The notes under the pieces are model-generated. The model was not told the origin of the DNA. It searched no databases and worked only from the letters and a program-made list of their open reading frames with translations. From assembly GCA_025361565.1 (NCBI GenBank), contig JANYKN010000175.1:1-64000 (forward strand): a stretch of DNA of 64,000 nt. The letters are read 5' to 3'. The DNA comes from Bacteroidota bacterium. Its GTDB lineage: Bacteria; Bacteroidota; Bacteroidia; Bacteroidales; NBLH01. Positions 1 to 64,000 of this stretch are shown here, one piece after another. The position numbers were made by a program, and so were the translations under genes. How positions within the stretch are numbered: position 1 is the first letter of the stretch; the number at the start of each line of letters is the position of its first letter.

Positions 1-408
1 TATCGCTATAACATAGTAAACATAAGGGAAACATGTTAATTTAGGTGTTTTCTCATTTGTTGTACCTATGTTGTACCTTTGAACAAACGAACCCTTATGA
101 AGTCTTATTTCATAAGGGTTTTGTTATATATTAAATAATCCCTTGAGATGTTTAGGGACAAGGGAGAGACATTAGTGACGAGTGTATTATAAAATAGAGT
201 TATTTTTTTGGGGTTTTAGCAGATAGGGGCACAAGTTAAAAACTTGCGCCAGCATGAGCTCTATCGCTCCACTCAAAGCGCTCAACTTAGGTGTTAAAAA
301 GCTTATAGACAAAGGAAAATGTTAATAATTTATAAATACAAATTATGTAAGGATTTTTGAATTAAATTTGAAAATAACTCTCAATTAATATCATATAGGA
401 GAAAAAAA
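1..408. other. Gene-free region with several inverted repeats
   Basis: No gene was recognised. The sequence holds a terminator-like hairpin (90-120), a CCCTTG/CAAGGG hairpin (140-164), and a 10-bp stem with one mismatch (228-237 with 241-250) followed by a GAGC/GCTC-rich stretch to about 282. It looks like the edge of a mobile or repeat-derived segment, but nothing identifies which one. Confidence 0.5.
90..127 (+). terminator. Rho-independent terminator-like hairpin
   Basis: A perfect 12-bp stem (90-101 with 109-120) with a 7-nt loop is followed by a short T-rich run. It would terminate a plus-strand transcript entering from outside the window. Confidence 0.6.
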
Positions 409-687
409 ATGGATAAAACTTTTTTTGATTTAACACCGGAATAATTAAATAATAATCTTTCGAATTTCAATATTGATGAATTTCTGAAAAAACACAATAT
501 GAGCCGTGAACAACTATTTCTGTTAACAGCAGAAATATTGTTAGAATTAACTGATGGAAAAATATTTGATGAACCTGACGCTTTAATGAGCAAAGAAGCT
601 TTGGATCAAAGATTCAGAGCTTTATATCTTAAACATAATTCAAATAACTTAATTATGGGTTTAATGAAGAGGGGAAATTTTAATTAA
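409..687 (+). pseudogene. Small gene interrupted by an in-frame stop
   Basis: A well-placed ATG at 409 follows a Shine-Dalgarno-like AGGAG at about 397. The frame reads eleven codons, meets TAA at 442-444, and then stays open to a TAA at 685-687. The downstream part (from ATG 499, 62 aa) is rich in Leu and Glu and looks helical. Codons between the internal stop and 499 look coding in the same frame (a NIDEFLKKHN-like stretch), so the original protein was probably about 92 residues. I do not recognise the family. It could be a pseudogene, a sequencing error, or a gene re-initiating at 499, although 499 has no clear ribosome-binding site. Confidence 0.45.
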
Positions 688-786
688 AATCTTATTATAA
701 CTTTTGCTAAGCAATTGCCCGAGTGATAGCATGAGTTATACTTTGTGTCAGAAGTGGGGTGGTATTGCTCATCTTATATTAGAAAT

Positions 787-3399
787 TCATTCAAATGACT
801 CCCTAATTTTAAAGCCTGCTTTCGATAAAGTAATAAGATGCTTTTGTGCAATTGTTTTATGAAATGAATTCAAAGGCTTGAGTTCATAAGCTAAATCTGC
901 TAAGTATGATATTTCCCCTTTGGTCAAAATCTTCATTCTGGAATCCCATTCAACCATTTGCCTTAAAATATCTAAATTGATTGAAGCACTATCAGTTGAA
1001 TTAACCTTTTCTAAAGTATTCGATTTTTTTGAACCTTCGAAATAACAACACGCTTTTTTAACATCTGCAGTTGATGGGGCGATACCTCTATGCAGATCTT
1101 TTCCTATTTTTGAATAAATTGAAGAATTTGTATTCCCAGCTAAAGCTGATTTTTTATCTATTGAATTAAAGTAATCCTCCAAATTAATATTTCTTTCAAT
1201 GGCTTGATTATAATTAAGAATAATAAACTTTAAAGTGTTTTCGAGTAAATAGTTTTGGCACTCATCAACTTTATCAAAAATCTCTGGGGAGTCCCTTCTC
1301 AAATTATGCATTAAATCATTCTCAAAATCTAAAACCTTTTTATTCATATCTTCAAATTTAATAATTGAAGCAATAATCTTATCCAAGTTATTCTCTGCTG
1401 ATTTTGTTAATTCATTCTTCTTTAAACTACGAATTGAATTATATAATTCTATTCCTTTTGAATGTATATCTATATTACGAACTATGTCTTCAAAATCAAC
1501 TTCCTGAGATTTGTCTTTCGACTTTGAATGAATAATATTTGAAATCGAATATTTCTCAAGAATATCTATACTTTTATTCGTAGACATGAAATCTATTATT
1601 TCAGAGGATACAGAAATTTTAGTCCATAGATTAGGATTCAATGAATAATAAGCAATGTCATCACTTTCAGAATAATCTTTTATTAAAATATTCATTAATG
1701 TCATTAAGCCTCTAAAAAAATCAACTAAGTCATTTTCGAGCTTTTCAAGTTTCCAAATCTTGGACAAATTAAATTGTTTTCCCTTCTTCGCACCATCTGT
1801 ATAAATATAAATTACAGATAATGAATATGGAATAACAGCAGATCGAATTTGACCCATAGAGTTTTTTCCTTGACCATATATCTTTTCTAACTCACCAAAA
1901 AGAATGATTTTAGATATCAAATTTTCATAAAAAACCCTGTCAATATCAATTTTATTTAATTCCTCTATAAAGTAGCGAAAAACTTTTTCACCACCTTTTT
2001 TAACAATATATGGTTGAGCACCCCATGCAGTATAATACTTACCCAATTGTTCTTTTGTAAATCTTAAATTTTTAGGGTACTCCTTTATTATTCTAAGCTT
2101 ATTATTACCCGCCATCCTTAATTTTGTATTAAATTCACCTTTCGATTTCTCGAAAAACCATTTCTTCCCAGATGGGGTCATTACACTATCCGAAAGTGCT
2201 TTTAATTTATCTATTTGAGGATTTCTAGAACTAAAATCAACTTTAGATACTTTTGTTTGAGAATTAGAATAAAGACCAATATCATTTATGAAATCATTTA
2301 ATTTCTCTTCACTAATATCTTTTACAACGTTTATTTTAGCCATAACCTTTACTTTGTCAATAGAAAAACCATCTTTCTTAGTAAAGTAAATACTTGCCGT
2401 AGTCTGTCCTCCATTCACAATTTGAAAATCCTCAAGAGCTATAATATATGTTTTTCCATTTTCAATCTCCAGGTCAATTACCGTAGAAGTTATAGTTATA
2501 CCATTATTAAAGGCTATAAACTTTTCTGGACAAACTCTTATTGTTTCTCTAATTCCCTTGTTATAGCCCCTGAATTCCAAAAACGATCTAACATTTTTTT
2601 CGAGTAACCTCGAGCTATATCTTTTGTAAAGATCTGCAAGAATACTAGCTGGTAGAACGCATAAATATGATTCAAAATTTTCTTCTGATGCAGCTTTAAT
2701 TGCTTCAATTCTGAAATTAAATGTGCTTCTAAAATCAATCTTTAAAGCTTCTCTGCTGCCTTGTGATATTAGAACTGTGTGAAGGAAATTCAAATCAATT
2801 AATTTCTTAATTATTAAAATTTCTTTTTTAATCTTTTCTTTGTTTTTTGTAAATGAAATATTAATTGTTTCGTCTTCAAAATCAATTCTTTTAGGACGAG
2901 GGAATTCCCCACGAGTTTCCACAGTAGCCGTGGCGCTTAATAAAAACACCTCCATTACATCGAATTGATCTGCTCCATCACTAGATGAAACCTTCGAAAT
3001 AAGCGGTCTAATAGGGTCTGCATCTTGAATTTCATCATTTAAATGACCTTTTATCGCTTTATTTAAAAATTTGGTAACTCGTTTAAATTGATTATCATAA
3101 TGTACTTTAGTTGAAATATATAATTTTTCTTCTTCAGCATTTATGTCTATCGTATTTTCATCTACCAAAAACAGTTGAAGACGCTCTCCTGATTCATTTA
3201 CGGAATATCCATTTACCTTCAGGTTTTCTGAGTTAAATGCAAAATAGGATTCTGACCAATCCTCAGAATCAATAAGTTTTGCTTCAAGCAATGATGGAAT
3301 GACTTGGCTTAAAACCAATGATTGCTGAACAAAGCCTTCTTCATCCTTTGAATCATTTAATAAATCCTTTCTGTATTTTAAATACTCATCAATTTCCAT
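787..3399 (-). CDS. AIPR family protein (abortive infection phage resistance)
   Basis: This 870-aa protein is the last gene of the defence operon. It carries the hallmark of the AIPR family around residues 322-333 (IVNGGQTTASI), preceded by a FNNGIT-type segment typical of the same domain. AIPR proteins are found in phage-resistance and restriction-type loci; their biochemical activity is not firmly settled. The gene starts 1 base after the stop of the PD-(D/E)XK gene, so the two are probably translationally coupled. The C-terminal 400 residues are helical and charged, with no motif I recognise. Family assignment is good; the role as effector of this system is inferred from position. Confidence 0.85.
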   Translation of the reverse strand: MEIDEYLKYRKDLLNDSKDEEGFVQQSLVLSQVIPSLLEAKLIDSEDWSESYFAFNSENLKVNGYSVNESGERLQLFLVDENTIDINAEEEKLYISTKVHYDNQFKRVTKFLNKAIKGHLNDEIQDADPIRPLISKVSSSDGADQFDVMEVFLLSATATVETRGEFPRPKRIDFEDETINISFTKNKEKIKKEILIIKKLIDLNFLHTVLISQGSREALKIDFRSTFNFRIEAIKAASEENFESYLCVLPASILADLYKRYSSRLLEKNVRSFLEFRGYNKGIRETIRVCPEKFIAFNNGITITSTVIDLEIENGKTYIIALEDFQIVNGGQTTASIYFTKKDGFSIDKVKVMAKINVVKDISEEKLNDFINDIGLYSNSQTKVSKVDFSSRNPQIDKLKALSDSVMTPSGKKWFFEKSKGEFNTKLRMAGNNKLRIIKEYPKNLRFTKEQLGKYYTAWGAQPYIVKKGGEKVFRYFIEELNKIDIDRVFYENLISKIILFGELEKIYGQGKNSMGQIRSAVIPYSLSVIYIYTDGAKKGKQFNLSKIWKLEKLENDLVDFFRGLMTLMNILIKDYSESDDIAYYSLNPNLWTKISVSSEIIDFMSTNKSIDILEKYSISNIIHSKSKDKSQEVDFEDIVRNIDIHSKGIELYNSIRSLKKNELTKSAENNLDKIIASIIKFEDMNKKVLDFENDLMHNLRRDSPEIFDKVDECQNYLLENTLKFIILNYNQAIERNINLEDYFNSIDKKSALAGNTNSSIYSKIGKDLHRGIAPSTADVKKACCYFEGSKKSNTLEKVNSTDSASINLDILRQMVEWDSRMKILTKGEISYLADLAYELKPLNSFHKTIAQKHLITLSKAGFKIRESFE

Positions 3400-3400
3400 G

Positions 3401-4369
3401 TTAAAAATCTCTTTGTGCGATTATAAAAGGAGTCAAAAGATTTGTTCTCAAGTTGTATTTGAGTGCACTTATTTCATCAGGAATATTTGACCTGTTTAGT
3501 TTTGGAAAATCATCAGATTCACAGTTGTATGAAATGCTATTTACAGGCTTAAACTTATATTTATCATACTGACTCACATTTTTTGCCGTAATATTTTTCT
3601 GGCTCAATGCTTTCCACAATATTGAATTCTCTCCAGAAGATTCCTGAACCAGTTTCTTTATTTCAAAAATTAACTCCCGAATACAAATTCCTACAGTAAA
3701 GTCACTTAACAATGAAACAACAATCAGTTCAAGCCCTTTTCCTGTGGATACTTCCAACTGAAATTCACTTGATATTTTTACATCAATGCCAGAATGTGAT
3801 TTTGTTTTTACTTCTAAATTTTTTGTCTCCAATTCAAAATCATTCCCTTTGTCATAAGGACCTTTCCATGAATTCAAGATAAAATTAATCTCTGATCTAT
3901 TGGTGTCAGTGATTAAAGATTTTAGAACCAACAATTCTCCTATAAGGCCTTTTATTTCATCTTCTGAAAGCGAATCTGATTTTTTGTCTTCAAAAAATTC
4001 ACTCCATCTGTAAAAGGCCTCAATAAAGTGATTTGAATATTCATCTACCTGACTTATATCTTTTATCCCCTGATATAAAGAAAGGATAAGGTCATCAAAA
4101 AGGTCGTAGTAATTATTATCAATTAACTGAAGAACAATTAAGTTTTTTTCCAAGAAGTATTCGATAGATAAGTTTTCCTTTTGAATTCCTTTGAATTCCA
4201 AATGCTTGTTTTCTGGCAATGCAAGAATTAAGCATCGTTTATTTTCTTTACTAACTCCAATAAAAAGTTCGCAGATACAATCAGAAGTTACTCTAAGTGA
4301 TCTAAAACCACTTGTAACAGTATTATCTGAAAGACCTGACCACTTTTTCTTTAGTTCTATACTTGTCAT
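3401..4369 (-). CDS. PD-(D/E)XK motif protein (DUF4420-like)
   Basis: A 322-aa protein with a recognisable PD-(D/E)XK nuclease core: Glu145 in a GELLVL helix, Asp177 in GNDFELE, and Glu186-x-Lys188 in LEVKTK. This arrangement matches DUF4420-like proteins, which are predicted restriction endonucleases. It lies between the Z1 ATPase (2-base gap) and the AIPR gene (1-base gap), so the three are very likely co-translated. It is the most plausible DNA-cutting subunit of the operon apart from Vsr. That role is inferred from the motif and neighbours; specificity cannot be read from sequence. Confidence 0.8.
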   Translation of the reverse strand: MTSIELKKKWSGLSDNTVTSGFRSLRVTSDCICELFIGVSKENKRCLILALPENKHLEFKGIQKENLSIEYFLEKNLIVLQLIDNNYYDLFDDLILSLYQGIKDISQVDEYSNHFIEAFYRWSEFFEDKKSDSLSEDEIKGLIGELLVLKSLITDTNRSEINFILNSWKGPYDKGNDFELETKNLEVKTKSHSGIDVKISSEFQLEVSTGKGLELIVVSLLSDFTVGICIRELIFEIKKLVQESSGENSILWKALSQKNITAKNVSQYDKYKFKPVNSISYNCESDDFPKLNRSNIPDEISALKYNLRTNLLTPFIIAQRDF

Positions 4370-4371
4370 AT

Positions 4372-7300
4372 TTATAATTCATTTGCATCAGCAGGTAATT
4401 CCGAATCTGCTTCGTTAAATTCCAATTCTTCATCTTCGTCTTCAAATCCATAATTCCCATGAACATAAACACCACCTGGATCTGGTTCAATGGGTGGAAA
4501 TCCAATTGCATAACCAATAAGTGGTATGCCTATGTCAATACCTTCCTTATCAATCATTTCTTTAAGCTCCGAATCTTTTTCTTTACCTTCTTCCTGGAGA
4601 AACACATAATGAGAATCCAAAATGTAAATTACCAAAAGCCCTTCCTGGTCTGTCATTTTCTCACGGTAAACTCTTTCCGGAATATTAACTTCTTCTGACT
4701 TTTTGTTAACCTGCTCTTTCGTCCAGTCCGGATATTTTCCGTGATAATAATTTCTTCTATTTTCAATAAACTCTTTTTCCGCTTGTTGAATCTGTGTCTC
4801 ACTTAACAATATTGCCAAGTCCAAACCAGCCGAAATAAGATTCGCAGATTTTCCAGATGCACCGAAAATTTTTCCGTGAATAAATTTTTCTCTAAAATAT
4901 TTCACCCCTTCTTCTGTGGAAGGACCTCTTCTAACTGTCATTTTAATATCAACAGGCAAATTCGACTCGCTCTTTTTTAATATCCCTTTGCCTTCATTCT
5001 CTTTTGCTCTGCCTGTGGTCTTAATTGCTATTGTCCATTTTTTTAGCTTATTCACTTCCCTACATCTCTCAATAAATTTTATAATGCTGTTGCATGTTTC
5101 ATTTCCAAAATTGTTTTCCTGTTTAAGAATTTCTAATACTCCGGCAATATCTGTCTGTGCAATAAGGAACCCTGCATCATTTCCATTCTCTTTTTTTTTA
5201 TTCTCAAACTTGAACTTGCCGACAATATTGTTTTTAAATTGTGCCCAAACAGCCTCTATTTTTTTCTTTCGTATATCAAAGTTTGTTGTTTGCTCCAAAG
5301 AATCCTGATACGACCAATTAACTATCAATGTATCTCTTAGAATAGATGGTCTTGTTATTTTAAGAGTGCCGGGGTGCCTTTTTACCCGAAGAACAAAATT
5401 CCTTGGCGTTCTGTTTTTCTCTTCCATTTTTTTGAACTCAATTTCAAGTTCTTCAATTGTTCTGGTAACTAAATCATATTTATCTATAGAGTCTTGAGTA
5501 ATAAAAAGTTTGCAACAATCCAAATATCCGGGACGATAACCAAACCACCTTCCCATTTGCAAAAGAGCATCTGAATAATCTGTAGAACGAACAAAGTAAT
5601 TAATACTTAAACCTTCAAGGGTAAATCCTCTGGACAATCTGTTTCCTCCAATTGCAATATATTTTTTCGGAGTATTTTTCGGATAAATAAGTTTATCCCC
5701 AGTAAAACTATTAATTGCTTTAACCTCAATGTCTTTAATGGCGTCTGTCAGGAAATTATTTTTGATTGTTTCAAAACTAATTGGCTTTAGGAATTCGTCA
5801 TCATATCCTTTTGGCAAATAGTCAGAGACATGCTCAATAATATTTGAATAGTATTTGTACCAGATTTTTTCAAAAGTTGAAAAGACAGATGTTGAATTAT
5901 TAGGGTCATCGAGTTGCAAACTACTTTGCAGGTCTCTCACATAAATATCTATTAAAGCTTTAAGTCGGTTTTGCCATAAAGTATATCTTGAAATGTGAAT
6001 CAACATTGAATTATGTTTATTAAACATCGTAGAATAAATCATTGCCGGTTTCCGGCTTTCCCGAATAGCAATCGAAAGAATAAAACAGAGGATGCTATCT
6101 TTAACTGAATCGGGTAAGTATCTGGGAAAATTATCACCAGGTCTTGATGCCCTAGTCAGTCTTCTGTATTCCCTATAATCAGCAAAATCCAAATAAGAAC
6201 CAAACTGCCCAAACCTTTCTTCCCATTCATTTTGACTACTGATTTTCTCAACCCCAATTAATTCTCCATTGTTTTGTGGGTAAACTTTAGTAGGAAAATT
6301 TTCAATGTTGTCGTTTACAATCTCCACCAAAGGAATTTTGAGTTGAGCATTATTATCTATTAGGTTAATTGTTTCAAAGATTTGTTTGGCCCCGACATAA
6401 TTCGTTGGCGGATTCAGCAACACAATAAAATCATCAGGAAAAAGATTGGGTACTTGCGGAAGAGATTTTTCCTCCTGCTGACCTCTGAGTTTATATTTTA
6501 CAATCCAATTATTTTCAGGTGCTTCATTTCTGTCAGCAAGGATGTTCGCAAATGGTGTTGCTGTGTACCCCAAATATGTTTTTCGTTTGAATAATTCTAG
6601 TAAAGCTCTGATGTGTCCATTTGTTTTTGACGCATACTCCCTTCCTCTTTTTCCTTCGTTGTTCAACGAGGCATTGTCCGCCTCATCATCGAGAACTAAC
6701 AATGGAATATCGTGTTGGTCCTTGTTTTCTTCTAAATAGTCATGCAACCAAACAATCAAATTGCGAAGCACACTTACATTGTTTTTACATACCAGAATGT
6801 TGGTTTGATTTAGAGAGAAATCAGCATCAAGTAATGATTTTTTAAAATCAGATTTTGCGGAAGTAATTGAAATTACTTGGGTGATGCTACTATCTCCCAA
6901 GTTGCCGAATCTTCTTATAGTTCCAACTCCTTTCTTTACCAAATTATCGGTGTCAATATCAAGACCTTCTCCTACCACATCACTTTCAATTCTTAACTGA
7001 GTTTGATTTCTCAAATCTTCCATTAAACCAGCAAGAACAATTATTAATCCGTAGCCGGAATCAATTGCTCTGTTGATTACTGCATTGAAATTTTGTGTCT
7101 TGCCAGCTTGCACACTACCCACAACTAAACCTTTAACATAGAATGCTTCTTTCGATTTTGGGTCTCCCATTTTCTCCAATATCTCAAGACTGGTCTTTTG
7201 TGTTTCTTCAATAACCTTTTCAGAACGACCTGCCTTTTCAAGAAGTGTGAAATACCTATCACTGTAATTCCAGGAGTTTTTCATTTGCTCCTTTCGGTCA

Positions 7301-7584
7301 GCGGTGAGCCATGTCCTGAAATCTTTTTTAGTTAATGAGTTGCTTGGGTCAATGTCAATTGGATTAACAGATAGAAATTGATTCTTTGCAGTTTCATAAT
7401 AATTTTTCAAAGTCAGCTCATCAATTTCTGGATACCCAAATAATTTTATTCCTACTTTAATCGAATCTTGTATCTCAGGTAACAGATTCATAAAATAGCC
7501 TGGTGAAAGAGAGTTATTCAATGAATATTCCTTTGCCTTGCTTGTAATGATTTTGATTATTATGTCTATGTATCTATTCTCCAT
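4372..7584 (-). CDS. Z1 domain-containing helicase-like ATPase
   Basis: A 1070-aa superfamily II-like ATPase of the Z1 family. Residues 156-163 form a Walker A-like loop (GSVQAGKT), 295-303 the Walker B (LLVLDDEAD), and 340-349 a motif III-like YTATPFANIL. Near residues 643-650 is GGNRLSRG, and near 675-683 QMGRWFGYR, matching helicase motifs V and VI. Z1 proteins are known from predicted restriction-modification loci together with GHKL ATPases and AIPR proteins. The start codon lies 5 bases beyond the stop of the upstream ATPase gene. It probably translocates along DNA or remodels DNA for the nuclease subunit; that part is inference. Confidence 0.9.
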   Translation of the reverse strand: MENRYIDIIIKIITSKAKEYSLNNSLSPGYFMNLLPEIQDSIKVGIKLFGYPEIDELTLKNYYETAKNQFLSVNPIDIDPSNSLTKKDFRTWLTADRKEQMKNSWNYSDRYFTLLEKAGRSEKVIEETQKTSLEILEKMGDPKSKEAFYVKGLVVGSVQAGKTQNFNAVINRAIDSGYGLIIVLAGLMEDLRNQTQLRIESDVVGEGLDIDTDNLVKKGVGTIRRFGNLGDSSITQVISITSAKSDFKKSLLDADFSLNQTNILVCKNNVSVLRNLIVWLHDYLEENKDQHDIPLLVLDDEADNASLNNEGKRGREYASKTNGHIRALLELFKRKTYLGYTATPFANILADRNEAPENNWIVKYKLRGQQEEKSLPQVPNLFPDDFIVLLNPPTNYVGAKQIFETINLIDNNAQLKIPLVEIVNDNIENFPTKVYPQNNGELIGVEKISSQNEWEERFGQFGSYLDFADYREYRRLTRASRPGDNFPRYLPDSVKDSILCFILSIAIRESRKPAMIYSTMFNKHNSMLIHISRYTLWQNRLKALIDIYVRDLQSSLQLDDPNNSTSVFSTFEKIWYKYYSNIIEHVSDYLPKGYDDEFLKPISFETIKNNFLTDAIKDIEVKAINSFTGDKLIYPKNTPKKYIAIGGNRLSRGFTLEGLSINYFVRSTDYSDALLQMGRWFGYRPGYLDCCKLFITQDSIDKYDLVTRTIEELEIEFKKMEEKNRTPRNFVLRVKRHPGTLKITRPSILRDTLIVNWSYQDSLEQTTNFDIRKKKIEAVWAQFKNNIVGKFKFENKKKENGNDAGFLIAQTDIAGVLEILKQENNFGNETCNSIIKFIERCREVNKLKKWTIAIKTTGRAKENEGKGILKKSESNLPVDIKMTVRRGPSTEEGVKYFREKFIHGKIFGASGKSANLISAGLDLAILLSETQIQQAEKEFIENRRNYYHGKYPDWTKEQVNKKSEEVNIPERVYREKMTDQEGLLVIYILDSHYVFLQEEGKEKDSELKEMIDKEGIDIGIPLIGYAIGFPPIEPDPGGVYVHGNYGFEDEDEELEFNEADSELPADANEL

Positions 7585-7589
7585 AAATA

Positions 7590-9119
7590 TTATTTTAATA
7601 GTTGTATGACTTCAGTTGGAAGCGAACTTTCAGTAAAGCCAAGATTCGGAAGTATGTCACTTTTTATTTGTTCGGATGAAAGACCACTTTCCTTTAATTC
7701 CATAATACAAAGCATGAAGTCCTTTAAGGATAATCCATCCTTCTCTTCAATACCAACAAAAGTTTTCTCCTCATGCGTTTGCCTTATATGATTGATTCTT
7801 GTGTTAATCATCCGAATGATTAAATTCAGTTTTGTCAGCTGTTCTTTTTTCAATCCATCCTTCAGTGTTCTGAGCAATGGGAAATTATTATTTAGTTCAA
7901 GCAGTGTTCCTTTGTTGGAAGCCTTTCTTTCAAAAAGCTGCAAATTATCTTCACTTCGGTTGTTTGAAAACTTGCGAATGCCTTTATTGAAGTACTCTCT
8001 CTCAGCTTCAATTTTCAATTCTTCAATGTACTTCTCAAACGCTGTGGTTAAATCGTGTGGGATTACAACCTGAGATTTTGCAACATTTAAGTGCAATAAA
8101 TGATCAACGCTGTTACCTACTTCCACACGAAGTCTGGCTAATTGCAGTCTTGGTGCTTTCTTGATTAAACCGTTCCAACCACCAAAGTGAATAAGCCTGT
8201 CTGCTCTATAAATGTAAATCCCTTCCATGTCCATCAAACTTCTGTTCTTTGTTGTCCAGATAGAAATTCCACTTAGGCTCTCATCAATACTTCTGGATGG
8301 CAAAACGAATCCTTCTATTTTAATCGTGTCAGTGCTGAAATTTTTTTGTTTGTATTCAATTGGTCGAAAGTCATTAACGGAAGGAAAAGGATTAAAAGGG
8401 GTAATACGATTATTGTTGATTCTAATGTTTAATGGATTGACCTTTCGTTCCATAAACCGATGAAACACCAGCGACAGGTAATCTGAGGTTACTTCACTTA
8501 TTTGTTTCTTTAATGCGTTTTGTCTGTTTGCTTCTTCCAGATAATTCTCAAACTTGTAAAGCCCTTTCCAAACAATGATTGTATTGGCTTCAAAATTTTC
8601 AAACCGGTTTATGTGTCCTTCGCTTAATGAACGATATTGTATAATTAGTTTTTGAATTTCTTCTTCTGTTTTAATCAGCAATCGCCATTTACCAACCTGC
8701 TTTAAATAATTAACATCCCATGTCCTGCCGAAATATTTTTTTGTTCCCTTCTTCCTTGACAAAACAGTAAAGCACCTTGTCTGAGAAAATGATGCTGTTT
8801 TCATTCCTAATCCAAATCTTCCCAAGTCAAGCGTATGCCTTGTATCTTCAGGTGATTTACTTGGAAACTGCATACTTGTTTTAAGAAATTCTTCACTCAT
8901 ACCGTCACCATTGTCAGCAATAAATAAAGTGAATGGTTCCTCATCCATTTTAATCAGCACTTCCAATTTATCTGCATTTGCTGAAACAGAATTATCCATC
9001 AGGTCGGCTAAAGATGATTCTAAACTGTATCCTTGCTCTGCAATAGACTTAATCAAATATTCAGGATTTGGATCTGCTACCTCTGAAAGTATATTAATGT
9101 TTTCACTCATTAACTTCAA
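7590..9119 (-). CDS. GHKL (HSP90/MORC/MutL-like) ATPase
   Basis: A 509-aa protein whose N-terminal 110 residues carry all Bergerat-fold motifs: an N-box around LMDNS with Asn43, the DNGDGM box at 69-74, and the glycine-rich lid GRFGLGMK at 100-107. The rest has the S5-fold-like middle region expected of MORC/MutL relatives. Such ATPases dimerise on ATP binding and clamp DNA; prokaryotic MORC-like versions occur in predicted restriction systems. An alternative start at Met4 (9110) is possible. It sits between the methyltransferase (70-bp gap) and the Z1 ATPase, supporting a shared ATP-driven effector complex. Confidence 0.88.
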   Translation of the reverse strand: MKLMSENINILSEVADPNPEYLIKSIAEQGYSLESSLADLMDNSVSANADKLEVLIKMDEEPFTLFIADNGDGMSEEFLKTSMQFPSKSPEDTRHTLDLGRFGLGMKTASFSQTRCFTVLSRKKGTKKYFGRTWDVNYLKQVGKWRLLIKTEEEIQKLIIQYRSLSEGHINRFENFEANTIIVWKGLYKFENYLEEANRQNALKKQISEVTSDYLSLVFHRFMERKVNPLNIRINNNRITPFNPFPSVNDFRPIEYKQKNFSTDTIKIEGFVLPSRSIDESLSGISIWTTKNRSLMDMEGIYIYRADRLIHFGGWNGLIKKAPRLQLARLRVEVGNSVDHLLHLNVAKSQVVIPHDLTTAFEKYIEELKIEAEREYFNKGIRKFSNNRSEDNLQLFERKASNKGTLLELNNNFPLLRTLKDGLKKEQLTKLNLIIRMINTRINHIRQTHEEKTFVGIEEKDGLSLKDFMLCIMELKESGLSSEQIKSDILPNLGFTESSLPTEVIQLLK

Positions 9120-9188
9120 TTATTATTTTGGTATGCAGTTACTTCAAATCCTGATAGTAAACTAGAAACCTTAAACATAAGATTGCTA

Positions 9189-10418
9189 TTATAATCCATT
9201 AATAAGGTTTGTAATTGCTTTTGCTAAAGAAGCAGCCATAAGTGGCGGAACTGCATTTCCAATTTGTTTGAAAGCAGCCGTTCTTCCACCTTCAAAAAAA
9301 TAATCATCTGGAAACGACTGAATTCTTGCAGCTTCTCTAACAGAAATAGAACGTACCTGGTTTAAATCCGGATAAATATAATAATGACCATCTTTTGAGA
9401 TATGGGCAACCATAGTATGAGAACATCCTTCATGATCAACAACTTTATACCTGTCAAGAAAAGAGGTTATATTTTTATGTTTCTGTAGTCGAGGATGTAA
9501 ATCTGAATATTTTAAGCGGGTACGATCATTAAGCCAATTTTCTATTGCTTGCGAATAAATTTCAAGATCAATGCTATTATGCGGTCTACTGATGTGCTGT
9601 GTTGTAAAATCTATTCCATTGCGAATTTCGAATCTTTTAAGGTAATTAGTAATTGGTGCTTCATACTTTGTAATATGTATCTCTTCCCCAGGCTTTAATT
9701 TTGGTAAATCTGAAAGAATTTCCTTTTTAAGTTTCCAATTATTCTCTTGCTTTTCAATCCTTGAGAAATCAAATTTTATATTACCCCTAGTGCCTATTAT
9801 AATTACCCTTCTTCTGTTTTGCAATACTCCGTAATCCGAAGCAAGGAGTTTATCATATGAGACATTATATCCAAAACTTTTAAAAAGTTCAAGCATTTCA
9901 TGTAAATATTTGCTGTTGCCAGCTGTGAGTAATCCAAGAACATTTTCAAAAACAAAGACTTTTGGATTATATTTTTTTAGAAATTTAGCATAATATTTGA
10001 AAAGATAGTTCCGTGCATCTCCTTCCATTCTGTTTGGATCCCTGCTTCTTCCTACCAATGAGTATGCCTGACAAGGAGGTCCACCGACGATTAAATCAAC
10101 AACTTCAGATTTAATTAACCCATTAATTTTCTTAAAAATATTTGGCAATGACTTTTCTGAGATTTCATCTGTTATAACCGATTCCAAAATTTCATAAGGA
10201 ACTTGATTCCAAAATTCTTCACGGGTAATTTCCTTTTTTAAATATCCCAGATATAAATCCTTTTTATTTACTGAATTAAGATAATGATAGGCCATTCTGG
10301 TTTTTAGTGTATCAGTTGCATCTTTGTTCATTTCAACATGGGCAACTGATTTAAACCCTGCACGTATAAATCCTTCAGACAAACCACCAGCACCAGAAAA
10401 TAAATCTATAAAATTCAT
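9189..10418 (-). CDS. DNA cytosine C5-methyltransferase
   Basis: A 409-aa Dcm/HhaI-type enzyme. Visible motifs: motif I LFSGAGG at residues 6-12, catalytic GGPPCQ with Cys116, motif VI ENV at 158-160, motif VIII QNRRR at 200-204, and motif X GNAVPP near the C-terminus. It transfers a methyl group from S-adenosylmethionine to cytosine C5 and would mark self DNA. Its start overlaps the Vsr stop by 4 bases (ATGA), a strong sign of coupled translation. The pairing with Vsr is typical, because 5-methylcytosine deaminates to T. The recognition sequence cannot be predicted here. Confidence 0.95.
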   Translation of the reverse strand: MNFIDLFSGAGGLSEGFIRAGFKSVAHVEMNKDATDTLKTRMAYHYLNSVNKKDLYLGYLKKEITREEFWNQVPYEILESVITDEISEKSLPNIFKKINGLIKSEVVDLIVGGPPCQAYSLVGRSRDPNRMEGDARNYLFKYYAKFLKKYNPKVFVFENVLGLLTAGNSKYLHEMLELFKSFGYNVSYDKLLASDYGVLQNRRRVIIIGTRGNIKFDFSRIEKQENNWKLKKEILSDLPKLKPGEEIHITKYEAPITNYLKRFEIRNGIDFTTQHISRPHNSIDLEIYSQAIENWLNDRTRLKYSDLHPRLQKHKNITSFLDRYKVVDHEGCSHTMVAHISKDGHYYIYPDLNQVRSISVREAARIQSFPDDYFFEGGRTAAFKQIGNAVPPLMAASLAKAITNLINGL

Positions 10419-10840
10419 TCGATATTATTTTTCTTCAAAAATACAATAATCTCATTAAAAAGCTGGTATTTTTTTTCTGAGTTTAACTGACATTCCCAGA
10501 TAACAAAAATCTTCCAATCCAATTCTTTTAAAGCATCTATTTTTATGCAATCTCTCTTTTTTGTTTGATTAATTTTACTCAACCACCATTCAGTTTTTGT
10601 CTTTGGAACTACAAAGTATTTGCAATTCTCGTGTCCATGCCAAAAACAACCATTAACAAAAATAACTGTTTTATATTTGGGTAAAACTATATCTGGTTTT
10701 CCTGGTAATTTTGTATCATGAAGCTTGTATCGAAATCCATTGGCAAAAAGAAACTTACGAACAAGCATTTCGGGTTTTGTATTTTTACCCTTGATGCGGC
10801 TCATATTGTAACTTCTGGTTTTTCTGTCATGAACATCCAT
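10415..10840 (-). CDS. Very short patch repair endonuclease (Vsr)
   Basis: A 141-aa protein matching the Vsr family over its full length. It opens with the typical RSYNMSRIKGKNT segment and has LPGKPD with catalytic Asp50, then VNGCFWHGH with Cys65, His68 and His70, and Cys73, the Zn-site and catalytic region. Vsr nicks 5' of T in T:G mismatches that arise by deamination of 5-methylcytosine, limiting the mutational cost of the adjacent methyltransferase. The gene overlaps the methyltransferase start by 4 bases. Confidence 0.94.
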   Translation of the reverse strand: MDVHDRKTRSYNMSRIKGKNTKPEMLVRKFLFANGFRYKLHDTKLPGKPDIVLPKYKTVIFVNGCFWHGHENCKYFVVPKTKTEWWLSKINQTKKRDCIKIDALKELDWKIFVIWECQLNSEKKYQLFNEIIVFLKKNNIE

Positions 10841-10865
10841 TAATCAGAAACAACTATTTTAAAGT

Positions 10866-11135
10866 TTATAGGATAGTATTATTTTTATCAGGCAATATTT
10901 TATCTTTTAGCTCGAAATCAAAATCTAAAAACCAGGAGAATCTAGATAAGTAATCAATGCTAAAACTGAATTTTCCATTTTCAATTTTTGAAATCGTAGA
11001 GCGGTTTACATTCATTTTTTCGGCTAAATCATCCTGGCTGTAACCTCTTTTTTCCCGAATTTGTCTTAAGGCATTACCAATTTTTAAACGGTAATCTCTA
11101 ATGAACTTGTCTTTTTTTGTACTTTCGTGATCCAT
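10866..11135 (-). CDS. XRE-family HTH transcriptional regulator
   Basis: An 89-aa protein with a helix-turn-helix of the Cro/C1 type: residues about 14-60 contain IREKRGYSQDDLAEKMNVN and STISKIENG. It resembles controller (C) proteins that time expression of restriction genes after entry into a new cell. It lies 25 bp upstream of vsr and 16 bp after the unknown leader gene. The palindrome at 11603-11623, just upstream of the operon promoter, is a candidate operator; this is an inference from position. Confidence 0.85.
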   Translation of the reverse strand: MDHESTKKDKFIRDYRLKIGNALRQIREKRGYSQDDLAEKMNVNRSTISKIENGKFSFSIDYLSRFSWFLDFDFELKDKILPDKNNTIL

Positions 11136-11151
11136 TTGTTTTGGTCAACTA

Positions 11152-11550
11152 TTAATTTACAATTAGCGCACCAGAATGTTCTGTACCTTGCTCATCAATA
11201 ATAGTAAGCCAGAGGTTAGTTACTATACCATTTGCAACTATTGTAAGGTCAAGCTTAACAGATTGTTCATTTATTTTAATAATTCTTCCATGTACTTGTG
11301 AATCATCCGGTTTGTTAATAGTAACACTGTGCCCAATTAAATCTTGTGTATTCACATCAACCACATCTAAATCATCTAAATGAACAGTGTTTATTGATGG
11401 GAAACTCAATCCTGTATTTAGAGCTTTTATATGAGCTCTTGGTCTGTCAACATCTTCAATGACTTCAAACACTAAATAAAGTTGTTCAGGATTTTCACCT
11501 TCCAAAGGTGTGTGGAATTTGGCAATTTGCCCTTTTTTAGTTGGGTTCAT
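11152..11550 (-). CDS. Hypothetical protein, first gene of the defence operon
   Basis: A 132-aa acidic, beta-rich protein of no family I recognise. It has no signal peptide or membrane segment. The first half contains an IVF-like strand pattern and the second half (IKINEQSVKLDLTIVANGI) looks like a small beta barrel or sandwich. It is the first gene after the operon promoter (-7 box at 11595-11602) and is followed 16 bp later by the XRE regulator. It could be a small accessory or regulatory protein of the restriction system, or an independent gene sharing the promoter. Confidence 0.6.
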   Translation of the reverse strand: MNPTKKGQIAKFHTPLEGENPEQLYLVFEVIEDVDRPRAHIKALNTGLSFPSINTVHLDDLDVVDVNTQDLIGHSVTINKPDDSQVHGRIIKINEQSVKLDLTIVANGIVTNLWLTIIDEQGTEHSGALIVN

Positions 11551-11594
11551 AATTTTTATGCAGTTTGTATCGCGTTGCCCCCGCTTTTAGTTCT

Positions 11595-11623
11595 CAAATA
11601 TAACTAATATTTAGCTAATTAGT
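11595..11623 (-). promoter_or_regulatory. Promoter and candidate operator of the defence operon
   Basis: On the minus strand, TATATTTG (11595-11602) fits the Bacteroidota -7 box TAnnTTTG, about 45 bp before the first ATG at 11550. Immediately upstream is an ACTAAT/ATTAGT inverted repeat (11603-11608 with 11618-11623) around a TTAGCTAA core, well placed to be bound by the XRE regulator. Confidence 0.5.
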
Positions 11624-12093
11624 GCAATATATTGAACATTTATTTTGAGGTAATTTGACCTTAAATTGGATGTTTTCCAAACAATCTTTTCAATCATGAT
11701 TTACAGGAAAAGACTCCGAAGGGCGGAGACAATTTCTGAATTATTTTGCAAATCAAGCTTTTTCAAATTTTCAGGTTGATAAACATGATAAATTTTCAAT
11801 GATTTGTTTGTTGAATTCTTTTCCAATGCAAAACAATATTGTTAAAAAATATACCTAAATTAAAATAAATCATGGTTAATTAGGAATTTGCAATCGTAGC
11901 AGCTCATGTTCATTATTAATTCTAGTTCATTGACAATGAACATATAAAATAATTGAACAAAGATGAAAATGAATATTTATTTTGAAATATATATAATAGC
12001 ATAATCAGATCATGTATTATATTTTGGTAAACATAAAATTCAGGAATAATTTTACTAATTTCGTCTATCTTAAAAACACTAAAAAATATTGAT
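11624..12093. other. AT-rich intergenic region with small inverted repeats
   Basis: No gene seen. A short GC hairpin (CTCCG/CGGAG, 11714-11728) and an ATGTTCATT/AATGAACAT repeat (11906-11914 with 11935-11943) are visible. The half-site GTTCATT also occurs at 11925-11931, so two overlapping pairings are possible; this may be an operator for the downstream YegP-like gene. Confidence 0.4.
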
Positions 12094-12426
12094 ATGGGAC
12101 ATCCTAGATTTGAAGTTAAGACTGGAAAAGATGGTCAATTTTATTTTAACCTAACTGCTAAAAACGGACAAGTTATTTTATCAAGTGAAGGCTATAAGAG
12201 CAAAGATGGTTGTGAGAATGGAATTGAATCGGTAAAAAAGAACTCACAAATTGATGACCACTTTGAAAGAAAAGAAGCTAAAGATGGACAGCATTATTTT
12301 GTTCTGAAAGCTGGTAATAGCCAGGTTATTGGTAAAAGTGAAATGTATAAGGCTAAGGCTGGTATGGAGAATGGGATTAGTTCTGTGAAAGAAAATGCTC
12401 CTGGAGCACAAATTGAATTTGTATAA
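12094..12426 (+). CDS. YegP family (DUF1508) protein
   Basis: A 110-aa protein made of two tandem DUF1508 units (about residues 4-50 and 54-101). Each has the F-E-x-K-x-x-x-D-G-Q-x-Y-F start, a G-N/N-G-Q-V-I strand and an E-x-Y-K-x-K-x-G-x-x-N-G-I-x-S-V end. YegP proteins are small, beta-rich and of poorly known function, sometimes linked to stress. It is a single gene with its own terminator-like hairpin just downstream. Confidence 0.9.
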   Translation: MGHPRFEVKTGKDGQFYFNLTAKNGQVILSSEGYKSKDGCENGIESVKKNSQIDDHFERKEAKDGQHYFVLKAGNSQVIGKSEMYKAKAGMENGISSVKENAPGAQIEFV

Positions 12427-12468
12427 TTTTTGTATCTTTGGTTTGTAATAAACCATTAGTAAAGATTG

Positions 12469-12499
12469 AGGCTGTTCTGTTAGTAGGGCAGCCTTTTTT
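12469..12499 (+). terminator. Terminator after the YegP-like gene
   Basis: AGGCTG (12469-12474) pairs with CAGCCT (12489-12494) and is followed directly by a T run. It lies 43 bp after the stop codon of the DUF1508 gene. Confidence 0.7.
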
Positions 12500-12511
12500 A
12501 CATTAGGATAC

Positions 12512-12621
12512 CTCTAAAAACTCCTATTTCTGCGTTACGCTCAATTTTAAAAATCCTCATTTACAATAAGTAAACTCCGGTTTTTAAAATTGAGCAAGCC
12601 TTGAACTCGGAGTTTTTAGAG
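12512..12621. repeat. 110-bp imperfect palindrome (MITE/REP-like)
   Basis: The ends CTCTAAAAACTCC (12512-12524) and GGAGTTTTTAGAG (12609-12621) are perfectly complementary over 13 bp. Further in, GCTCAATTTTAAAAA pairs with TTTTTAAAATTGAGC. The element is non-coding and looks like a dispersed palindromic unit; no second copy occurs in this window. Confidence 0.75.
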
Positions 12622-12668
12622 ATGCCCATTATTGTTTGCAGTTTATTATTCCGGGCTTACAGATCCGA

Positions 12669-13694
12669 TTAATCATTCCAATGAATATTATTAATTCTAT
12701 TTTGCAAGATTTTAAGTTTTTCGATTAATTGGGTAAAAGGAAGGCTTTCTCCGTAGATCATGTTTTCCTGCATTTGTTTGTAATCGGCTTCCCATTGTGG
12801 TAGTAATTCAACAGGAGGTATGAATTTAATGTATTCCGGATTATGTTTGGCATAATCAACATCAGCTAATTTTACAAAAATACTCCGGTGCTTCACAATA
12901 GTATTATATAACTCTTTATTTTGTAGAGCTTTGTTTGCGAATTCGGTTTGGCTAAGTTTTTCAATATCGTAAAGGTGTCTGCTAAGACGTTCTACCCGTT
13001 TCTTTTCATCAATCCGCTGAAATTCCTCGTGTAATAAAAATATTTTCTCCAAAAAAGTTCGTTCGGGATTTACTACCGGCACAATAATAGGCTTATCGGT
13101 AAAAGACCGATCAGTGAAATTTTCAGCTACAAAAGTGGCAAAAGTTCTTTGGGTATTGGGTTCTCTCAACGAGCGACTGCCAACTTCAACCAAAAGGCCA
13201 GGCTTAAGATAAGTGTCTGATTCGGTAAGCTTTGGATAGTATATTTCAACAATCAAGGGGTCCTGGTCGTGGTTGATTACATCGAGAGGCTTAACAATTA
13301 CTTTATGAAAACCTATTTCATTAAATTTGATTTGCAGCTCAGGAGCAAACTGATTGACAATAAAATCATAAGACAATCTTCTTAGTTTATTGACCGCCTT
13401 TTTATTAGGTTCTTCTTCTGTGAAACCCAAATATTCTTTATCCAAAGCCAAATCAATATCTTCAGAAAAGCGTTCTATCAAATTCCAGGCTTTGCTTAAT
13501 GATGTACCTCCTTTAAAAATGAGTGCAGGAGCACATTCCATTGTAAAAATAAGGGAAAGAGTATGCACTACCCACCAATCTTTTTCAATAGCTACAGCCG
13601 GTAATCCAACATTTCTGCTTGTTTCGGTAAAAATGTTCCGTTTGGTATTATCGGGCAATTGCATCCAATCTTTCAGATGTGTTAAATCATTCAT
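12669..13694 (-). CDS. AbiEii/AbiGii-type nucleotidyltransferase toxin
   Basis: A 341-aa nucleotidyltransferase-fold protein. The active-site signature is GGTS at residues 62-65 followed by RFSEDIDL at 75-82, with Asp79 and Asp81 as metal-binding acids. In AbiE systems the toxin transfers nucleotides to RNA substrates and arrests growth during phage infection. The gene overlaps the upstream antitoxin-like gene by 8 bp, the normal AbiEi-AbiEii arrangement. Family assignment is firm; the precise substrate of this member is unknown. Confidence 0.9.
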   Translation of the reverse strand: MNDLTHLKDWMQLPDNTKRNIFTETSRNVGLPAVAIEKDWWVVHTLSLIFTMECAPALIFKGGTSLSKAWNLIERFSEDIDLALDKEYLGFTEEEPNKKAVNKLRRLSYDFIVNQFAPELQIKFNEIGFHKVIVKPLDVINHDQDPLIVEIYYPKLTESDTYLKPGLLVEVGSRSLREPNTQRTFATFVAENFTDRSFTDKPIIVPVVNPERTFLEKIFLLHEEFQRIDEKKRVERLSRHLYDIEKLSQTEFANKALQNKELYNTIVKHRSIFVKLADVDYAKHNPEYIKFIPPVELLPQWEADYKQMQENMIYGESLPFTQLIEKLKILQNRINNIHWND

Positions 13695-14301
13695 TTATAA
13701 TCTCTTGTTTAGGTGAGCGTAATATTTTTCTAATCCATTCAGGCGCTAATTTTATATCATGCTGCAAATGGTAAGGTTTTTCATTTTTCAACAACTCCCT
13801 TATTTTTTTAATTTCTTCATCGCTTGCCATGTCTTTGCCTATTGTGCGTAAAGCTTGTATGGCAAGTTTACTGATGTCGCCAATGGCAGATACATTTTTG
13901 GCACTTGCCCTTTTAAAAGTAATAGTTTGCTTGCCTACTTTAATTTTGCGTGCCGTAGCATCTGTGTAATACACCACGTTCATAGGCACCTGAGTAGTTA
14001 GCCCAATCTTATACATAGCGTAGCTTCCCGTGGGGACAATACGTGCTTTGTCTCGTTTGGCTATGGCTTCGGCAATTTCTTCAATACCAGGTAATACAAT
14101 ACCTAAAATTTTATCTTCAGCTGGTCGCACATACATACCTGTTGCCATACGATGCAGTTCACCAGATTTTACTAATCTTTCCAATGCTTTTGCAATAGCC
14201 TTGGCATTTCCTAAAGTAGTAAAACTGTCCACAAAAAATAGCGAACCCCTCTTGGCTTTTTTTATTTTTTCAAGTATTTGTATTTCAAAGCTATCAATCA
14301 T
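13687..14301 (-). CDS. DUF6088 / AbiEi-like antitoxin
   Basis: A 204-aa protein with an N-terminal winged-helix region (KAKRGSLFFVDSF through LERLVKSGELHRMATGMYVRP), followed by a region with GSYAMYKIGLTTQ. It resembles DUF6088 proteins, partners of AbiEii-type toxins that act as DNA-binding antitoxins. The start is placed at 14301 rather than the longer 14334 because the latter would lie inside the operator palindrome 14317-14347. It most likely represses its own promoter and neutralises the downstream toxin. Confidence 0.85.
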   Translation of the reverse strand: MIDSFEIQILEKIKKAKRGSLFFVDSFTTLGNAKAIAKALERLVKSGELHRMATGMYVRPAEDKILGIVLPGIEEIAEAIAKRDKARIVPTGSYAMYKIGLTTQVPMNVVYYTDATARKIKVGKQTITFKRASAKNVSAIGDISKLAIQALRTIGKDMASDEEIKKIRELLKNEKPYHLQHDIKLAPEWIRKILRSPKQEIINE

Positions 14302-14316
14302 TATTATAACTATATC

Positions 14317-14347
14317 TTGTCGCAAATTTAGCAAATATTTGCGACAA
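14317..14347 (-). promoter_or_regulatory. Operator palindrome of the AbiE-like operon
   Basis: TTGTCGCAAAT (14317-14327) and ATTTGCGACAA (14337-14347) form a perfect 11-bp inverted repeat with a 9-bp spacer, ending 16 bp upstream of the antitoxin ATG. This is the expected place for autoregulatory binding by the AbiEi-like protein. Confidence 0.65.
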
Positions 14348-14802
14348 ATTGCATTTCAAATCTCATTATTTTAAGATGAACTTTTTGAATAATACAGAGT
14401 TAGTCCGATTTTATTAAAATTTCTGGTTATGCAGTTGAACTTCTCATTGTAACATAACAAGGGGTGGCTTGAATTATTATGTAATAAAATAAGGGCAAAT
14501 TTAGTTAATTTTTGTAACAGAATAAGGGCAAATAATCATTGTAATGAAATTATAAATTAAGTTTTAACGAACTACCTTCATGATTAGCAACCAATTATTA
14601 TCGAGCTTACTTCAAGAAATAGATCGAAGGAGGATCGGGTCTGGTGTCGGGTTTGGATCTAAGGGTGTTTCGGGACTGGATCGAACCTTTTGTAAAACCA
14701 CTATCGAAATTACATCAAGTCATGTAACGGTATTTCGGCAGCGCTCAATGACCGGCACGGTATTATTTAGTAAAGTTATGTGTGAACCTGGATCGAAATT
14801 TT
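14348..14802. other. Intergenic region with 32-33 bp spaced direct repeats
   Basis: No convincing gene. Repeats beginning TGTAAy occur at 14448, 14480, 14513 and (degenerate) 14540. The two best copies, 14480-14500 and 14513-14533, share TGTAA and AATAAGGGCAAAT. Downstream, 14600-14790 is unusually rich in ATCGAA/GGATCG motifs. Confidence 0.5.
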
Positions 14803-15303
14803 CTATTTTAAAGATGAAATCTGAGAATGAATATATCCCAGGGTATTTTTATCTACTTTTTCACCGATAACACTTGAAATTTCGGGTATTGAAAAACCAT
14901 TTGAATAAAGCTGTTTTACATAATTGTGCCTGAAAAGGTGTGTGGAAATTCGTTTGGTGTTGATATACAATTTATTAAACTGGTTGTTGTATAAAAGCAT
15001 TTTTTCGGTATAGTAGGAATATGATCTGATTAATGAAGGTAAGGTACCTGAAGCATGATGAGCAATAAATATAGGATTAAAATCGGAAATTGAGATAATA
15101 CGGGGGTTTGAGAACTTTTGAGTTTCAACCAATACAGAATCAATATCGATTATTGAAATTCTCGAATACTCCAATAATTCATTTATGCGAAGGCCAGTCC
15201 TGTAGAGGGAATCAAAGATTATATAGGAATATACATCGTAGAGCTTCGAATGAGCAACAATTGACCTGCAGCAATTTTCTATCTGGGTGTTTGTTAGTAC
15301 CAT
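14803..15303 (-). CDS. Minimal tyrosine recombinase (integrase catalytic domain)
   Basis: A 166-aa protein consisting almost only of a tyrosine-recombinase catalytic domain. Arg39 lies in TGLRINELL (box I), His122-Leu-Phe-Arg125-His126 is box II, and Tyr157 in GYIHS is the nucleophile. The usual second His/Trp (GH in box II) reads GE here (Glu148), so activity may be altered. The N-terminal core-binding domain of full integrases is missing. Start chosen at 15303; a longer frame to 15348 runs through a tandem octamer repeat. It is downstream of three DUF6266-like genes. It could be a site-specific recombinase of this cassette or a relic. Confidence 0.8.
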   Translation of the reverse strand: MVLTNTQIENCCRSIVAHSKLYDVYSYIIFDSLYRTGLRINELLEYSRISIIDIDSVLVETQKFSNPRIISISDFNPIFIAHHASGTLPSLIRSYSYYTEKMLLYNNQFNKLYINTKRISTHLFRHNYVKQLYSNGFSIPEISSVIGEKVDKNTLGYIHSQISSLK

Positions 15304-15316
15304 GGTCTTAATTATT

Positions 15317-15364
15317 GAATGTGTGAATGAGTGAATGTGAGAATGCAAGAATTTATGAATGATT
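15317..15364. repeat. Six tandem GAATGNNN octamers
   Basis: Six consecutive 8-bp units beginning GAAT (15317, 15325, 15333, 15341, 15349, 15357) lie directly upstream of the recombinase start and just past the stop of the preceding gene. An 8-bp unit shifts reading frame when copy number changes. Confidence 0.7.
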
Positions 15365-15758
15365 ACTTTGGTTTTCTGGATGGAATTTTTCTCATCAATG
15401 TTTTGTAATCATTTGAAATGTTTATGCCTGATGAATCGGATTTTGCAATGACTAATTTATCCAAGTCTACTGAACAATTAACAATTGATGAGTTGAGGTT
15501 TAGTCTCAGAAATTCTGAAAAAAAGGATTGTTTTTTATCCTGGAGCCTTAACGATTTTTGCAATATTGGCCTTAAAATCTTATAAATTTCAATTGCATAA
15601 AGTAGGTTTTCCCTTTGGATTTCTTCATTTAAATAATGAGGGTCGCTTAAATCTGCAACTTTTCTATTGATGTGATTATGGAGCTGATTGTTTTTAGCTT
15701 TGCTATTCGATATTTTCCCGTTTAGTTTGCCTGTTATTCCTGCTTTTAGAATGGCCAT
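15363..15758 (-). CDS. DUF6266-like protein, short copy
   Basis: A 131-aa protein resembling the first half of the neighbouring DUF6266 protein. It begins MAILKAGITGKLNGKI, similar to the MGKLSGGILGPVKGKV start of the larger copy, and has QRENLLYAIEIYKILRPILQKSL...FFSEFLRLNLNSSI, aligning with the helical region AFKETLVWYKALAAAIFGAF...YNVFMSDNVNNGI. Function is unknown. The beta-rich C-terminal half is shortened. One of three related genes in a row, it probably arose by duplication and divergence. Confidence 0.6.
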   Translation of the reverse strand: MAILKAGITGKLNGKISNSKAKNNQLHNHINRKVADLSDPHYLNEEIQRENLLYAIEIYKILRPILQKSLRLQDKKQSFFSEFLRLNLNSSIVNCSVDLDKLVIAKSDSSGINISNDYKTLMRKIPSRKPK

Positions 15759-15937
15759 GTGATTAGAATTTAGAACTTAGTGCTTCGACTCCGCTCAGCA
15801 ACCGAATAAAATTTTAAGAATGAGCTAATTGATTTCATCGAAATAATGAACTGAAATTTCTGAAGAGAGTGAATAATCTGAGCGTGCAAAAAATAGATAC
15901 AGATAACAAGAAACCAAGTAAAAATCAGGATTAAATG

Positions 15938-16453
15938 TCAGCTGGCTGCTTTCATTAATCTTATATTTTCAGTTATGGAATAATTAAAACGGTTTTCTGA
16001 AGGTGAATAAATAATAGCACAAAGAATGTCATTGTCGTTTTGATTTTCTGAAAGAACATTTGTCCAGGATACTTGAAATTTGTTTGATGCATTGATTATT
16101 CTTTCCACTTGAAAGTCGGTGTCCGGAATGTCCTCAGTCGAAATTTTGAATTTTTCAGGAAAGAATGTTCCGTCTATAATGGAATAATTCAAGTTCCTGG
16201 AGAAAAATTCATTGTATGCGGATCGGGTATGCGATCTGTTATTCAATGAAACAATCAGCAGCGGCCGCAAATTTCTAAAAGCACTTAACAAAAAAGGAAT
16301 ATTCTCGCGGTTTGCTTGCTGCTTATCGGTTTTTGGATTGGAGATTGTTTTGGCTTTTCTCCTAACAATCGTTTGAGAATTCAAGTTATAAAAAGTGAAT
16401 TTTCCTGGACTACCATAAATTTTATCGAGCAAAATAACTGGAGACAAGGCCAT
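15938..16453 (-). CDS. DUF6266-like protein, second copy
   Basis: A 171-aa protein with the same plan as its neighbours: a short Gly/Lys N-terminus (LLDKIYGSPGKFTFYNL), a helical segment NRENIPFLLSAFRNLRPLLIVSLN with the SAYNEFFSRNLNYSII signature, and a beta-rich C-terminus with a VSWTNVLSENQNDND segment like the EFAWANDSDGSS of the 217-aa copy. Function is unknown. No signal peptide. It lies between the short copy (179-bp gap) and the full-length copy (72-bp gap), all on the minus strand. Confidence 0.65.
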   Translation of the reverse strand: MALSPVILLDKIYGSPGKFTFYNLNSQTIVRRKAKTISNPKTDKQQANRENIPFLLSAFRNLRPLLIVSLNNRSHTRSAYNEFFSRNLNYSIIDGTFFPEKFKISTEDIPDTDFQVERIINASNKFQVSWTNVLSENQNDNDILCAIIYSPSENRFNYSITENIRLMKAAS

Positions 16454-16525
16454 TTCAAATAGATTTTCAAATAGATGAAAAATGCCCGGCGAAGCCAGGC
16501 ATTATGAATGAACAAAAAAACACTA

Positions 16526-17179
16526 TTACTGGACACTACCAGCCAGGTCGGAACCAGCCAAAAAACTACCAGTTCTTTTAGAACCTGAAGCTTTTTTTCC
16601 ATCAGCTCTTTTCACATAACAATAGGTCTGCAAAGTTTTACCAACCATAGAAGCTGGCAAATTAAGCAAAGCCGAACCACTTGCCCTGGTGTAATCACCA
16701 TTTGAAACCAAAACTGTTTTTGTTACTGGCTCGATAACAACTAAAACAACCTGGTCGGTGGCCAATTTTGAACTCCCGTCGCTGTCATTCGCCCAGGCAA
16801 ACTCAGCCTCATCATCGTTCACTGTTGCTTTAGCTGTGAAATCAGGATTTGTTATCGAACCCTTGCTGATGTTGAGCGCATTCCAGTTTACTCCCTGGTC
16901 CGAAATACCATTGTTTACATTGTCGGACATAAACACATTGTATTCGGAATGTTTTGCAGGCCTCTCTGGGAATGCCCCAAATATTGCAGCAGCCAGGGCT
17001 TTGTACCAAACAAGCGTTTCTTTAAACGCAGTTCGTTGTGCTTGCTGAGCTTCAGAGTTTGCATCTGAATAGCCAGAAGGCATAGATTTAACGACATTTT
17101 GTCCACCGTTGACACAACCAACAACGGCTCCTACTTTACCTTTTACGGGACCTAAGATCCCCCCTGATAATTTTCCCAT
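16526..17179 (-). CDS. DUF6266 family protein
   Basis: A 217-aa protein with the characteristic N-terminus MGKLSGGILGPVKGKVGAVVG followed by NVVKSMPSG, which I recognise as DUF6266, a Bacteroidota family of unknown function. Residues about 40-80 are helical; residues 100-210 look like one beta domain ending in YCYVKRADGKKASGSKR. The start is set at 17179; the 38 extra codons upstream encode a low-complexity stretch and lack a good ribosome-binding site. No membrane segment or export signal is seen. The abundance of such genes beside mobile elements hints at a phage- or element-related structural role, but this is only an inference. Confidence 0.8.
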   Translation of the reverse strand: MGKLSGGILGPVKGKVGAVVGCVNGGQNVVKSMPSGYSDANSEAQQAQRTAFKETLVWYKALAAAIFGAFPERPAKHSEYNVFMSDNVNNGISDQGVNWNALNISKGSITNPDFTAKATVNDDEAEFAWANDSDGSSKLATDQVVLVVIEPVTKTVLVSNGDYTRASGSALLNLPASMVGKTLQTYCYVKRADGKKASGSKRTGSFLAGSDLAGSVQ

Positions 17180-17361
17180 GATAATTAATTTTAAAATTAA
17201 GGTTAAACATGATTTATTGAAGAAAGAATTAAAAACAAAAAAATATATAGTTAGTATAATGAAACGCTTTAACAGTAAGGCTTTCAGCTTCAAGTCCAGT
17301 GCCTCTCCACAACAAAATGCCTTTATGCAATGTTCGGAGCAACATCGAATTGTCTTAGAAC

Positions 17362-17634
17362 TTACTTCCTGAGATTCTTCTCTAGTACTGCTTTAAATTG
17401 AGTTAACACATCGGTGATTTTTTCCTGAGATTCAAACATGCGCTCAATCATTTGATTTTTGAATTCGTGAAAATCAGCCTGCAGGGTTGAAAGTTCTTTT
17501 CTTAATTCAATTCTTTCGTTTGAATGTTGCCTGAAGGAATTTAAAGAATAGAAAAAAAGTACAGCCAGGACAAGTGATAATCCTCCAGCATTTGTTATTA
17601 ATTTAAAGATTTCTGTTTCCATTACAATTGTCAT
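17362..17634 (-). CDS. Small membrane protein, BhlA/UviB holin-like
   Basis: A 90-aa protein with one N-terminal transmembrane segment (about residues 16-31, GGLSLVLAVLFFYSL) and a charged coiled-coil tail with heptad spacing. The METEIFKL start followed by a hydrophobic stretch is reminiscent of small BhlA/UviB-type holin-like proteins. The likely start is Met5 (17622). It is transcribed toward the DUF6266 genes and sits downstream of two TGTCA-TATGACA palindromes. A holin role would support a phage-like cassette; the resemblance is weak, so a generic membrane coiled-coil protein is equally possible. Confidence 0.55.
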   Translation of the reverse strand: MTIVMETEIFKLITNAGGLSLVLAVLFFYSLNSFRQHSNERIELRKELSTLQADFHEFKNQMIERMFESQEKITDVLTQFKAVLEKNLRK

Positions 17635-17681
17635 TAAATGAAATACTTACTTCAATCTGACATATTAGAATAGTCTTACAA

Positions 17682-17724
17682 TGTCATTATGACAGTAAAG
17701 TTAAATCGTAATGTCAATATGACA
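17682..17724 (-). promoter_or_regulatory. Two 13-bp palindromic operator-like sites
   Basis: TGTCATTATGACA (17682-17694) and TGTCAATATGACA (17712-17724) are near-identical palindromes 30 bp apart, about three helical turns. They lie 48-90 bp upstream of the 90-aa membrane protein gene. No obvious cognate repressor is adjacent. Confidence 0.6.
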
Positions 17725-17799
17725 ATAAATTCAGAGAAGTATTATGCTATCACTTTTGTAAATGCTTAAAAATCAATGAGAATAAAATGCTATCACGAT

Positions 17800-17837
17800 A
17801 AAAAAGAGGCTGGATTTAGGAATCCAACCTCTTTTTT
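17800..17837. terminator. Bidirectional terminator-like hairpin
   Basis: AAAAAAGAGGCTGGATT pairs with AATCCAACCTCTTTTTT around a 4-nt loop, with one mismatch. On the minus strand it ends the 143-aa gene (stop at 17848). Confidence 0.75.
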
Positions 17838-17847
17838 GGAAATTTTT

Positions 17848-18279
17848 TTATACTTTTTTATTGAAATATTGGTAAACATAAGCTCTTTTTAAATCCTGGA
17901 TAAGTTTTAGATTTTCTTTGAGTTGTTTTTCTTTGGATTCGATAAAGTTTAATTGTTTAACTATTTCGGAAAACGCCAAAGAGTTTCCATTTACTATTTC
18001 GATTTTTTCTGTAATGAGCTGTTTGTAAATGCCGATGCGGATAAACGGAATGACTGAGCCCATTAAATATGGATGAAATGCTTTGGTACGCCAAAGAGCA
18101 AAGGTTATCCAATAAAGTACTTCTTTGAATTCTTCGGATTCGGTTTGAATGATGAAACTGTTTGGACAAATAACCTGCAAAGGTTTACCAGAGTTAAGGC
18201 CTTTGTTTAAAACAAAGAAATGAGGTCTGTTGCTTTCAAGTTTTACTGTTGATGATTTTACGTTAAAAGTTGTTTTCAT
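17848..18279 (-). CDS. Hypothetical 143-aa protein (possibly DUF6943)
   Basis: A 143-aa protein without signal or membrane segment. The N-terminal half is beta-rich (MKTTFNVKSSTVKLE, PHFFVLNKGLNSGKP), the middle has aromatic helices (EEFKEVLYWITFALWRT), and the end is a coiled coil (IESKEKQLKENLKLIQDLKRAY). It resembles small proteins of the DUF6943 type seen in Bacteroidota accessory regions, but I am not certain of the family. It is upstream of the holin-like and DUF6266 genes on the same strand, separated by a terminator, so probably expressed separately. Confidence 0.55.
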   Translation of the reverse strand: MKTTFNVKSSTVKLESNRPHFFVLNKGLNSGKPLQVICPNSFIIQTESEEFKEVLYWITFALWRTKAFHPYLMGSVIPFIRIGIYKQLITEKIEIVNGNSLAFSEIVKQLNFIESKEKQLKENLKLIQDLKRAYVYQYFNKKV

Positions 18280-18648
18280 AGATCTGCGATTTAAAATTTA
18301 TCGCTAGGCCCAAAACATTTTTAAAAGAAGAAAGAAAAAAAGGGAAAAAAAAGAAAAAAGAAAGCCTTATAGACACAAAGCCTGACTAAAAAACCAAGGG
18401 TTCTGGCAAAAAAAATTCACATAAAGGCGTAGCCAATTTTTTTGACAGGTTCATTGGTTTTTTGATTTGGAAGGCTTTGTAATTTTGCTTGAATTTTTTT
18501 GTTTTTGATGAAATAAACTGGAGAAATATCAATAGACATTTCATATAAATTCAGTTTATTCAACTTTCATTTAGCATAGAAGTGTTTGGGAATTAACAAT
18601 TTAATATGGTAAATTTAATGCCAAATATAAATCTTAAAGAAAACCAAA
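18280..18648. other. Non-coding region with a purine tract and a long palindrome
   Basis: No gene. It contains a nearly pure purine tract (about 18323-18362) followed by the long palindrome 18375-18480. The last 100 bp before the transposase fusion gene are AT-rich and presumably hold its promoter. Confidence 0.5.
18375..18480. repeat. Long imperfect palindrome upstream of the transposase fusion
   Basis: The 5' arm (18375-18417) and 3' arm (18435-18480) are complementary along most of their length: ACAAAGCC with GGCTTTGT, AAAAAACCAA with TTGGTTTTTT, and GGTTCTGGCAAAAAAAATT with AATTTTTTTGACAGGTTC. The apical loop is about 17 nt. It could be an element end, a replication or binding site, or an RNA hairpin. 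Confidence 0.7.
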
Positions 18649-21375
18649 ATGATCTATAATGAATTTATAAAGTCGTATTTAGATTGTCCATATAAATTGT
18701 ATTTGAAACATCAATCTATAGTTGGGCACAGTAATATTTATTTGGAATACTATGCACGTTTAGCAATTAGCATTAAAGCTGATGTTATAAATAGAAAATA
18801 TCGGAATTTAAAAAATGTTTCAGAAAATACTGATATTGATTATGATACAATAATAAATAATGATTACATAATAAATGGATACATAAAACAAACTGATTAT
18901 GAATTGCAGTTTGACATTGTTGAAATTCAGCGAAACATTGATGGGAAAAACATTGTTATCCCTATATTCATTTCTGAAAAAGAATTTATTTCGAGAAATC
19001 AAAAGCTCTTTATAGCTATTATAACAATGAAGGCGGAGGAGTTACTTAATAATAGCATAACTATAGGAAAAATCATTAATGGATATCAGCATAAACATTC
19101 TAAGATTATCCTAAATAATTATAAAAAGGAGGCATTTGCTGCATGGAAAAACATTCAGCAAATTGTTGCTAATAATCTTATCCCCGAATTTAGAAGAAAT
19201 AAACATTGCCAAATTTGCGAATATGATGTGATTTGTAAAAATCATGCTATTGAGACTGACGATCTGAGCCTCTTAAGTGGAATGAGCCCAAAAGAAATTA
19301 AAAAATGGAAGAATAAGGGAATTTCTTCAATAAACCAGCTTGCATTTAATTTTAAACCAAGAAGAAAAAGAAAACAAAATATTAATTATCATCAAAAAAA
19401 TATTGTTGAGCTTAAAGCATTGGCTATTAGGGAAGATAAAATATATGTCTATGAAACTCCGGATAACATTCAGAAAACAAGTGTAGAAATATTTTGGGAT
19501 ATAGAAGGTATTCCGGAAATCAAATCTTATTACTTAATTGGAATATTGGTTGTTAAGAATAATGAAACAAAGAAGTATCAATTTTGGGCAGAAAACAAAG
19601 AAAAAGAAATTGAGATATTTTATGAGTTTCTTGAAATTGTGGAATCTTATCATGATTATCAGTTATTTCATTATGGTACATATGAAGTTCAATATTTGAA
19701 ATATATGAAACAAAAAGTTGAGAAATTAGAACATAAAATCTTGATAGATGAATTAATTGAACATAGCGTTAATGTATTGACATATTTTAATTACAACATC
19801 TACTTACCTATATACAGCAATGGTTTAAAGGAAGTTGGACAATACATCGGTTTGAAATGGTCAGATAAAGAAGTAAGCGGGATCAATAGTATTGTTCTTA
19901 GAAAAGAATGGGAAACTACTGGAAATCTGATTTTAAAAGATAGGTTGATGCAATACAATTACGAAGATTGCTTTAACCTTCAAGGAGCAAAACAATTCCT
20001 AACCAGAATTATCGAAAATAAAACTAAAAATCTGGAATTTCCATTTAAAATTGAGTATGAAAAAGCACATGAGCAGAATACAACCTTTGCAATATTAAAT
20101 AAGGTTTTTGCGGATCCAAATATTGAATCAATTAACAATTGCTCATATTTTGACTATCAAATAGACAGAGTGCATATCAGGGAAAATACAAGAAGAAAAA
20201 AGGCTAAACTATCAACAAAAAAGTTTAATGGTTCAACGAATCAAAAAATAAATATTGAGGCTAATAAATGTAATTTCTGCTATAGAAAGACAATTGGAAG
20301 AATCAGTAATGTAAAAACAAAAAAGGTTTTAGATATTAAATTTTTTAAAGCAGGAGTCAAAAAATGGATAACGAAATACATATCTTATGAATATTATTGC
20401 TCAAATTGTTCAAATTCATTCATACCAAGAAAATTTAGCAGTATTAGAGAACATTATGGGCATAGCCTTAAATGTTATGTAATTTATCAAAATTTTGTAA
20501 ATCTATTGAGTTTTGAGAAAATTGTTAAAAACATTGCCGAGCTCTTTCAATTATATTTAGAGAAAGCTACTGCACATAATTTTAAAGAGTATTTTAGAAG
20601 CTATTATGAAGAAACACAAAAGAATTTATTGAAGAAAATCATAAATAGTTCTGTTATCTATGTTGATGAAACTCCTTTCAAATTGTTGAGCGGTGAAGTA
20701 TATGCCTGGATATTTACAAATGGCCAAGAAGTAGTTTCGATTTTTAAACCCACAAGAAAGGGAGATTTCTTGAAGGAATTGTTAAAAGATTTTAAAGGCG
20801 TTTTAGTTTCCGACTTCTTTTCAGCTTATAGTTCATTGGAATGTAGGCAACAAAAATGTTTAATTCATTTAATGAGAGATTTCAACGATGATTTATTAAA
20901 GAATCCTTATGATTCTGAATTAAAGCAAATTACTCAAAGATTCACAATGCTTTTAAAAGCAATTGTAAAAACAATTGATAAAAAAGGATTTGATAAAAGT
21001 TATCTTATTAAATTCAAAGCTGAAGTTAATCAATTCTTTGATTTTGTTGAAAATACAACTTTTCATTCGGAAGCAGCTATAAAATACAAGGAAAGATTAA
21101 TGAAGAATAGTGATAAATTATTTACATTCATTGAATTTGATGATGTGTCATGGAATAATACATTTGCTGAACATGCAATCAAATTGATGGCAGTTCATCG
21201 AAATAAAAACATTAAATTCTTTAAAGAAACCAGGATGGAAGATTATTTGTTGATTATGAGTTTATATCAAACTTCGGTATACAAAAGTTTCGATTTCCTC
21301 AGATTCTTATTATCAAAAGAAACAGATGTTGATAACTATTGTGAAAAGGAAAAAGGTACAATTATTACAACATAG
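18649..21375 (+). CDS. TM0106 (RecB/Cas4-like)-IS66 transposase fusion
   Basis: A 908-aa two-part protein. Residues 1-200 resemble a Cas4/RecB-like module: Cys13 plus Cys187, Cys190 and Cys196 match the four cysteines that hold a 4Fe-4S cluster, but I do not see a clear D...(E/Q)-x-K nuclease triad. A helix-hairpin-helix-like segment (about 206-235) and an RNase H-like exonuclease part follow (WDIEG with Asp284 and Glu286; HYGTYE at 341-346; YNYEDC with Asp440), the TM0106 layout. Residues 541-587 hold two CxxC pairs (zinc ribbon). The C-terminal part is an IS66 DDE transposase: Asp673 (YVDETPF), Asp722 (SDFFSAY), Glu841 (FAEHAIK). No TnpA or TnpB partner is present and no terminal inverted repeats were found. 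Confidence 0.85.
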   Translation: MIYNEFIKSYLDCPYKLYLKHQSIVGHSNIYLEYYARLAISIKADVINRKYRNLKNVSENTDIDYDTIINNDYIINGYIKQTDYELQFDIVEIQRNIDGKNIVIPIFISEKEFISRNQKLFIAIITMKAEELLNNSITIGKIINGYQHKHSKIILNNYKKEAFAAWKNIQQIVANNLIPEFRRNKHCQICEYDVICKNHAIETDDLSLLSGMSPKEIKKWKNKGISSINQLAFNFKPRRKRKQNINYHQKNIVELKALAIREDKIYVYETPDNIQKTSVEIFWDIEGIPEIKSYYLIGILVVKNNETKKYQFWAENKEKEIEIFYEFLEIVESYHDYQLFHYGTYEVQYLKYMKQKVEKLEHKILIDELIEHSVNVLTYFNYNIYLPIYSNGLKEVGQYIGLKWSDKEVSGINSIVLRKEWETTGNLILKDRLMQYNYEDCFNLQGAKQFLTRIIENKTKNLEFPFKIEYEKAHEQNTTFAILNKVFADPNIESINNCSYFDYQIDRVHIRENTRRKKAKLSTKKFNGSTNQKINIEANKCNFCYRKTIGRISNVKTKKVLDIKFFKAGVKKWITKYISYEYYCSNCSNSFIPRKFSSIREHYGHSLKCYVIYQNFVNLLSFEKIVKNIAELFQLYLEKATAHNFKEYFRSYYEETQKNLLKKIINSSVIYVDETPFKLLSGEVYAWIFTNGQEVVSIFKPTRKGDFLKELLKDFKGVLVSDFFSAYSSLECRQQKCLIHLMRDFNDDLLKNPYDSELKQITQRFTMLLKAIVKTIDKKGFDKSYLIKFKAEVNQFFDFVENTTFHSEAAIKYKERLMKNSDKLFTFIEFDDVSWNNTFAEHAIKLMAVHRNKNIKFFKETRMEDYLLIMSLYQTSVYKSFDFLRFLLSKETDVDNYCEKEKGTIITT

Positions 21376-21419
21376 CGATAGAAGTTATTTAGACAATAAA
21401 TTATAAATCCAAATTAAAA

Positions 21420-22260
21420 GAACGAGCTCGACAGTTTAAAAATCAAAAGGAGCTGTCGACGAGAGCGGGACCGCTGCGGGTTGAGGGCTAGCCTGCCAGG
21501 AGAAAAGCATGAGGTACGAATGCGCCTGGCAGTGCTGGGGCTTGGGTTTTGGCTGGTTTGGCATTTCGACTGGTTTCGACTACGCTCAACCACCACTGCT
21601 CAATGACCAACCAGCCGAAACCTTAGCCTCTGGAGGCTTTTTAGACGGTTATTTTATCCATTGAAATAGTTCAAAAAGGTCAAAATAACCGGCTGAAAAA
21701 CGCCTAGCCCGATGCGCAGGGCCCGCTACAAAACAAAGTGCTGCGGTTGGGCTAATGCTGAAAGCCTGAGTGAAATGGAAGTAGAGAGGAATGAAGAAAT
21801 GCAATGAAATGGAATGGATGATTGACGAACGTATGGAATTGAATGAAGGCTTTTTGCATTGAGACCAGGAGTAGCAGCACATGAGGGGAGTGCCGGGAAT
21901 TGCAATAAAAGATGCCAGGCTGGTAGTAAAACGGACACACGAAGTGCAGCTGTACTTATTTTATACCCAAAAAGGCAATTATAAAATCATAAAATGGGTA
22001 TAGCTGGCCTGGCGGCTTTTTTGCTGACCAAATGACCCGAATACCTTATAAACCCAAGTTGGTTGGTTTTGCAACGGTTTCAAGATGGATCACTGATTTA
22101 GGAAAAGGGAGCTGAAAGAAAGAAAGTGCTGTCAAGTTTGGCAAAACCAACCAAGGAGTGCGTGCTAAATGGTCGGAAAATAACAAAATGAAGTTGGGGC
22201 GGGTAAAGTAGTTCTGAGAAAACAAAAAAGCAGGCTATGGAAGCCCGCCGGAAAATGAAC
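21420..22260. ncRNA. Candidate large structured non-coding RNA (stem-rich region)
   Basis: No gene. Higher G+C than its flanks (by eye mid-40s percent). Complementary pairs in order: 21427-21434/21453-21463; 21493-21500/21525-21532 (8 bp perfect, with an inner GCAT/ATGC); 21539-21565/21602-21628 (24 of 27 paired); 21625-21629/21634-21638 (competes with the previous); 21635-21655/21682-21704; 21705-21710/21749-21754 with inner 21715-21719/21741-21745; 21754-21767/21847-21860; 21914-21924/22003-22013; 21962-21969/21995-22002; 22059-22072/22141-22154 (14 bp perfect); 22198-22204/22243-22249. A T run at 22017-22022 after one stem could end a plus-strand transcript. RNA, DNA-level repeat cluster and element remnant all remain possible. 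Confidence 0.35.
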
Positions 22261-22715
22261 TACGACTGCGCAAAGCCTTGCATAACCTGAAAAAGAGCAA
22301 AGAAACATGATAATAAGTACGATAACGAGTAAAATCATAACAAAGACGATTGTCAGTAGCTAATTTTAAAACCTTGAAATAAAGAGTTGAATTTTCCATG
22401 ACTTAAAGATTTAAATTAAACAATTAAAAACAATTAATATGCTTTAAATCAGGTGTTAGAGAGCAATAAGTGCAAAAGGAAACGGAATAAATGTCAGAAA
22501 AAAATGAAGATTGAATAACGTTTGTGGATTATTGAATTGTTGAATTTATGGGTAGCTGCGAACGTTTATGCCGTAGTCTTTTGCCTCGTTTGCGAACGTG
22601 CCTAACTTTGCTTTTTAATTGGTTTTATCCTTCCATCTATATCAGTAATTTTGTAAACCTGCTTATAATAGATGAGATTTTAGCTACCGGATTCTTAATT
22701 TGTTCCATAAGGCTT

Positions 22716-22766
22716 ATCAAAATTATCCTAGAAAAGTAGGAACGGATTTTCCAGGATAATTTTGAT
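22716..22766. repeat. Hairpin with 20-nt arms
   Basis: The arms 22716-22735 and 22747-22766 are complementary except for one mismatch, with an 11-nt loop. The outer 14 bp (ATCAAAATTATCCT with its complement) are perfect. There is no T run on the plus strand, so it is not a typical terminator. Confidence 0.7.
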
Positions 22767-23150
22767 GTGCCGGTATTCATACCAAAGTTAATTCTTAATA
22801 TACTGCAGTAAGGCTTTTTTCCTGACGACGAGAAAAATGAGTTTTGCGATAGCAAAGCGTTTTTTGAGAAGGAGGGGAATGGGCCTGGTGGATATGAAAG
22901 ATAAACTGATATTAAGGCCAAAATTTATAATATGATACCAAAAAATCCTAATTGAAATTTCTATTCTTAAACTATTTGAAAAAAGAAATCAATTCACTAA
23001 ATTTGCTCTGAATTTATTAGTAAATTGCAATCATTATCGATAAGATTATGTTTCACATGTGCTTCACATGAGGCTGAAAAATAAATTTGTAAGTTTCTAT
23101 TCTTCAATAAAATATAGGGAAATGTCACTTGGTACAGGTGGCACCACAAA

Positions 23151-23187
23151 AAAAACCGGAAATCTTTGATTTTCGGTTTTTTTGTTT
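23151..23187 (+). terminator. Terminator-like hairpin
   Basis: AAACCGGAAATC pairs with GATTTTCGGTTT around TTT and is followed by a T run. No gene is visible upstream on the plus strand, so it may end an unrecognised transcript, possibly an RNA. Confidence 0.55.
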
Positions 23188-23443
23188 TAAATAAATTCAA
23201 TCAATCATTCAGGACAATCAGTAAATCTGAGTATTTAGTTTTTCATTTATCTAAAAAGGAAGAAAAAAAATCCTTCCATCTAAATTGATTTTTGGAAAAC
23301 CGTTATTATAACGTTGAATTGCTCTTCGGAAATTTATACTCCTGCTTTCAAAAAAGTTAAGTATAATCAGAAAATTCTGTTTGATTGTGCTTGCAGTTGT
23401 GTTAAAATACTTCAACTACAAATTAATTAATATAAATACAAAA

Positions 23444-23471
23444 AAGGGTTTCCCAAAAATGGGAAACCCTT
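23444..23471 (-). terminator. rpsT terminator
   Basis: AAGGGTTTCCCA (23444-23455) and TGGGAAACCCTT (23460-23471) form a perfect 12-bp stem with a 4-nt loop. On the minus strand a T run follows, 23 bp after the rpsT stop. Confidence 0.85.
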
Positions 23472-23493
23472 CAAAACTCTTATATACAATCAC

Positions 23494-23745
23494 TTACAAA
23501 CTACTTACATGTTTTTGCAATTTCGATTTTAAATTCGAAGCTTTTTTCTTGTGGATAATGTTTTTCTTTGCTAATTTATCAAGCATTGAAGTAACCTGAG
23601 GATATAATTTTTCTGCCTCTGTTTTATCCTCTGAACTGCGTAATTTTTTAACAGCGTTTCTGGTAGTAACAGAAAAATATCTGTTAATTAACCTTTTTTT
23701 CTCGCTTTGTCTTATTCTCTTTTTTGAAGATAGATGATTAGCCAT
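23494..23745 (-). CDS. rpsT: 30S ribosomal protein S20
   Basis: An 83-aa basic, helical protein with the S20 signature: [18 protein letters not shown] at the start, NAVKKLR in the middle and the [17 protein letters not shown] helix near the end. S20 binds 16S rRNA in the body of the small subunit. Its length is normal. It has its own strong terminator at 23444-23471, and a tRNA-Glu gene lies 32 bp upstream on the same strand, so the two may share a transcript. Confidence 0.96.
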
Positions 23746-23776
23746 AATTTAAAATCTAAGCTTATTAAAAATTTAG

Positions 23777-23848
23777 CAGTCCGTAGGGGAATCGAACCCC
23801 TGTTACCGGGATGAAAACCCGACGTCCTAACCGCTAGACGAACGGACC
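23777..23848 (-). tRNA. tRNA-Glu (anticodon TTC)
   Basis: On the minus strand the sequence folds as a complete cloverleaf: acceptor GGTCCGT/ACGGACT, D-arm with AGCGGTTA, anticodon loop TTTTCAT with TTC, and T-arm AGGGG-TTCGATT-CCCCT. CCA is not encoded. Confidence 0.95.
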
Positions 23849-24011
23849 GTTTCCAAAAGTTTTTTTGAACTTTGGTTTGCAAATGTAAGCCTAAATTTTA
23901 TTCTGGCAAAAATATTTATGCAATTTTTTAAAATCTTTTTAAAATAATTTGTAAAAGCAATAAAATCAACTTGTTATTATTTGAGAAAAATTCACTTTTC
24001 TTAATGAATCT

Positions 24012-26621
24012 TTAAGTTTCCAGATTTTTTAACATGGTTTCGTACTCCTCAGATAGATAAAATGAAAACAAACTTGCCAATCTTATTGCCAATTCCTGAT
24101 GTCTGAAATTTCCATTTTCGTCTTTTTTCAATAGAAATTCTTTCAAGCCATATTTTTCAATCACAGGAAGTTCAGTATGGTATCTTTTCGATACAAGCAT
24201 CATAGCCCTGATTGCAGATCTTAAATCCTTTGTAAAAATAAAAGCACACCTGTCGGCAGTTAATTGAATTATTCTTGAGGTTGCCAAAAACTCAAGTTCT
24301 TTTTCTCCATCTTTACCTTCTTTCGAAAACTTGGATTTATAAAGACTTACTACTTGTTCAGAATTTTTAACAAGATCCCTGCTTTTACTTGTAACTTTTC
24401 CAATTTTTTCGGTTTTTTGAAGAAAGGATGATATTGCATTCAATTGCCCAATGCTCTGCAAAGACTTGCTAAACAAACCAACCGCCGGGAAAATAGACAA
24501 AACAGTATCGAGCACAAAATATCCTTTTTCAATTGCTCCTTTCCAAATATCGCTTGAAGTAATCCGTGCATGTTTAAAATATAAATGGGCAAGTTCTACT
24601 CCAATAGCAAATCTGAGTTCCTTAGGGTTTAAGTAATAAGCAGAACTACTTTCCAAGTGATCCCCCCCAACAATTAAAAACAATGGCTCACTTTCAAATC
24701 CATTAATACCAACTGATTTTTCGCCATGTGAAATATAAACTTCCAGATTTTCAATATTTAAAGCATATTTAATATCAGTGATTATCTCATTTAATTCAGG
24801 ATATTTTTGTGGCGAAAGTTTCTCCGAATATGATTTTAGCATCGAATAGTCGGGTATTTTCACAGAAGCAAGCCACTTTTGGAAATTCGAAAAGCTCCCA
24901 CCCTTCCTACTTGCTGGGTGCATCAGGTTTTTATCAATCGCTTTTGGATCTAATACTTTATATTTATTGGTGATAATTTGTTCTTTGTTTGCCAACAATC
25001 CATTTTCGCCTGTTATTGTTTTCAGTTCACGCCCTTTGGTAGCAATTTTTGGCTCCGAAACCTGAATTAAAACATCAACACGCTCATTAACAAGAGGCTG
25101 CAATTGTGCTATTTGGCATTTATATACGATGGCATTTTTTTCAGTTTCTAAGCTTGCAAGAATTTCGAGAATTGTTACTTTTATAATCTGCCCGGCAGCA
25201 GCACCAGTCAAATCTACATCTTTTGCAGGCAGCAAGTCAGAAACTGTTTCGTCGGGCAATTGATCTAGTCTTTTACTCAATACTTTTTTTGCTTCTTTGC
25301 CAAAACCGCATTTGATTAAATGTCGCGAAAACTCAATATCGAAAACTATTTGGTTGATGAGATCATTGTTTTTCTTATGGTAATCTTCACGTACAAACCG
25401 ATGAAATGGTAAAATATTATTTGCCTGTACAGTATCAGCCATAGCTTTAAGAAACAAGCTATTAACCGCTATCTGATCAATATAGGAAATTTCCCATTTT
25501 TTAACCCAACTTGTTAAAAATTCATTCGTTCCAGCATAATTCAGAATTTGATTCAGCAAATTGAGCAGTTTTTCATCTTCAGTATATGCAGAAAATACTT
25601 TTTCTCTATCTCCTCCTGAATATTCCATATAAATAAGAGCAAACTCATCAAATGGATTTTTAAGAAGTGCAAACAGGTGCTTAATTAAGTCTATGGCATA
25701 TTGATTACTTTGTTCATTTTTCTTTTCATAAAGCCAGTTTAGCCTTGCTAATTCCCTTATCTTTTCTTCTGGTTTCAATACATTGATATGCTGTATTTTA
25801 TAAAATAAATCAGCGTTGGAACGAGTACTCAATAATCGAATATCTTTATATTCAATAGGATTTCTACCTATTTCATTTTTTACTTTAATTGGACTTTCCT
25901 TCAAATCAATATTTTGAATTTCTTCTTCCTTTTCATTAAATGCGACTAGTTTAACTTCATTTGAACTTATAACAATATTCCATTTAAGCTCCTTGTTTTC
26001 ATCCAGTTGGCTATTATTTCTTTTAATTGCTGATATTTCCAGAAAGCACATCAAAATATCCTCCGGTTGAAAAAATGTAGAAAACCAAATTTTCTTCTGC
26101 GGCGTTATTCCTTCAATAAAATGATTACGGTTATCAATCCTTAATTTGCTGGAAGAAGTATTTGCCAATTCCAAGAGATAGCGATAAAGAAAAGAATTTA
26201 TTTCATCACTAAATGACTCATTTAACAGGTTTCCCAAATTGAAAATAGAAGTCTTACTGTCAGCACTTTCAAACCATTTAATGGGTTTGATATCAAAATA
26301 AACTTTTGATTTATCAACCATAAAAAAAAATCTAAAACTGCCTGTAAATCCAAGGGAACCAGTTAATCCACCTTTCTTTTTATATTCTATACTTTGGATA
26401 TTATCTTCCTTTTTATATAATGCTTCTATACTTAGAATTTTATGCATCCAATCCAGCATATTTGCAATAAAGTTGTCATTGTTAAAACCTTGAGGCAAAC
26501 AACAAACGGTTCCTTTATTTAACAAGTGATGCATCAAATCGATTTTTGATAAGTTTTTCTTATCATCGTTGCTATTGGTTTGTTTATCATCCATTTGGCT
26601 TTTGATATTAATTTTTTGCAT
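24012..26621 (-). CDS. Large protein with a degenerate M48-peptidase-like C-terminus
   Basis: An 869-aa cytoplasmic-looking protein of unknown function. The first 450 residues are helical with no recognised motif. Around residues 675-684 is VELAHLYFKH, which resembles the M48 helix HExxHxxxxH, but the first zinc-binding His is Val. Residues 788-791 (TADR) resemble the ADR of the third M48 ligand region. So the fold may be M48-like without a complete zinc site. Met10 (26594) is an alternative start. No signal peptide is seen, unlike most M48 proteins. It is a single gene, 163 bp upstream of tRNA-Glu. Confidence 0.5.
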   Translation of the reverse strand: MQKINIKSQMDDKQTNSNDDKKNLSKIDLMHHLLNKGTVCCLPQGFNNDNFIANMLDWMHKILSIEALYKKEDNIQSIEYKKKGGLTGSLGFTGSFRFFFMVDKSKVYFDIKPIKWFESADSKTSIFNLGNLLNESFSDEINSFLYRYLLELANTSSSKLRIDNRNHFIEGITPQKKIWFSTFFQPEDILMCFLEISAIKRNNSQLDENKELKWNIVISSNEVKLVAFNEKEEEIQNIDLKESPIKVKNEIGRNPIEYKDIRLLSTRSNADLFYKIQHINVLKPEEKIRELARLNWLYEKKNEQSNQYAIDLIKHLFALLKNPFDEFALIYMEYSGGDREKVFSAYTEDEKLLNLLNQILNYAGTNEFLTSWVKKWEISYIDQIAVNSLFLKAMADTVQANNILPFHRFVREDYHKKNNDLINQIVFDIEFSRHLIKCGFGKEAKKVLSKRLDQLPDETVSDLLPAKDVDLTGAAAGQIIKVTILEILASLETEKNAIVYKCQIAQLQPLVNERVDVLIQVSEPKIATKGRELKTITGENGLLANKEQIITNKYKVLDPKAIDKNLMHPASRKGGSFSNFQKWLASVKIPDYSMLKSYSEKLSPQKYPELNEIITDIKYALNIENLEVYISHGEKSVGINGFESEPLFLIVGGDHLESSSAYYLNPKELRFAIGVELAHLYFKHARITSSDIWKGAIEKGYFVLDTVLSIFPAVGLFSKSLQSIGQLNAISSFLQKTEKIGKVTSKSRDLVKNSEQVVSLYKSKFSKEGKDGEKELEFLATSRIIQLTADRCAFIFTKDLRSAIRAMMLVSKRYHTELPVIEKYGLKEFLLKKDENGNFRHQELAIRLASLFSFYLSEEYETMLKNLET

Positions 26622-26941
26622 TAGGGCATAATGTATTCTAAATGTAAAAATAATCTTTTCTATATGATTTAAGCGCTAAATTCCAATTGATTTTTGGAAT
26701 TTGATTGAATTATTTATTTGAATTTCAAATTCAATTATCTCCTTTATTTAACATTAGGAAGGAAAGAATTGAACTTTTTTTGAAAGAATAAAATGTGTAC
26801 GCTTTTGAACATGAATGTATTAAAAACGTGCATCATTCAAAGCACGAATTATTAAAAATAATAAACGCATTTAATTGATTATTTGAACATTAGAAACATT
26901 GGCACAAACTATGTATTTTAGTTTATCAAAATAAATATATT
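26622..26941. other. AT-rich divergent intergenic region
   Basis: About 320 bp between the divergent 869-aa gene and the VTC-domain gene. It must hold both promoters; nothing else is recognised. Confidence 0.4.
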
Positions 26942-27718
26942 ATGAAATTAATTAATAAGTTAAACCAATTCACTCCAATAGAAGTTTCAGAATTCACTAG
27001 GATGGGCTTTAGCGAATTAAAGGAATCAAAATATATTTTGAGTGCAAAAAAACTAAAAAATGTACTTGATGAAATTAAAGACAATTATTATGTACTTGAA
27101 ATAAATGGTAACCGTATTTTAAAATGCAGCAGCGAATATTACGATACAGAAGATTATAAATTATACATGGCCTACCACAATGGAAGCGGAAACCGCTACC
27201 TAATAAAAAACGATGAAACTGAAGGCGTTAAAAATAGTTCTATAAAAATAAAGTTCCAATCTAACAAAGGAGAAATTAGCAAGATAAGACAGAAAACAAA
27301 AGACTCTGAATTGGATGGTACCAGAATAAAAGAATTTGTTCAGGAAAATACTCCATTTAATCCTGATGTATTAAAAAAAATGCTTAAAAACAGCTTCTAC
27401 AGAATTGTTCTAATCCATAAAAATAACAACGAGAAAATTACAATTGACATAGATATGATTCTTTCTAACAGGCAAGATAGGATAATACTTCCTTATTTGG
27501 CTATTGTTGATGTCAAACAAGAAAAACTTGCCTTATTTTCTGATTTTATATTAAGTTTGCGTAAACAGAATATTCAAAAAACTTCGTTAAGCAAATATTG
27601 CATGGGGGTTGCATTATTAAACAAGGATGTTAAAAAGAATAAATTTAAGTCTAAACTATTAGCTATAAGCAAAATAAATGATACCAACCCTTATACTCAA
27701 CAAATTTTTACAGCCTGA
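26942..27718 (+). CDS. VTC domain (polyphosphate polymerase-like) protein
   Basis: A 258-aa protein of the VTC/polyphosphate-polymerase family. It has the typical tunnel-fold pattern: ELKESKYIL near residue 28 in place of RxExKY, YYDTEDYKLYMAYHNGSGNRY around 66-86, IKIKFQSNKG near 101-110, and a TSLSKYCMGV end. These proteins make or bind polyphosphate. The charged residues in the first strand differ somewhat from canonical VTC, so activity is not assured. The next gene (DUF4956) overlaps by 41 bp, the common VTC-DUF4956 pair in bacteria. Confidence 0.8.
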   Translation: MKLINKLNQFTPIEVSEFTRMGFSELKESKYILSAKKLKNVLDEIKDNYYVLEINGNRILKCSSEYYDTEDYKLYMAYHNGSGNRYLIKNDETEGVKNSSIKIKFQSNKGEISKIRQKTKDSELDGTRIKEFVQENTPFNPDVLKKMLKNSFYRIVLIHKNNNEKITIDIDMILSNRQDRIILPYLAIVDVKQEKLALFSDFILSLRKQNIQKTSLSKYCMGVALLNKDVKKNKFKSKLLAISKINDTNPYTQQIFTA

Positions 27719-28382
27719 TTTATTCGGCATATCGCTTTTCGATCTATCAGCTCTATTGGAGCTAATTCTCCGATTTAGTTTTGATCTATTTGTTACTCTC
27801 ATTATTGTAAGAGTGATATACTATGCTAAGAACAAGCGGAAAGATTATCTTTTTACGTACATTTTAATAGGACTTACTGTATTTTTACTCTGTACTTTAC
27901 TTGGAAGTGTCAATTTAAAAGTGGGATTTGCCTTAGGCTTATTTGCTATTTTCGGTATTATACGTTATCGCACCAATTCAATGCCAATAAAAGAAATGAC
28001 CTATCTATTTCTAATTATTGGCATTTCGGTATTGAACGCTCTTTCGGACAAAACAATAAGTTTTAGTGAAATTATATTTGTGAATTTTATACTTATAGCT
28101 GCAACATGGATGCTTGAACACGTTTTTCTACTAGAAAATGAAGCCTCAAAAACTATAATCTACGAAAAAATTGAGCTTATAAAGCCAGAAAACAATGTTG
28201 CTTTAATAAAAGATTTAGAAGAAAGAACGGGTCTTCATATCAACAGAATTGAAATTGGAGAAATCAATTTTTTAAGGGATACTGCAATTGTGAGGATCTT
28301 TTACTTCGAAAAAAAGTCCACTATTAATATTTCAAGCGAAATAAATTCTCATTTTTCTGATTCGGATGATGATGATGATTAA
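27678..28382 (+). CDS. DUF4956 membrane protein
   Basis: A 234-aa protein with about four transmembrane segments (residues about 35-140) and a soluble C-terminus. The GLFAIFGIIRYRTNSMPIKEMTYLF segment is the DUF4956 signature. It ends in an acidic run of Asp. These proteins commonly neighbour VTC-domain polyphosphate polymerases, as here, and may move or regulate the product at the membrane; that function is inferred. The coding region starts inside the upstream gene (41-bp overlap), with no better start before the first membrane segment. Confidence 0.85.
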   Translation: MIPTLILNKFLQPDLFGISLFDLSALLELILRFSFDLFVTLIIVRVIYYAKNKRKDYLFTYILIGLTVFLLCTLLGSVNLKVGFALGLFAIFGIIRYRTNSMPIKEMTYLFLIIGISVLNALSDKTISFSEIIFVNFILIAATWMLEHVFLLENEASKTIIYEKIELIKPENNVALIKDLEERTGLHINRIEIGEINFLRDTAIVRIFYFEKKSTINISSEINSHFSDSDDDDD

Positions 28383-28432
28383 TATTTAGAAATGAAAATA
28401 TTTGATTACGAATTTTCTTTAAAGCATTTTAA

Positions 28433-28903
28433 TTAATGCAAATTTCTGTGAATATATTCTGTGTAGTCTTTAATTGTTGGATTGTACTCTTTTCCAAATA
28501 AGCTGGATGATATAATAAAATCAGCTGAAGAGCGATTCATTGCCGTTGGAACATTATACAAAACACATATACGTAAAAGTGCCTTAACATCAACATCATG
28601 CGGCTGTGCTTGCATAGGATCCCAAAAGAAGATTAAAATATCTATTTTTCCATCCGATATCAATGAACCTAGTTGTTGATCTCCTCCTAATGGCCCTGAT
28701 TTTAAAAGGCGTATATTAACATCGCCACTTTCCATTATTTGATTGTTTATCAGTGCTTCTTCAACAAGTTTACCTGTTGTTCCTGTGCATACCAAATTAT
28801 GTTTTAGCAATATGGCACGGTTAAACTCAACCCATTCAATAATGTCTTTTTTTCTGTTATCGTGCGCCACAAGGGCAATTCTTTTTCTAATGTATTTTTC
28901 CAT
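28433..28903 (-). CDS. mgsA: Methylglyoxal synthase
   Basis: A 156-aa enzyme that converts dihydroxyacetone phosphate to methylglyoxal and phosphate. Family signatures are visible: IALVAHDNRKKDI near the N-terminus (His and Asp of the active site), CTGTTG in the phosphate loop, SGPLGGDQQLG with the catalytic Asp, and FFWDPMQAQPHDVDVKAL. The start is at 28903 (MEKYIRKR); an ORF extension of eight codons upstream is possible but lacks the family pattern. It is convergent with the DUF4956 gene. Confidence 0.95.
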   Translation of the reverse strand: MEKYIRKRIALVAHDNRKKDIIEWVEFNRAILLKHNLVCTGTTGKLVEEALINNQIMESGDVNIRLLKSGPLGGDQQLGSLISDGKIDILIFFWDPMQAQPHDVDVKALLRICVLYNVPTAMNRSSADFIISSSLFGKEYNPTIKDYTEYIHRNLH

Positions 28904-29120
28904 ATTTAAATTTGAATTTTGTCGCATCTAATTTCGCAATCGATGGATTTCCAATTTTTTTCTTTATCCTATTAAAAAAAATGCCGTCTTTATTGATCAA
29001 ACATTGATGTTATTTTTTAAAGTTGAATTTTATACAATATTAACCCAATTAGATAATTAAAATTCAAATTTTATATCATTTTTATGTTAAATAATTATAA
29101 ACAGGAAGATTATAAATAAA

Positions 29121-29150
29121 AAAGATCAAGGTTGTATTGCCTTAATCTTT
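29121..29150 (-). terminator. Terminator of the cupin-to-DUF1289 minus-strand cluster
   Basis: AAAGATCAAGG (29121-29131) pairs with CCTTAATCTTT (29140-29150) with one mismatch. On the minus strand it is followed by a T run and lies 33 bp after the cupin gene stop. Confidence 0.65.
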
Positions 29151-29182
29151 CTTAATACCTTAAATTACAGTGCTCTAATAGG

Positions 29183-29518
29183 CTAAGATACAGATTTTAT
29201 CAAAGTAAGCAGCATTTTAAATGATTGGATTGCATTTACTGAATGCATAATATTTTTAGGCATAATAATAGATTCACCTTCTTTAAGTTGAAATGGTTTG
29301 TTGTCAATAATAACTTCACCTCCCCCTTCAACAATCTGTATTAATGCGTCATATGGAGTAGTATGCGGGCTTAATTTTTGACCCTGGTCAAAAGCAAAAA
29401 GAGTAATTCTGCCTGCTTTATCGTCCATAATGGTTTTACTAACAATAGATCCGTTTTGATATTGTACCAAATCTTTGAAATTCAATATTTTACTATTCAA
29501 TGTTTCTATATATTCCAT
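29183..29518 (-). CDS. Cupin domain-containing protein
   Basis: A 111-aa single-domain cupin. The two cupin motifs are visible: LSPHTTPYDALIQIVEGGGEV and IIMPKNIMHSVNAI. The usual second His and Glu of motif 1 are partly replaced (PHTTPYDA), while the motif 2 His is kept. Function could be metal-dependent or ligand-binding; it cannot be fixed from sequence. The start is at 29518 (MEYIETL). It follows the Mur ligase gene by 52 bp on the same strand, probably as the last gene of that operon. Confidence 0.85.
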   Translation of the reverse strand: MEYIETLNSKILNFKDLVQYQNGSIVSKTIMDDKAGRITLFAFDQGQKLSPHTTPYDALIQIVEGGGEVIIDNKPFQLKEGESIIMPKNIMHSVNAIQSFKMLLTLIKSVS

Positions 29519-29570
29519 AATTATTTTTTTTAGTAAATTATTCAAAGTTAGTAAGAATTTAACCTAAAAA

Positions 29571-30941
29571 CTATGCTAATCTTTCCAATACAAAAGTTGC
29601 AAATGAAGTCAGGGAAGGATCTCTTGCTCCAGTTAACAACAAGATATCTCCAATTTTTATTTTGGATTTGATTTTTTCAGGCAGTTCTGCTCTATTCTCT
29701 ATAAAATAGGCATTTGGATTACTGGATTTAATATCATCAATTAGATCTTTTGCCGAAATATCCTTACTTACGGTACCTCCGGCATAATATATTTCAGACA
29801 TCCATATTTCGTCCTCTTTTCGAAGGCTTTTGATTATTTCTTCCACAAATTCTGTCCTTAAAAATTTAGTGGGCTGAAATCCATGTGGTTGAAACCAAAC
29901 AAATAGTTTACTTCCTTTGAATTGGCAAGCTTTTATTGAAGCAGCGATTTTTGCAGGATTATGGGCATAATCATCAATTATTGTTACTCCGTTTACTTTT
30001 CCAATTATCTGGTGACGCCTATTTATTCCTTCGTAAGTTTTTAAAGCCTTTGATGATTGTTCAACTGAAATGCCCAATTGAAAACAAGAGGCGACAGCTG
30101 CTGTAGCATTTTCCATATTGTGCTGGCCAACTGTTGGAATTTCAAATTGAACCTGATTGATTTGAAAACTTATTTGAAAGCCATTTTGCTTATAATCAGT
30201 AGCATTAAAGCCACATGAAGTATTAATCCCAAAGTCATTTTCAAGATTCTGTGAAAATTTCTTTGCTCTTATATGTGATTGGTTTACAATTAATTTACCC
30301 CTAGTGTTTTTCTTGAAAGTATCAAAAATAGTTGCCAATTCTTCCAATTCTTTGTGATCCTTATCTATATTTAATATTAGGCCTATTTCGGGGCAATATT
30401 TGACCAATGACCCATCTGACTCATCAGCCTCAATAACAAGCCAATCGCTATCAGATGCAATTGCATTTCCGATTTTACCTGATTTAATAATCGAAATTAA
30501 GCCTGCACCACCAATAAAAGAAATGGGTTGTCCACACTTTTCCATAATATGGTAAATCATGGCCGATGTTGTAGATTTTCCCGATGTACCCGAAACTGCA
30601 ATTGTTTTTTTAGTTTGGGTAATTGCGGCCAATAAATCAGATCTGAGAACAACAGGAATTTTTAATTGATTGGCTTTTTGATATTCCAGATTACTTTCTT
30701 CAACAGCGGTTGAAACAACAACTATTTGAGTTTGCTGATTAATTCCGTCCCCATTTTGCTCAAAAGTTAGAATGCCTTCTTTATTCAACTTAATTTCTGT
30801 ATCAGTTGTTCCTTTAGACGTGAATTGTCTGTCTGAACCTGAAACTGATTTTCCAATTCCTTTTAAATATTGGGCAATAGCACTCATTCCAGTGCCACCT
30901 ATTCCGATGAAAAAGTAGAATTGATAATGATTAATATCCAT
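29571..30941 (-). CDS. Mur ligase family protein (MurC/Mpl-like)
   Basis: A 456-aa Mur ligase. The N-terminal Rossmann motif GIGGTGMSAIAQYL (residues 13-26), the ATP loop GTSGKSTT (118-125), the central EADESDGSL and NIDKDH motifs and the C-terminal DDYAHNPAKI and FQPHGF are all present. MurC joins L-alanine to UDP-MurNAc, and Mpl recycles the tripeptide. The length is closer to Mpl, and some MurC landmarks (DDYGHHP, FQPHRY) differ, so this is probably a recycling or paralogous ligase rather than the essential MurC. It is cotranscribed with the MutS-like gene (14-bp gap). Confidence 0.85.
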   Translation of the reverse strand: MDINHYQFYFFIGIGGTGMSAIAQYLKGIGKSVSGSDRQFTSKGTTDTEIKLNKEGILTFEQNGDGINQQTQIVVVSTAVEESNLEYQKANQLKIPVVLRSDLLAAITQTKKTIAVSGTSGKSTTSAMIYHIMEKCGQPISFIGGAGLISIIKSGKIGNAIASDSDWLVIEADESDGSLVKYCPEIGLILNIDKDHKELEELATIFDTFKKNTRGKLIVNQSHIRAKKFSQNLENDFGINTSCGFNATDYKQNGFQISFQINQVQFEIPTVGQHNMENATAAVASCFQLGISVEQSSKALKTYEGINRRHQIIGKVNGVTIIDDYAHNPAKIAASIKACQFKGSKLFVWFQPHGFQPTKFLRTEFVEEIIKSLRKEDEIWMSEIYYAGGTVSKDISAKDLIDDIKSSNPNAYFIENRAELPEKIKSKIKIGDILLLTGARDPSLTSFATFVLERLA

Positions 30942-30955
30942 AGAATTATAAGATT

Positions 30956-32296
30956 TTAGGTGCTAGGTTTTTCAGGATCCAACAAATCGAAAACCTTTTC
31001 GTTTTTTAAAATAATCAATCCCAATCGCTCGTCTGATAGACCATCTTTTATTTTAAAATTGAAAAATGGTTTGCCGTTTTCAACTCTCGAATCAAAACAC
31101 ATAAAGCGGATAGAAGGAAAACTGTCAATTTCTTTTCCAAGTTCCAGAATATGAGATGAAATAATAAAAAAGCTTGATTTCCATTTAACCAATTCTTTAA
31201 TAATAAGCAAAGAACCATCAAAAGCGTCTTTTACATTGGTACCTTTAAAAAGCTCATCAAAAATGACAAATACTTTATTGCTTTCTCTCAAGGCAAGTGC
31301 AGCTTCTTTGACTCTTTTCACTTCGCTGTAAAAATAACTGTAGCCTTTTGGCAAATTATCAGATACATTCAAACTGGTAAAAACCCTATCGAAAAGACTC
31401 AATGTCATGCTTTTAGCTGGAACTCCCATTCCTAGATGTGCAAGAAAAATAGCAACCCCACACGATTTTAAAAAAGTGGTTTTCCCTGCCATATTAGGAC
31501 CAGTTAGAAAAATGAAATTTTCATCAGCTTTAATATTCAAGTCGTTGATTACAGGGGAATTTACGAAAAGATGATATAATCCCTCAACTTTAAACCCAGC
31601 TTTTTCAGAATCTATAAACTCAGGGAAAGATAATTTGAGTTTTTCAGATGCCCTGGCTTTCGAAATCAAAACATCAAGCTGATAAACCAAATCGATCAAT
31701 TGAAGGATATTATCTTTGAACCTGTCACGAAATGCCTGATCAAACTGTAAAAGTTGAATGGTAGGAATTTTTTTAACCGATTGGCATTTAATAGCTTCAT
31801 TAATTGGCTGAAGTTCAATTATTTCTGAAATTTGAATAAAAATATCGGCCAATAAAACAGGTAATCCTTCTTTATCAATTTTATTGTTATAATTCGAAAT
31901 TTGTTTAAGGAAATGAATAACATATCTTGTACCGTTTAAAAAAGTGGCCTTAAAGTCCTTATAGATAAAACGATAGGATATATTTTCGAGAAAACGGGCG
32001 AAAAAATTAGTGCCAATTAAGGGCTTTGATTTCGAGAAATAATAAACATCCAATAAATCCATTAATTTTGAGTCTATTGGTAATTCCCAATCTTTCAATT
32101 GTTTAATAATATGTTTGATTGAATTTTGGATATTGACAATTTCAGATAGATTATCAGAAGGTTTCCTGAAATTTTGCTTTAATTTATATTGACCTCCAGG
32201 AGTTGAAGTTTGGTCAATCAATTCAAAAACACTTAATCCATGCGAATCAAAATTTAGAAGTTCAAGTTCCTTCAATGTCTGTAAATCTATCTGCAT
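30956..32296 (-). CDS. Short MutS-family ATPase (no mismatch-binding domain)
   Basis: A 446-aa protein with the MutS core and ATPase domains. Walker A GPNMAGKTT is near residues 263-271, followed by the Walker B VIFDELFKGTN and SSHILELG. The N-terminal mismatch-recognition and connector domains of MutS are missing, and there is no Smr domain as in MutS2. Such proteins form their own branch in Bacteroidota; their substrate is unknown, so it should not be called mutS. It is followed by the Mur ligase and preceded by DUF1289 (15 bp). Confidence 0.88.
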   Translation of the reverse strand: MQIDLQTLKELELLNFDSHGLSVFELIDQTSTPGGQYKLKQNFRKPSDNLSEIVNIQNSIKHIIKQLKDWELPIDSKLMDLLDVYYFSKSKPLIGTNFFARFLENISYRFIYKDFKATFLNGTRYVIHFLKQISNYNNKIDKEGLPVLLADIFIQISEIIELQPINEAIKCQSVKKIPTIQLLQFDQAFRDRFKDNILQLIDLVYQLDVLISKARASEKLKLSFPEFIDSEKAGFKVEGLYHLFVNSPVINDLNIKADENFIFLTGPNMAGKTTFLKSCGVAIFLAHLGMGVPAKSMTLSLFDRVFTSLNVSDNLPKGYSYFYSEVKRVKEAALALRESNKVFVIFDELFKGTNVKDAFDGSLLIIKELVKWKSSFFIISSHILELGKEIDSFPSIRFMCFDSRVENGKPFFNFKIKDGLSDERLGLIILKNEKVFDLLDPEKPST

Positions 32297-32311
32297 CAGT
32301 ATATTATTAAA

Positions 32312-32503
32312 TTAAAAAGTATATCTTTTTTTTGCGTAAGGATTACCGCCTCTTTCAATTATTTTTTTGAAAATTTCCAGTTTTTCGTCCTCACTATATT
32401 CTGCCCATTTCGAAACTTCCTCCCTAGTACGGTAACATCCCATGCACATTAAATTATGATCATATTTACAAATTAGTTTACATGGGTTTTTGATTTTATC
32501 CAT
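32312..32503 (-). CDS. DUF1289 small cysteine protein
   Basis: A 63-aa protein with the DUF1289 pattern: NPCKLICKYDHNLMCMGCYRTREEVSKW, giving four cysteines arranged C-x3-C...C-x2-C and the conserved R-T-x-x-E-x-x-x-W. It probably binds zinc or an Fe-S cluster; the function is not known. It is the first gene of the minus-strand cluster 32,503-29,183. Confidence 0.9.
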   Translation of the reverse strand: MDKIKNPCKLICKYDHNLMCMGCYRTREEVSKWAEYSEDEKLEIFKKIIERGGNPYAKKRYTF

Positions 32504-32616
32504 AGAAATATTTTTTTGAACAAAGGTAAGTAATATATTTAAAGGTTTCCATTAATGAATTATCCAGTATATCATTTAGATATTCACATTTTAAAGCAAA
32601 ATAAAATAATAAATAT

Positions 32617-32624
32617 TATTTTTG
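32617..32624 (+). promoter_or_regulatory. -7 box of the Rrf2 gene
   Basis: TATTTTTG fits the Bacteroidota TAnnTTTG box and lies 23 bp before the Rrf2 ATG at 32648. Confidence 0.4.
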
Positions 32625-32647
32625 ACCTTTGAAATTAAAAGTAATTC

Positions 32648-33058
32648 ATGTCCAAAATTGTACATTTAACCGAAGCTGTTTCTATAGCTTTTCATAGCAT
32701 GGTTCTTGTTGCTCGTTCCAATAAACCACTCAATGTCTTAGAAATATCTGAGAAAATCAGTAGCTCAAAACATCATGTTGCCAAAGTAATGCAAAGACTT
32801 GTAAAAGCCGGTTTTGTTGGTTCTTTGCGTGGGCCGTCAGGTGGTTTTTCACTAAAAAAAAATGCTTCAGAAATTGCATTGTTAAGTATCTACGAAGCGA
32901 TTGAAGGAAATCTTGAATCGGGTGAATGCGCCATGGAAAAACCGGTTTGTACTTTTGAAACCTGCATCTATAAAAATATAATCGAGAAAATGACTTGTGA
33001 TTTCAAAAATTACCTTGAAAATCAAAAATTGAGTGACTATTGCCTAAATAACAATTAA
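32648..33058 (+). CDS. Rrf2 family transcriptional regulator
   Basis: A 136-aa winged-helix regulator. The recognition region (ISEKISSSKHHVAKVMQRLVKAGFV) is followed by GSLRGPSGGFSL, the wing typical of Rrf2. Cys94, Cys101 and Cys106 match the three-cysteine cluster that binds an Fe-S centre in IscR/NsrR-type members, so it likely senses iron-sulfur status, NO or redox. It is monocistronic; targets cannot be predicted. Confidence 0.92.
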   Translation: MSKIVHLTEAVSIAFHSMVLVARSNKPLNVLEISEKISSSKHHVAKVMQRLVKAGFVGSLRGPSGGFSLKKNASEIALLSIYEAIEGNLESGECAMEKPVCTFETCIYKNIIEKMTCDFKNYLENQKLSDYCLNNN

Positions 33059-33387
33059 TTAAGGAATGTTTAATAATAATTAGAGACTTGATTAACCTGT
33101 CAGCTCTATTCACCTAAAGATTGGCAATTTATGATTTTCAAAAAAACCAACTCTTGATCAATCTTCTTAATTTCAATAAAATAACTTACGTTTTAATTTC
33201 ACTGTCCTTTACTCAAAACCCATTTTTGCATTTTTTTAATAATAGATGATTCTTAACATCTTTTTTTAATCTTTTTATAATTAATTTTATACCTCAATTA
33301 TTTTTCCAATTGTTTTGGATAGACCACATTATTAAGTCTGTCAATTTATGATATGCAAAAAGTAAATTATAATTTAAATTCATAAAC
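33059..33387. other. AT-rich intergenic region, nothing recognised
   Basis: About 330 bp between the Rrf2 gene and a lipoprotein gene. No hairpin, repeat or conserved element was identified. Confidence 0.4.
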
Positions 33388-33849
33388 ATGAATAGAAATA
33401 TTTTTCTTATAATTACTATATTAACAACATTTCTGATATCATGCAACCCATCTCCTGAATTTAATTTAAATATACCTCCACCTCCTGACAATTCTTGGCC
33501 CGAAGATATTTATCCACCAAAAATAGCTACGGATACGGCAGTGCCCATTACCAAAGAATATGGCGGAACTGAAGCCTTTTATGGAAATGACAAATCAATT
33601 TACGTTGCCCGAATGTCAACACAAGTGGAAGCAATTTCTTTTTTTCAAAAATACATATTACCTGAATTTGATAGTCTATCTTCAAATTATAATGGAATAG
33701 TTGATGAACAATTTTATGCAAAAGCCAATGGCAATGGAAAAAAGTACTTCGGTTGGGTAAATCACAGGTATATTTTTGTCCTGAAAGGAAATTCAGATAA
33801 AGCATTTAATGAACTCGTTGATAATTTTAAATATATATCCAGAAAATGA
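33388..33849 (+). CDS. Small lipoprotein
   Basis: A 153-aa protein with a lipoprotein signal: MNRNIFLIITILTTFLISC, cleavage before Cys19. A proline-rich linker (NIPPPPDN and neighbours) follows, then a soluble domain with an aromatic pattern. No family recognised. It should be anchored in the membrane facing the periplasm. It is placed before the AhpD-like gene, 80 bp apart, so possibly a separate transcript. Confidence 0.75.
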   Translation: MNRNIFLIITILTTFLISCNPSPEFNLNIPPPPDNSWPEDIYPPKIATDTAVPITKEYGGTEAFYGNDKSIYVARMSTQVEAISFFQKYILPEFDSLSSNYNGIVDEQFYAKANGNGKKYFGWVNHRYIFVLKGNSDKAFNELVDNFKYISRK

Positions 33850-33929
33850 TTATCAATTTATTATGATTTAATAATTTAATTTTCAATAAATGCTGATTGC
33901 GTTTTAATTTATCATAAAAAATTTAGACC

Positions 33930-34286
33930 ATGGAACATCAAGATAAAGAGAAAATTGAAAAAATCATTGCTGATAGGAAATCTGCCCATCAATTTTATAC
34001 TGATAATTCGGAAGTTTATCGCAGTTTTGTTGAAATGGAGATTAAAACTTATTCCGATGGCAGTTTAAGTAAAAAACACAAAGAAATGATTGCAATTGGA
34101 ATTTCTATTCATATTAATTCCGAATCACTTATGGAATGGCATATCAAACAAGCTGTTTACACAGGTGCAACCAGAGAAGAAATAATTGAAACGATAGAAG
34201 TAGGGATGGAAATGGGTGGTAGTCAGGCTACTGCTGCAAGCAGATTTGCGTTGAAAGTATTAGATTATTATACAATTAAAAATTGA
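33930..34286 (+). CDS. Carboxymuconolactone decarboxylase (AhpD-like) family protein
   Basis: A 118-aa all-helical protein of the CMD/AhpD family: KKHKEMIAIGISIHI, MEWHIKQAVYTGATREEIIETIEV and GGSQATAASRFAL match the family plan. The redox CxxC of AhpD-type members (C-x-x-C-x-x-H) reads NSESLMEWH here, with both cysteines missing while the His is kept. So a thiol peroxidase partner role is unlikely; other chemistry or a binding role is possible. Confidence 0.85.
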   Translation: MEHQDKEKIEKIIADRKSAHQFYTDNSEVYRSFVEMEIKTYSDGSLSKKHKEMIAIGISIHINSESLMEWHIKQAVYTGATREEIIETIEVGMEMGGSQATAASRFALKVLDYYTIKN

Positions 34287-34387
34287 AAAGCTGTATTATT
34301 GGTTATAAATAATTTCCATTTGTAATAGATTCAAACACTTTAAATTATAAAAATACTTTTTATTAAATAAATCATTTATACTTAATT

Positions 34388-35872
34388 ATGATAAATCCAA
34401 TAGATAAAATTACGAATCATAAAGCCCTTGAAAATACTATAAAGCGATACAAGGAAAAAGGAATAATACTTCCAACTTTTGCTCAGCAAAAAAATCCTGA
34501 ATTAATCCCTCAGAAAATCAAAGATAAGTTAAAAAATATCGGGCTTTGGGATTTTAATCCACTTAATCTGTTTCGTATATCCTGGAAAAATGAACCAAAA
34601 GATTTTGGTGGTTTGTTTGGTGATCCAAATTTTATTGAACTTCCCAAAGAGCTAACAGGAGTAAATGCACGAATTGTTTTGCTGATCGGAAAATGGTTTC
34701 CCACAGGTGCACATAAGGTTGGGGCTGCATATGGTTGCCTTGCTCCAAGAATTATCACCGGCGAATTCGATGCAACTTATCATAAAGCAGCCTGGCCTTC
34801 AACGGGCAATTACTGCCGTGGCGGAGCATTCGATTCCAAAATTATGGGCACAGAAGCCATCGCAATTCTGCCCGAAGAAATGAGCCGTGAACGTTTTGAA
34901 TGGCTTAAAAATGAAGCTCAGGCAACTGTAATTGCTACCCATGGAAGCGAATCCAATGTTAAAGAAATTTATGATAAATGCTGGGAACTTAGAAGAACAC
35001 GAAACGATGTAGTCATTTTTAATCAATTCGATGAATTTGGAAATTCTGCATGGCACTATAACATAACAGGAAATGCAATTGAAACTGTATTTAAAAAGTT
35101 AAAACTTAAAGATAGCCAATTCGCTGCATACATTTCGGCAACCGGATCGGCTGGTACTATTGCCGCCGGAGATTATCTTCGTACTGTTTATCCTCATATT
35201 AAGGTAGTTGCTTCAGAAGCCCTACAGTGCCCTACTATTTTGCGCAACGGTTTTGGATCTCACCGAATCGAAGGCATTGGTGACAAACATATTCCATGGA
35301 TTCACAATGTTAAGAATACTGATACAATTACATCCATTGACGATGAAGATCCAATGCGGATATTGCGTCTTTTTAATGAAAAAAATGGACATAAATATCT
35401 GAATTCACTGGGCATCGATAAGGAATTGATTGAAAAACTAAATTTATTAGGTATATCAGGAATAGCTAATATTTTATCCGCCATCAAAACGGCCAAATAC
35501 TATGAAATGACTGGTGACGATATCATCATTAGTATCGCTACGGATTCTGCTTTAATGTATCAATCTCGTATTGAAGAATTAAACACAACCAGAGGAGATT
35601 ATACCGAGTTACAAGCAGCCAAAGATTTTGAAAAATGCATTCTTGGCCAACATACGGATAATATGAGAGAACTCGGCTATCATGATAGGCGAGCCATCCA
35701 TAATCTAAAATATTTTACATGGGTAGAACAGCAAGCTAAGGAGGTTGCAGATCTTGAGCAACTTTGGTTTGATAGAAAAATATGGGATTCGATGTTTAAT
35801 CAAGTTTATCGATGGGATGAATTAATCAATGAGTTCAATGAAAGAACAGGTTTGACAAAAGAATACCGATAA
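34388..35872 (+). CDS. PLP-dependent fold type II enzyme (cysteine synthase-like)
   Basis: A 494-aa enzyme of the tryptophan-synthase-beta/cysteine-synthase fold. PTGAHKVGAAYG holds the PLP lysine (Lys110), and ATGSAGTIAAGDYL is the glycine-rich phosphate loop. It is longer than CysK (about 310 aa), with extra N- and C-terminal regions, so the substrate may differ from O-acetylserine. It stands alone on the plus strand. The family call is firm, the substrate is not known. Confidence 0.82.
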   Translation: MINPIDKITNHKALENTIKRYKEKGIILPTFAQQKNPELIPQKIKDKLKNIGLWDFNPLNLFRISWKNEPKDFGGLFGDPNFIELPKELTGVNARIVLLIGKWFPTGAHKVGAAYGCLAPRIITGEFDATYHKAAWPSTGNYCRGGAFDSKIMGTEAIAILPEEMSRERFEWLKNEAQATVIATHGSESNVKEIYDKCWELRRTRNDVVIFNQFDEFGNSAWHYNITGNAIETVFKKLKLKDSQFAAYISATGSAGTIAAGDYLRTVYPHIKVVASEALQCPTILRNGFGSHRIEGIGDKHIPWIHNVKNTDTITSIDDEDPMRILRLFNEKNGHKYLNSLGIDKELIEKLNLLGISGIANILSAIKTAKYYEMTGDDIIISIATDSALMYQSRIEELNTTRGDYTELQAAKDFEKCILGQHTDNMRELGYHDRRAIHNLKYFTWVEQQAKEVADLEQLWFDRKIWDSMFNQVYRWDELINEFNERTGLTKEYR

Positions 35873-36140
35873 ATTTGTAAAATATTTCCAATCGATATAA
35901 ATTATTTCTATTTGCGATGAAATATTTATAATTATTGTGGATTAATTAAATTTGATAAAATATTCCCTTTAATTTTATTACCTTGCACTCATTGAAAACA
36001 CAATGAAAAGAGTTAATAAATAAAAGTTTTTAAACAAATCTTCGCAAAATTGAAATTTGGTATAAGATATTATTGCAAAAACAAAATAGCTTTGTTAAGT
36101 TTGTAATAATTACAACCAGACAAATAAGTAAAGTATAAGG

Positions 36141-37352
36141 ATGAATATTCTAATTGTTGACGACGAACCCATTAATGTGCTGCTGCTGGAAAGCTTGCTG
36201 AAAAGTAAGTATGAAACTGCGTCAGCAGAAAATGGACTAGATGCCTACAATAAAATAATTGAGTCACCTCCCGATATTGTACTTTTAGATATTCTGATGC
36301 CTTATATGGATGGTTTTGAGACTCTTGAAAAAATTAAAACCAATAAAAATCTAGCCAATATTATTGTAATCATGATTACAGCCAAAGTTGAAAAAGATGA
36401 TGTTAAGAAAGCCATGCTTTTGGGTGCTGATGATTACATCAAAAAACCAATTGATGCTACAGAGTTGTATACAAAAATTGACATTCATACCCGTTTGAAA
36501 AATTCTCAGGACAGAATAATGGAATATCAAGTTTATGCTAATATTCACGAAAGCATGATCTCTGCCCAACGAATTCAACAATCATTATTACCTGACAAAC
36601 AGCACTTTTCAAGGATATTTCCAAATTCATTCATTCTCTTTAAACCTAGAGATATGATTGGTGGAGATTTATATTTTGTATCACAAAAATTAAATAAAAA
36701 ATTTATCAGTGTTTGCGATTCAACAGGTCACGGAGTTCCTGCAGCGATGATTTCGATATTGGTTTACATGGAATTAAGCTGGATTGTAAACAAATCAAAT
36801 ATTACGGAGCCGCTTCAAGTTGCTAATAATTTAAAAGCTGAACTACTTAGTCACCTTGGACAATCTTCTGATACATATGCTTCTAGCAATGGACTTGATG
36901 CTATTTTTTGTGAATTTGATGAACAAAATCACATTTTAAAATTTGTTGGGGCAGGAAGACCGATTGTCATTCTTAGAAAAGGTGTAAATTCAATAGAAAT
37001 TAATGGTCAGCAAGTAAACTCCATTATGAACAAAAATGATTACTTCCTTTTCTACATCAGGGGAGATTTTATTACGCTTGACCTGGAATCTGTATTAGGC
37101 ACATTGAGTAATCATGAAATTCAGCTTCTGAAAGATGATGTTGTTTACTTTTTCTCAGATGGTATAACCGATCAGTTTGGTGGAGCTGAAGAGAAAAAGT
37201 TTTCAAAGAAGAAACTGATGGAATTGCTTATGGAAAGTCAGGGAAAATCATTGAAATCGCAAAAATTAATACTCTATAAAGAACTTGATAAATGGACTCA
37301 AAACCATGAGCAAACTGATGATATAGTAGTAATCGGTATACAGTTTTTTTAA
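36141..37352 (+). CDS. Response regulator with PP2C-type (SpoIIE/RsbU) output domain
   Basis: A 403-aa regulator. The receiver domain (1-120) has Asp7, Asp8, phospho-acceptor Asp50, Thr80 and Lys102. The C-terminal PP2C domain shows IGGDLYF, DSTGHGVPAAM and FFSDGITDQFGG, with the metal-binding Asp residues. It should dephosphorylate a partner, commonly an anti-sigma antagonist, when its receiver is phosphorylated. No partner kinase or anti-sigma gene is next to it. Confidence 0.93.
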   Translation: MNILIVDDEPINVLLLESLLKSKYETASAENGLDAYNKIIESPPDIVLLDILMPYMDGFETLEKIKTNKNLANIIVIMITAKVEKDDVKKAMLLGADDYIKKPIDATELYTKIDIHTRLKNSQDRIMEYQVYANIHESMISAQRIQQSLLPDKQHFSRIFPNSFILFKPRDMIGGDLYFVSQKLNKKFISVCDSTGHGVPAAMISILVYMELSWIVNKSNITEPLQVANNLKAELLSHLGQSSDTYASSNGLDAIFCEFDEQNHILKFVGAGRPIVILRKGVNSIEINGQQVNSIMNKNDYFLFYIRGDFITLDLESVLGTLSNHEIQLLKDDVVYFFSDGITDQFGGAEEKKFSKKKLMELLMESQGKSLKSQKLILYKELDKWTQNHEQTDDIVVIGIQFF

Positions 37353-37357
37353 CGAAA

Positions 37358-38065
37358 TTACTTAATTCTCGCTAATTTTTTTAATGCCTCTAAATTCAGA
37401 ATTTTTACTCTACGTCCATTCAATTCAATATATTTGTCGGATTTAAATTCTGATAATAAACGTATTACCGACTCTGTAGCTGTTCCAACCATATTAGCCA
37501 ATTCTTCACGAGTAAGACTGACTTTTAAAAAATTTTGTTCATCCAGTTCAAAAGTATCTTTCAATATCACAAGTACTTCAGCCAATCTCTCTCTTACTGT
37601 TTTTTGGGCTATATCTATTATAAATTTATTAGCTTCACCAAGCTCTTTTAATGATAACTTTAATACCTCCATTGAAAAATCGTTGTTCCCTTTTACCAAA
37701 TCCAAAAAAAGATTTCCGGGAATGAAACATAAAACGGCATCCTCAATTACTTTTGCAGTAGTGCAAGCAAGCTCCTGACTGATAATAGAACGATATCCCA
37801 TTATATTTCCGGGCTGAGTAAAGCGAATGATTTGTTCACGACCGTCAATTCCTGTTTTGTAGAGCTTTACAATTCCTTTATTCACACAATAAATACCACT
37901 TATCCTATTTCGCTCATGGTAAATAATATTACCACGTTTATAGTAATTACACCCTTTTTCAAAAGTAAGGATATTCATTTCTTCTTTTGACAAGTGTCTG
38001 AATATGGAGTTATAACCTAAACAATTGCTACAGGCCGGAATATTTTCCAGATTTCTCATTGCCAT
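37358..38065 (-). CDS. Crp/Fnr family transcriptional regulator
   Basis: A 235-aa regulator: cyclic-nucleotide-type beta barrel (about 30-140), long dimer helix, and a C-terminal winged helix with LTREELANMVGTATESVIRLLSEFK. The N-terminal CSNCLGYNSIF motif provides two cysteines, close to those of FNR-type oxygen sensors in Bacteroidota, but the usual full set for an Fe-S cluster is not certain here. It is convergent with the response-regulator gene (5-bp gap). It could start at MRNLENIP two codons later. Confidence 0.9.
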   Translation of the reverse strand: MAMRNLENIPACSNCLGYNSIFRHLSKEEMNILTFEKGCNYYKRGNIIYHERNRISGIYCVNKGIVKLYKTGIDGREQIIRFTQPGNIMGYRSIISQELACTTAKVIEDAVLCFIPGNLFLDLVKGNNDFSMEVLKLSLKELGEANKFIIDIAQKTVRERLAEVLVILKDTFELDEQNFLKVSLTREELANMVGTATESVIRLLSEFKSDKYIELNGRRVKILNLEALKKLARIK

Positions 38066-38266
38066 ATTTTCAAAGCTATTTATAGATAACCTTAATTTCT
38101 AATTTTGTGCAATATACAATATTAAAGTATATTTGTGAAAAGATTTAAATAATTAATTAGGCCAACATTCTATTTTAATTTACCTTAAAGTGCTAATTTC
38201 TTTACATTTAAATATTTTTTTACATCAGATTAAATTAATACAATTTTAATATCCTATTTTCACATT

Positions 38267-38689
38267 ATGAAAAACTCTATCAATGCAAAGTGGAAAGGAA
38301 ATATGGCCTTCGAAACTGAAATTGGAGGGCATATAATTATATTGGATGCTGACGAAAGTGTTGGTGGTCAAAATCTTGGACCTAGACCAAAACCTCTTAT
38401 GATGGCTGCACTTGCAGGCTGCACAGGTATGGATGTAGTTTCAATACTTAAAAAGATGAAGGTTGAGTTTAATGATTTAAACATCAGAGTTGAAGGAGAT
38501 TTAACAGAAGAAAACCCAAAGCATTTTTTTAAAATGAAAGTGATCTATGAATTTACCGGTAATGATTTACCGATGGACAAACTTCAAAAAGCAGTTAGTC
38601 TTTCTGAAGAAAAATATTGTGGAGTTAGAGCAAGTTATAGCAAAGCAATGGAAGTTAGCTCAGAAATTATAATTATTAACGACAAATAA
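38267..38689 (+). CDS. OsmC family protein
   Basis: A 140-aa OsmC/Ohr-fold protein. The first redox Cys is in LAALAGCTGMDVVSILKK and the second in EEKYCGVRASYSKA, the usual pair. Such enzymes reduce organic hydroperoxides, or serve as small thiol-dependent stress proteins. The following DUF2461 gene starts 11 bp after the stop and probably shares its transcript. Confidence 0.92.
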   Translation: MKNSINAKWKGNMAFETEIGGHIIILDADESVGGQNLGPRPKPLMMAALAGCTGMDVVSILKKMKVEFNDLNIRVEGDLTEENPKHFFKMKVIYEFTGNDLPMDKLQKAVSLSEEKYCGVRASYSKAMEVSSEIIIINDK

Positions 38690-38700
38690 TAAAAAGTTCA

Positions 38701-39375
38701 ATGAATTTTAACGATATTCTGTTTTTTTTATCAGAGCTTTCAAAAAATAATAACCGTGAATGGTTTAGCGACAACAAAGAAAAATATTTGAAAGTTAAAA
38801 ACGACTTTGAACAAATTATTCAGGAGTTTATTCCTCGAATACGTTCAATTGATTCTTCAATAGGTGCAATCGAAGCCAAAGATTGTGTTTTTCGAATATA
38901 TCGCGATGTCCGGTTTTCGAAGAATAAAGATCCCTATAAAATACACTTTGGAGCCTATATTTCTAAAGATGGGAGAAAAGGGAGAAAAGCAGGATACTAT
39001 CTTCACATACAGCCAGGGCAATCGTTTATTGCAGCAGGGGCATATATGCCGGAGGCTGAATTATTAAAAGAAATCCGATATGAAATTTTTGAAAAAATAG
39101 AAGACTTTAAACAAATTATTGAAAATAAGCAATTTAAAAAGTGTTTTTCAAAACTCGAAGGTGATAAATTAAAAACATTTCCAAAAGGTTTTCCAAAAGA
39201 CTTTGAAGATATTGAATTACTTAAGCTAAAGAGCTTTGAAATCTTGCATCCAATCCCAGATGACAAATTAAATTCGGCAAATATTGATGAATATTTACTT
39301 CAATTAATTGAAATTGCATATCCTTACAACTCCTTTTTTAATAGCGTAATAGCAAATACCTTAGAAAATAAATAA
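38701..39375 (+). CDS. DUF2461 (TIGR02453) family protein
   Basis: A 224-aa protein matching DUF2461 over its length: NNREWFSDNKEKYL, VFRIYRDVRFSKNKDPYKIHFGAYIS, GYYLHIQPGQSFIAAGAYMPEA. Function is unknown, though the family is widespread and often in small operons. No signal peptide. It lies 11 bp after the OsmC gene. Confidence 0.93.
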   Translation: MNFNDILFFLSELSKNNNREWFSDNKEKYLKVKNDFEQIIQEFIPRIRSIDSSIGAIEAKDCVFRIYRDVRFSKNKDPYKIHFGAYISKDGRKGRKAGYYLHIQPGQSFIAAGAYMPEAELLKEIRYEIFEKIEDFKQIIENKQFKKCFSKLEGDKLKTFPKGFPKDFEDIELLKLKSFEILHPIPDDKLNSANIDEYLLQLIEIAYPYNSFFNSVIANTLENK

Positions 39376-39407
39376 ACAGCTGTACCAAGTATAGATTTAT
39401 ACTTACT

Positions 39408-39845
39408 TTAATTATGAACTATAATGGAGTTTTGGCCTTGATTATAATCTACATTATAAATCTTTAGAGGAATTGATGCAGGTCCTTCAAATGGTGTTCC
39501 ATCTTGCATTAAATTGAATTTTGATAAGCAAACTTTATCATAAGCGAAGATTCCTGTTTCATCAAGATCAACACGTCCCCAATCATCGTTAGGATCATAC
39601 GTACATGTTGCATCGAAAGCCATAAAAGTCTCAAAATCTTTTCTGGTAATAATTACACCTCTTCCCATGTAGCCCTCGTTTGGAATAATAATTGAACTCC
39701 CATATGAATTTAGTTTGCTATAAACCGGGCTGTTTAGTTCAATAATAAAATTAACATAAACTTCAGGCACTGGATTGTTGTTTTCGCAACTAAAAAAAAC
39801 AAACGGTAAAAGTATAATTAGAATAATTAATCGTAACTTTGACAT
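39408..39845 (-). CDS. Lipoprotein with a Rieske-like fold pattern
   Basis: A 145-aa lipoprotein: signal MSKLRLIILIILLPFVFFSC with Cys20. The mature part has MAFDATCTYDPNDDWG and a second Cys (KVCLSK) spaced as in Bacteroidota Rieske-like lipoproteins, but the His ligands of a true Rieske 2Fe-2S site are not seen. It is probably a structural or binding relative. It faces the divergent 155-aa gene, 3 bp apart from its start. Confidence 0.65.
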   Translation of the reverse strand: MSKLRLIILIILLPFVFFSCENNNPVPEVYVNFIIELNSPVYSKLNSYGSSIIIPNEGYMGRGVIITRKDFETFMAFDATCTYDPNDDWGRVDLDETGIFAYDKVCLSKFNLMQDGTPFEGPASIPLKIYNVDYNQGQNSIIVHN

Positions 39846-39848
39846 GGT

Positions 39849-40316
39849 ATGAAGATAATTTTTTATTATAACGCAAATGTAATAAAATTATTTGTTGTGG
39901 GTTTTTTCCTTTTTTTTTGTAATAGTATTTCTAATGCACAGGACGATCCAATAAGTCAGGAACTTCAAAAAGAAAAACAAGACATTATTGGGGTAAATTT
40001 TACCAAAAAAGAAGCAGAAGAACTAAAGCACATCAATACAAAATTTGCTTTGACTGATAAAGAGAAAGAGCTTCGCTCAAAACAAATGAGTGGTCAAAAA
40101 ATAGGACTAATCGATAAATATAGAATTGGCAGGGCCAATCGAAAAGATTACATGAGAGCAAAAAAATTAGCCAAATTTAACGAAAATGTAGTTCTTAGCA
40201 GGCAAAACGAAAAAACGAAAACCAGAATGAAGGAAAATAAAAAACGAGCTGAAGCAAAATATAAAAAAGAAAAAAGGAAGAAGAAAAAGAAATCGTTTTT
40301 TAATTTATTCAAATAA
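39849..40316 (+). CDS. Secreted, highly basic protein
   Basis: A 155-aa protein with an N-terminal membrane/signal segment ending at SNAQ (about residue 30), so probably exported. The rest is a very lysine-rich, helical stretch ending in a poly-Lys/Arg tail before KSFFNLFK. No family recognised. It is divergent from the 145-aa lipoprotein. Confidence 0.6.
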   Translation: MKIIFYYNANVIKLFVVGFFLFFCNSISNAQDDPISQELQKEKQDIIGVNFTKKEAEELKHINTKFALTDKEKELRSKQMSGQKIGLIDKYRIGRANRKDYMRAKKLAKFNENVVLSRQNEKTKTRMKENKKRAEAKYKKEKRKKKKKSFFNLFK

Positions 40317-40384
40317 CTATAAATGAATTAATTGAAACAAGCATAAGATTGTTTATTTTTGTTTTATAATTAAGGAATATAATC

Positions 40385-40744
40385 ATGGAATTAGATAATG
40401 TTATATACATTGTTATAACAATTGTAATATTTGTTGTTAGCCTTTTAGGACAAAGTAAAAAAAAGAAAATTGAAAAACCCGAAGAAAAAGATGAAATAGA
40501 ATATTCGTTAAATGATTTTGAAAAATTATTATTGAGAAAAGAAGAATTCCGAAACGCTGAACCAATAGTTGAACGACCAGAATCAAATGAAAAATCATTA
40601 GATGAAGGGGCTGTTGCAGAAAAATCAGAAACAAATATCCAAAAACACTTTCAGCCCGAAGAAAAAGACAACGATGATGGATTTGACATTAAATCTGCCA
40701 TTATATATTCATCTATTCTAGAACGCAAAAAATTTAGAAGATAA
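40385..40744 (+). CDS. Small single-pass membrane protein
   Basis: A 119-aa protein with one N-terminal transmembrane segment (IYIVITIVIFVVSLL) and an acidic, low-complexity cytoplasmic tail rich in Glu and Lys. The family is not recognised. It lies 155 bp upstream of the greA start and shares its direction, but greA has its own promoter box. Confidence 0.6.
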   Translation: MELDNVIYIVITIVIFVVSLLGQSKKKKIEKPEEKDEIEYSLNDFEKLLLRKEEFRNAEPIVERPESNEKSLDEGAVAEKSETNIQKHFQPEEKDNDDGFDIKSAIIYSSILERKKFRR

Positions 40745-40819
40745 AGTCTTAATATCTAATTATTAGCGTCTTAAGATGACTGTTTAAATCTGAGAATTTG
40801 AAAATAATAAAATATTAAT

Positions 40820-40827
40820 TATCTTTG
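40820..40827 (+). promoter_or_regulatory. -7 box of greA
   Basis: TATCTTTG matches the Bacteroidota TAnnTTTG box, 79 bp before the greA ATG at 40899. Confidence 0.6.
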
Positions 40828-40835
40828 TCGGGTAA

Positions 40836-40872
40836 AGAGTCCAAATTCCGATTGGAGTGTGGATTCTTTTTT
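40836..40872 (+). promoter_or_regulatory. Possible attenuator in the greA leader
   Basis: AGAGTCCA (40836-40843) can pair with TGGATTCT (40860-40867), followed by a T run: an intrinsic terminator within the 5' UTR. Alternatively TCCAA (40840-40844) can pair with TTGGA (40852-40856), which would prevent it. The two folds exclude each other. Confidence 0.45.
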
Positions 40873-40898
40873 ATTTACATAAATTTAATATAATAGAT

Positions 40899-41372
40899 AT
40901 GGCCAAAGTTTCATATATGACTTTAGAAGGATTAAGGAAGCTGAAAGAAGAATTGGATCAATTAACAAAGATTGAAAGGCCTAAAATTTCAGCTCAAATT
41001 GCCGAAGCAAGAGATAAAGGAGATCTTTCTGAAAATGCAGAATATGATGCAGCTAAGGAAGCACAAGGTTTACTTGAATTAAAGATCTCGAAACTTCAGG
41101 AACTTGTTATTAATTCAAGAGTAATTGATGAAAGCAAAATTGATTCTTCAATGGTTCAGATTTGTACAAAAGTAAAATTATTGAATCTTAAAAATAAAGC
41201 AATCATGGAATATACATTGGTTGCTGAGACTGAAGCAGATTTAAAAGCAGGAAAAATTTCCGTTGAAACTCCCATTGCAAAAGGATTACTTGGCAAAAAA
41301 GTAGGAGATAAAGTATCTATTCAGGTTCCAAACGGTATTTTGGATTTAGAAATTCTAAATATTTCTATTTAA
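40899..41372 (+). CDS. greA: Transcription elongation factor GreA
   Basis: A 157-aa Gre factor that rescues backtracked RNA polymerase by stimulating cleavage of the nascent RNA. The coiled-coil domain holds EARDKGDLSENAEYDAAKEAQ with the tip acidic residues, and the C-terminal globular domain has TPIAKGLLGKKVGD. The start is at 40899 (MAKVSYMT), which has a proper Gre N-terminus; the longer frame adds 14 unrelated codons over the leader. Length is as expected. Confidence 0.96.
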   Translation: MAKVSYMTLEGLRKLKEELDQLTKIERPKISAQIAEARDKGDLSENAEYDAAKEAQGLLELKISKLQELVINSRVIDESKIDSSMVQICTKVKLLNLKNKAIMEYTLVAETEADLKAGKISVETPIAKGLLGKKVGDKVSIQVPNGILDLEILNISI

Positions 41373-41390
41373 AGATTAATTATTCTAAAA

Positions 41391-41438
41391 AAAAATAAGG
41401 CTTTCCTTTAAAAAATGGGAAGCCTTATTTTTTTCTAT
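41391..41438 (+). terminator. greA terminator
   Basis: AATAAGGCTTTCC and GGGAAGCCTTATT pair around a loop of about 10 nt, followed by a T run. Located 19-66 bp after the greA stop. Confidence 0.8.
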
Positions 41439-41509
41439 TAATATCCCACAAATAAGAATTCGTTAAAAATTACTATTTTAGCTGGACTCTAATCAATATA
41501 ATCATTTCT

Positions 41510-42997
41510 ATGCGAAAAATATTCATCTTGTTCTTCATCTCAATTTTTCCGAAAATATATAGTCAGGATACTATCCTTAGTTTGAGAAACCACAATTTAA
41601 ACCAGGCAATAAATAATCTTAAAAAAGATAAGGATTTAAAAAATGCTTCAATTGGTTTTGTAGCAAAAGATATAAAATCTGGTGAAATTATTGCAGCATT
41701 TAATCCGGATTTAAGTATGATGCCAGCATCTACTCAGAAAATTATTACAACGGCGACTGCATTTGAGGTTTTGGGCAAAAATTATAGATTTAACACCATT
41801 TTGCAGTACTCTGGAACAATAGATACAATACATCATGTGCTAAATGGAAATATATATATTAAAGGTGGCGCTGATCCTACCTTAGGTTCAATCTATTTTG
41901 ATAAAACAAAAAAGTACGATTTTATAAAAACTTGGATTCAATCAATTATTGATTTGAAAATAGATTCAATTGAAGGCTCTGTTATAGGAGATGCATCAAA
42001 ATACAGTAACGAAATCGCCTGTCCAAAATGGGCATGGGAAGATGTTGGGAACTACTATGGTGCAGGTGCCAATGGACTTACTGTTTTCGATAATTTATAC
42101 GAATTGCATTTTAAGTCTTCAGCAATGCCTGATACACTGGCTACAGTTACATTTATTGACCCTGAAATTCCGGGATTAGTAATTCATAATGAAGTTATAT
42201 CTTCAAATAATCCTAATGATGCTTTTATCTTTGGAGCTCCTTATCAGTATTTACATGAGGTTAGAGGTACTATTCCAAAAGCCAGGAATGATTTTTCGAT
42301 AAAAGGAGCTATTCCTGATCCTGCTTATTTTATTGCATGGAAATTACAAAATGAATTAGAAAATTCGAAAATTAAATGTAATGGCAAACCAAATACTGTA
42401 AGGGGCCTGCTTTTAAATGGCGATTCAATAACAGAGAAAAGACAAGATATTCAAATACATAATTCACCATTACTATCCGAAATAGTTAATATTACTAACA
42501 AAAACAGCATTGATTTGTTTGCCGAACATTTATTAATTGAAATTGGATATTCAGTAAAAAAATCAGGTTCTTATGAATTAGGGTTATCAGTAATCAGTGA
42601 TTTTTGGAAATTAAGGGGAATGGATATGGATGGCTTTTATATGTTTGATGGAAGTGGTTTGTCGCGCTCTAATTCAATAACTCCCAATCAATTGGTTTTC
42701 GTTCTTAATTATATGAAAACCAAAAGTAAAAACTTTGATGCATTTTACAGCACTTTGCCGGTAGCTGGTAAGTCTGGAACCTTAACATCAGTCGGGAAAA
42801 ATACAAGTGCAGAGGGAGTTGTACATGCAAAAAGTGGTTCGGTTGACCGAGTCAGGGCTTACTCAGGTTATGTTACAACTAAATCAGGAAGAGAATTAAC
42901 ATTTTGTATGAACATATCAAATTACAATTGTACAGATTATGAATGTAGAAAAAAACTTGAGGGGCTAATGATAGCCCTTGCTGATTTTAATTTATAA
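41510..42997 (+). CDS. dacB: D-alanyl-D-alanine carboxypeptidase/endopeptidase (PBP4, DacB-type)
   Basis: A 495-aa class C penicillin-binding protein that trims peptidoglycan peptides in the periplasm. A signal peptide covers residues 1-18. The SxxK motif is ASTQK with Ser74 and Lys77, and the KTG-type motif is HAKSGSVDRV near the C-terminus. The SxN motif region reads NSIDLFAEHLL, where the Asn appears as Asp, so the enzyme may be atypical. The large insert between SxxK and SxN fits the PBP4 type. Confidence 0.9.
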   Translation: MRKIFILFFISIFPKIYSQDTILSLRNHNLNQAINNLKKDKDLKNASIGFVAKDIKSGEIIAAFNPDLSMMPASTQKIITTATAFEVLGKNYRFNTILQYSGTIDTIHHVLNGNIYIKGGADPTLGSIYFDKTKKYDFIKTWIQSIIDLKIDSIEGSVIGDASKYSNEIACPKWAWEDVGNYYGAGANGLTVFDNLYELHFKSSAMPDTLATVTFIDPEIPGLVIHNEVISSNNPNDAFIFGAPYQYLHEVRGTIPKARNDFSIKGAIPDPAYFIAWKLQNELENSKIKCNGKPNTVRGLLLNGDSITEKRQDIQIHNSPLLSEIVNITNKNSIDLFAEHLLIEIGYSVKKSGSYELGLSVISDFWKLRGMDMDGFYMFDGSGLSRSNSITPNQLVFVLNYMKTKSKNFDAFYSTLPVAGKSGTLTSVGKNTSAEGVVHAKSGSVDRVRAYSGYVTTKSGRELTFCMNISNYNCTDYECRKKLEGLMIALADFNL

Positions 42998-42998
42998 A

Positions 42999-43031
42999 AA
43001 AATAGGATGCGGTTTGAAAACATCCTATTTT
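42999..43031. terminator. Bidirectional terminator between dacB and the reductase
   Basis: AAAATAGGATG (42999-43009) and CATCCTATTTT (43021-43031) form a perfect 11-bp stem between convergent genes. Confidence 0.8.
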
Positions 43032-43051
43032 ATATTCAAAAGTAGCTTTTT

Positions 43052-45619
43052 TTATCCACATTTTGAAGTGCCACAGCTTTGGCAAATTAAGCATCCTTCC
43101 TGATAGATAAGCGTATGCGATCCACAATTTTCGCATTCAATCCCTTCTTTTGCTTTTGTTCCATCGGGGATATATTGTTTTAGCGCTCTTTCAACACCAT
43201 TTTTCCATGTGTTAATTGTCTCACTATCAAGATGTAATGAAGAAACTAAGTTTACAGCGTTTTGAATAGGCATACCATGCCTCAAAACTCCTGAAATAAG
43301 TTTTGCATAATTCCAGAATTCCTGGTTGAATTTATAGGACAATCCTTCAATCGTAACATGGAAGCCATATTTGTTCGTATACTTAAAATCATAGCGTTTA
43401 CTTCCATTTTCAAAACGGTTTTTAATAATAAACCCTTTTATAATAGATTTAGGAATAGGCAATGCATCATCTTCTGCAATACCTGTAAAAATTTCATAAG
43501 GTCTTCCATTAAGTATCCCTACAAAAGCAATCCATTTTTCATTATTGTTCTGAAATCTCACAATATCAGCTTCAAGTTCAACCGGACGCTTTGGTGAATG
43601 GGTTTGAATAAAATCATCTTCTTTATTTTCCTTTTTTGTGGTAAGTAAAACACCATCCCTTGAGCCATCGCGATAAACAGTTACTCCCTTGCATCCGCTC
43701 TTCCATGCTTCTATATAAAGATCCCAAACCAGTTCCTTTTTTGCACTTTCAGGGAGGTTTACAGTTACGCTTATAGAATGATCAACCCATTTTTGAACAG
43801 CACCCTGCATTTTAACTTTAGCTAACCAATCAACATCATTTGAGGTAGCTTTATAATATGGAGATTTTTTTACTATCTCATTAACTTGTTCATCATTGTA
43901 TAGCTTTACTTGATCAACATTATAATTATTTGCCTTTAACCAAGTAATAAAATGATGATGAAATACATTATATTCCTCCCATGAATCCCCAACTTCATCA
44001 ATATGAGCAACTACCACATTATTATCATTTGGATTTACTTTTCTACGTCTTCTATAAAAAGGCATAAATACAGGCTCTATGCCAGAAGTTGTTTGGCTCA
44101 TTAAACTGGTTGTTCCAGTAGGGGCAATAGTTAGTAATGCAATATTCCTTCTGCCATATTTCGACATATCTTCATATAGCTGATTATCTGCATTCTTAAG
44201 TCTTAAAATAAAAGGATTATTCTTCTCCTTAATAGTATCATAAATTGCAAAAGCACCACGTTCTGAAGCCATGGTAATTGATGAACGATAAGCAGCCAAG
44301 GCAAGCGTTTTATGTACTTCAATTGAAAAATCCGTGGCATTATCACTTCCGTATCTCAAGCCTAAAGCAGCAATCATGTCACCTTCTGCAGTAATACCAA
44401 CACCTGTTCTTCGCCCTTCTTGGGCTTTTTTCTGTATGCTTAGCCAAAGGTTTTTTTCAGTTCTTTTTACTTCTTCAGATTCTGGATCATTATTTATTTT
44501 TTCAATAATTGCATCAATCTTTTCCAGTTCCAAATCGATGATATCATCCATAATTCGCTGAGCATATCCTACATGCTCTTTAAATAGATCGAAATTAAAT
44601 TTTGATGTTTCTGCAAAAGGATTCTCTACATAACTATAAAGATTAATGGCAAGTAATCTGCAACTATCATGAGGACAAAGTGGAATTTCGCCACAAGGAT
44701 TTGTAGAAACAGTCCGGTAGCCTAAATCTGCATAGCTATCAGGTACAGATTCATTTATAATCGTATCCCAGAATAGAATTCCAGGTTCCGCAGATTTCCA
44801 AGCATTATCAACAATTTTAGACCAGAGTTTTCGTGCATCAATTTCTTTTTTAAAAGTGGGGTTTTTAGAATCTACAGGAAATTGTTGGACATAAGGAGTA
44901 CCATCAATAACCGCTTTCATAAATTCATCGTCAATTTTAACCGAAACATTTGCACCTGTAACTTTCCCTTTTTCAAGTTTTGCATCAATAAAATCTTCAG
45001 AATCTGGATGCTTAATTGAAATACTCAACATTAAGGCTCCTCGCCGTCCATCCTGAGCAACTTCGCGTGTAGAATTAGAAAATCTTTCCATAAAAGGTAC
45101 AACCCCTGTTGAAGTTAAAGCACTATTTAATACATGACTTCCTTTTGGTCTTATATGTGATAAATCGTGACCTACACCCCCACGTCTTTTCATCAATTGA
45201 ACCTGCTCCTGATCAGTTTTCATAATTCCTCCATATGAGTCGGCCGGATTTTCCTCTCCAATTACAAAACAATTAGATAAAGATGCAACCTGATATCGGT
45301 TTCCAATTCCAGTCATTGGCCCTCCTTGAGGAATAATATATTTGAAATTCTTGAGTAAGTCAAAAATGATATTTTCACTTAATGGGTTTGGATATTTTTT
45401 TTCAACACGGTAAATTTCCTTTGCCAATCTTCTGTGCATATCATCAGGATTAGCTTCGAATATATTGCCATCGGAATCCTTTAAAGCATATTTATTAACC
45501 CAAACTTTAGCAGCCAATTCATCGCCTACAAAATATTCCAAGGCGCTTTTAAAGGCTTCGTCAAAATTATACGATTTTTCTTTTTTTGAGTTTTTAACGG
45601 TCATCGGTTCAATGTACAT
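43052..45619 (-). CDS. nrdJ: Adenosylcobalamin-dependent ribonucleotide reductase (class II)
   Basis: An 855-aa class II reductase that makes deoxyribonucleotides with a B12 radical and needs no oxygen. NPCGEIPLCPHDSCRLLAIN holds the active-site Cys and Glu region, preceded by the first redox Cys in SLSNCFV. TIAPTGTTSLMSQTTSGIEP matches the phosphate-binding loop. The C-terminus has a Cys-rich CENCGSHTLI...CLICQSC segment like other long NrdJ proteins, a likely zinc ribbon or redox shuttle. No cobalamin riboswitch was found in the upstream 330 bp. Confidence 0.94.
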   Translation of the reverse strand: MYIEPMTVKNSKKEKSYNFDEAFKSALEYFVGDELAAKVWVNKYALKDSDGNIFEANPDDMHRRLAKEIYRVEKKYPNPLSENIIFDLLKNFKYIIPQGGPMTGIGNRYQVASLSNCFVIGEENPADSYGGIMKTDQEQVQLMKRRGGVGHDLSHIRPKGSHVLNSALTSTGVVPFMERFSNSTREVAQDGRRGALMLSISIKHPDSEDFIDAKLEKGKVTGANVSVKIDDEFMKAVIDGTPYVQQFPVDSKNPTFKKEIDARKLWSKIVDNAWKSAEPGILFWDTIINESVPDSYADLGYRTVSTNPCGEIPLCPHDSCRLLAINLYSYVENPFAETSKFNFDLFKEHVGYAQRIMDDIIDLELEKIDAIIEKINNDPESEEVKRTEKNLWLSIQKKAQEGRRTGVGITAEGDMIAALGLRYGSDNATDFSIEVHKTLALAAYRSSITMASERGAFAIYDTIKEKNNPFILRLKNADNQLYEDMSKYGRRNIALLTIAPTGTTSLMSQTTSGIEPVFMPFYRRRRKVNPNDNNVVVAHIDEVGDSWEEYNVFHHHFITWLKANNYNVDQVKLYNDEQVNEIVKKSPYYKATSNDVDWLAKVKMQGAVQKWVDHSISVTVNLPESAKKELVWDLYIEAWKSGCKGVTVYRDGSRDGVLLTTKKENKEDDFIQTHSPKRPVELEADIVRFQNNNEKWIAFVGILNGRPYEIFTGIAEDDALPIPKSIIKGFIIKNRFENGSKRYDFKYTNKYGFHVTIEGLSYKFNQEFWNYAKLISGVLRHGMPIQNAVNLVSSLHLDSETINTWKNGVERALKQYIPDGTKAKEGIECENCGSHTLIYQEGCLICQSCGTSKCG

Positions 45620-45951
45620 TATTTTATGTTTTAAAGATGGTATTATTGATAATTAACTACTTATAAAAATAATTGTTGTCTGCAATTTATTACATAATTA
45701 TTAAACTAAAAAACAGCAACTTATAAATATAAAATCACAAAAAAAATATCTTGTTGATATCCTCTATTATGATATTGATTACCAATATAAATTTCAAAAC
45801 ATTAGTGTTGAAAAAAAGATAAATAAATTATTATAAAAAGTATTGAATAGAAATAATTGAAATAGAAAATTTTCAAAAGCATAAACACCCATATATTTCT
45901 TAAAACACTTCACATACAAGACTTTATATTAAGATTATATCCAATCAATAA
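45620..45951. other. AT-rich intergenic region upstream of nrdJ
   Basis: About 330 bp with no gene. I looked for a cobalamin riboswitch and saw no B12-box-like sequence. Confidence 0.45.
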
Positions 45952-46707
45952 TTAGAGTTTTTCTACCTGAATACTCACAAACATTGAAAAATGCTTGCTA
46001 ATCCCTGTCAATAGTTTTTCGATTATATTAACTAAAGGATACAATTTCCCCGGTAATAATTGTCTATATGAAACACCTCCGGAAATTAGGTATTTAAATG
46101 GGCTATGATATTTAATTGAAATTACATTTAGCTCTGGAAATAATTGATTTAATTTTACTATATCCCTTTCAAAAACTATCCACGGTAGGGCTCCGTTTGC
46201 GCCACTAAGAGGTCCACTTGGAACAATTTGCCAGCTACCTTGTGGATAAAATGGCTCATGGTGGAAATTTTTATATATCAATCTTCCCCACAAACTATTT
46301 GCAGGTTCAATCATCATCAACTTTGCATTTTTTTTCATTACACGACTTGCTTCACTCAAAAATTTTTCAATATCTGGAATATGATGAAATGTATCTATCA
46401 TAAAAATACCACTAACTTCATCATCGGCAAATGGCATTTTAAGTGCAGAGAAACTTAGATCATTGCCTGGAATATCAAGAATATCAGAGCAAACTATAGA
46501 AGAATCCAAATCTTTTAAAAAGCCGCCACCAGAACCAAGTTCAATAATAATTCCCTTAGGCAGATTAGGCTTCTCCCTTAAAAACCAAGAATACCAGTCC
46601 AAATAAATCCTTTTTAGGAAAGATTTCTTCATAATTAGATTTTTATGCTCCAAGGTGCGTTCTGGAGCATCAAGATCATTTTTAAACTTATGTTTAAGAA
46701 TTTCCAT
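45952..46707 (-). CDS. Class I SAM-dependent methyltransferase
   Basis: A 251-aa methyltransferase: motif I IIELGSGGGFLKDLD, then SIVCSDILDIPG, LKMPFADDEVSGIFMIDTFHHIPD (motif IV), and RVMKKNAKLMMIEPAN (motif VI). The class is clear; the substrate is unknown. The C-terminal half has an aromatic region (NFHHEPFYPQGSW) that may bind it. A single gene, upstream of the type IX operon terminator. Confidence 0.9.
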   Translation of the reverse strand: MEILKHKFKNDLDAPERTLEHKNLIMKKSFLKRIYLDWYSWFLREKPNLPKGIIIELGSGGGFLKDLDSSIVCSDILDIPGNDLSFSALKMPFADDEVSGIFMIDTFHHIPDIEKFLSEASRVMKKNAKLMMIEPANSLWGRLIYKNFHHEPFYPQGSWQIVPSGPLSGANGALPWIVFERDIVKLNQLFPELNVISIKYHSPFKYLISGGVSYRQLLPGKLYPLVNIIEKLLTGISKHFSMFVSIQVEKL

Positions 46708-46880
46708 CTTCCAATTTAATTAAATAAAAATAACTGAACAATCTCGAATATGGCCACGTAATTAATAGGATCATATGTTTTTATGAACTAATAATATCTA
46801 TAAGAATTAGTATTTGATATCATAATAATAATTCTAATGCGAAAATATCCGAATCTTTATTCAATATAAACTAAAAAAAA

Positions 46881-46898
46881 AGCCATCCGAAGATGGCT
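46881..46898 (-). terminator. Terminator of the porP-gldKLMN operon
   Basis: AGCCATC (46881-46887) pairs with GATGGCT (46892-46898) with a 4-nt loop; on the minus strand a run of nine T follows. It lies 24 bp after the gldN stop. Confidence 0.85.
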
Positions 46899-46921
46899 CT
46901 ATAATAAAATAAGATTAAATA

Positions 46922-47815
46922 TTAATATTCCCAAAGGTCTTGCTCATAGTTGAAAATACTTTCTTTAATTCTTTCTGCTTCTAATTGTGATTCTAATCCA
47001 ACAGTGTAGTCACTTATCATCCTATTGCCATAAACATTAGCTTCTTGATGGATGTAACTAGAAAACATCCTTTTGAAAAATATATCATCGAATGATTTGT
47101 TCTCGGCATCATTTAAGGTATTAAATACCTCATGATTAGCAAGTATCTTGCGTGCTTCAGGAAAATAGACCCAAAACAAAATCTTTTTTGATAAACTTTC
47201 GTTGTCTTCTTCTTCGGTTCCTCCAGTAGCTCCAGTAACTTCTTTTGCGAATACCCTAACAGGAGCTAATCCAATTATCCGAACTTCAAGGACAGATCTT
47301 TGTTTATCAAAAAACCATAATTCTTTAAGAAGATATTGTTTAACCTCTTTGGTATTAGTTTTCCCCTCGATTGTTTTTTCAATCATCGGGCCATCAGGAT
47401 CTTCCACATTTTCGACCATAACTTTCTCGTCTTTTGCACCGAACTTATCTTCGATATCTTTAACGGTCATTACAGTTGCAAATTCATCATCAATATTTGG
47501 GTTGTAAGCTGTTAATCCCTGGTTCTGAATAGCCCACATTAACAAGTCAATCAAGCTCATTCTATCGCCAATTGGTTGTTCGGGATAATACAAGGGAAAA
47601 TTGATTTTTTCTTTCAACTCAATTGTTCGCCATACAGTTTTCGACCACATGACATCTGCTTCCCGCAAGTATTGATATGGAACAGGCTTTTTATCATTAA
47701 CATGCTGTTTTACATAAACTCCATTCAATACGTCCTGGGCTTTTAATCCGGTTAAATTAAAAACTAGTGCAAGCAGAATGATTGCTAACAATCTTTTTTT
47801 CTTCATCATATTCAA
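46922..47815 (-). CDS. gldN: Gliding motility/type IX secretion protein GldN
   Basis: A 297-aa periplasmic protein of the PorN/GldN family, which with GldK forms the ring of the type IX secretion system at the outer membrane. The signal peptide ends near GLKAQ (about residue 27). Typical segments include YLREADVMWSKTVWRTIELKEKINFPLYYP and WVYFPEARKILANHEVFN. It is the last gene of the operon, 77 bp after gldM, with a strong terminator. Confidence 0.95.
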   Translation of the reverse strand: MNMMKKKRLLAIILLALVFNLTGLKAQDVLNGVYVKQHVNDKKPVPYQYLREADVMWSKTVWRTIELKEKINFPLYYPEQPIGDRMSLIDLLMWAIQNQGLTAYNPNIDDEFATVMTVKDIEDKFGAKDEKVMVENVEDPDGPMIEKTIEGKTNTKEVKQYLLKELWFFDKQRSVLEVRIIGLAPVRVFAKEVTGATGGTEEEDNESLSKKILFWVYFPEARKILANHEVFNTLNDAENKSFDDIFFKRMFSSYIHQEANVYGNRMISDYTVGLESQLEAERIKESIFNYEQDLWEY

Positions 47816-47892
47816 TTTTTAATGTTAAAAGCTACAACCCAAGGTGTCTTAAGATAATTGCTTTTTGATTCCGTCCTTTATTTTATATGGAT

Positions 47893-49455
47893 TTATTGAA
47901 CTTTAAAAGCAATACTACCTAAATCCCTAACAGTACCATCTGGACCCTTGGCTTGAACATCTTCAATATAGACTTTTTTACCAGAAGCTACTTGTCTGAT
48001 AAGTTGCAATTGTTGTGCAGTAAATGTAGCTCCCGTAGACCTTGCATCTTCGAGGAATCCGCCTTTTAAAACACAAGAAACATTGAAACCAATCACTTTG
48101 AACTGCAAGTCAAAATCGAAATTGTCAAGTACTGCAGATACACCTGTTTGGGCAGCCAACCAGTTTTTCTGAACAGCACCACCTTGTCTACCTCCAACTT
48201 TAGCAATCGGATCTGGTACTTTCTTTACACGGAATTCTTTCGAACCCATGTTTTTATTTTGTCCTTCCAATTTTGCATTTGCACCAACTGATACTTTCCC
48301 AATCTCTTTAACACGGACTACCCAACTATTTCCTGAACGGGTAATACTTCCACCACCAGTGATAAAGGGCGTTACGTTACCAGGAGGAACACCAGGCACT
48401 GATACATCAACAGGATTATCAACACCAATATAAAATACATTCATTTTTGTAGGAGAAACTACAAGACTGGCTTGACCAACAGTATAAGTACTTTTAAAAG
48501 GAAATTTTAGTATTTCCCCTGTTGCAGGAGATTTAATTTCAATAACCCCACCCCAGGTTTTGTCACCCGGTGCACCAGTGCCACCAGTATAAATACCTTT
48601 ACTTCCTTCAACTGGTAAATCGGACCCTCCATCAAGTTTAATCGTTGGAATGGCAGTTGTGTCACAAGCAGCTAGAAATACTTCTGCTTTATAGGGTTGA
48701 TTCATCAACACATAATTGGTTGGTGAACTTACCACTGCTTCCAATTTATTAAATTTAAATGAGCCCTCATCAATTTGCTTATATAAGTAACCAAGCATAT
48801 CAGATTCTGCATTCCTAAAATCAGCCTGCATTTTCGACATCAATGCTATTACTCCAGCCATTGGTAAATGCTCAAAATTAGATTCAACCCAAGGAACTTT
48901 ATTTTTTTCCTGTCCTATAACAGGGTCTGTATTTAAAGCGCTGTTAAAATTGTTGATGAGCTCAACATACTTTTTTTTATCATCTACCTTGCCAATTAAG
49001 AAATTCTTATATCCCTCAATTTTTTCTTTTAAAATTTCACCTCTTTCTTTACCATTTACTTTCTCGGTAACCATAATTTGTCCGGGAACGTTTATGTCGT
49101 CCTTTTTAACTATATTATTTGGATCAGCTTTAGGATTTGCTTCGGCAGTCCTTACAATTAAAAATTTCAAACTATCTACAAAAGATACTAGCTCTGAAGT
49201 TTTTATTTTAACTTCGTCAGCGACCTTTTTCCATTTTTCAGTTCTAGCCTTATTTGTCTGCATGGCAGATTCAAAATCGGTATAAATCTTGTCATTTTTG
49301 ATCACTGTATTGGCGGTAGTTTTACGTAAACTGTTATCGATTAAACTAAAAGCATTTAATACCTCAGCAGCTACGTTCAACGCCAAAAGAGCAGTCAAAA
49401 CCAAGTACATCATACCAATCATCTTCTGCCGCGGCGTTTCTTTTCCGTGTGCCAT
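47893..49455 (-). CDS. gldM: Gliding motility/type IX secretion protein GldM
   Basis: A 520-aa inner-membrane protein. The start MAHGKETPRQKMIGMMYLVLTALLALNVA contains the single transmembrane helix that pairs with GldL in the type IX motor; the rest is a long periplasmic rod of several domains reaching the GldKN ring. It lies 32 bp downstream of gldL. Full length, with no anomalies. Confidence 0.97.
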   Translation of the reverse strand: MAHGKETPRQKMIGMMYLVLTALLALNVAAEVLNAFSLIDNSLRKTTANTVIKNDKIYTDFESAMQTNKARTEKWKKVADEVKIKTSELVSFVDSLKFLIVRTAEANPKADPNNIVKKDDINVPGQIMVTEKVNGKERGEILKEKIEGYKNFLIGKVDDKKKYVELINNFNSALNTDPVIGQEKNKVPWVESNFEHLPMAGVIALMSKMQADFRNAESDMLGYLYKQIDEGSFKFNKLEAVVSSPTNYVLMNQPYKAEVFLAACDTTAIPTIKLDGGSDLPVEGSKGIYTGGTGAPGDKTWGGVIEIKSPATGEILKFPFKSTYTVGQASLVVSPTKMNVFYIGVDNPVDVSVPGVPPGNVTPFITGGGSITRSGNSWVVRVKEIGKVSVGANAKLEGQNKNMGSKEFRVKKVPDPIAKVGGRQGGAVQKNWLAAQTGVSAVLDNFDFDLQFKVIGFNVSCVLKGGFLEDARSTGATFTAQQLQLIRQVASGKKVYIEDVQAKGPDGTVRDLGSIAFKVQ

Positions 49456-49487
49456 AATTGTTCAGAATTTAATGATTATTAGTATGA

Positions 49488-50438
49488 TTATTCAGTAACT
49501 TTCACATTCATGGCAGCTAACATATTGCCATAAACACTATTTAATGATTCCAATCGCTTTCCTAATTTTTTAATTTCAGTATGATATTTTCTTGATTCAG
49601 TTACTGAACCATTCAAATCTTCCATCATTTTATCAAGGTCAGCTTCATTGAGTTGCAATTCGAAAATTGCATTCAGAGCAGCAAGGTTTTTATTTAATGC
49701 TCCAACTCTAGTGCTATACTCAGAATTTCCAGTTTTTAATGCAGAGAAATCAACTTCCATGTTGTCAGTTAACCTTTCGTAAGCAGCAATGAAATTTCCA
49801 CCTTTTTCAGTAACTTGTTGAGCTGATTTAGAATATGCATCAGATAAATTTTCAACAGAATAATTCAAAGATTCAGCTGATTGTTTATAAGCATCTGATA
49901 AACCAGCCACAGATGTAGTTACTTCACCAACTGATTTTTTATACGCACTACTAAGTTCTACTACAGAACCTGAAGCTTTTTTCATATTTTCAGTAAATTC
50001 ATTGGTTGCGACAGCTGCATTTGAAATATTTGCCATTTCTCCAACCCTTAAACTCAGGTTTTCGATTCCACTTCCAAGCTTATCAAAAAGATTAGCGCCA
50101 CCTGCCTTATCAAGCATTTGATCAAATTTTACAAGAGCATCACCTGATGATATAGGTCCGGAATGCGATGTAGTAATTTCTAATTCATCACCTTCATCTA
50201 GTCCAGATAATTGAGGATAAACCAAGGTCCAGTCTAATTCTTCATGCAAAGGTTCAAAAGCTGAGAAAAAGAAAATAACTGCTTCAGTTCCTAAACCGAG
50301 CATTAGCATTGGTCCAGCACCAGGAAAGTGCATGATTTTAAAAAGTGCACCAATAATAACAACTGAAGCCCCTATACCATATAGCTTAGCCATAAAGTTT
50401 TTCCACGCATGTGATTGAGTAATTTGAGCAAGTCCCAT
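49488..50438 (-). CDS. gldL: Gliding motility/type IX secretion protein GldL
   Basis: A 316-aa protein that with GldM uses the proton gradient to drive type IX secretion. Two transmembrane helices are present near the N-terminus (VVIIGALFKIMHFPGAGPMLMLGLGTEAVIFFFSAFEP), including the conserved Lys/Glu region. The C-terminal part is a long coiled coil with repeated SYAYKQS-like units (about residues 150-220). It is the middle gene of the operon. Confidence 0.97.
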   Translation of the reverse strand: MGLAQITQSHAWKNFMAKLYGIGASVVIIGALFKIMHFPGAGPMLMLGLGTEAVIFFFSAFEPLHEELDWTLVYPQLSGLDEGDELEITTSHSGPISSGDALVKFDQMLDKAGGANLFDKLGSGIENLSLRVGEMANISNAAVATNEFTENMKKASGSVVELSSAYKKSVGEVTTSVAGLSDAYKQSAESLNYSVENLSDAYSKSAQQVTEKGGNFIAAYERLTDNMEVDFSALKTGNSEYSTRVGALNKNLAALNAIFELQLNEADLDKMMEDLNGSVTESRKYHTEIKKLGKRLESLNSVYGNMLAAMNVKVTE

Positions 50439-50527
50439 AATTATTAATTTGTTTAGTTAGTAAAAATGAATTGATTTTGAAGCTAAATATAATTAAAATA
50501 TATGAATTACAAAAATCTAATTATCTG

Positions 50528-51931
50528 TTAGTTAAATTTACTGAAATCCCAGTCTCCAGCATCTCTGCCTAAGAAAGAACGAACACAACGGAAACCTACA
50601 TATGATTTGGCTGTATCCTGATATTCATAAGTTCTGGTTCCAACCTGTAAATAATATCCAATGTCTTTCCATGAACCACCTCTTATAACTTTACGCTTTA
50701 AAGCAGGAGGATCAGAAGCAAGAGCATTGTACACGTAATCGGGGTTCAGGTCATGAGTGAAGCTATAAGCAGATTCATCAAATGCATTTGATGTCCATTC
50801 GGCCACATTACCAGCCATATCATATAATCCCCATTCATTTGGTGCATAACTTGCAACTTGTACAGTTTCATTTGCTCCATCATCGCCATAATTTCCACGC
50901 AAAGGCTTAAAGTTTGCAATAAAGCAACCTGTATTATTTCTGGTATATGGTCCGCCCCATGGATACATTGATAACATTAAACCACCTCGTGCAGCATATT
51001 CCCATTCAGCTTCAGTTGGAAGTCGATAATCTTGAAACGGAACCTGTCCTTTTTGCGCTAAATAATTTCTCATTAACTGAGTTCGCCAAATACAGAATGC
51101 ATTAGCTTGCTTCCAGTTAACACCCACTACTGGATAATAATCGAAGGCAGGATGCCAAAAATAGCTTTTTGCTAATGGTTCGTTATATGAATAAGTGTAA
51201 TCAGACATCCATACCAAAGTATCGGGATAAACATTTATTTTGGCAGACATAATAAAAGAAGAACGATCTTTAAGTGCTTCTTTTTCACCTTTACTGTTTA
51301 TAACTTCTCCTTTATATTCACCTCCGGTGAAATCTTCATTAAAGTTATACCTGTTAGATTTTTTTGCGGCTTGTTTCAAATCTACCCAATAGTACTCATA
51401 AATTAATTTACGAGCATCTACTTCTCTGCTGCGATAGAATCTTTCTTCAACTTTGAGAAAAATATCTTTTATAGCATCCTGATATTCTTCGTCTCCACTA
51501 TTCCAATTAATTTCAGTTTCCCAGTTTAAAAAACAGGTTTCAGCATCATCATGATCATAGCCTTCATAAGTTTTTTGATCATCCATCTCTGCTTTATACC
51601 CCTGGATATCGGCTTTTACCAGCATTCTCCTCACTAATGAGTCGCGAACCCAGTACACAAACTGTCTATATTCATTGTTGGTTATTTCTGTTATATCCAT
51701 CCAAAATGGATCAATAGAAACAGTTTTTGCTTGGGATGTCATAGCAAATGAAACATCTTCATCATTTGGTCCCATGGTATATGATCCGACAGGGATATAA
51801 GTCATACCATATGGATCATTTTCATAAAATTCTTTTCTGTCGGGAACTCCCACCAATTCACCATTCGGCCCTTTGCTTTTGCAGCTTACAAAGAGCGAAA
51901 CCAAAACTGCTAAAAAGATTATTTTCTTCAT
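50528..51931 (-). CDS. gldK: Type IX secretion lipoprotein GldK
   Basis: A 467-aa lipoprotein with the formylglycine-generating-enzyme (sulfatase-modifying) fold used structurally in GldK/PorK. Signal MKKIIFLAVLVSLFVSC, lipidated at the Cys; FGE-fold motifs include MDITEITNNEYRQFVYWV, LPTEAEWEYAARGG, and VAEWTSNAFDES...RGGSWKDIGYYL. It forms the outer-membrane ring with GldN. Start 51931 chosen for the proper signal peptide. It follows porP by 43 bp. Confidence 0.96.
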   Translation of the reverse strand: MKKIIFLAVLVSLFVSCKSKGPNGELVGVPDRKEFYENDPYGMTYIPVGSYTMGPNDEDVSFAMTSQAKTVSIDPFWMDITEITNNEYRQFVYWVRDSLVRRMLVKADIQGYKAEMDDQKTYEGYDHDDAETCFLNWETEINWNSGDEEYQDAIKDIFLKVEERFYRSREVDARKLIYEYYWVDLKQAAKKSNRYNFNEDFTGGEYKGEVINSKGEKEALKDRSSFIMSAKINVYPDTLVWMSDYTYSYNEPLAKSYFWHPAFDYYPVVGVNWKQANAFCIWRTQLMRNYLAQKGQVPFQDYRLPTEAEWEYAARGGLMLSMYPWGGPYTRNNTGCFIANFKPLRGNYGDDGANETVQVASYAPNEWGLYDMAGNVAEWTSNAFDESAYSFTHDLNPDYVYNALASDPPALKRKVIRGGSWKDIGYYLQVGTRTYEYQDTAKSYVGFRCVRSFLGRDAGDWDFSKFN

Positions 51932-51974
51932 AATATCAAACCTTAAATTCATTGCCAATGCTGTTTATTTATAT

Positions 51975-52904
51975 TTACAAAAACCTAACACTCCTATATT
52001 TTTGGGGAACTTTATCAAAACCCAAATTAAAACTATATCCAATCATTACCTCATTGCTTCCGGAATTTGTTTTAATTAATTTCGAAAAGTTTAATCCATA
52101 AGCATACCCAATTTTTATACCATTAAATAATTCTATTCCTAAATTTATATCTAAAGCATCAAGAGTTCTATAAGTAACGCCTCCCCAGAATTTTTTATTG
52201 TATAGCATATTCATATTAATGGTTAATTGAGGTGAACTTCCATCAAAAGCCACTAAAATATTGGGCGATAATTCAATTGGGCTGTTGGATAAATTAATTT
52301 TATATCCCGACATTAAATAATAATGTCTTTTTAAATAAGACATTTCATTTGTTGAAAATTTAAATTTTGGTTGTATCAAATGTGAAACAGATAAACCAAT
52401 ATATAAATTACTTAACGAATAAACTGTTCCAAGGCCCATATCAAAGATTAAACTCTGCTCCTTGCCTTTTGGAATGATAATATCACCATCAGTGCCGTCA
52501 GGAGCTGTAAAAGTGCCATCGAAAGCTTTGTTAAAAATACCAAGATTAGCACCAAAACTAAGATTTCCAGAACCTAAGGAATGGATATAAGCATATTGAA
52601 TATTTCCTGAAAAATTTTTTTCGAAACCTAATTGATCATTTGTCAAACTCAAACCAATTCCACTGTTTATGCCAAAAACGTTGATTGGAGAATTAATTGT
52701 AAATAAAGTGGTTTGAGGTGCGCCTTCAAATCCTACCCATTGTTGCCTGTAAATTGCATTTGCACAAATTTCGCCCTGGCTACCTGCAAAGGCTGGATTT
52801 TGATATACCTTATCAAAAAAGATATGGGATAACAGAGGATCTTGCTGCGCATTAACTACTATTACACTTAATAAGATTACCTGAACCAGAATTATCCGTT
52901 TCAT
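51975..52904 (-). CDS. PorP/SprF family type IX secretion membrane protein
   Basis: A 309-aa outer-membrane beta-barrel protein of the PorP/SprF family: signal MKRIILVQVILLSVIVVNAQ, then QDPLLSHIFFDKVYQNPAFAGS, the family N-terminus, and many amphipathic strands ending in VMIGYSFNLG. PorP proteins bind PorE and help assemble the type IX machinery. It is the first gene of the operon. Start 52904 gives the correct signal peptide. Confidence 0.92.
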   Translation of the reverse strand: MKRIILVQVILLSVIVVNAQQDPLLSHIFFDKVYQNPAFAGSQGEICANAIYRQQWVGFEGAPQTTLFTINSPINVFGINSGIGLSLTNDQLGFEKNFSGNIQYAYIHSLGSGNLSFGANLGIFNKAFDGTFTAPDGTDGDIIIPKGKEQSLIFDMGLGTVYSLSNLYIGLSVSHLIQPKFKFSTNEMSYLKRHYYLMSGYKINLSNSPIELSPNILVAFDGSSPQLTINMNMLYNKKFWGGVTYRTLDALDINLGIELFNGIKIGYAYGLNFSKLIKTNSGSNEVMIGYSFNLGFDKVPQKYRSVRFL

Positions 52905-53119
52905 ACCAAATTTTAATATTTTAGTAAATCCTAGCAAAGTAAGTAATTATTTTTCGTGAATACAAACATCTCAAAATAATAGAAATGTGTATAAATATAT
53001 CAAGATATGTGCCATATTTAAAAATGACTCCTTTTCTAAAGCAATCAATCTATGATGATTATACGGAAAAATATAAAAAATGTTTCATTTATAATCTTCT
53101 TTTTAAAATTAATACTTTT

Positions 53120-54271
53120 TCAATTCAATTTTTGAAGCGTTTTAAGCCACCTTTCAGGAAGTTCCTGATTACAGGCTAATTTATAATCATTATATGTACA
53201 TGCTATGATTAAATTTTTAAATGGCTTATCAGGATAAGGAACTTCCATCCACCACCGTTTATTGTAATTATTTTGATAAAAAACAATATTTTGATCAGTT
53301 TTTTCGAATCCAACAATGAATTTTGTATAATCAGACGAATTGGGCTCCGGGAAATCTTTTTGCCTTGCATTTACTCCGTCAATAAAATACCAGATAATTT
53401 GTGCAGCAAGCCTTGATGTCTGCTCATTGTTATCAAAATTAGGATTTAATTCAAAGATACCGAAAGTAGTAAGATTATCACTTATGCCTGCATAACGTGC
53501 AAGTTGGCATATTTCTTCGCTATAAAAGCCATTTGGCGAAGGAAATTTATGTGCTGGAGCATCTGCTTGTTTTATGGAACAAATATCAAGGCTAAGTATA
53601 TTTGCATCACGTAAAACGGGTTCAATATCAGGAAGATTAGAACGAATATAACCCAAACGATATGCATCAAAATTCAATTTATTGATAAGGCTCAGCTCAT
53701 CTTTGTTACAATAATAGGATTGGAAACCAAGATTTGTGAAATTAAACAGATTCTTACCTTTTTCAAGTATAATTTGGCCAAGGTAGGATTCAGAGTCAAA
53801 ATCATCCTTTTTATAACCAAGATCAAATTTTGGATCGATAGATACTATTTTAATTGGCTGATTTAGCTTTTCATATGCTAAATAAATTCCATAAGTCAAA
53901 TCCTGGCTACCTCCCAGGATGATTGGAATAACTTGGTTACTAATTAATTCAAATACTATTTCAGTAACAGCTACATATGTGTCTTTAAGCGAATGACCAA
54001 TTTTCAGGTTTCCTAGATCTAAAATTTTAGCTTTACCAGAACTGTTCAATTTGTACAGTTGTTGCCTAATTTTATCTGGTGCAGAATGAGTTCCTTTATT
54101 GTTGCTGTTTCTTTCCTCCTGGATACCAAGTATTGCAATGTCATAATTTTTCAAGTCTTCTTTTGCAAAATCTCTCTCAATATGGAAATAGCTATATTTA
54201 TTTTGCTTTTCAACTGGGCTAAGTTCAAGCTTAGACAAATCAACAGACTGGCAATAATCACTAATATTCAT
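53120..54271 (-). CDS. Ureohydrolase (formimidoylglutamase-like) family protein
   Basis: A 383-aa member of the arginase/agmatinase/formimidoylglutamase fold. The three metal-binding motifs are altered: GGxHD reads GGSQDL, DAHxD reads DPKFDL, and SxDxDxxDP reads SLDICSIKQADAP, so several His/Asp ligands of the Mn pair are missing. The middle and C-terminus align with the fold (GFYSEEICQLARYAG, TFGIFELNPNFDNN). It is probably not an active hydrolase, or uses a different metal site. It lies next to the type IX operon, a neighbour I recall from other Bacteroidota; a functional link is not known. Confidence 0.8.
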   Translation of the reverse strand: MNISDYCQSVDLSKLELSPVEKQNKYSYFHIERDFAKEDLKNYDIAILGIQEERNSNNKGTHSAPDKIRQQLYKLNSSGKAKILDLGNLKIGHSLKDTYVAVTEIVFELISNQVIPIILGGSQDLTYGIYLAYEKLNQPIKIVSIDPKFDLGYKKDDFDSESYLGQIILEKGKNLFNFTNLGFQSYYCNKDELSLINKLNFDAYRLGYIRSNLPDIEPVLRDANILSLDICSIKQADAPAHKFPSPNGFYSEEICQLARYAGISDNLTTFGIFELNPNFDNNEQTSRLAAQIIWYFIDGVNARQKDFPEPNSSDYTKFIVGFEKTDQNIVFYQNNYNKRWWMEVPYPDKPFKNLIIACTYNDYKLACNQELPERWLKTLQKLN

Positions 54272-54754
54272 CTACTATTTTTATTTATTTTTAGTGGTCT
54301 GAGGAGAATCCATTTGATAATTATCGCTTAAAAGGGATAATTATTTCAAGGATGGTTCAATTTAATATCAATATTTTACAACAAATATATGGTATACTAT
54401 ACAATATTGCAAGCCACATTCAAATAGAATTATTAAAAATATACAAAAAGTCTGCTTATGTAGATTTTAAAATATTTGATTATAACGACTTTAAGCCTGA
54501 AGTTTATTAGGTTTTCAATTTATAAGTAATTTATTGAGATACTTGTTTAAGATTTATTTAAATAAATATCCTCGACTGAAAAAAGAATGTTTAATTCCTT
54601 CGTAGACAAGGATAATTATCAATTAAATGAATTATTTATAAAAGAAATATAAAATGAAAAATGTGCTTTACGTTATAGCATTTCAACCAGACCAATAGCT
54701 TTCCTGCTGATAAAATGATACTTGAAATTACAATATTTAAAGTACAAATATATT
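54272..54754. other. AT-rich intergenic region, nothing recognised
   Basis: About 480 bp between the ureohydrolase-like gene and topA. I looked for genes, hairpins and repeats and found nothing I can support. Confidence 0.4.
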
Positions 54755-57301
54755 CTACTTGCTTTTTGCTTTTTTTACTGTAGGTTTTTTACTTATTGTC
54801 TTTTTACTTAAAGGTTTTATCTCAATATCGATTAATTCTTTACATTTCTCAAGACTAAGATCTTCAGGAACAATACCTTTTGGAATTTTGATATATTTGG
54901 TTTTATATTTAATGCATGGTTTTCCCCATCTATCTTTCATTACCAATATATCCTTCTCCTTTGGAAAAGTTTTAATTATTTTTTTTTCATCAGATTCTTG
55001 TTTAGCCTCAATTAATTCGATTGCCCTTTCGAGATCGATTGTCATTGGATCATCTGTTTTTTTAAGGGATGTAAATTTAGAATCATATTTAATGTAAGGA
55101 CCAAACCTTCCTACACCAATTGTTACCGTTAAGTCTTTATATTCGCCAACAACACGCGGTAATTCAAAAAGTTTTAATGCAAGCTCAAGATCCATTGTAG
55201 AAATATCCTGATTGGCCATTAAACTGGCGTACCTAGGCTTTTCTTTATCTTCAGATTCGCCAATCTGAACCATAGGCCCAAAGCGCCCAACCCTTACAAA
55301 AACAGGTTTCCCTGATTGAGGATCTATACCCAATTTACGGCCATCCTTGTTGTTTTTAAGCAATAACAAAGCTTCATCAAGTGTAACTGTTTCGATAAGT
55401 TGATTCTTATTAAGGCTTGCAAATACAGGTTGATCACCATTTTGAGCATCACCTAATTGAACAATTGGTCCAAAACGGCCTATCCTGGCTAAAACAACTT
55501 TTCCCGAAACAGGATCATTGCCTAAAATACGTTCACCACTGTTTCTTTCAGATTCTTCGAGAGTAGAAACAACCCTGTTATGGAAAGGATGATAGAATTT
55601 GTCAATCATTTTTGTCCATTCCATTTTCCCCAAGGCTATTTCATCAAATTTCCCCTCAACATCCGCAGTAAAATTATAATCTAAAATATTATCGAAATAT
55701 TTAATCAAAAAATCATTGACAACCATTCCGATATCGGTAGGGAAAAGTTTTGCTTTTTCTGCTCCTGTTATTTCAGTTTTTTCTTCTTTAGAAACTTTCT
55801 TGTCTTTTAATGTATAATGAAAATAATTCCGCTTTGTGCCTTCACGATCTTCTTTAATTACATAGCCCCTTTTTTGAATTGTTGAAATGGTGGGTGCATA
55901 AGTTGAAGGTCTTCCAATGCCAAGTTCTTCCAGCTTTTTTACAAGGCTGGCTTCGGTATACCTGGCAGCATGTTTTGAAAATTTTTGAATGGCATCTATT
56001 TTAATTAAACCCATTTCGGAATTGACTTTTATTTCGGGTAGTATAATTGTTTTGCTACCCCCGTTTTCATCATCAGTAGATTCGTGATATACTCTTAGAA
56101 AACCGTCAAATTTAATTTGCTCGCCCGAAGCAATAAACTGATTTGGACAAGCTGAACAGTCAATAATGATATTGGTTTTTTCAATTTCGGCATCAGCCAT
56201 TTGGGAAGAAACCGCACGTTTCCAAATAAGTTCATATAATCTTTGCTCCTGATAAGTGCCACTAACACTCTCCTGATCCATGTAAGAAGGGCGAATAGCT
56301 TCGTGAGCTTCTTGTGCCCCTTTAATTTTTGATTTATATTTTCTAAGTTTAAAATACTTATCACCGAATTGTCCGATAACATGTTTTTTAATTGCATCCA
56401 AAGCCGTATCAGACAGATTAACAGAATCGGTACGCATATAACTAATTTTTCCTGCTTCATATAAACTTTGAGCAATAGTCATGGTTTGCGAAACAGAAAA
56501 ACCCAATTTTCTACTGGCTTCTTGTTGCAAAGTTGAAGTGGTAAAAGGTGGAGCAGGTGATTTTTTAGAAGGTTTTTTCTGAACTTCAGAAACGACATAT
56601 GATCCAGAACTGCAGGCCTTTAGAAAATCTTCAACTTCTTTACCTGATCTTAACCTGTCCTGATAATCGGCAGCAAGTTGAATTAGTTTACCATTTTTAT
56701 CTTCAACACTGAAAAGTGCCGTAATTTTAAAAGCGGATTCTGCATTAAATCCGTGAACCTCCCTTTCGCGCTCAACGATTAGACGGACAGCGACTGACTG
56801 AACCCTACCTGCTGATAATGAAGGCTTTACTTTTTTCCATAAAACAGGAGACAGTTCAAAACCAACTAACCGATCCAAAATTCTCCGTGCTTGCTGAGCT
56901 GAAACCAAATCATGATCAATAGATCTGGGATTTTCAACCGCATGAAGAATGGCATCTTTAGTAATTTCGTGAAAAACAATTCGCCTTGTATTGCTTTCTT
57001 TCAGACCGAGAGTTTCGAATAAATGCCATGCAATTGCTTCTCCTTCGCGATCCTCATCAGATGCCAGCCATACAACTTTTGATTGTTTTGCAGCTTTTTT
57101 AAGTTCGCTTACAATCTTTTTTTTATCAGGTGTTACCTCGTATATAGGTGAATAATTGTTTGCAACGTCAATACCAAAATCTTTTTTTGCCAAGTCTCTA
57201 ATATGTCCATTACTCGATTTTACTATAAAGTTTTTACCTAAAAACTTTTCTATAGTTTTTGCTTTTGCAGGTGACTCAACGATAACTAAATTCTCTTCCA
57301 T
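54755..57301 (-). CDS. topA: DNA topoisomerase I (type IA)
   Basis: An 848-aa type IA topoisomerase that relaxes negative supercoils through a transient DNA-tyrosine bond. The Toprim domain starts NLVIVESPAKAKTIEKFLG with DEDREGEAIAWHL; the catalytic Tyr is in ISYMRTDSVNLS (near residue 289). Several C-terminal repeats carry RxGRFGP, and a basic Lys-rich tail ends the protein. The cysteine zinc fingers of E. coli TopA are replaced by these repeats, as is usual in Bacteroidota. Length is normal. Confidence 0.96.
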   Translation of the reverse strand: MEENLVIVESPAKAKTIEKFLGKNFIVKSSNGHIRDLAKKDFGIDVANNYSPIYEVTPDKKKIVSELKKAAKQSKVVWLASDEDREGEAIAWHLFETLGLKESNTRRIVFHEITKDAILHAVENPRSIDHDLVSAQQARRILDRLVGFELSPVLWKKVKPSLSAGRVQSVAVRLIVEREREVHGFNAESAFKITALFSVEDKNGKLIQLAADYQDRLRSGKEVEDFLKACSSGSYVVSEVQKKPSKKSPAPPFTTSTLQQEASRKLGFSVSQTMTIAQSLYEAGKISYMRTDSVNLSDTALDAIKKHVIGQFGDKYFKLRKYKSKIKGAQEAHEAIRPSYMDQESVSGTYQEQRLYELIWKRAVSSQMADAEIEKTNIIIDCSACPNQFIASGEQIKFDGFLRVYHESTDDENGGSKTIILPEIKVNSEMGLIKIDAIQKFSKHAARYTEASLVKKLEELGIGRPSTYAPTISTIQKRGYVIKEDREGTKRNYFHYTLKDKKVSKEEKTEITGAEKAKLFPTDIGMVVNDFLIKYFDNILDYNFTADVEGKFDEIALGKMEWTKMIDKFYHPFHNRVVSTLEESERNSGERILGNDPVSGKVVLARIGRFGPIVQLGDAQNGDQPVFASLNKNQLIETVTLDEALLLLKNNKDGRKLGIDPQSGKPVFVRVGRFGPMVQIGESEDKEKPRYASLMANQDISTMDLELALKLFELPRVVGEYKDLTVTIGVGRFGPYIKYDSKFTSLKKTDDPMTIDLERAIELIEAKQESDEKKIIKTFPKEKDILVMKDRWGKPCIKYKTKYIKIPKGIVPEDLSLEKCKELIDIEIKPLSKKTISKKPTVKKAKSK

Positions 57302-57560
57302 GATATTTCTAAAATCTTACAACCTGTGAAAAATGCACAAAATAAAGAAATTACAAACCTAAGTTCAAAACTTTTTGACATATTTATTTTTATCAACAGT
57401 AAAACGATGATTAAAATGATAGATATTAAGGCAATATAAAAGTTATTGAAAAATAAAAATATTATGTATGCAATACGCTTATAAACTGACTTTTAGGATA
57501 GTATTAAACCCATTGTAACAGAATAAAAAAAGACCGGAATGTTGATATCAAATTTATTTT

Positions 57561-57568
57561 TATCTTTG
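57561..57568 (+). promoter_or_regulatory. -7 box of the PBP1A-like gene
   Basis: TATCTTTG fits TAnnTTTG, 29 bp before the ATG at 57597; a TTG at 57542-57544 lies at a distance suitable for the -33 element. Confidence 0.55.
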
Positions 57569-57596
57569 CGGTTAAGTAAACATGACATTTTAAATC

Positions 57597-59969
57597 ATGA
57601 ATGACATACAAAAAAACAAAGCCGTTAAAACCTTTTGGATTATTTTTATGATTCCAATAGCGTTAATGGCCATTCTATTTATGCTGATTTCGAGTGGGAA
57701 CATGGGTTATATGCCTCCATTTGAAGAGTTGGAGAATCCCCAAAGCAATTTGGCTTCTGAAGTAATTTCTTCAGATCAGGAATTATTGGGTAAATATTAC
57801 AGGGAAAACAGAACAATTGTTCAATTTGAAAATCTCCCGGCTCATTTGGTAAATGCCTTGGTAGCAACTGAGGATATTCGTTTTTATGAGCATTCAGGTA
57901 TTGATGGACGAGGACTATTGAGGGTTTTGTTTAAAACTGTTATTTTGCGTGATAAAAGCAGTGGTGGCGGAAGCACCATTACGCAACAATTGGCTAAAAA
58001 CCTTTTCCCTAGGGATTCGATCAATGACAGATCCGGTATTTCAAAAATAGCGCACCTTGCCCTTGCAAAGTTTAAAGAATGGATAATTGCCGTTAAACTT
58101 GAGAGGAATTATACCAAGGAAGAAATTCTTGCTATGTATTTTAACACTGTGCCTTTTGGAAGCGAGACCTATGGAATAAAATCAGCTGCGCGAACCTATT
58201 TTAATTCATCACCTGACTCATTAAATATTCAGGAAGCTGCTATGTTGGTTGGTATGGTTAAAGGGCCATCCATGTTTAATCCAAAAAGAAATCCAAGACG
58301 GGCTTTATTGAGAAGGAATACTGTTCTTGAACAGATGGAAAAAAATGATTTTTTAAGCGAAGAAGAGTGTGATTCGTTAAAAAAATTGCCTCTTAGACTA
58401 GATTATAAAATACAGTCGCATAACCAGGGTCTAGCTACATATTTTAGAGAATATCTGAGAATGGCAATGACTGCAAAGTTGCCCGATAGAGAAAATTACA
58501 GTGAAAATAATCTTGCGAAATATAGAGAAGACTCAACTGAATGGGCTGATAATCCTTTGTATGGTTGGTGCAATAAAAACCATAAACCAAATGGAGACAC
58601 CTATGATATTTATAGTGATGGATTAAAAATTTATACAACGATAAACTCCAAAATGCAAAAATATGCCGAAGAAGCAATGACAGAGCATATGGGAGGAGAT
58701 TTGCAGCCCGCATTTTATCAGTATAAAAAAGGAAATAAAAAAGCTCCATTTGATTGGCAAATGACAGATCAGCAAATTAGACGGGTGTACTCTAACGCAG
58801 TGGTTAGAAGCGAAAGATACATCATGTTAAAAAGGGCAAAAAAAGATTCTGCCGAAATTGTTGAAAATTTCAGGACACCAACTCACATGCAGGTATTTAA
58901 ATGGACCGGTGATGTGGATACCATTATGTCACCAATAGATTCCATCCGATATTATAAGTTTTTTCTTCATGCAGGATTAATGTCTATGGAACCACAGACT
59001 GGATATGTGAGAGCTTATGTGGGTGATATCAATTTCTTCCATTTTAAATTTGACAATGTAATGCAAACCCGAAGGCAGGTTGGTTCTACATTTAAACCTA
59101 TAATCTATACCATGGCCATGATGCCCGGTCAATATTCACCTTGCCATATGGTTCCCAATATTCCGGTTAGCTTTCCGATGCCAAATGGACAGCCTGAATA
59201 TACTCCGAAATATTCACTTTTAAAGGGATACGAAGGAAAATTGATACCACTAAGAATGGGACTTGCTTATTCATTAAATCAAATATCTGCATGGATACTT
59301 AAACAATACAGCCCTAGGGAAGCCATTGATTTAGCTAGAAGAATGGGAATTAAAAGTCCTCTTGAAGAGGTTTATTCAATTTGTGTTGGGTCTGCCGAAA
59401 TTAAATTATCTGAAATGGTTGGAGCTTATGGAACTTTTATTAATAAAGGGGTTTATTCCGAACCAATTGTTGTGACAAGGATAGAAGACAAGAATAACAA
59501 TATTATAGGTTCAACTTTTAAATCCAAAAAAAGAGAAGTCATAAGTGAAGGAACTGCCTATCGGATGATTAGCCTGATGCAAGGTGTTGTGCAAATGGGA
59601 ACAAGTACAAGGTTGCGCTACAAATACAAATTTACCAATGATATTGCAGGAAAAACGGGAACAACAAATAATAATTCAGATGCATGGTTTATTGGTTGCG
59701 TACCCAATCTGGTAACCGGAGTTTGGGTTGGAGGTGAAGAAAGAAGTATCCGGTTTGGTGAAGGCGGCTATGGACAGGGAGCAAGTGCTGCTCTTCCTAT
59801 CTGGGCATTGTATATGCAAAGGGTTTATAAAGATGGGACACTTGAAGTGAGCAAAGATAATTTTGATATACCGGAATATGCAGATGGAATTCCAATGAAC
59901 TGTAGTAAATACAAGGAATTCCAAGGTGATGACGATGAATATATAAATCCAGAAGAAGAAGCCTATTAA
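57597..59969 (+). CDS. Penicillin-binding protein 1A-type (transglycosylase-transpeptidase)
   Basis: A 790-aa bifunctional cell-wall synthase. An N-terminal membrane helix (FWIIFMIPIALMAILFMLI) is followed by the transglycosylase domain with ATEDIRFYEHSGIDGRG (catalytic Glu) and GGSTITQQLAKNLF. The transpeptidase domain has GSTFKPI (Ser nucleophile), SLNQ (SxN) and GKTGTT (KTG). It polymerises and cross-links peptidoglycan. It is divergent from topA, with its own promoter and a terminator shared with the next gene. Confidence 0.95.
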   Translation: MNDIQKNKAVKTFWIIFMIPIALMAILFMLISSGNMGYMPPFEELENPQSNLASEVISSDQELLGKYYRENRTIVQFENLPAHLVNALVATEDIRFYEHSGIDGRGLLRVLFKTVILRDKSSGGGSTITQQLAKNLFPRDSINDRSGISKIAHLALAKFKEWIIAVKLERNYTKEEILAMYFNTVPFGSETYGIKSAARTYFNSSPDSLNIQEAAMLVGMVKGPSMFNPKRNPRRALLRRNTVLEQMEKNDFLSEEECDSLKKLPLRLDYKIQSHNQGLATYFREYLRMAMTAKLPDRENYSENNLAKYREDSTEWADNPLYGWCNKNHKPNGDTYDIYSDGLKIYTTINSKMQKYAEEAMTEHMGGDLQPAFYQYKKGNKKAPFDWQMTDQQIRRVYSNAVVRSERYIMLKRAKKDSAEIVENFRTPTHMQVFKWTGDVDTIMSPIDSIRYYKFFLHAGLMSMEPQTGYVRAYVGDINFFHFKFDNVMQTRRQVGSTFKPIIYTMAMMPGQYSPCHMVPNIPVSFPMPNGQPEYTPKYSLLKGYEGKLIPLRMGLAYSLNQISAWILKQYSPREAIDLARRMGIKSPLEEVYSICVGSAEIKLSEMVGAYGTFINKGVYSEPIVVTRIEDKNNNIIGSTFKSKKREVISEGTAYRMISLMQGVVQMGTSTRLRYKYKFTNDIAGKTGTTNNNSDAWFIGCVPNLVTGVWVGGEERSIRFGEGGYGQGASAALPIWALYMQRVYKDGTLEVSKDNFDIPEYADGIPMNCSKYKEFQGDDDEYINPEEEAY

Positions 59970-60013
59970 TTAAAATAAAAGTATCAGATCAATTATATTT
60001 GAGCTGAAAGTTT

Positions 60014-60052
60014 AAAATAAAAACCGGGTTTTTGATTCCCGGTTTTATTTTA
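60014..60052. terminator. Bidirectional terminator after the PBP1A-like gene
   Basis: AAACCGGG (60021-60028) and CCCGGTTT (60038-60045), extended by A/T runs on both sides, between the convergent PBP1A and DUF4296 genes. Confidence 0.8.
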
Positions 60053-60946
60053 TCTGATAGCATCAGTCCTTTTTGATTTAATTGCATTCTTTTTAAAAAT
60101 GTCTTTATTTACAGGTTTTACAATTGGTTTTACAAACATTCCTGTGGTGTCTTTATTAGGTGCAAATTGTTTTAAGGATACACTTCTAATGTTTACAAAT
60201 GTATTACTTGTGATACTATCTACTTCAAAAATTGTAGATTTTATTTTAATTGGAGTTTTAGAACTATCTGTTTTAAACACTAAATATTGATTATCCCACT
60301 TGTCATTCTTGATTTTAATCTGCTTTTCAAGTGTGTCGGCAGTTGTATCTTTATAAAGAACAATCATATTCATTTTTATCTTATTCGATTTATTTTTAGG
60401 CAAAATCATGTAATCGGCATTTAAAACCAATAAGCATTGATGTTTAATTTCCTTTTCTAATTTAAGAGCAGTTCTGGAAGTATCGACCGGAAAATTAAAA
60501 TAATTCTTTTGCGCCCATAACTCAGTTCCTTTAATCCCAAATCTTAGGGAAGGATCATGTCTCATTTTAGCTTCTTCAATGGCATTTCCAATTATATTAT
60601 AGATGCTGTTTGAATCAAACTTTTTTGGAATTTTATTGTTAATTTTAACAATTACTTCATCATAGATTTTCATTAAATCTTCCAGATTTGCACTATAATA
60701 TGCCAAAGAATTATCAAATTTTACTCTTGAAATATCATATTTTTTTAGCACAAAGCTGTAATAGGACTTAGTAGAATCTGGTAGTCTTCCATCATACCAT
60801 CCTTTATCTGTCATAATTCCTTCAGTAATATGCAACTCTGTTAATATATTTACAAACTTTTCTCTTTCAATTATTTCGGTATCCTCATTTTTAGTACATG
60901 AAAAAAATAAAGAAATCAAAAGTATTGGTATTAAACCATATTTCAT
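60050..60946 (-). CDS. DUF4296 domain lipoprotein
   Basis: A 298-aa protein. The lipoprotein signal is MKYGLIPILLISLFFSC; residues about 25-110 form the DUF4296 domain (FVNILTELHITEGI, YYSFVLKKYDISRVKFDNSLAYYSANLEDLMKIYDEV). The second half is beta-rich and its family is unknown. DUF4296 proteins are common outer-membrane lipoproteins in Bacteroidota with no known function. Start 60946 is chosen for the signal peptide. Confidence 0.85.
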   Translation of the reverse strand: MKYGLIPILLISLFFSCTKNEDTEIIEREKFVNILTELHITEGIMTDKGWYDGRLPDSTKSYYSFVLKKYDISRVKFDNSLAYYSANLEDLMKIYDEVIVKINNKIPKKFDSNSIYNIIGNAIEEAKMRHDPSLRFGIKGTELWAQKNYFNFPVDTSRTALKLEKEIKHQCLLVLNADYMILPKNKSNKIKMNMIVLYKDTTADTLEKQIKIKNDKWDNQYLVFKTDSSKTPIKIKSTIFEVDSITSNTFVNIRSVSLKQFAPNKDTTGMFVKPIVKPVNKDIFKKNAIKSKRTDAIR

Positions 60947-61210
60947 TAGTTGGAAATTAGTCATAGTTCTATTTATTTCAGCATCTTAAGTGCTTATTAA
61001 AAGGTTTATTATTAGAATTTTATTAATTAAATAAACAGTCAGTTTGCAAAATTAAATTTTTCGCTACAATTATAACTTGTTTTGGTAAAAACTATTTTCT
61101 TTTTGTAATAAACAGGTTTGATCCATTGTAAAAAAACTCAATGTTTGCCTATAACAAAATTTGTCAGAAAAATCTCTACATAAATATTAAGATACTTTTA
61201 AATATACGAT

Positions 61211-63568
61211 TTAAATAGCAGATAGAATCTCCAACATCCTAAAACTGTTTTTCATAATACGCTCAGAAAATGCATAGCGTGCATGAATACCTGCTACTTC
61301 ATAAAAAGAAACTCTGGTTACCAGGAATTCTTTTAGCGCATATATATAACCTTGCTTCCAATCAGATTCAACAAGACTGTCATCCATTGTCTTATAAAGA
61401 CTAAAATGAAAAGACAAGAAGTGATTCAAGTCTTCAGTTTGAAAACCATCGACCAATACAAAACTCAAAAATTCCACAATATCGCGGTGAGGAATATTGA
61501 CTACGGCCAGTTCCCAATCATAAATACACGGTATTTCTTCATTTTGGGAAATATGATTCGGGATTGCTTTTCTAATTGCTATATTCCTGGAATTAAAGTC
61601 GTTATGGATTATTGTTTTTGGAATTTTAAGTAAGATGAATTCTTCCTCAAATTCCTCAAGAAATAAAAGAAGTTTCATTAAAGTCAATTGCATATTTGTA
61701 CCGGAAGCCTCCTTTATCATAATAGAAATGAATTGGGCATACAATGGCTTGGACTCCCATGGCTTGAATTCCTTAATTTCGACGTCCGCAGGCCTGTTTG
61801 AAGGTGATTCAAAATATTGATGCACTTCAGTAATAGCACTAATAACCTTTTCAATTTGCTGCTTGGTCCAAACTTCGGGCTGTTTTTGAGTGTTGATGTG
61901 AACAAGACCTGAAGGATGAAGATATTCCTGTAAAAAAATATAGATTTCGCGAGACTGATCAACAAAACTTCCCCAAAAATGAGGCATATATTTATAATTA
62001 TTTTGACTAAGTGCTTGATAAAGTGCTATTTCCTTTTGATGACAATTCCAATATTCCATTTTTTCTTTATGGGTAGAAATCAAATCTGCCAATTGCGTAT
62101 CGATATTTGCAGCCAACAAATGCAAACCTTTAATTACTTCCAAATCGAGTGCTTTTGATTTTATAATTAGCTGTTGATGTACATTCTTTTGATTTTCGAT
62201 ATATTCAATAGTAATTGGTATGAACCCAATGAGCTTTTTACTGATTTTATTGGTTAAATTGGTAATGATTCCATTTTCTATAAGCATTTGATTGGTTATT
62301 TCCATTGAAATCAGTTCATTATTCGAAATTTTATTATCGATAATTTTTGAAATAAATAGTTTATTGATTTCAGATTTTAATAACCAATTTACAGGCTTGT
62401 TACGGCCAAGTTTTTCATGTGCTTTTGCAAAGGCACCGCTAACAATAGCAGCATAAGTTGAAATTTCAAGAGCCATTGAAAAGCCGGCAATGAGTGATGC
62501 AAAGCGATTTATTTTTCTGCTGCCAAAACATCGCATCAACTCAAGTGATTCTCTCTGCTTTTGAAGATGTGTTCCGCCACCAATCGTGCCAATAACAAGG
62601 GCTGGAAGGTTTAATGATACATATAATCCATCACCCGCTTTTTCAAGATTAAGAATTCCGATCGCAGACTCATGAATTGAACCTAAATCCTGACCAGTAG
62701 CCACAAAAATAGCAGCAATAGCATTGGCAACATTGATATTGTAACCCATCATTCCATCTATAGTGGCCATAGCTTTTGAAGAATGATAAAATGCAAGCAT
62801 ATCATCTGCTGTAGTTCGCAATACTTTTCTAATTACTTCATCGGTAAGGTTGCATTCGGCTGTAACATGCACTCCCCTACCTTCGAGTATTGAATATTGC
62901 GATATTTTTTTATCAGAAGCCCCGTTTCCTTCCAGAGTAAAGCGTTCAATTGATATTTCAGTTTCATTTTGAAAAGTTTCAGCAATCCACAAAATGGCAT
63001 GCCAGGTGCAGGTAGTTGTCATATTTTGCCCCGAAGCATCACCTGTTGAATATACAAATTTGAGATGAACCCCTTTTCCAATCATTATTGGTTTTATTTC
63101 CAATAATTTAGCATGATTTGAATAATTGCTCGTTATTTCTTTTATCAATCTGAAATTTTTCCCAATCCATTGTAAAAATATTTTGGCGTTATTGAGATCT
63201 GAAAAAATAAATAAAGGAGCCCGAACCATACGCTGATGCAATATTGCAGCATTAAAGCCACCGCTTTGGCTGATGGCTTTTGCACCACGGTTCATGCTGG
63301 CAACCATGGCACCTTCCAGAGTGCCTGCAGCTGTATAAACAAGTTCTTCGCCTTTATCATGCTTATATAATAATGGGCCCACGATGCCTAGAGGTATTTC
63401 TACAGAACCGATAAATGATTCAATATTATTTTGAATTTCGGAAATATTCAATTGGTAATCAGAAATTGAATTGATTTTATGACCTTCAGATTCCAGGTAA
63501 TCGTGCCTCATTTTAATGGCAGATGGCAGAATTAGGCCACGTCCGGGAATAATTGGAATGTTTTCCAT
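61211..63568 (-). CDS. HMG-CoA reductase fused to an APH-like kinase domain
   Basis: A 785-aa fusion. Residues 1 to about 440 are HMG-CoA reductase (mevalonate pathway): LEGAMVAS with Glu85, STGDASGQNM with Asp177, ATGQDLGSIHES with Asp294, GTIGGGT, and AKAHEKLGRN with His384 as the catalytic His. Residues about 520-780 form a phosphotransferase domain of the aminoglycoside-phosphotransferase/choline-kinase type: IHNDFNSRN with Asp657 and Asn662, and IYDWE with Asp684. Both halves look intact. No frameshift or stop separates them. The kinase substrate is unknown; it might act on mevalonate or a related alcohol, but that is an inference. Confidence 0.88.
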   Translation of the reverse strand: MENIPIIPGRGLILPSAIKMRHDYLESEGHKINSISDYQLNISEIQNNIESFIGSVEIPLGIVGPLLYKHDKGEELVYTAAGTLEGAMVASMNRGAKAISQSGGFNAAILHQRMVRAPLFIFSDLNNAKIFLQWIGKNFRLIKEITSNYSNHAKLLEIKPIMIGKGVHLKFVYSTGDASGQNMTTTCTWHAILWIAETFQNETEISIERFTLEGNGASDKKISQYSILEGRGVHVTAECNLTDEVIRKVLRTTADDMLAFYHSSKAMATIDGMMGYNINVANAIAAIFVATGQDLGSIHESAIGILNLEKAGDGLYVSLNLPALVIGTIGGGTHLQKQRESLELMRCFGSRKINRFASLIAGFSMALEISTYAAIVSGAFAKAHEKLGRNKPVNWLLKSEINKLFISKIIDNKISNNELISMEITNQMLIENGIITNLTNKISKKLIGFIPITIEYIENQKNVHQQLIIKSKALDLEVIKGLHLLAANIDTQLADLISTHKEKMEYWNCHQKEIALYQALSQNNYKYMPHFWGSFVDQSREIYIFLQEYLHPSGLVHINTQKQPEVWTKQQIEKVISAITEVHQYFESPSNRPADVEIKEFKPWESKPLYAQFISIMIKEASGTNMQLTLMKLLLFLEEFEEEFILLKIPKTIIHNDFNSRNIAIRKAIPNHISQNEEIPCIYDWELAVVNIPHRDIVEFLSFVLVDGFQTEDLNHFLSFHFSLYKTMDDSLVESDWKQGYIYALKEFLVTRVSFYEVAGIHARYAFSERIMKNSFRMLEILSAI

Positions 63569-63710
63569 ATTTTAATATTGAATTCAAGATTGAGCTAAAG
63601 TAATATTTTTTGTGGTTTGAAAATTAAATGATAGGTGTTTTTAAGTGCAGAAGTTATGTATTGCGTTAACGATTAGAACAAACGGAAGCTTGTGGGAGTA
63701 GTAAAATCTG

Positions 63711-63785
63711 TGGGCATTACTGGATTCGAACCAGTGACTTCCACCCTGTCAAGGTGACACTCTAAACCAACTGAGTTAAATGCCC
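63711..63785 (-). tRNA. tRNA-Val (anticodon GAC)
   Basis: On the minus strand a full cloverleaf is present: acceptor GGGCATT/AATGCCC, D-arm with AGTTGGTTTA, anticodon loop TTGACAG with GAC, and T-arm ACTGG-TTCGAAT-CCAGT. CCA is not encoded. Confidence 0.95.
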
Positions 63786-64000
63786 ATATTTTAAGGGACA
63801 CAAAAATAGAAAAATAATTTTGATTTAAAAATATAAGCCCTGGAATAAATAGTTTGCACAGTAATTTGCTGAATCAGGAGTGAATTTAATTCAAATCATT
63901 CAAATATTGGAATTTTTTGGTGTGTGCATTACTGGATTATTCGCCCGAAAAGGGCTCATGAGGTTCAATCCTTCCTATCGTCAGGCTCGAACGTTCGAAC
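63786..64000. other. Window-end non-coding region with a tRNA-Val 3' fragment copy
   Basis: No gene. GCATTACTGGATT at 63926-63938 repeats the 3' part of tRNA-Val (63714-63726) in the same orientation. A GCCC/GGGC hairpin follows at 63943-63955. Confidence 0.4.

Follow-up and report, generated by a model that had tools for sequence, protein, structure and literature searches.

A probable, apparently undescribed family of large structured non-coding RNAs in mobile elements of Bacteroidota

GOLLD, a structured RNA of more than 800 nt found in phages and prophages and often located beside tRNA genes, is conserved in its 3′ region and less so in its 5′ region, and its function is unknown (PMC12286853). 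ROOL is likewise large and ornate, is encoded by phages and prophages, and has neither a known partner protein nor a known function; in Ligilactobacillus it equals 16S rRNA in abundance, yet is dispensable (PMC12286853). In Vibrio, the phage ICP1 encodes a non-coding RNA of about 800 nt beside its lysis cluster and the satellite PLE produces a transcript between inverted repeats, both of them abundant (PMC7567579). Earlier screens for candidate structured RNAs have included Bacteroidetes (PMC8040213, PMC2864571). Here we analyse a 64,000-nucleotide stretch of a Bacteroidota genome (hereafter the window) and report that its positions 21422–22154 are probably one member of a widespread family of large, structured non-coding RNAs that belong to mobile elements of this phylum and have apparently not been described before. 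The family is nearly certain as a structure and likely as a transcript.

A sequence-only reading had singled out 21420–22260 as a gene-free region rich in G+C and unusually dense in stems, and these properties hold. The region contains no convincing open reading frame (ORF), and its G+C content is 46.3%, compared with 32.4% for the whole window and 27% immediately upstream. The 841 nt fold at −281.5 kcal/mol versus −236.7 ± 7.0 for shuffled sequences (z −6.4, matched by none of 20 shuffles), and the 5′ part (21422–21746, 325 nt) reaches a z of −7.5, matched by none of 100. A candidate ORF containing IPYKPKLVDW, present in some RNA copies, was discarded because the window copy and locus L033 carry a single-base, frame-shifting difference. 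The proposed extent had to be trimmed: the copies share a start at ACGAG (21422), and the conserved part stops near 22154. This leaves a copy of about 730 nt on the + strand, defined by homologous copies in its own genome and in a congener, by fold z-scores and by covariation.

From 5′ to 3′, the RNA comprises a hairpin, a closed 5′ domain of three hairpins, a purine-rich middle, a 3′ module and a terminal 14-bp stem, all placed on the + strand. The stem of the first hairpin (21428–21459; 21428–21437 with 21450–21459) is rewritten yet still paired in other copies. The 5′ domain (21464–21734) is closed by a G+C-rich basal stem, GCGGGACCGC...GGGCCCGC, and RNAalifold predicts for it 86 consensus pairs from five copies, 15 of which are changed on both sides. 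Its variable long hairpin (21539–21628) bears a REP-like TTCGACTACGCTCA insertion in the loop; the 27-nt arms proposed for it (21539–21565 with 21602–21628) do form 22 Watson–Crick and 2 G–U pairs, and they diverge strongly among copies while complementarity is kept in each. The third hairpin (21638–21699) had been drawn slightly out of register, since the suggested arms 21635–21655 and 21682–21704 pair at only 11 of 21 positions without gaps, but the hairpin itself is genuine at a small offset: an inverted-repeat search gives 21638–21662 with 21675–21699 at 20/25, and RNAalifold recovers it in five copies. The middle module M2 (21738–21880), with a GTGCTGC...GCAGCAC closing helix and a purine-rich interior, is conserved across the class. 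The 3′ module M3 (21892–22073), made up of helices S0, S1, H1 and S2 and an ACC...AAA loop, is the most conserved part; in the window it is a full-length match to both covariance models described below (R1, 21911–22054, 135.6 bits; R2, 120.2 bits, E 3e-29). The terminal stem (22059–22154) pairs 22059–22072 with 22141–22154 at 14 of 14 positions, as had been claimed, and elsewhere reads CTGG..CTGGCC/GGCCAG..CCAG.

Two kinds of loop sequence recur. REP-like TTCGACTCCGCTCA(G) palindromes, which occur across the order, sit in apical loops of RNA hairpins in the window (21571–21594) and at L034, L036, L042, L043, L049 and L054. Hairpin loops also often start with ACC and then turn A-rich (UACCUUUAAAAAU), several of them within one RNA (L121, L122, L124–L127, the window hairpin 21638–21699 and the M3 loop), making them a possible candidate site for protein or loop–loop contacts.

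Non-coding copies were found on three further contigs of the same genome (C185, C77 and C134), together with truncated pieces on C35, C110 and C132. One congener, the metagenome-assembled genome (MAG) ‘Bacteroidales bacterium C14-25’, carries copies as well, and it was the sole genome found by a genome-wide DNA pattern. Elsewhere the RNA continues directly into hairpins that in the window sit displaced at 22711–22890 (22711–22771 and 22806–22890, + strand), and the stretch 22155–22705 contains an unrelated dispersed repeat (22392–22628, + strand) that lies outside the RNA, and downstream of the element in other copies. The window copy is therefore rearranged beyond the 14-bp stem. Having lost the replication genes and the setting usual at its 3′ end, it may be a remnant. 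The repeat itself, of about 236 bp, terminates in a canonical Bacteroidetes promoter, TTTG-N19-TAACTTTG, and recurs at L034, L039–L042 and L044, the last with two copies.

Outside the genus, blastn across the order returned REP-like or chance pieces only, so a covariance model was needed. Within the order, model R1 detected the module in 16 of 393 genomes, and it also reached one further family of the class; model R2 detected it in 19 of 227 genomes of the class, spanning 16 genera with E-values down to 1e-34. A further match (E 2.5e-14) comes from Marivirga sp. BKB1-2, whose circular 25.3-kb plasmid p1 has the 3′ module at NZ_CP129969.1:16752–16925 (minus strand), within 2.4 kb that are free of annotated genes; the plasmid also carries HTH, Rep-like and DUF6266-like fragments, DUF5675 and a small membrane protein. 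DNA patterns of the RNA searched in IMG/VR gave no matches or chance matches. One single-contig genome (G218) holds eight RNA copies between 101 and 301 kb (L159–L164, contig C1, ~96–309 kb), each flanked by an operon for a primase or recombinase and, opposite it, by variable genes with protein products that start MEEGE or MEEAE; its array contains a CHC2 primase, an XRE regulator and often two tyrosine recombinases.

The structure is supported by covariation in alignments seeded from loci picked via DUF6943, a recurrent neighbour discussed below, or via the covariance model. Ten loci, four of them from outside the genus with a recognisable 3′ module, share helices S1, H1 and S2, of 5, 3 and 18 bp, in which 92.6% of cells are paired; both sides change in 21 of 26 pairs, and covariation is 0.669, versus 0.210 ± 0.029 when shuffled and at most 0.179 when slid. 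With 24 loci, both sides change in 24 of 30 pairs (covariation 0.481 versus 0.181 ± 0.013 shuffled). For 34 loci (435 columns), RNAalifold was supplied with no structure and predicted one freely, from which the outer helix, M2 and M3 emerged with 62 consensus pairs. Canonical pairs amount to 89.1%, versus 71.4 ± 0.6 shuffled and 34–49% in slid controls; compensatory cells number 358 versus 103 ± 9 shuffled, and the consensus energy is −89.6 versus 0 to −5 after columns are shuffled. Compensatory changes above shuffled controls in 10, 24 and 34 diverged loci are what the sequence-only reading had proposed to look for, and compensatory covariation in diverged loci that also exceeds slid controls marks out a new family. 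For the 5′ domain, the support from covariation is confined to the genus. Of short-window z-scores in the foreign gene-free stretches, 27% fall below −3 versus 9% in the control, a mild excess only.

As to the strand, the 34-locus consensus is better on the + strand (−89.6) than on the reverse complement (−80.4), and G–U outnumbers A–C by 102 to 52 in the 34 loci and by 13 to 2 in arms compared at fixed register, which together point to an RNA read from the + strand, although this bias may be partly built in because RNAalifold favours G–U. A Bacteroidetes-type promoter, TTGTCAGCTTTG...CCTGTAACTTTG, is common to six related elements, where it precedes M3 by 544–592 nt on the strand of the RNA; its enrichment across all loci is weak (13 of 45 versus 7.8 ± 3.1 shuffled). 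Strand bias and promoter, as read from sequence, favour a transcript, short of proof.

Two types of element repeatedly carry the RNA. In the window, the element has on its − strand a DUF6943 gene (17848–18279), which is a recurrent neighbour of the RNA in related elements, a small gene with a weak holin-like match (BhlA, 17362–17634, E 0.0043, below the Pfam cut-off) and a DUF6266 gene (16526–17179), with a short tyrosine recombinase of 181 aa (14803–15348) on the far side of the element that is 33% identical to a homologue beside DUF6266 at L116. Of 393 genomes of the order, 16 contain DUF6943; within the window's own genome, every match to DUF6943 or DUF6266 that passes the Pfam cut-off adjoins an RNA copy. 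The recurrent DUF6943 element (type I) combines an excisionase-like HTH protein, DUF6266 or a DUF6266-like protein and small membrane proteins with lysis genes, namely a holin and an endolysin (GH108, phrog_315, phrog_3000), and with replication genes for an initiator-like protein and a DnaC-like helicase loader. We call it satellite-like, a label taken solely from its gene content. The other type (type II) is characterised by a tyrosine-recombinase pair and a CHC2 primase; RHS-like fragments are present at type II loci other than those of G218. Among 54 RNA loci, 26 have a DUF6943 or DUF6266-like gene no more than 7 kb away, 9 lie beside the recombinase pair and primase, 3 beside primase and XRE only and 1 beside Rep and DnaC only, while 15 have no hallmark gene within 7 kb, several of these on contigs shorter than 10 kb. 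Loci detected by the RNA model alone (L135, L136, L215, L219, L229 and L232) also carry the gene set, and thereby provide an independent test of the association between RNA and element. One of them, L219 (G823:C1:44000–62000), has two type I elements, inverted head-to-head, with one RNA each. The DUF6943 loci L117–L120, L122, L123, L125 and L128 have no significant model match, and most of them keep a gene-free stretch there. Database searches with the neighbours gave little: a related-locus search seeded with DUF6943 and a tblastn of DUF6943 against phages and plasmids found nothing, and profiles of DUF6943, DUF6266 and the DUF6266-like family had no credible relative in the PDB; the AlphaFold model of DUF6943 alone reached a pLDDT of 46 and was set aside.

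The interval between DUF6943 and the RNA is occupied by variable cargo: a fusion gene in the window, two small ORFs at L033/L034 and nothing convincing at L035. L042 has an AbiE-like pair upstream. Downstream of the RNA, 33 loci have an ORF of 180 aa or more no further than 400 nt away, and at 30 of them this variable cargo gene is convergent with the RNA, the two 3′ ends facing each other. A tRNA adjoins the element at L033, L034, L118 and L126, and not at most others. The window also holds a defence-like island at 7590–14334, with an ATPase, a cytosine methyltransferase, a Vsr-like endonuclease and a nucleotidyltransferase/DUF6088 pair (AbiE-like).

A cmscan against all families of Rfam 15, at gathering thresholds and at E ≤ 1, returned only tRNAs and chance matches, and the RNA had no match to the Rfam covariance models of GOLLD, ROOL or group I and II introns. 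Set apart in this way from the Rfam models, the family is apparently new; a fragment of it may stand in the earlier screens (PMC8040213, PMC2864571). On the best reading it would be an analogue of GOLLD and ROOL, unrelated to them in sequence. It resembles GOLLD in size and in its conserved 3′ and variable 5′ parts, and may resemble it in context, having phage-type lysis and replication genes nearby; it differs in lacking a sequence or covariance match, in the host phylum of the loci seen here, in its link to DUF6943/DUF6266-like or recombinase–primase elements and in its adjacency to tRNAs at some loci only. Membership of GOLLD would further imply a multimeric RNA nanocage. With ROOL it would share being a large structured RNA of phage-like elements with no known partner protein; it differs in having no Rfam match and in being described so far from sequence. 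The ICP1 and PLE transcripts, one of them beside lysis genes, are likewise non-coding RNAs of a phage and its satellite, but they belong to a Vibrio system and are likened here by description. Integron attC sites, which an integron integrase recombines as a folded strand, offer another parallel in their place at the end of variable cargo genes, with tyrosine recombinases at type II loci; the new RNA is far larger, and a recombinase lies nearby at a minority of loci.

Covariation in all three alignments, the strand bias and the absence of an Rfam family strongly support the idea of a novel large structured non-coding RNA that had been raised for this region. Its own promoter would drive a discrete + strand transcript of about 0.7 kb; once folded, this RNA would probably act in trans, partnered by a protein or by itself, and contribute to a step in the life of the element, for example replication, packaging or lysis. 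More tentatively, and as something possible rather than expected, it could be a core trans-acting part of Bacteroidota phage-satellite-like elements, self-assembling or protein-bound, serving replication, packaging or takeover, exchanged between unrelated element types and forming a fixed border for swaps of defence or toxin cargo. The main rival, which we regard as unlikely, is that the fold acts in cis, in single-stranded DNA or nascent RNA, as a replication origin, packaging signal or recombination site, with cargo cassettes exchanged at its 3′ end. Such a role would suit loci that lie mostly in mobile elements, many of them near replication genes (Rep and DnaC, or CHC2 primase) and, in type II, tyrosine recombinases, and that lose homology abruptly at the 3′ end beside variable cargo. 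It fits less well with the excess of G–U, which suits RNA better, with the conserved promoter aimed into the region in six elements and with the lack of recombinase and replication genes at many loci; moreover, known attC sites and single-strand origins are far smaller than the 0.5–1.3 kb seen here.

The remaining explanations are much weaker. That the region is a mosaic of dispersed palindromes, REP-like or MITE copies with no joint function, is very improbable: TTCGACTCCGCTCAG-type repeats do occur in several loops, but the same helix order is maintained with compensatory changes across genera. Because this ordered architecture is kept, the array of palindromes that had been offered as an alternative is not supported for 21422–22154, and a mosaic describes only the sequence after 22154. 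Scarcely credible is a guide or partner RNA for the protein encoded directly upstream, a TM0106-type RecB/RNase H nuclease joined in one 908-aa ORF to an IS66 DDE transposase domain (18649–21375, + strand), a partnership suggested by adjacency in the window only. Among 99 genomes of the order, 9 have matches to the fusion, full-length in this genome only; in the other eight the IS66 part alone matches, at 21–36% identity. The fusion was not seen beside other RNA copies, and a related-locus search seeded with it found nothing. We therefore dismiss it as the partner of the RNA and, since variable cargo occupies the same interval in other copies, read it as cargo of the element.

Large structured RNAs of bacteria are few, and the phage-borne GOLLD and ROOL have no known function. 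The family described here, found in about 4–8% of the sampled genomes of the order and class, multi-copy in some and present on a small circular Marivirga plasmid, would add a further one, and with it a second, independent opportunity to test expression, partner proteins and dispensability. A fixed position beside variable defence and toxin cargo also makes it a marker for finding undescribed mobile elements of Bacteroidota.
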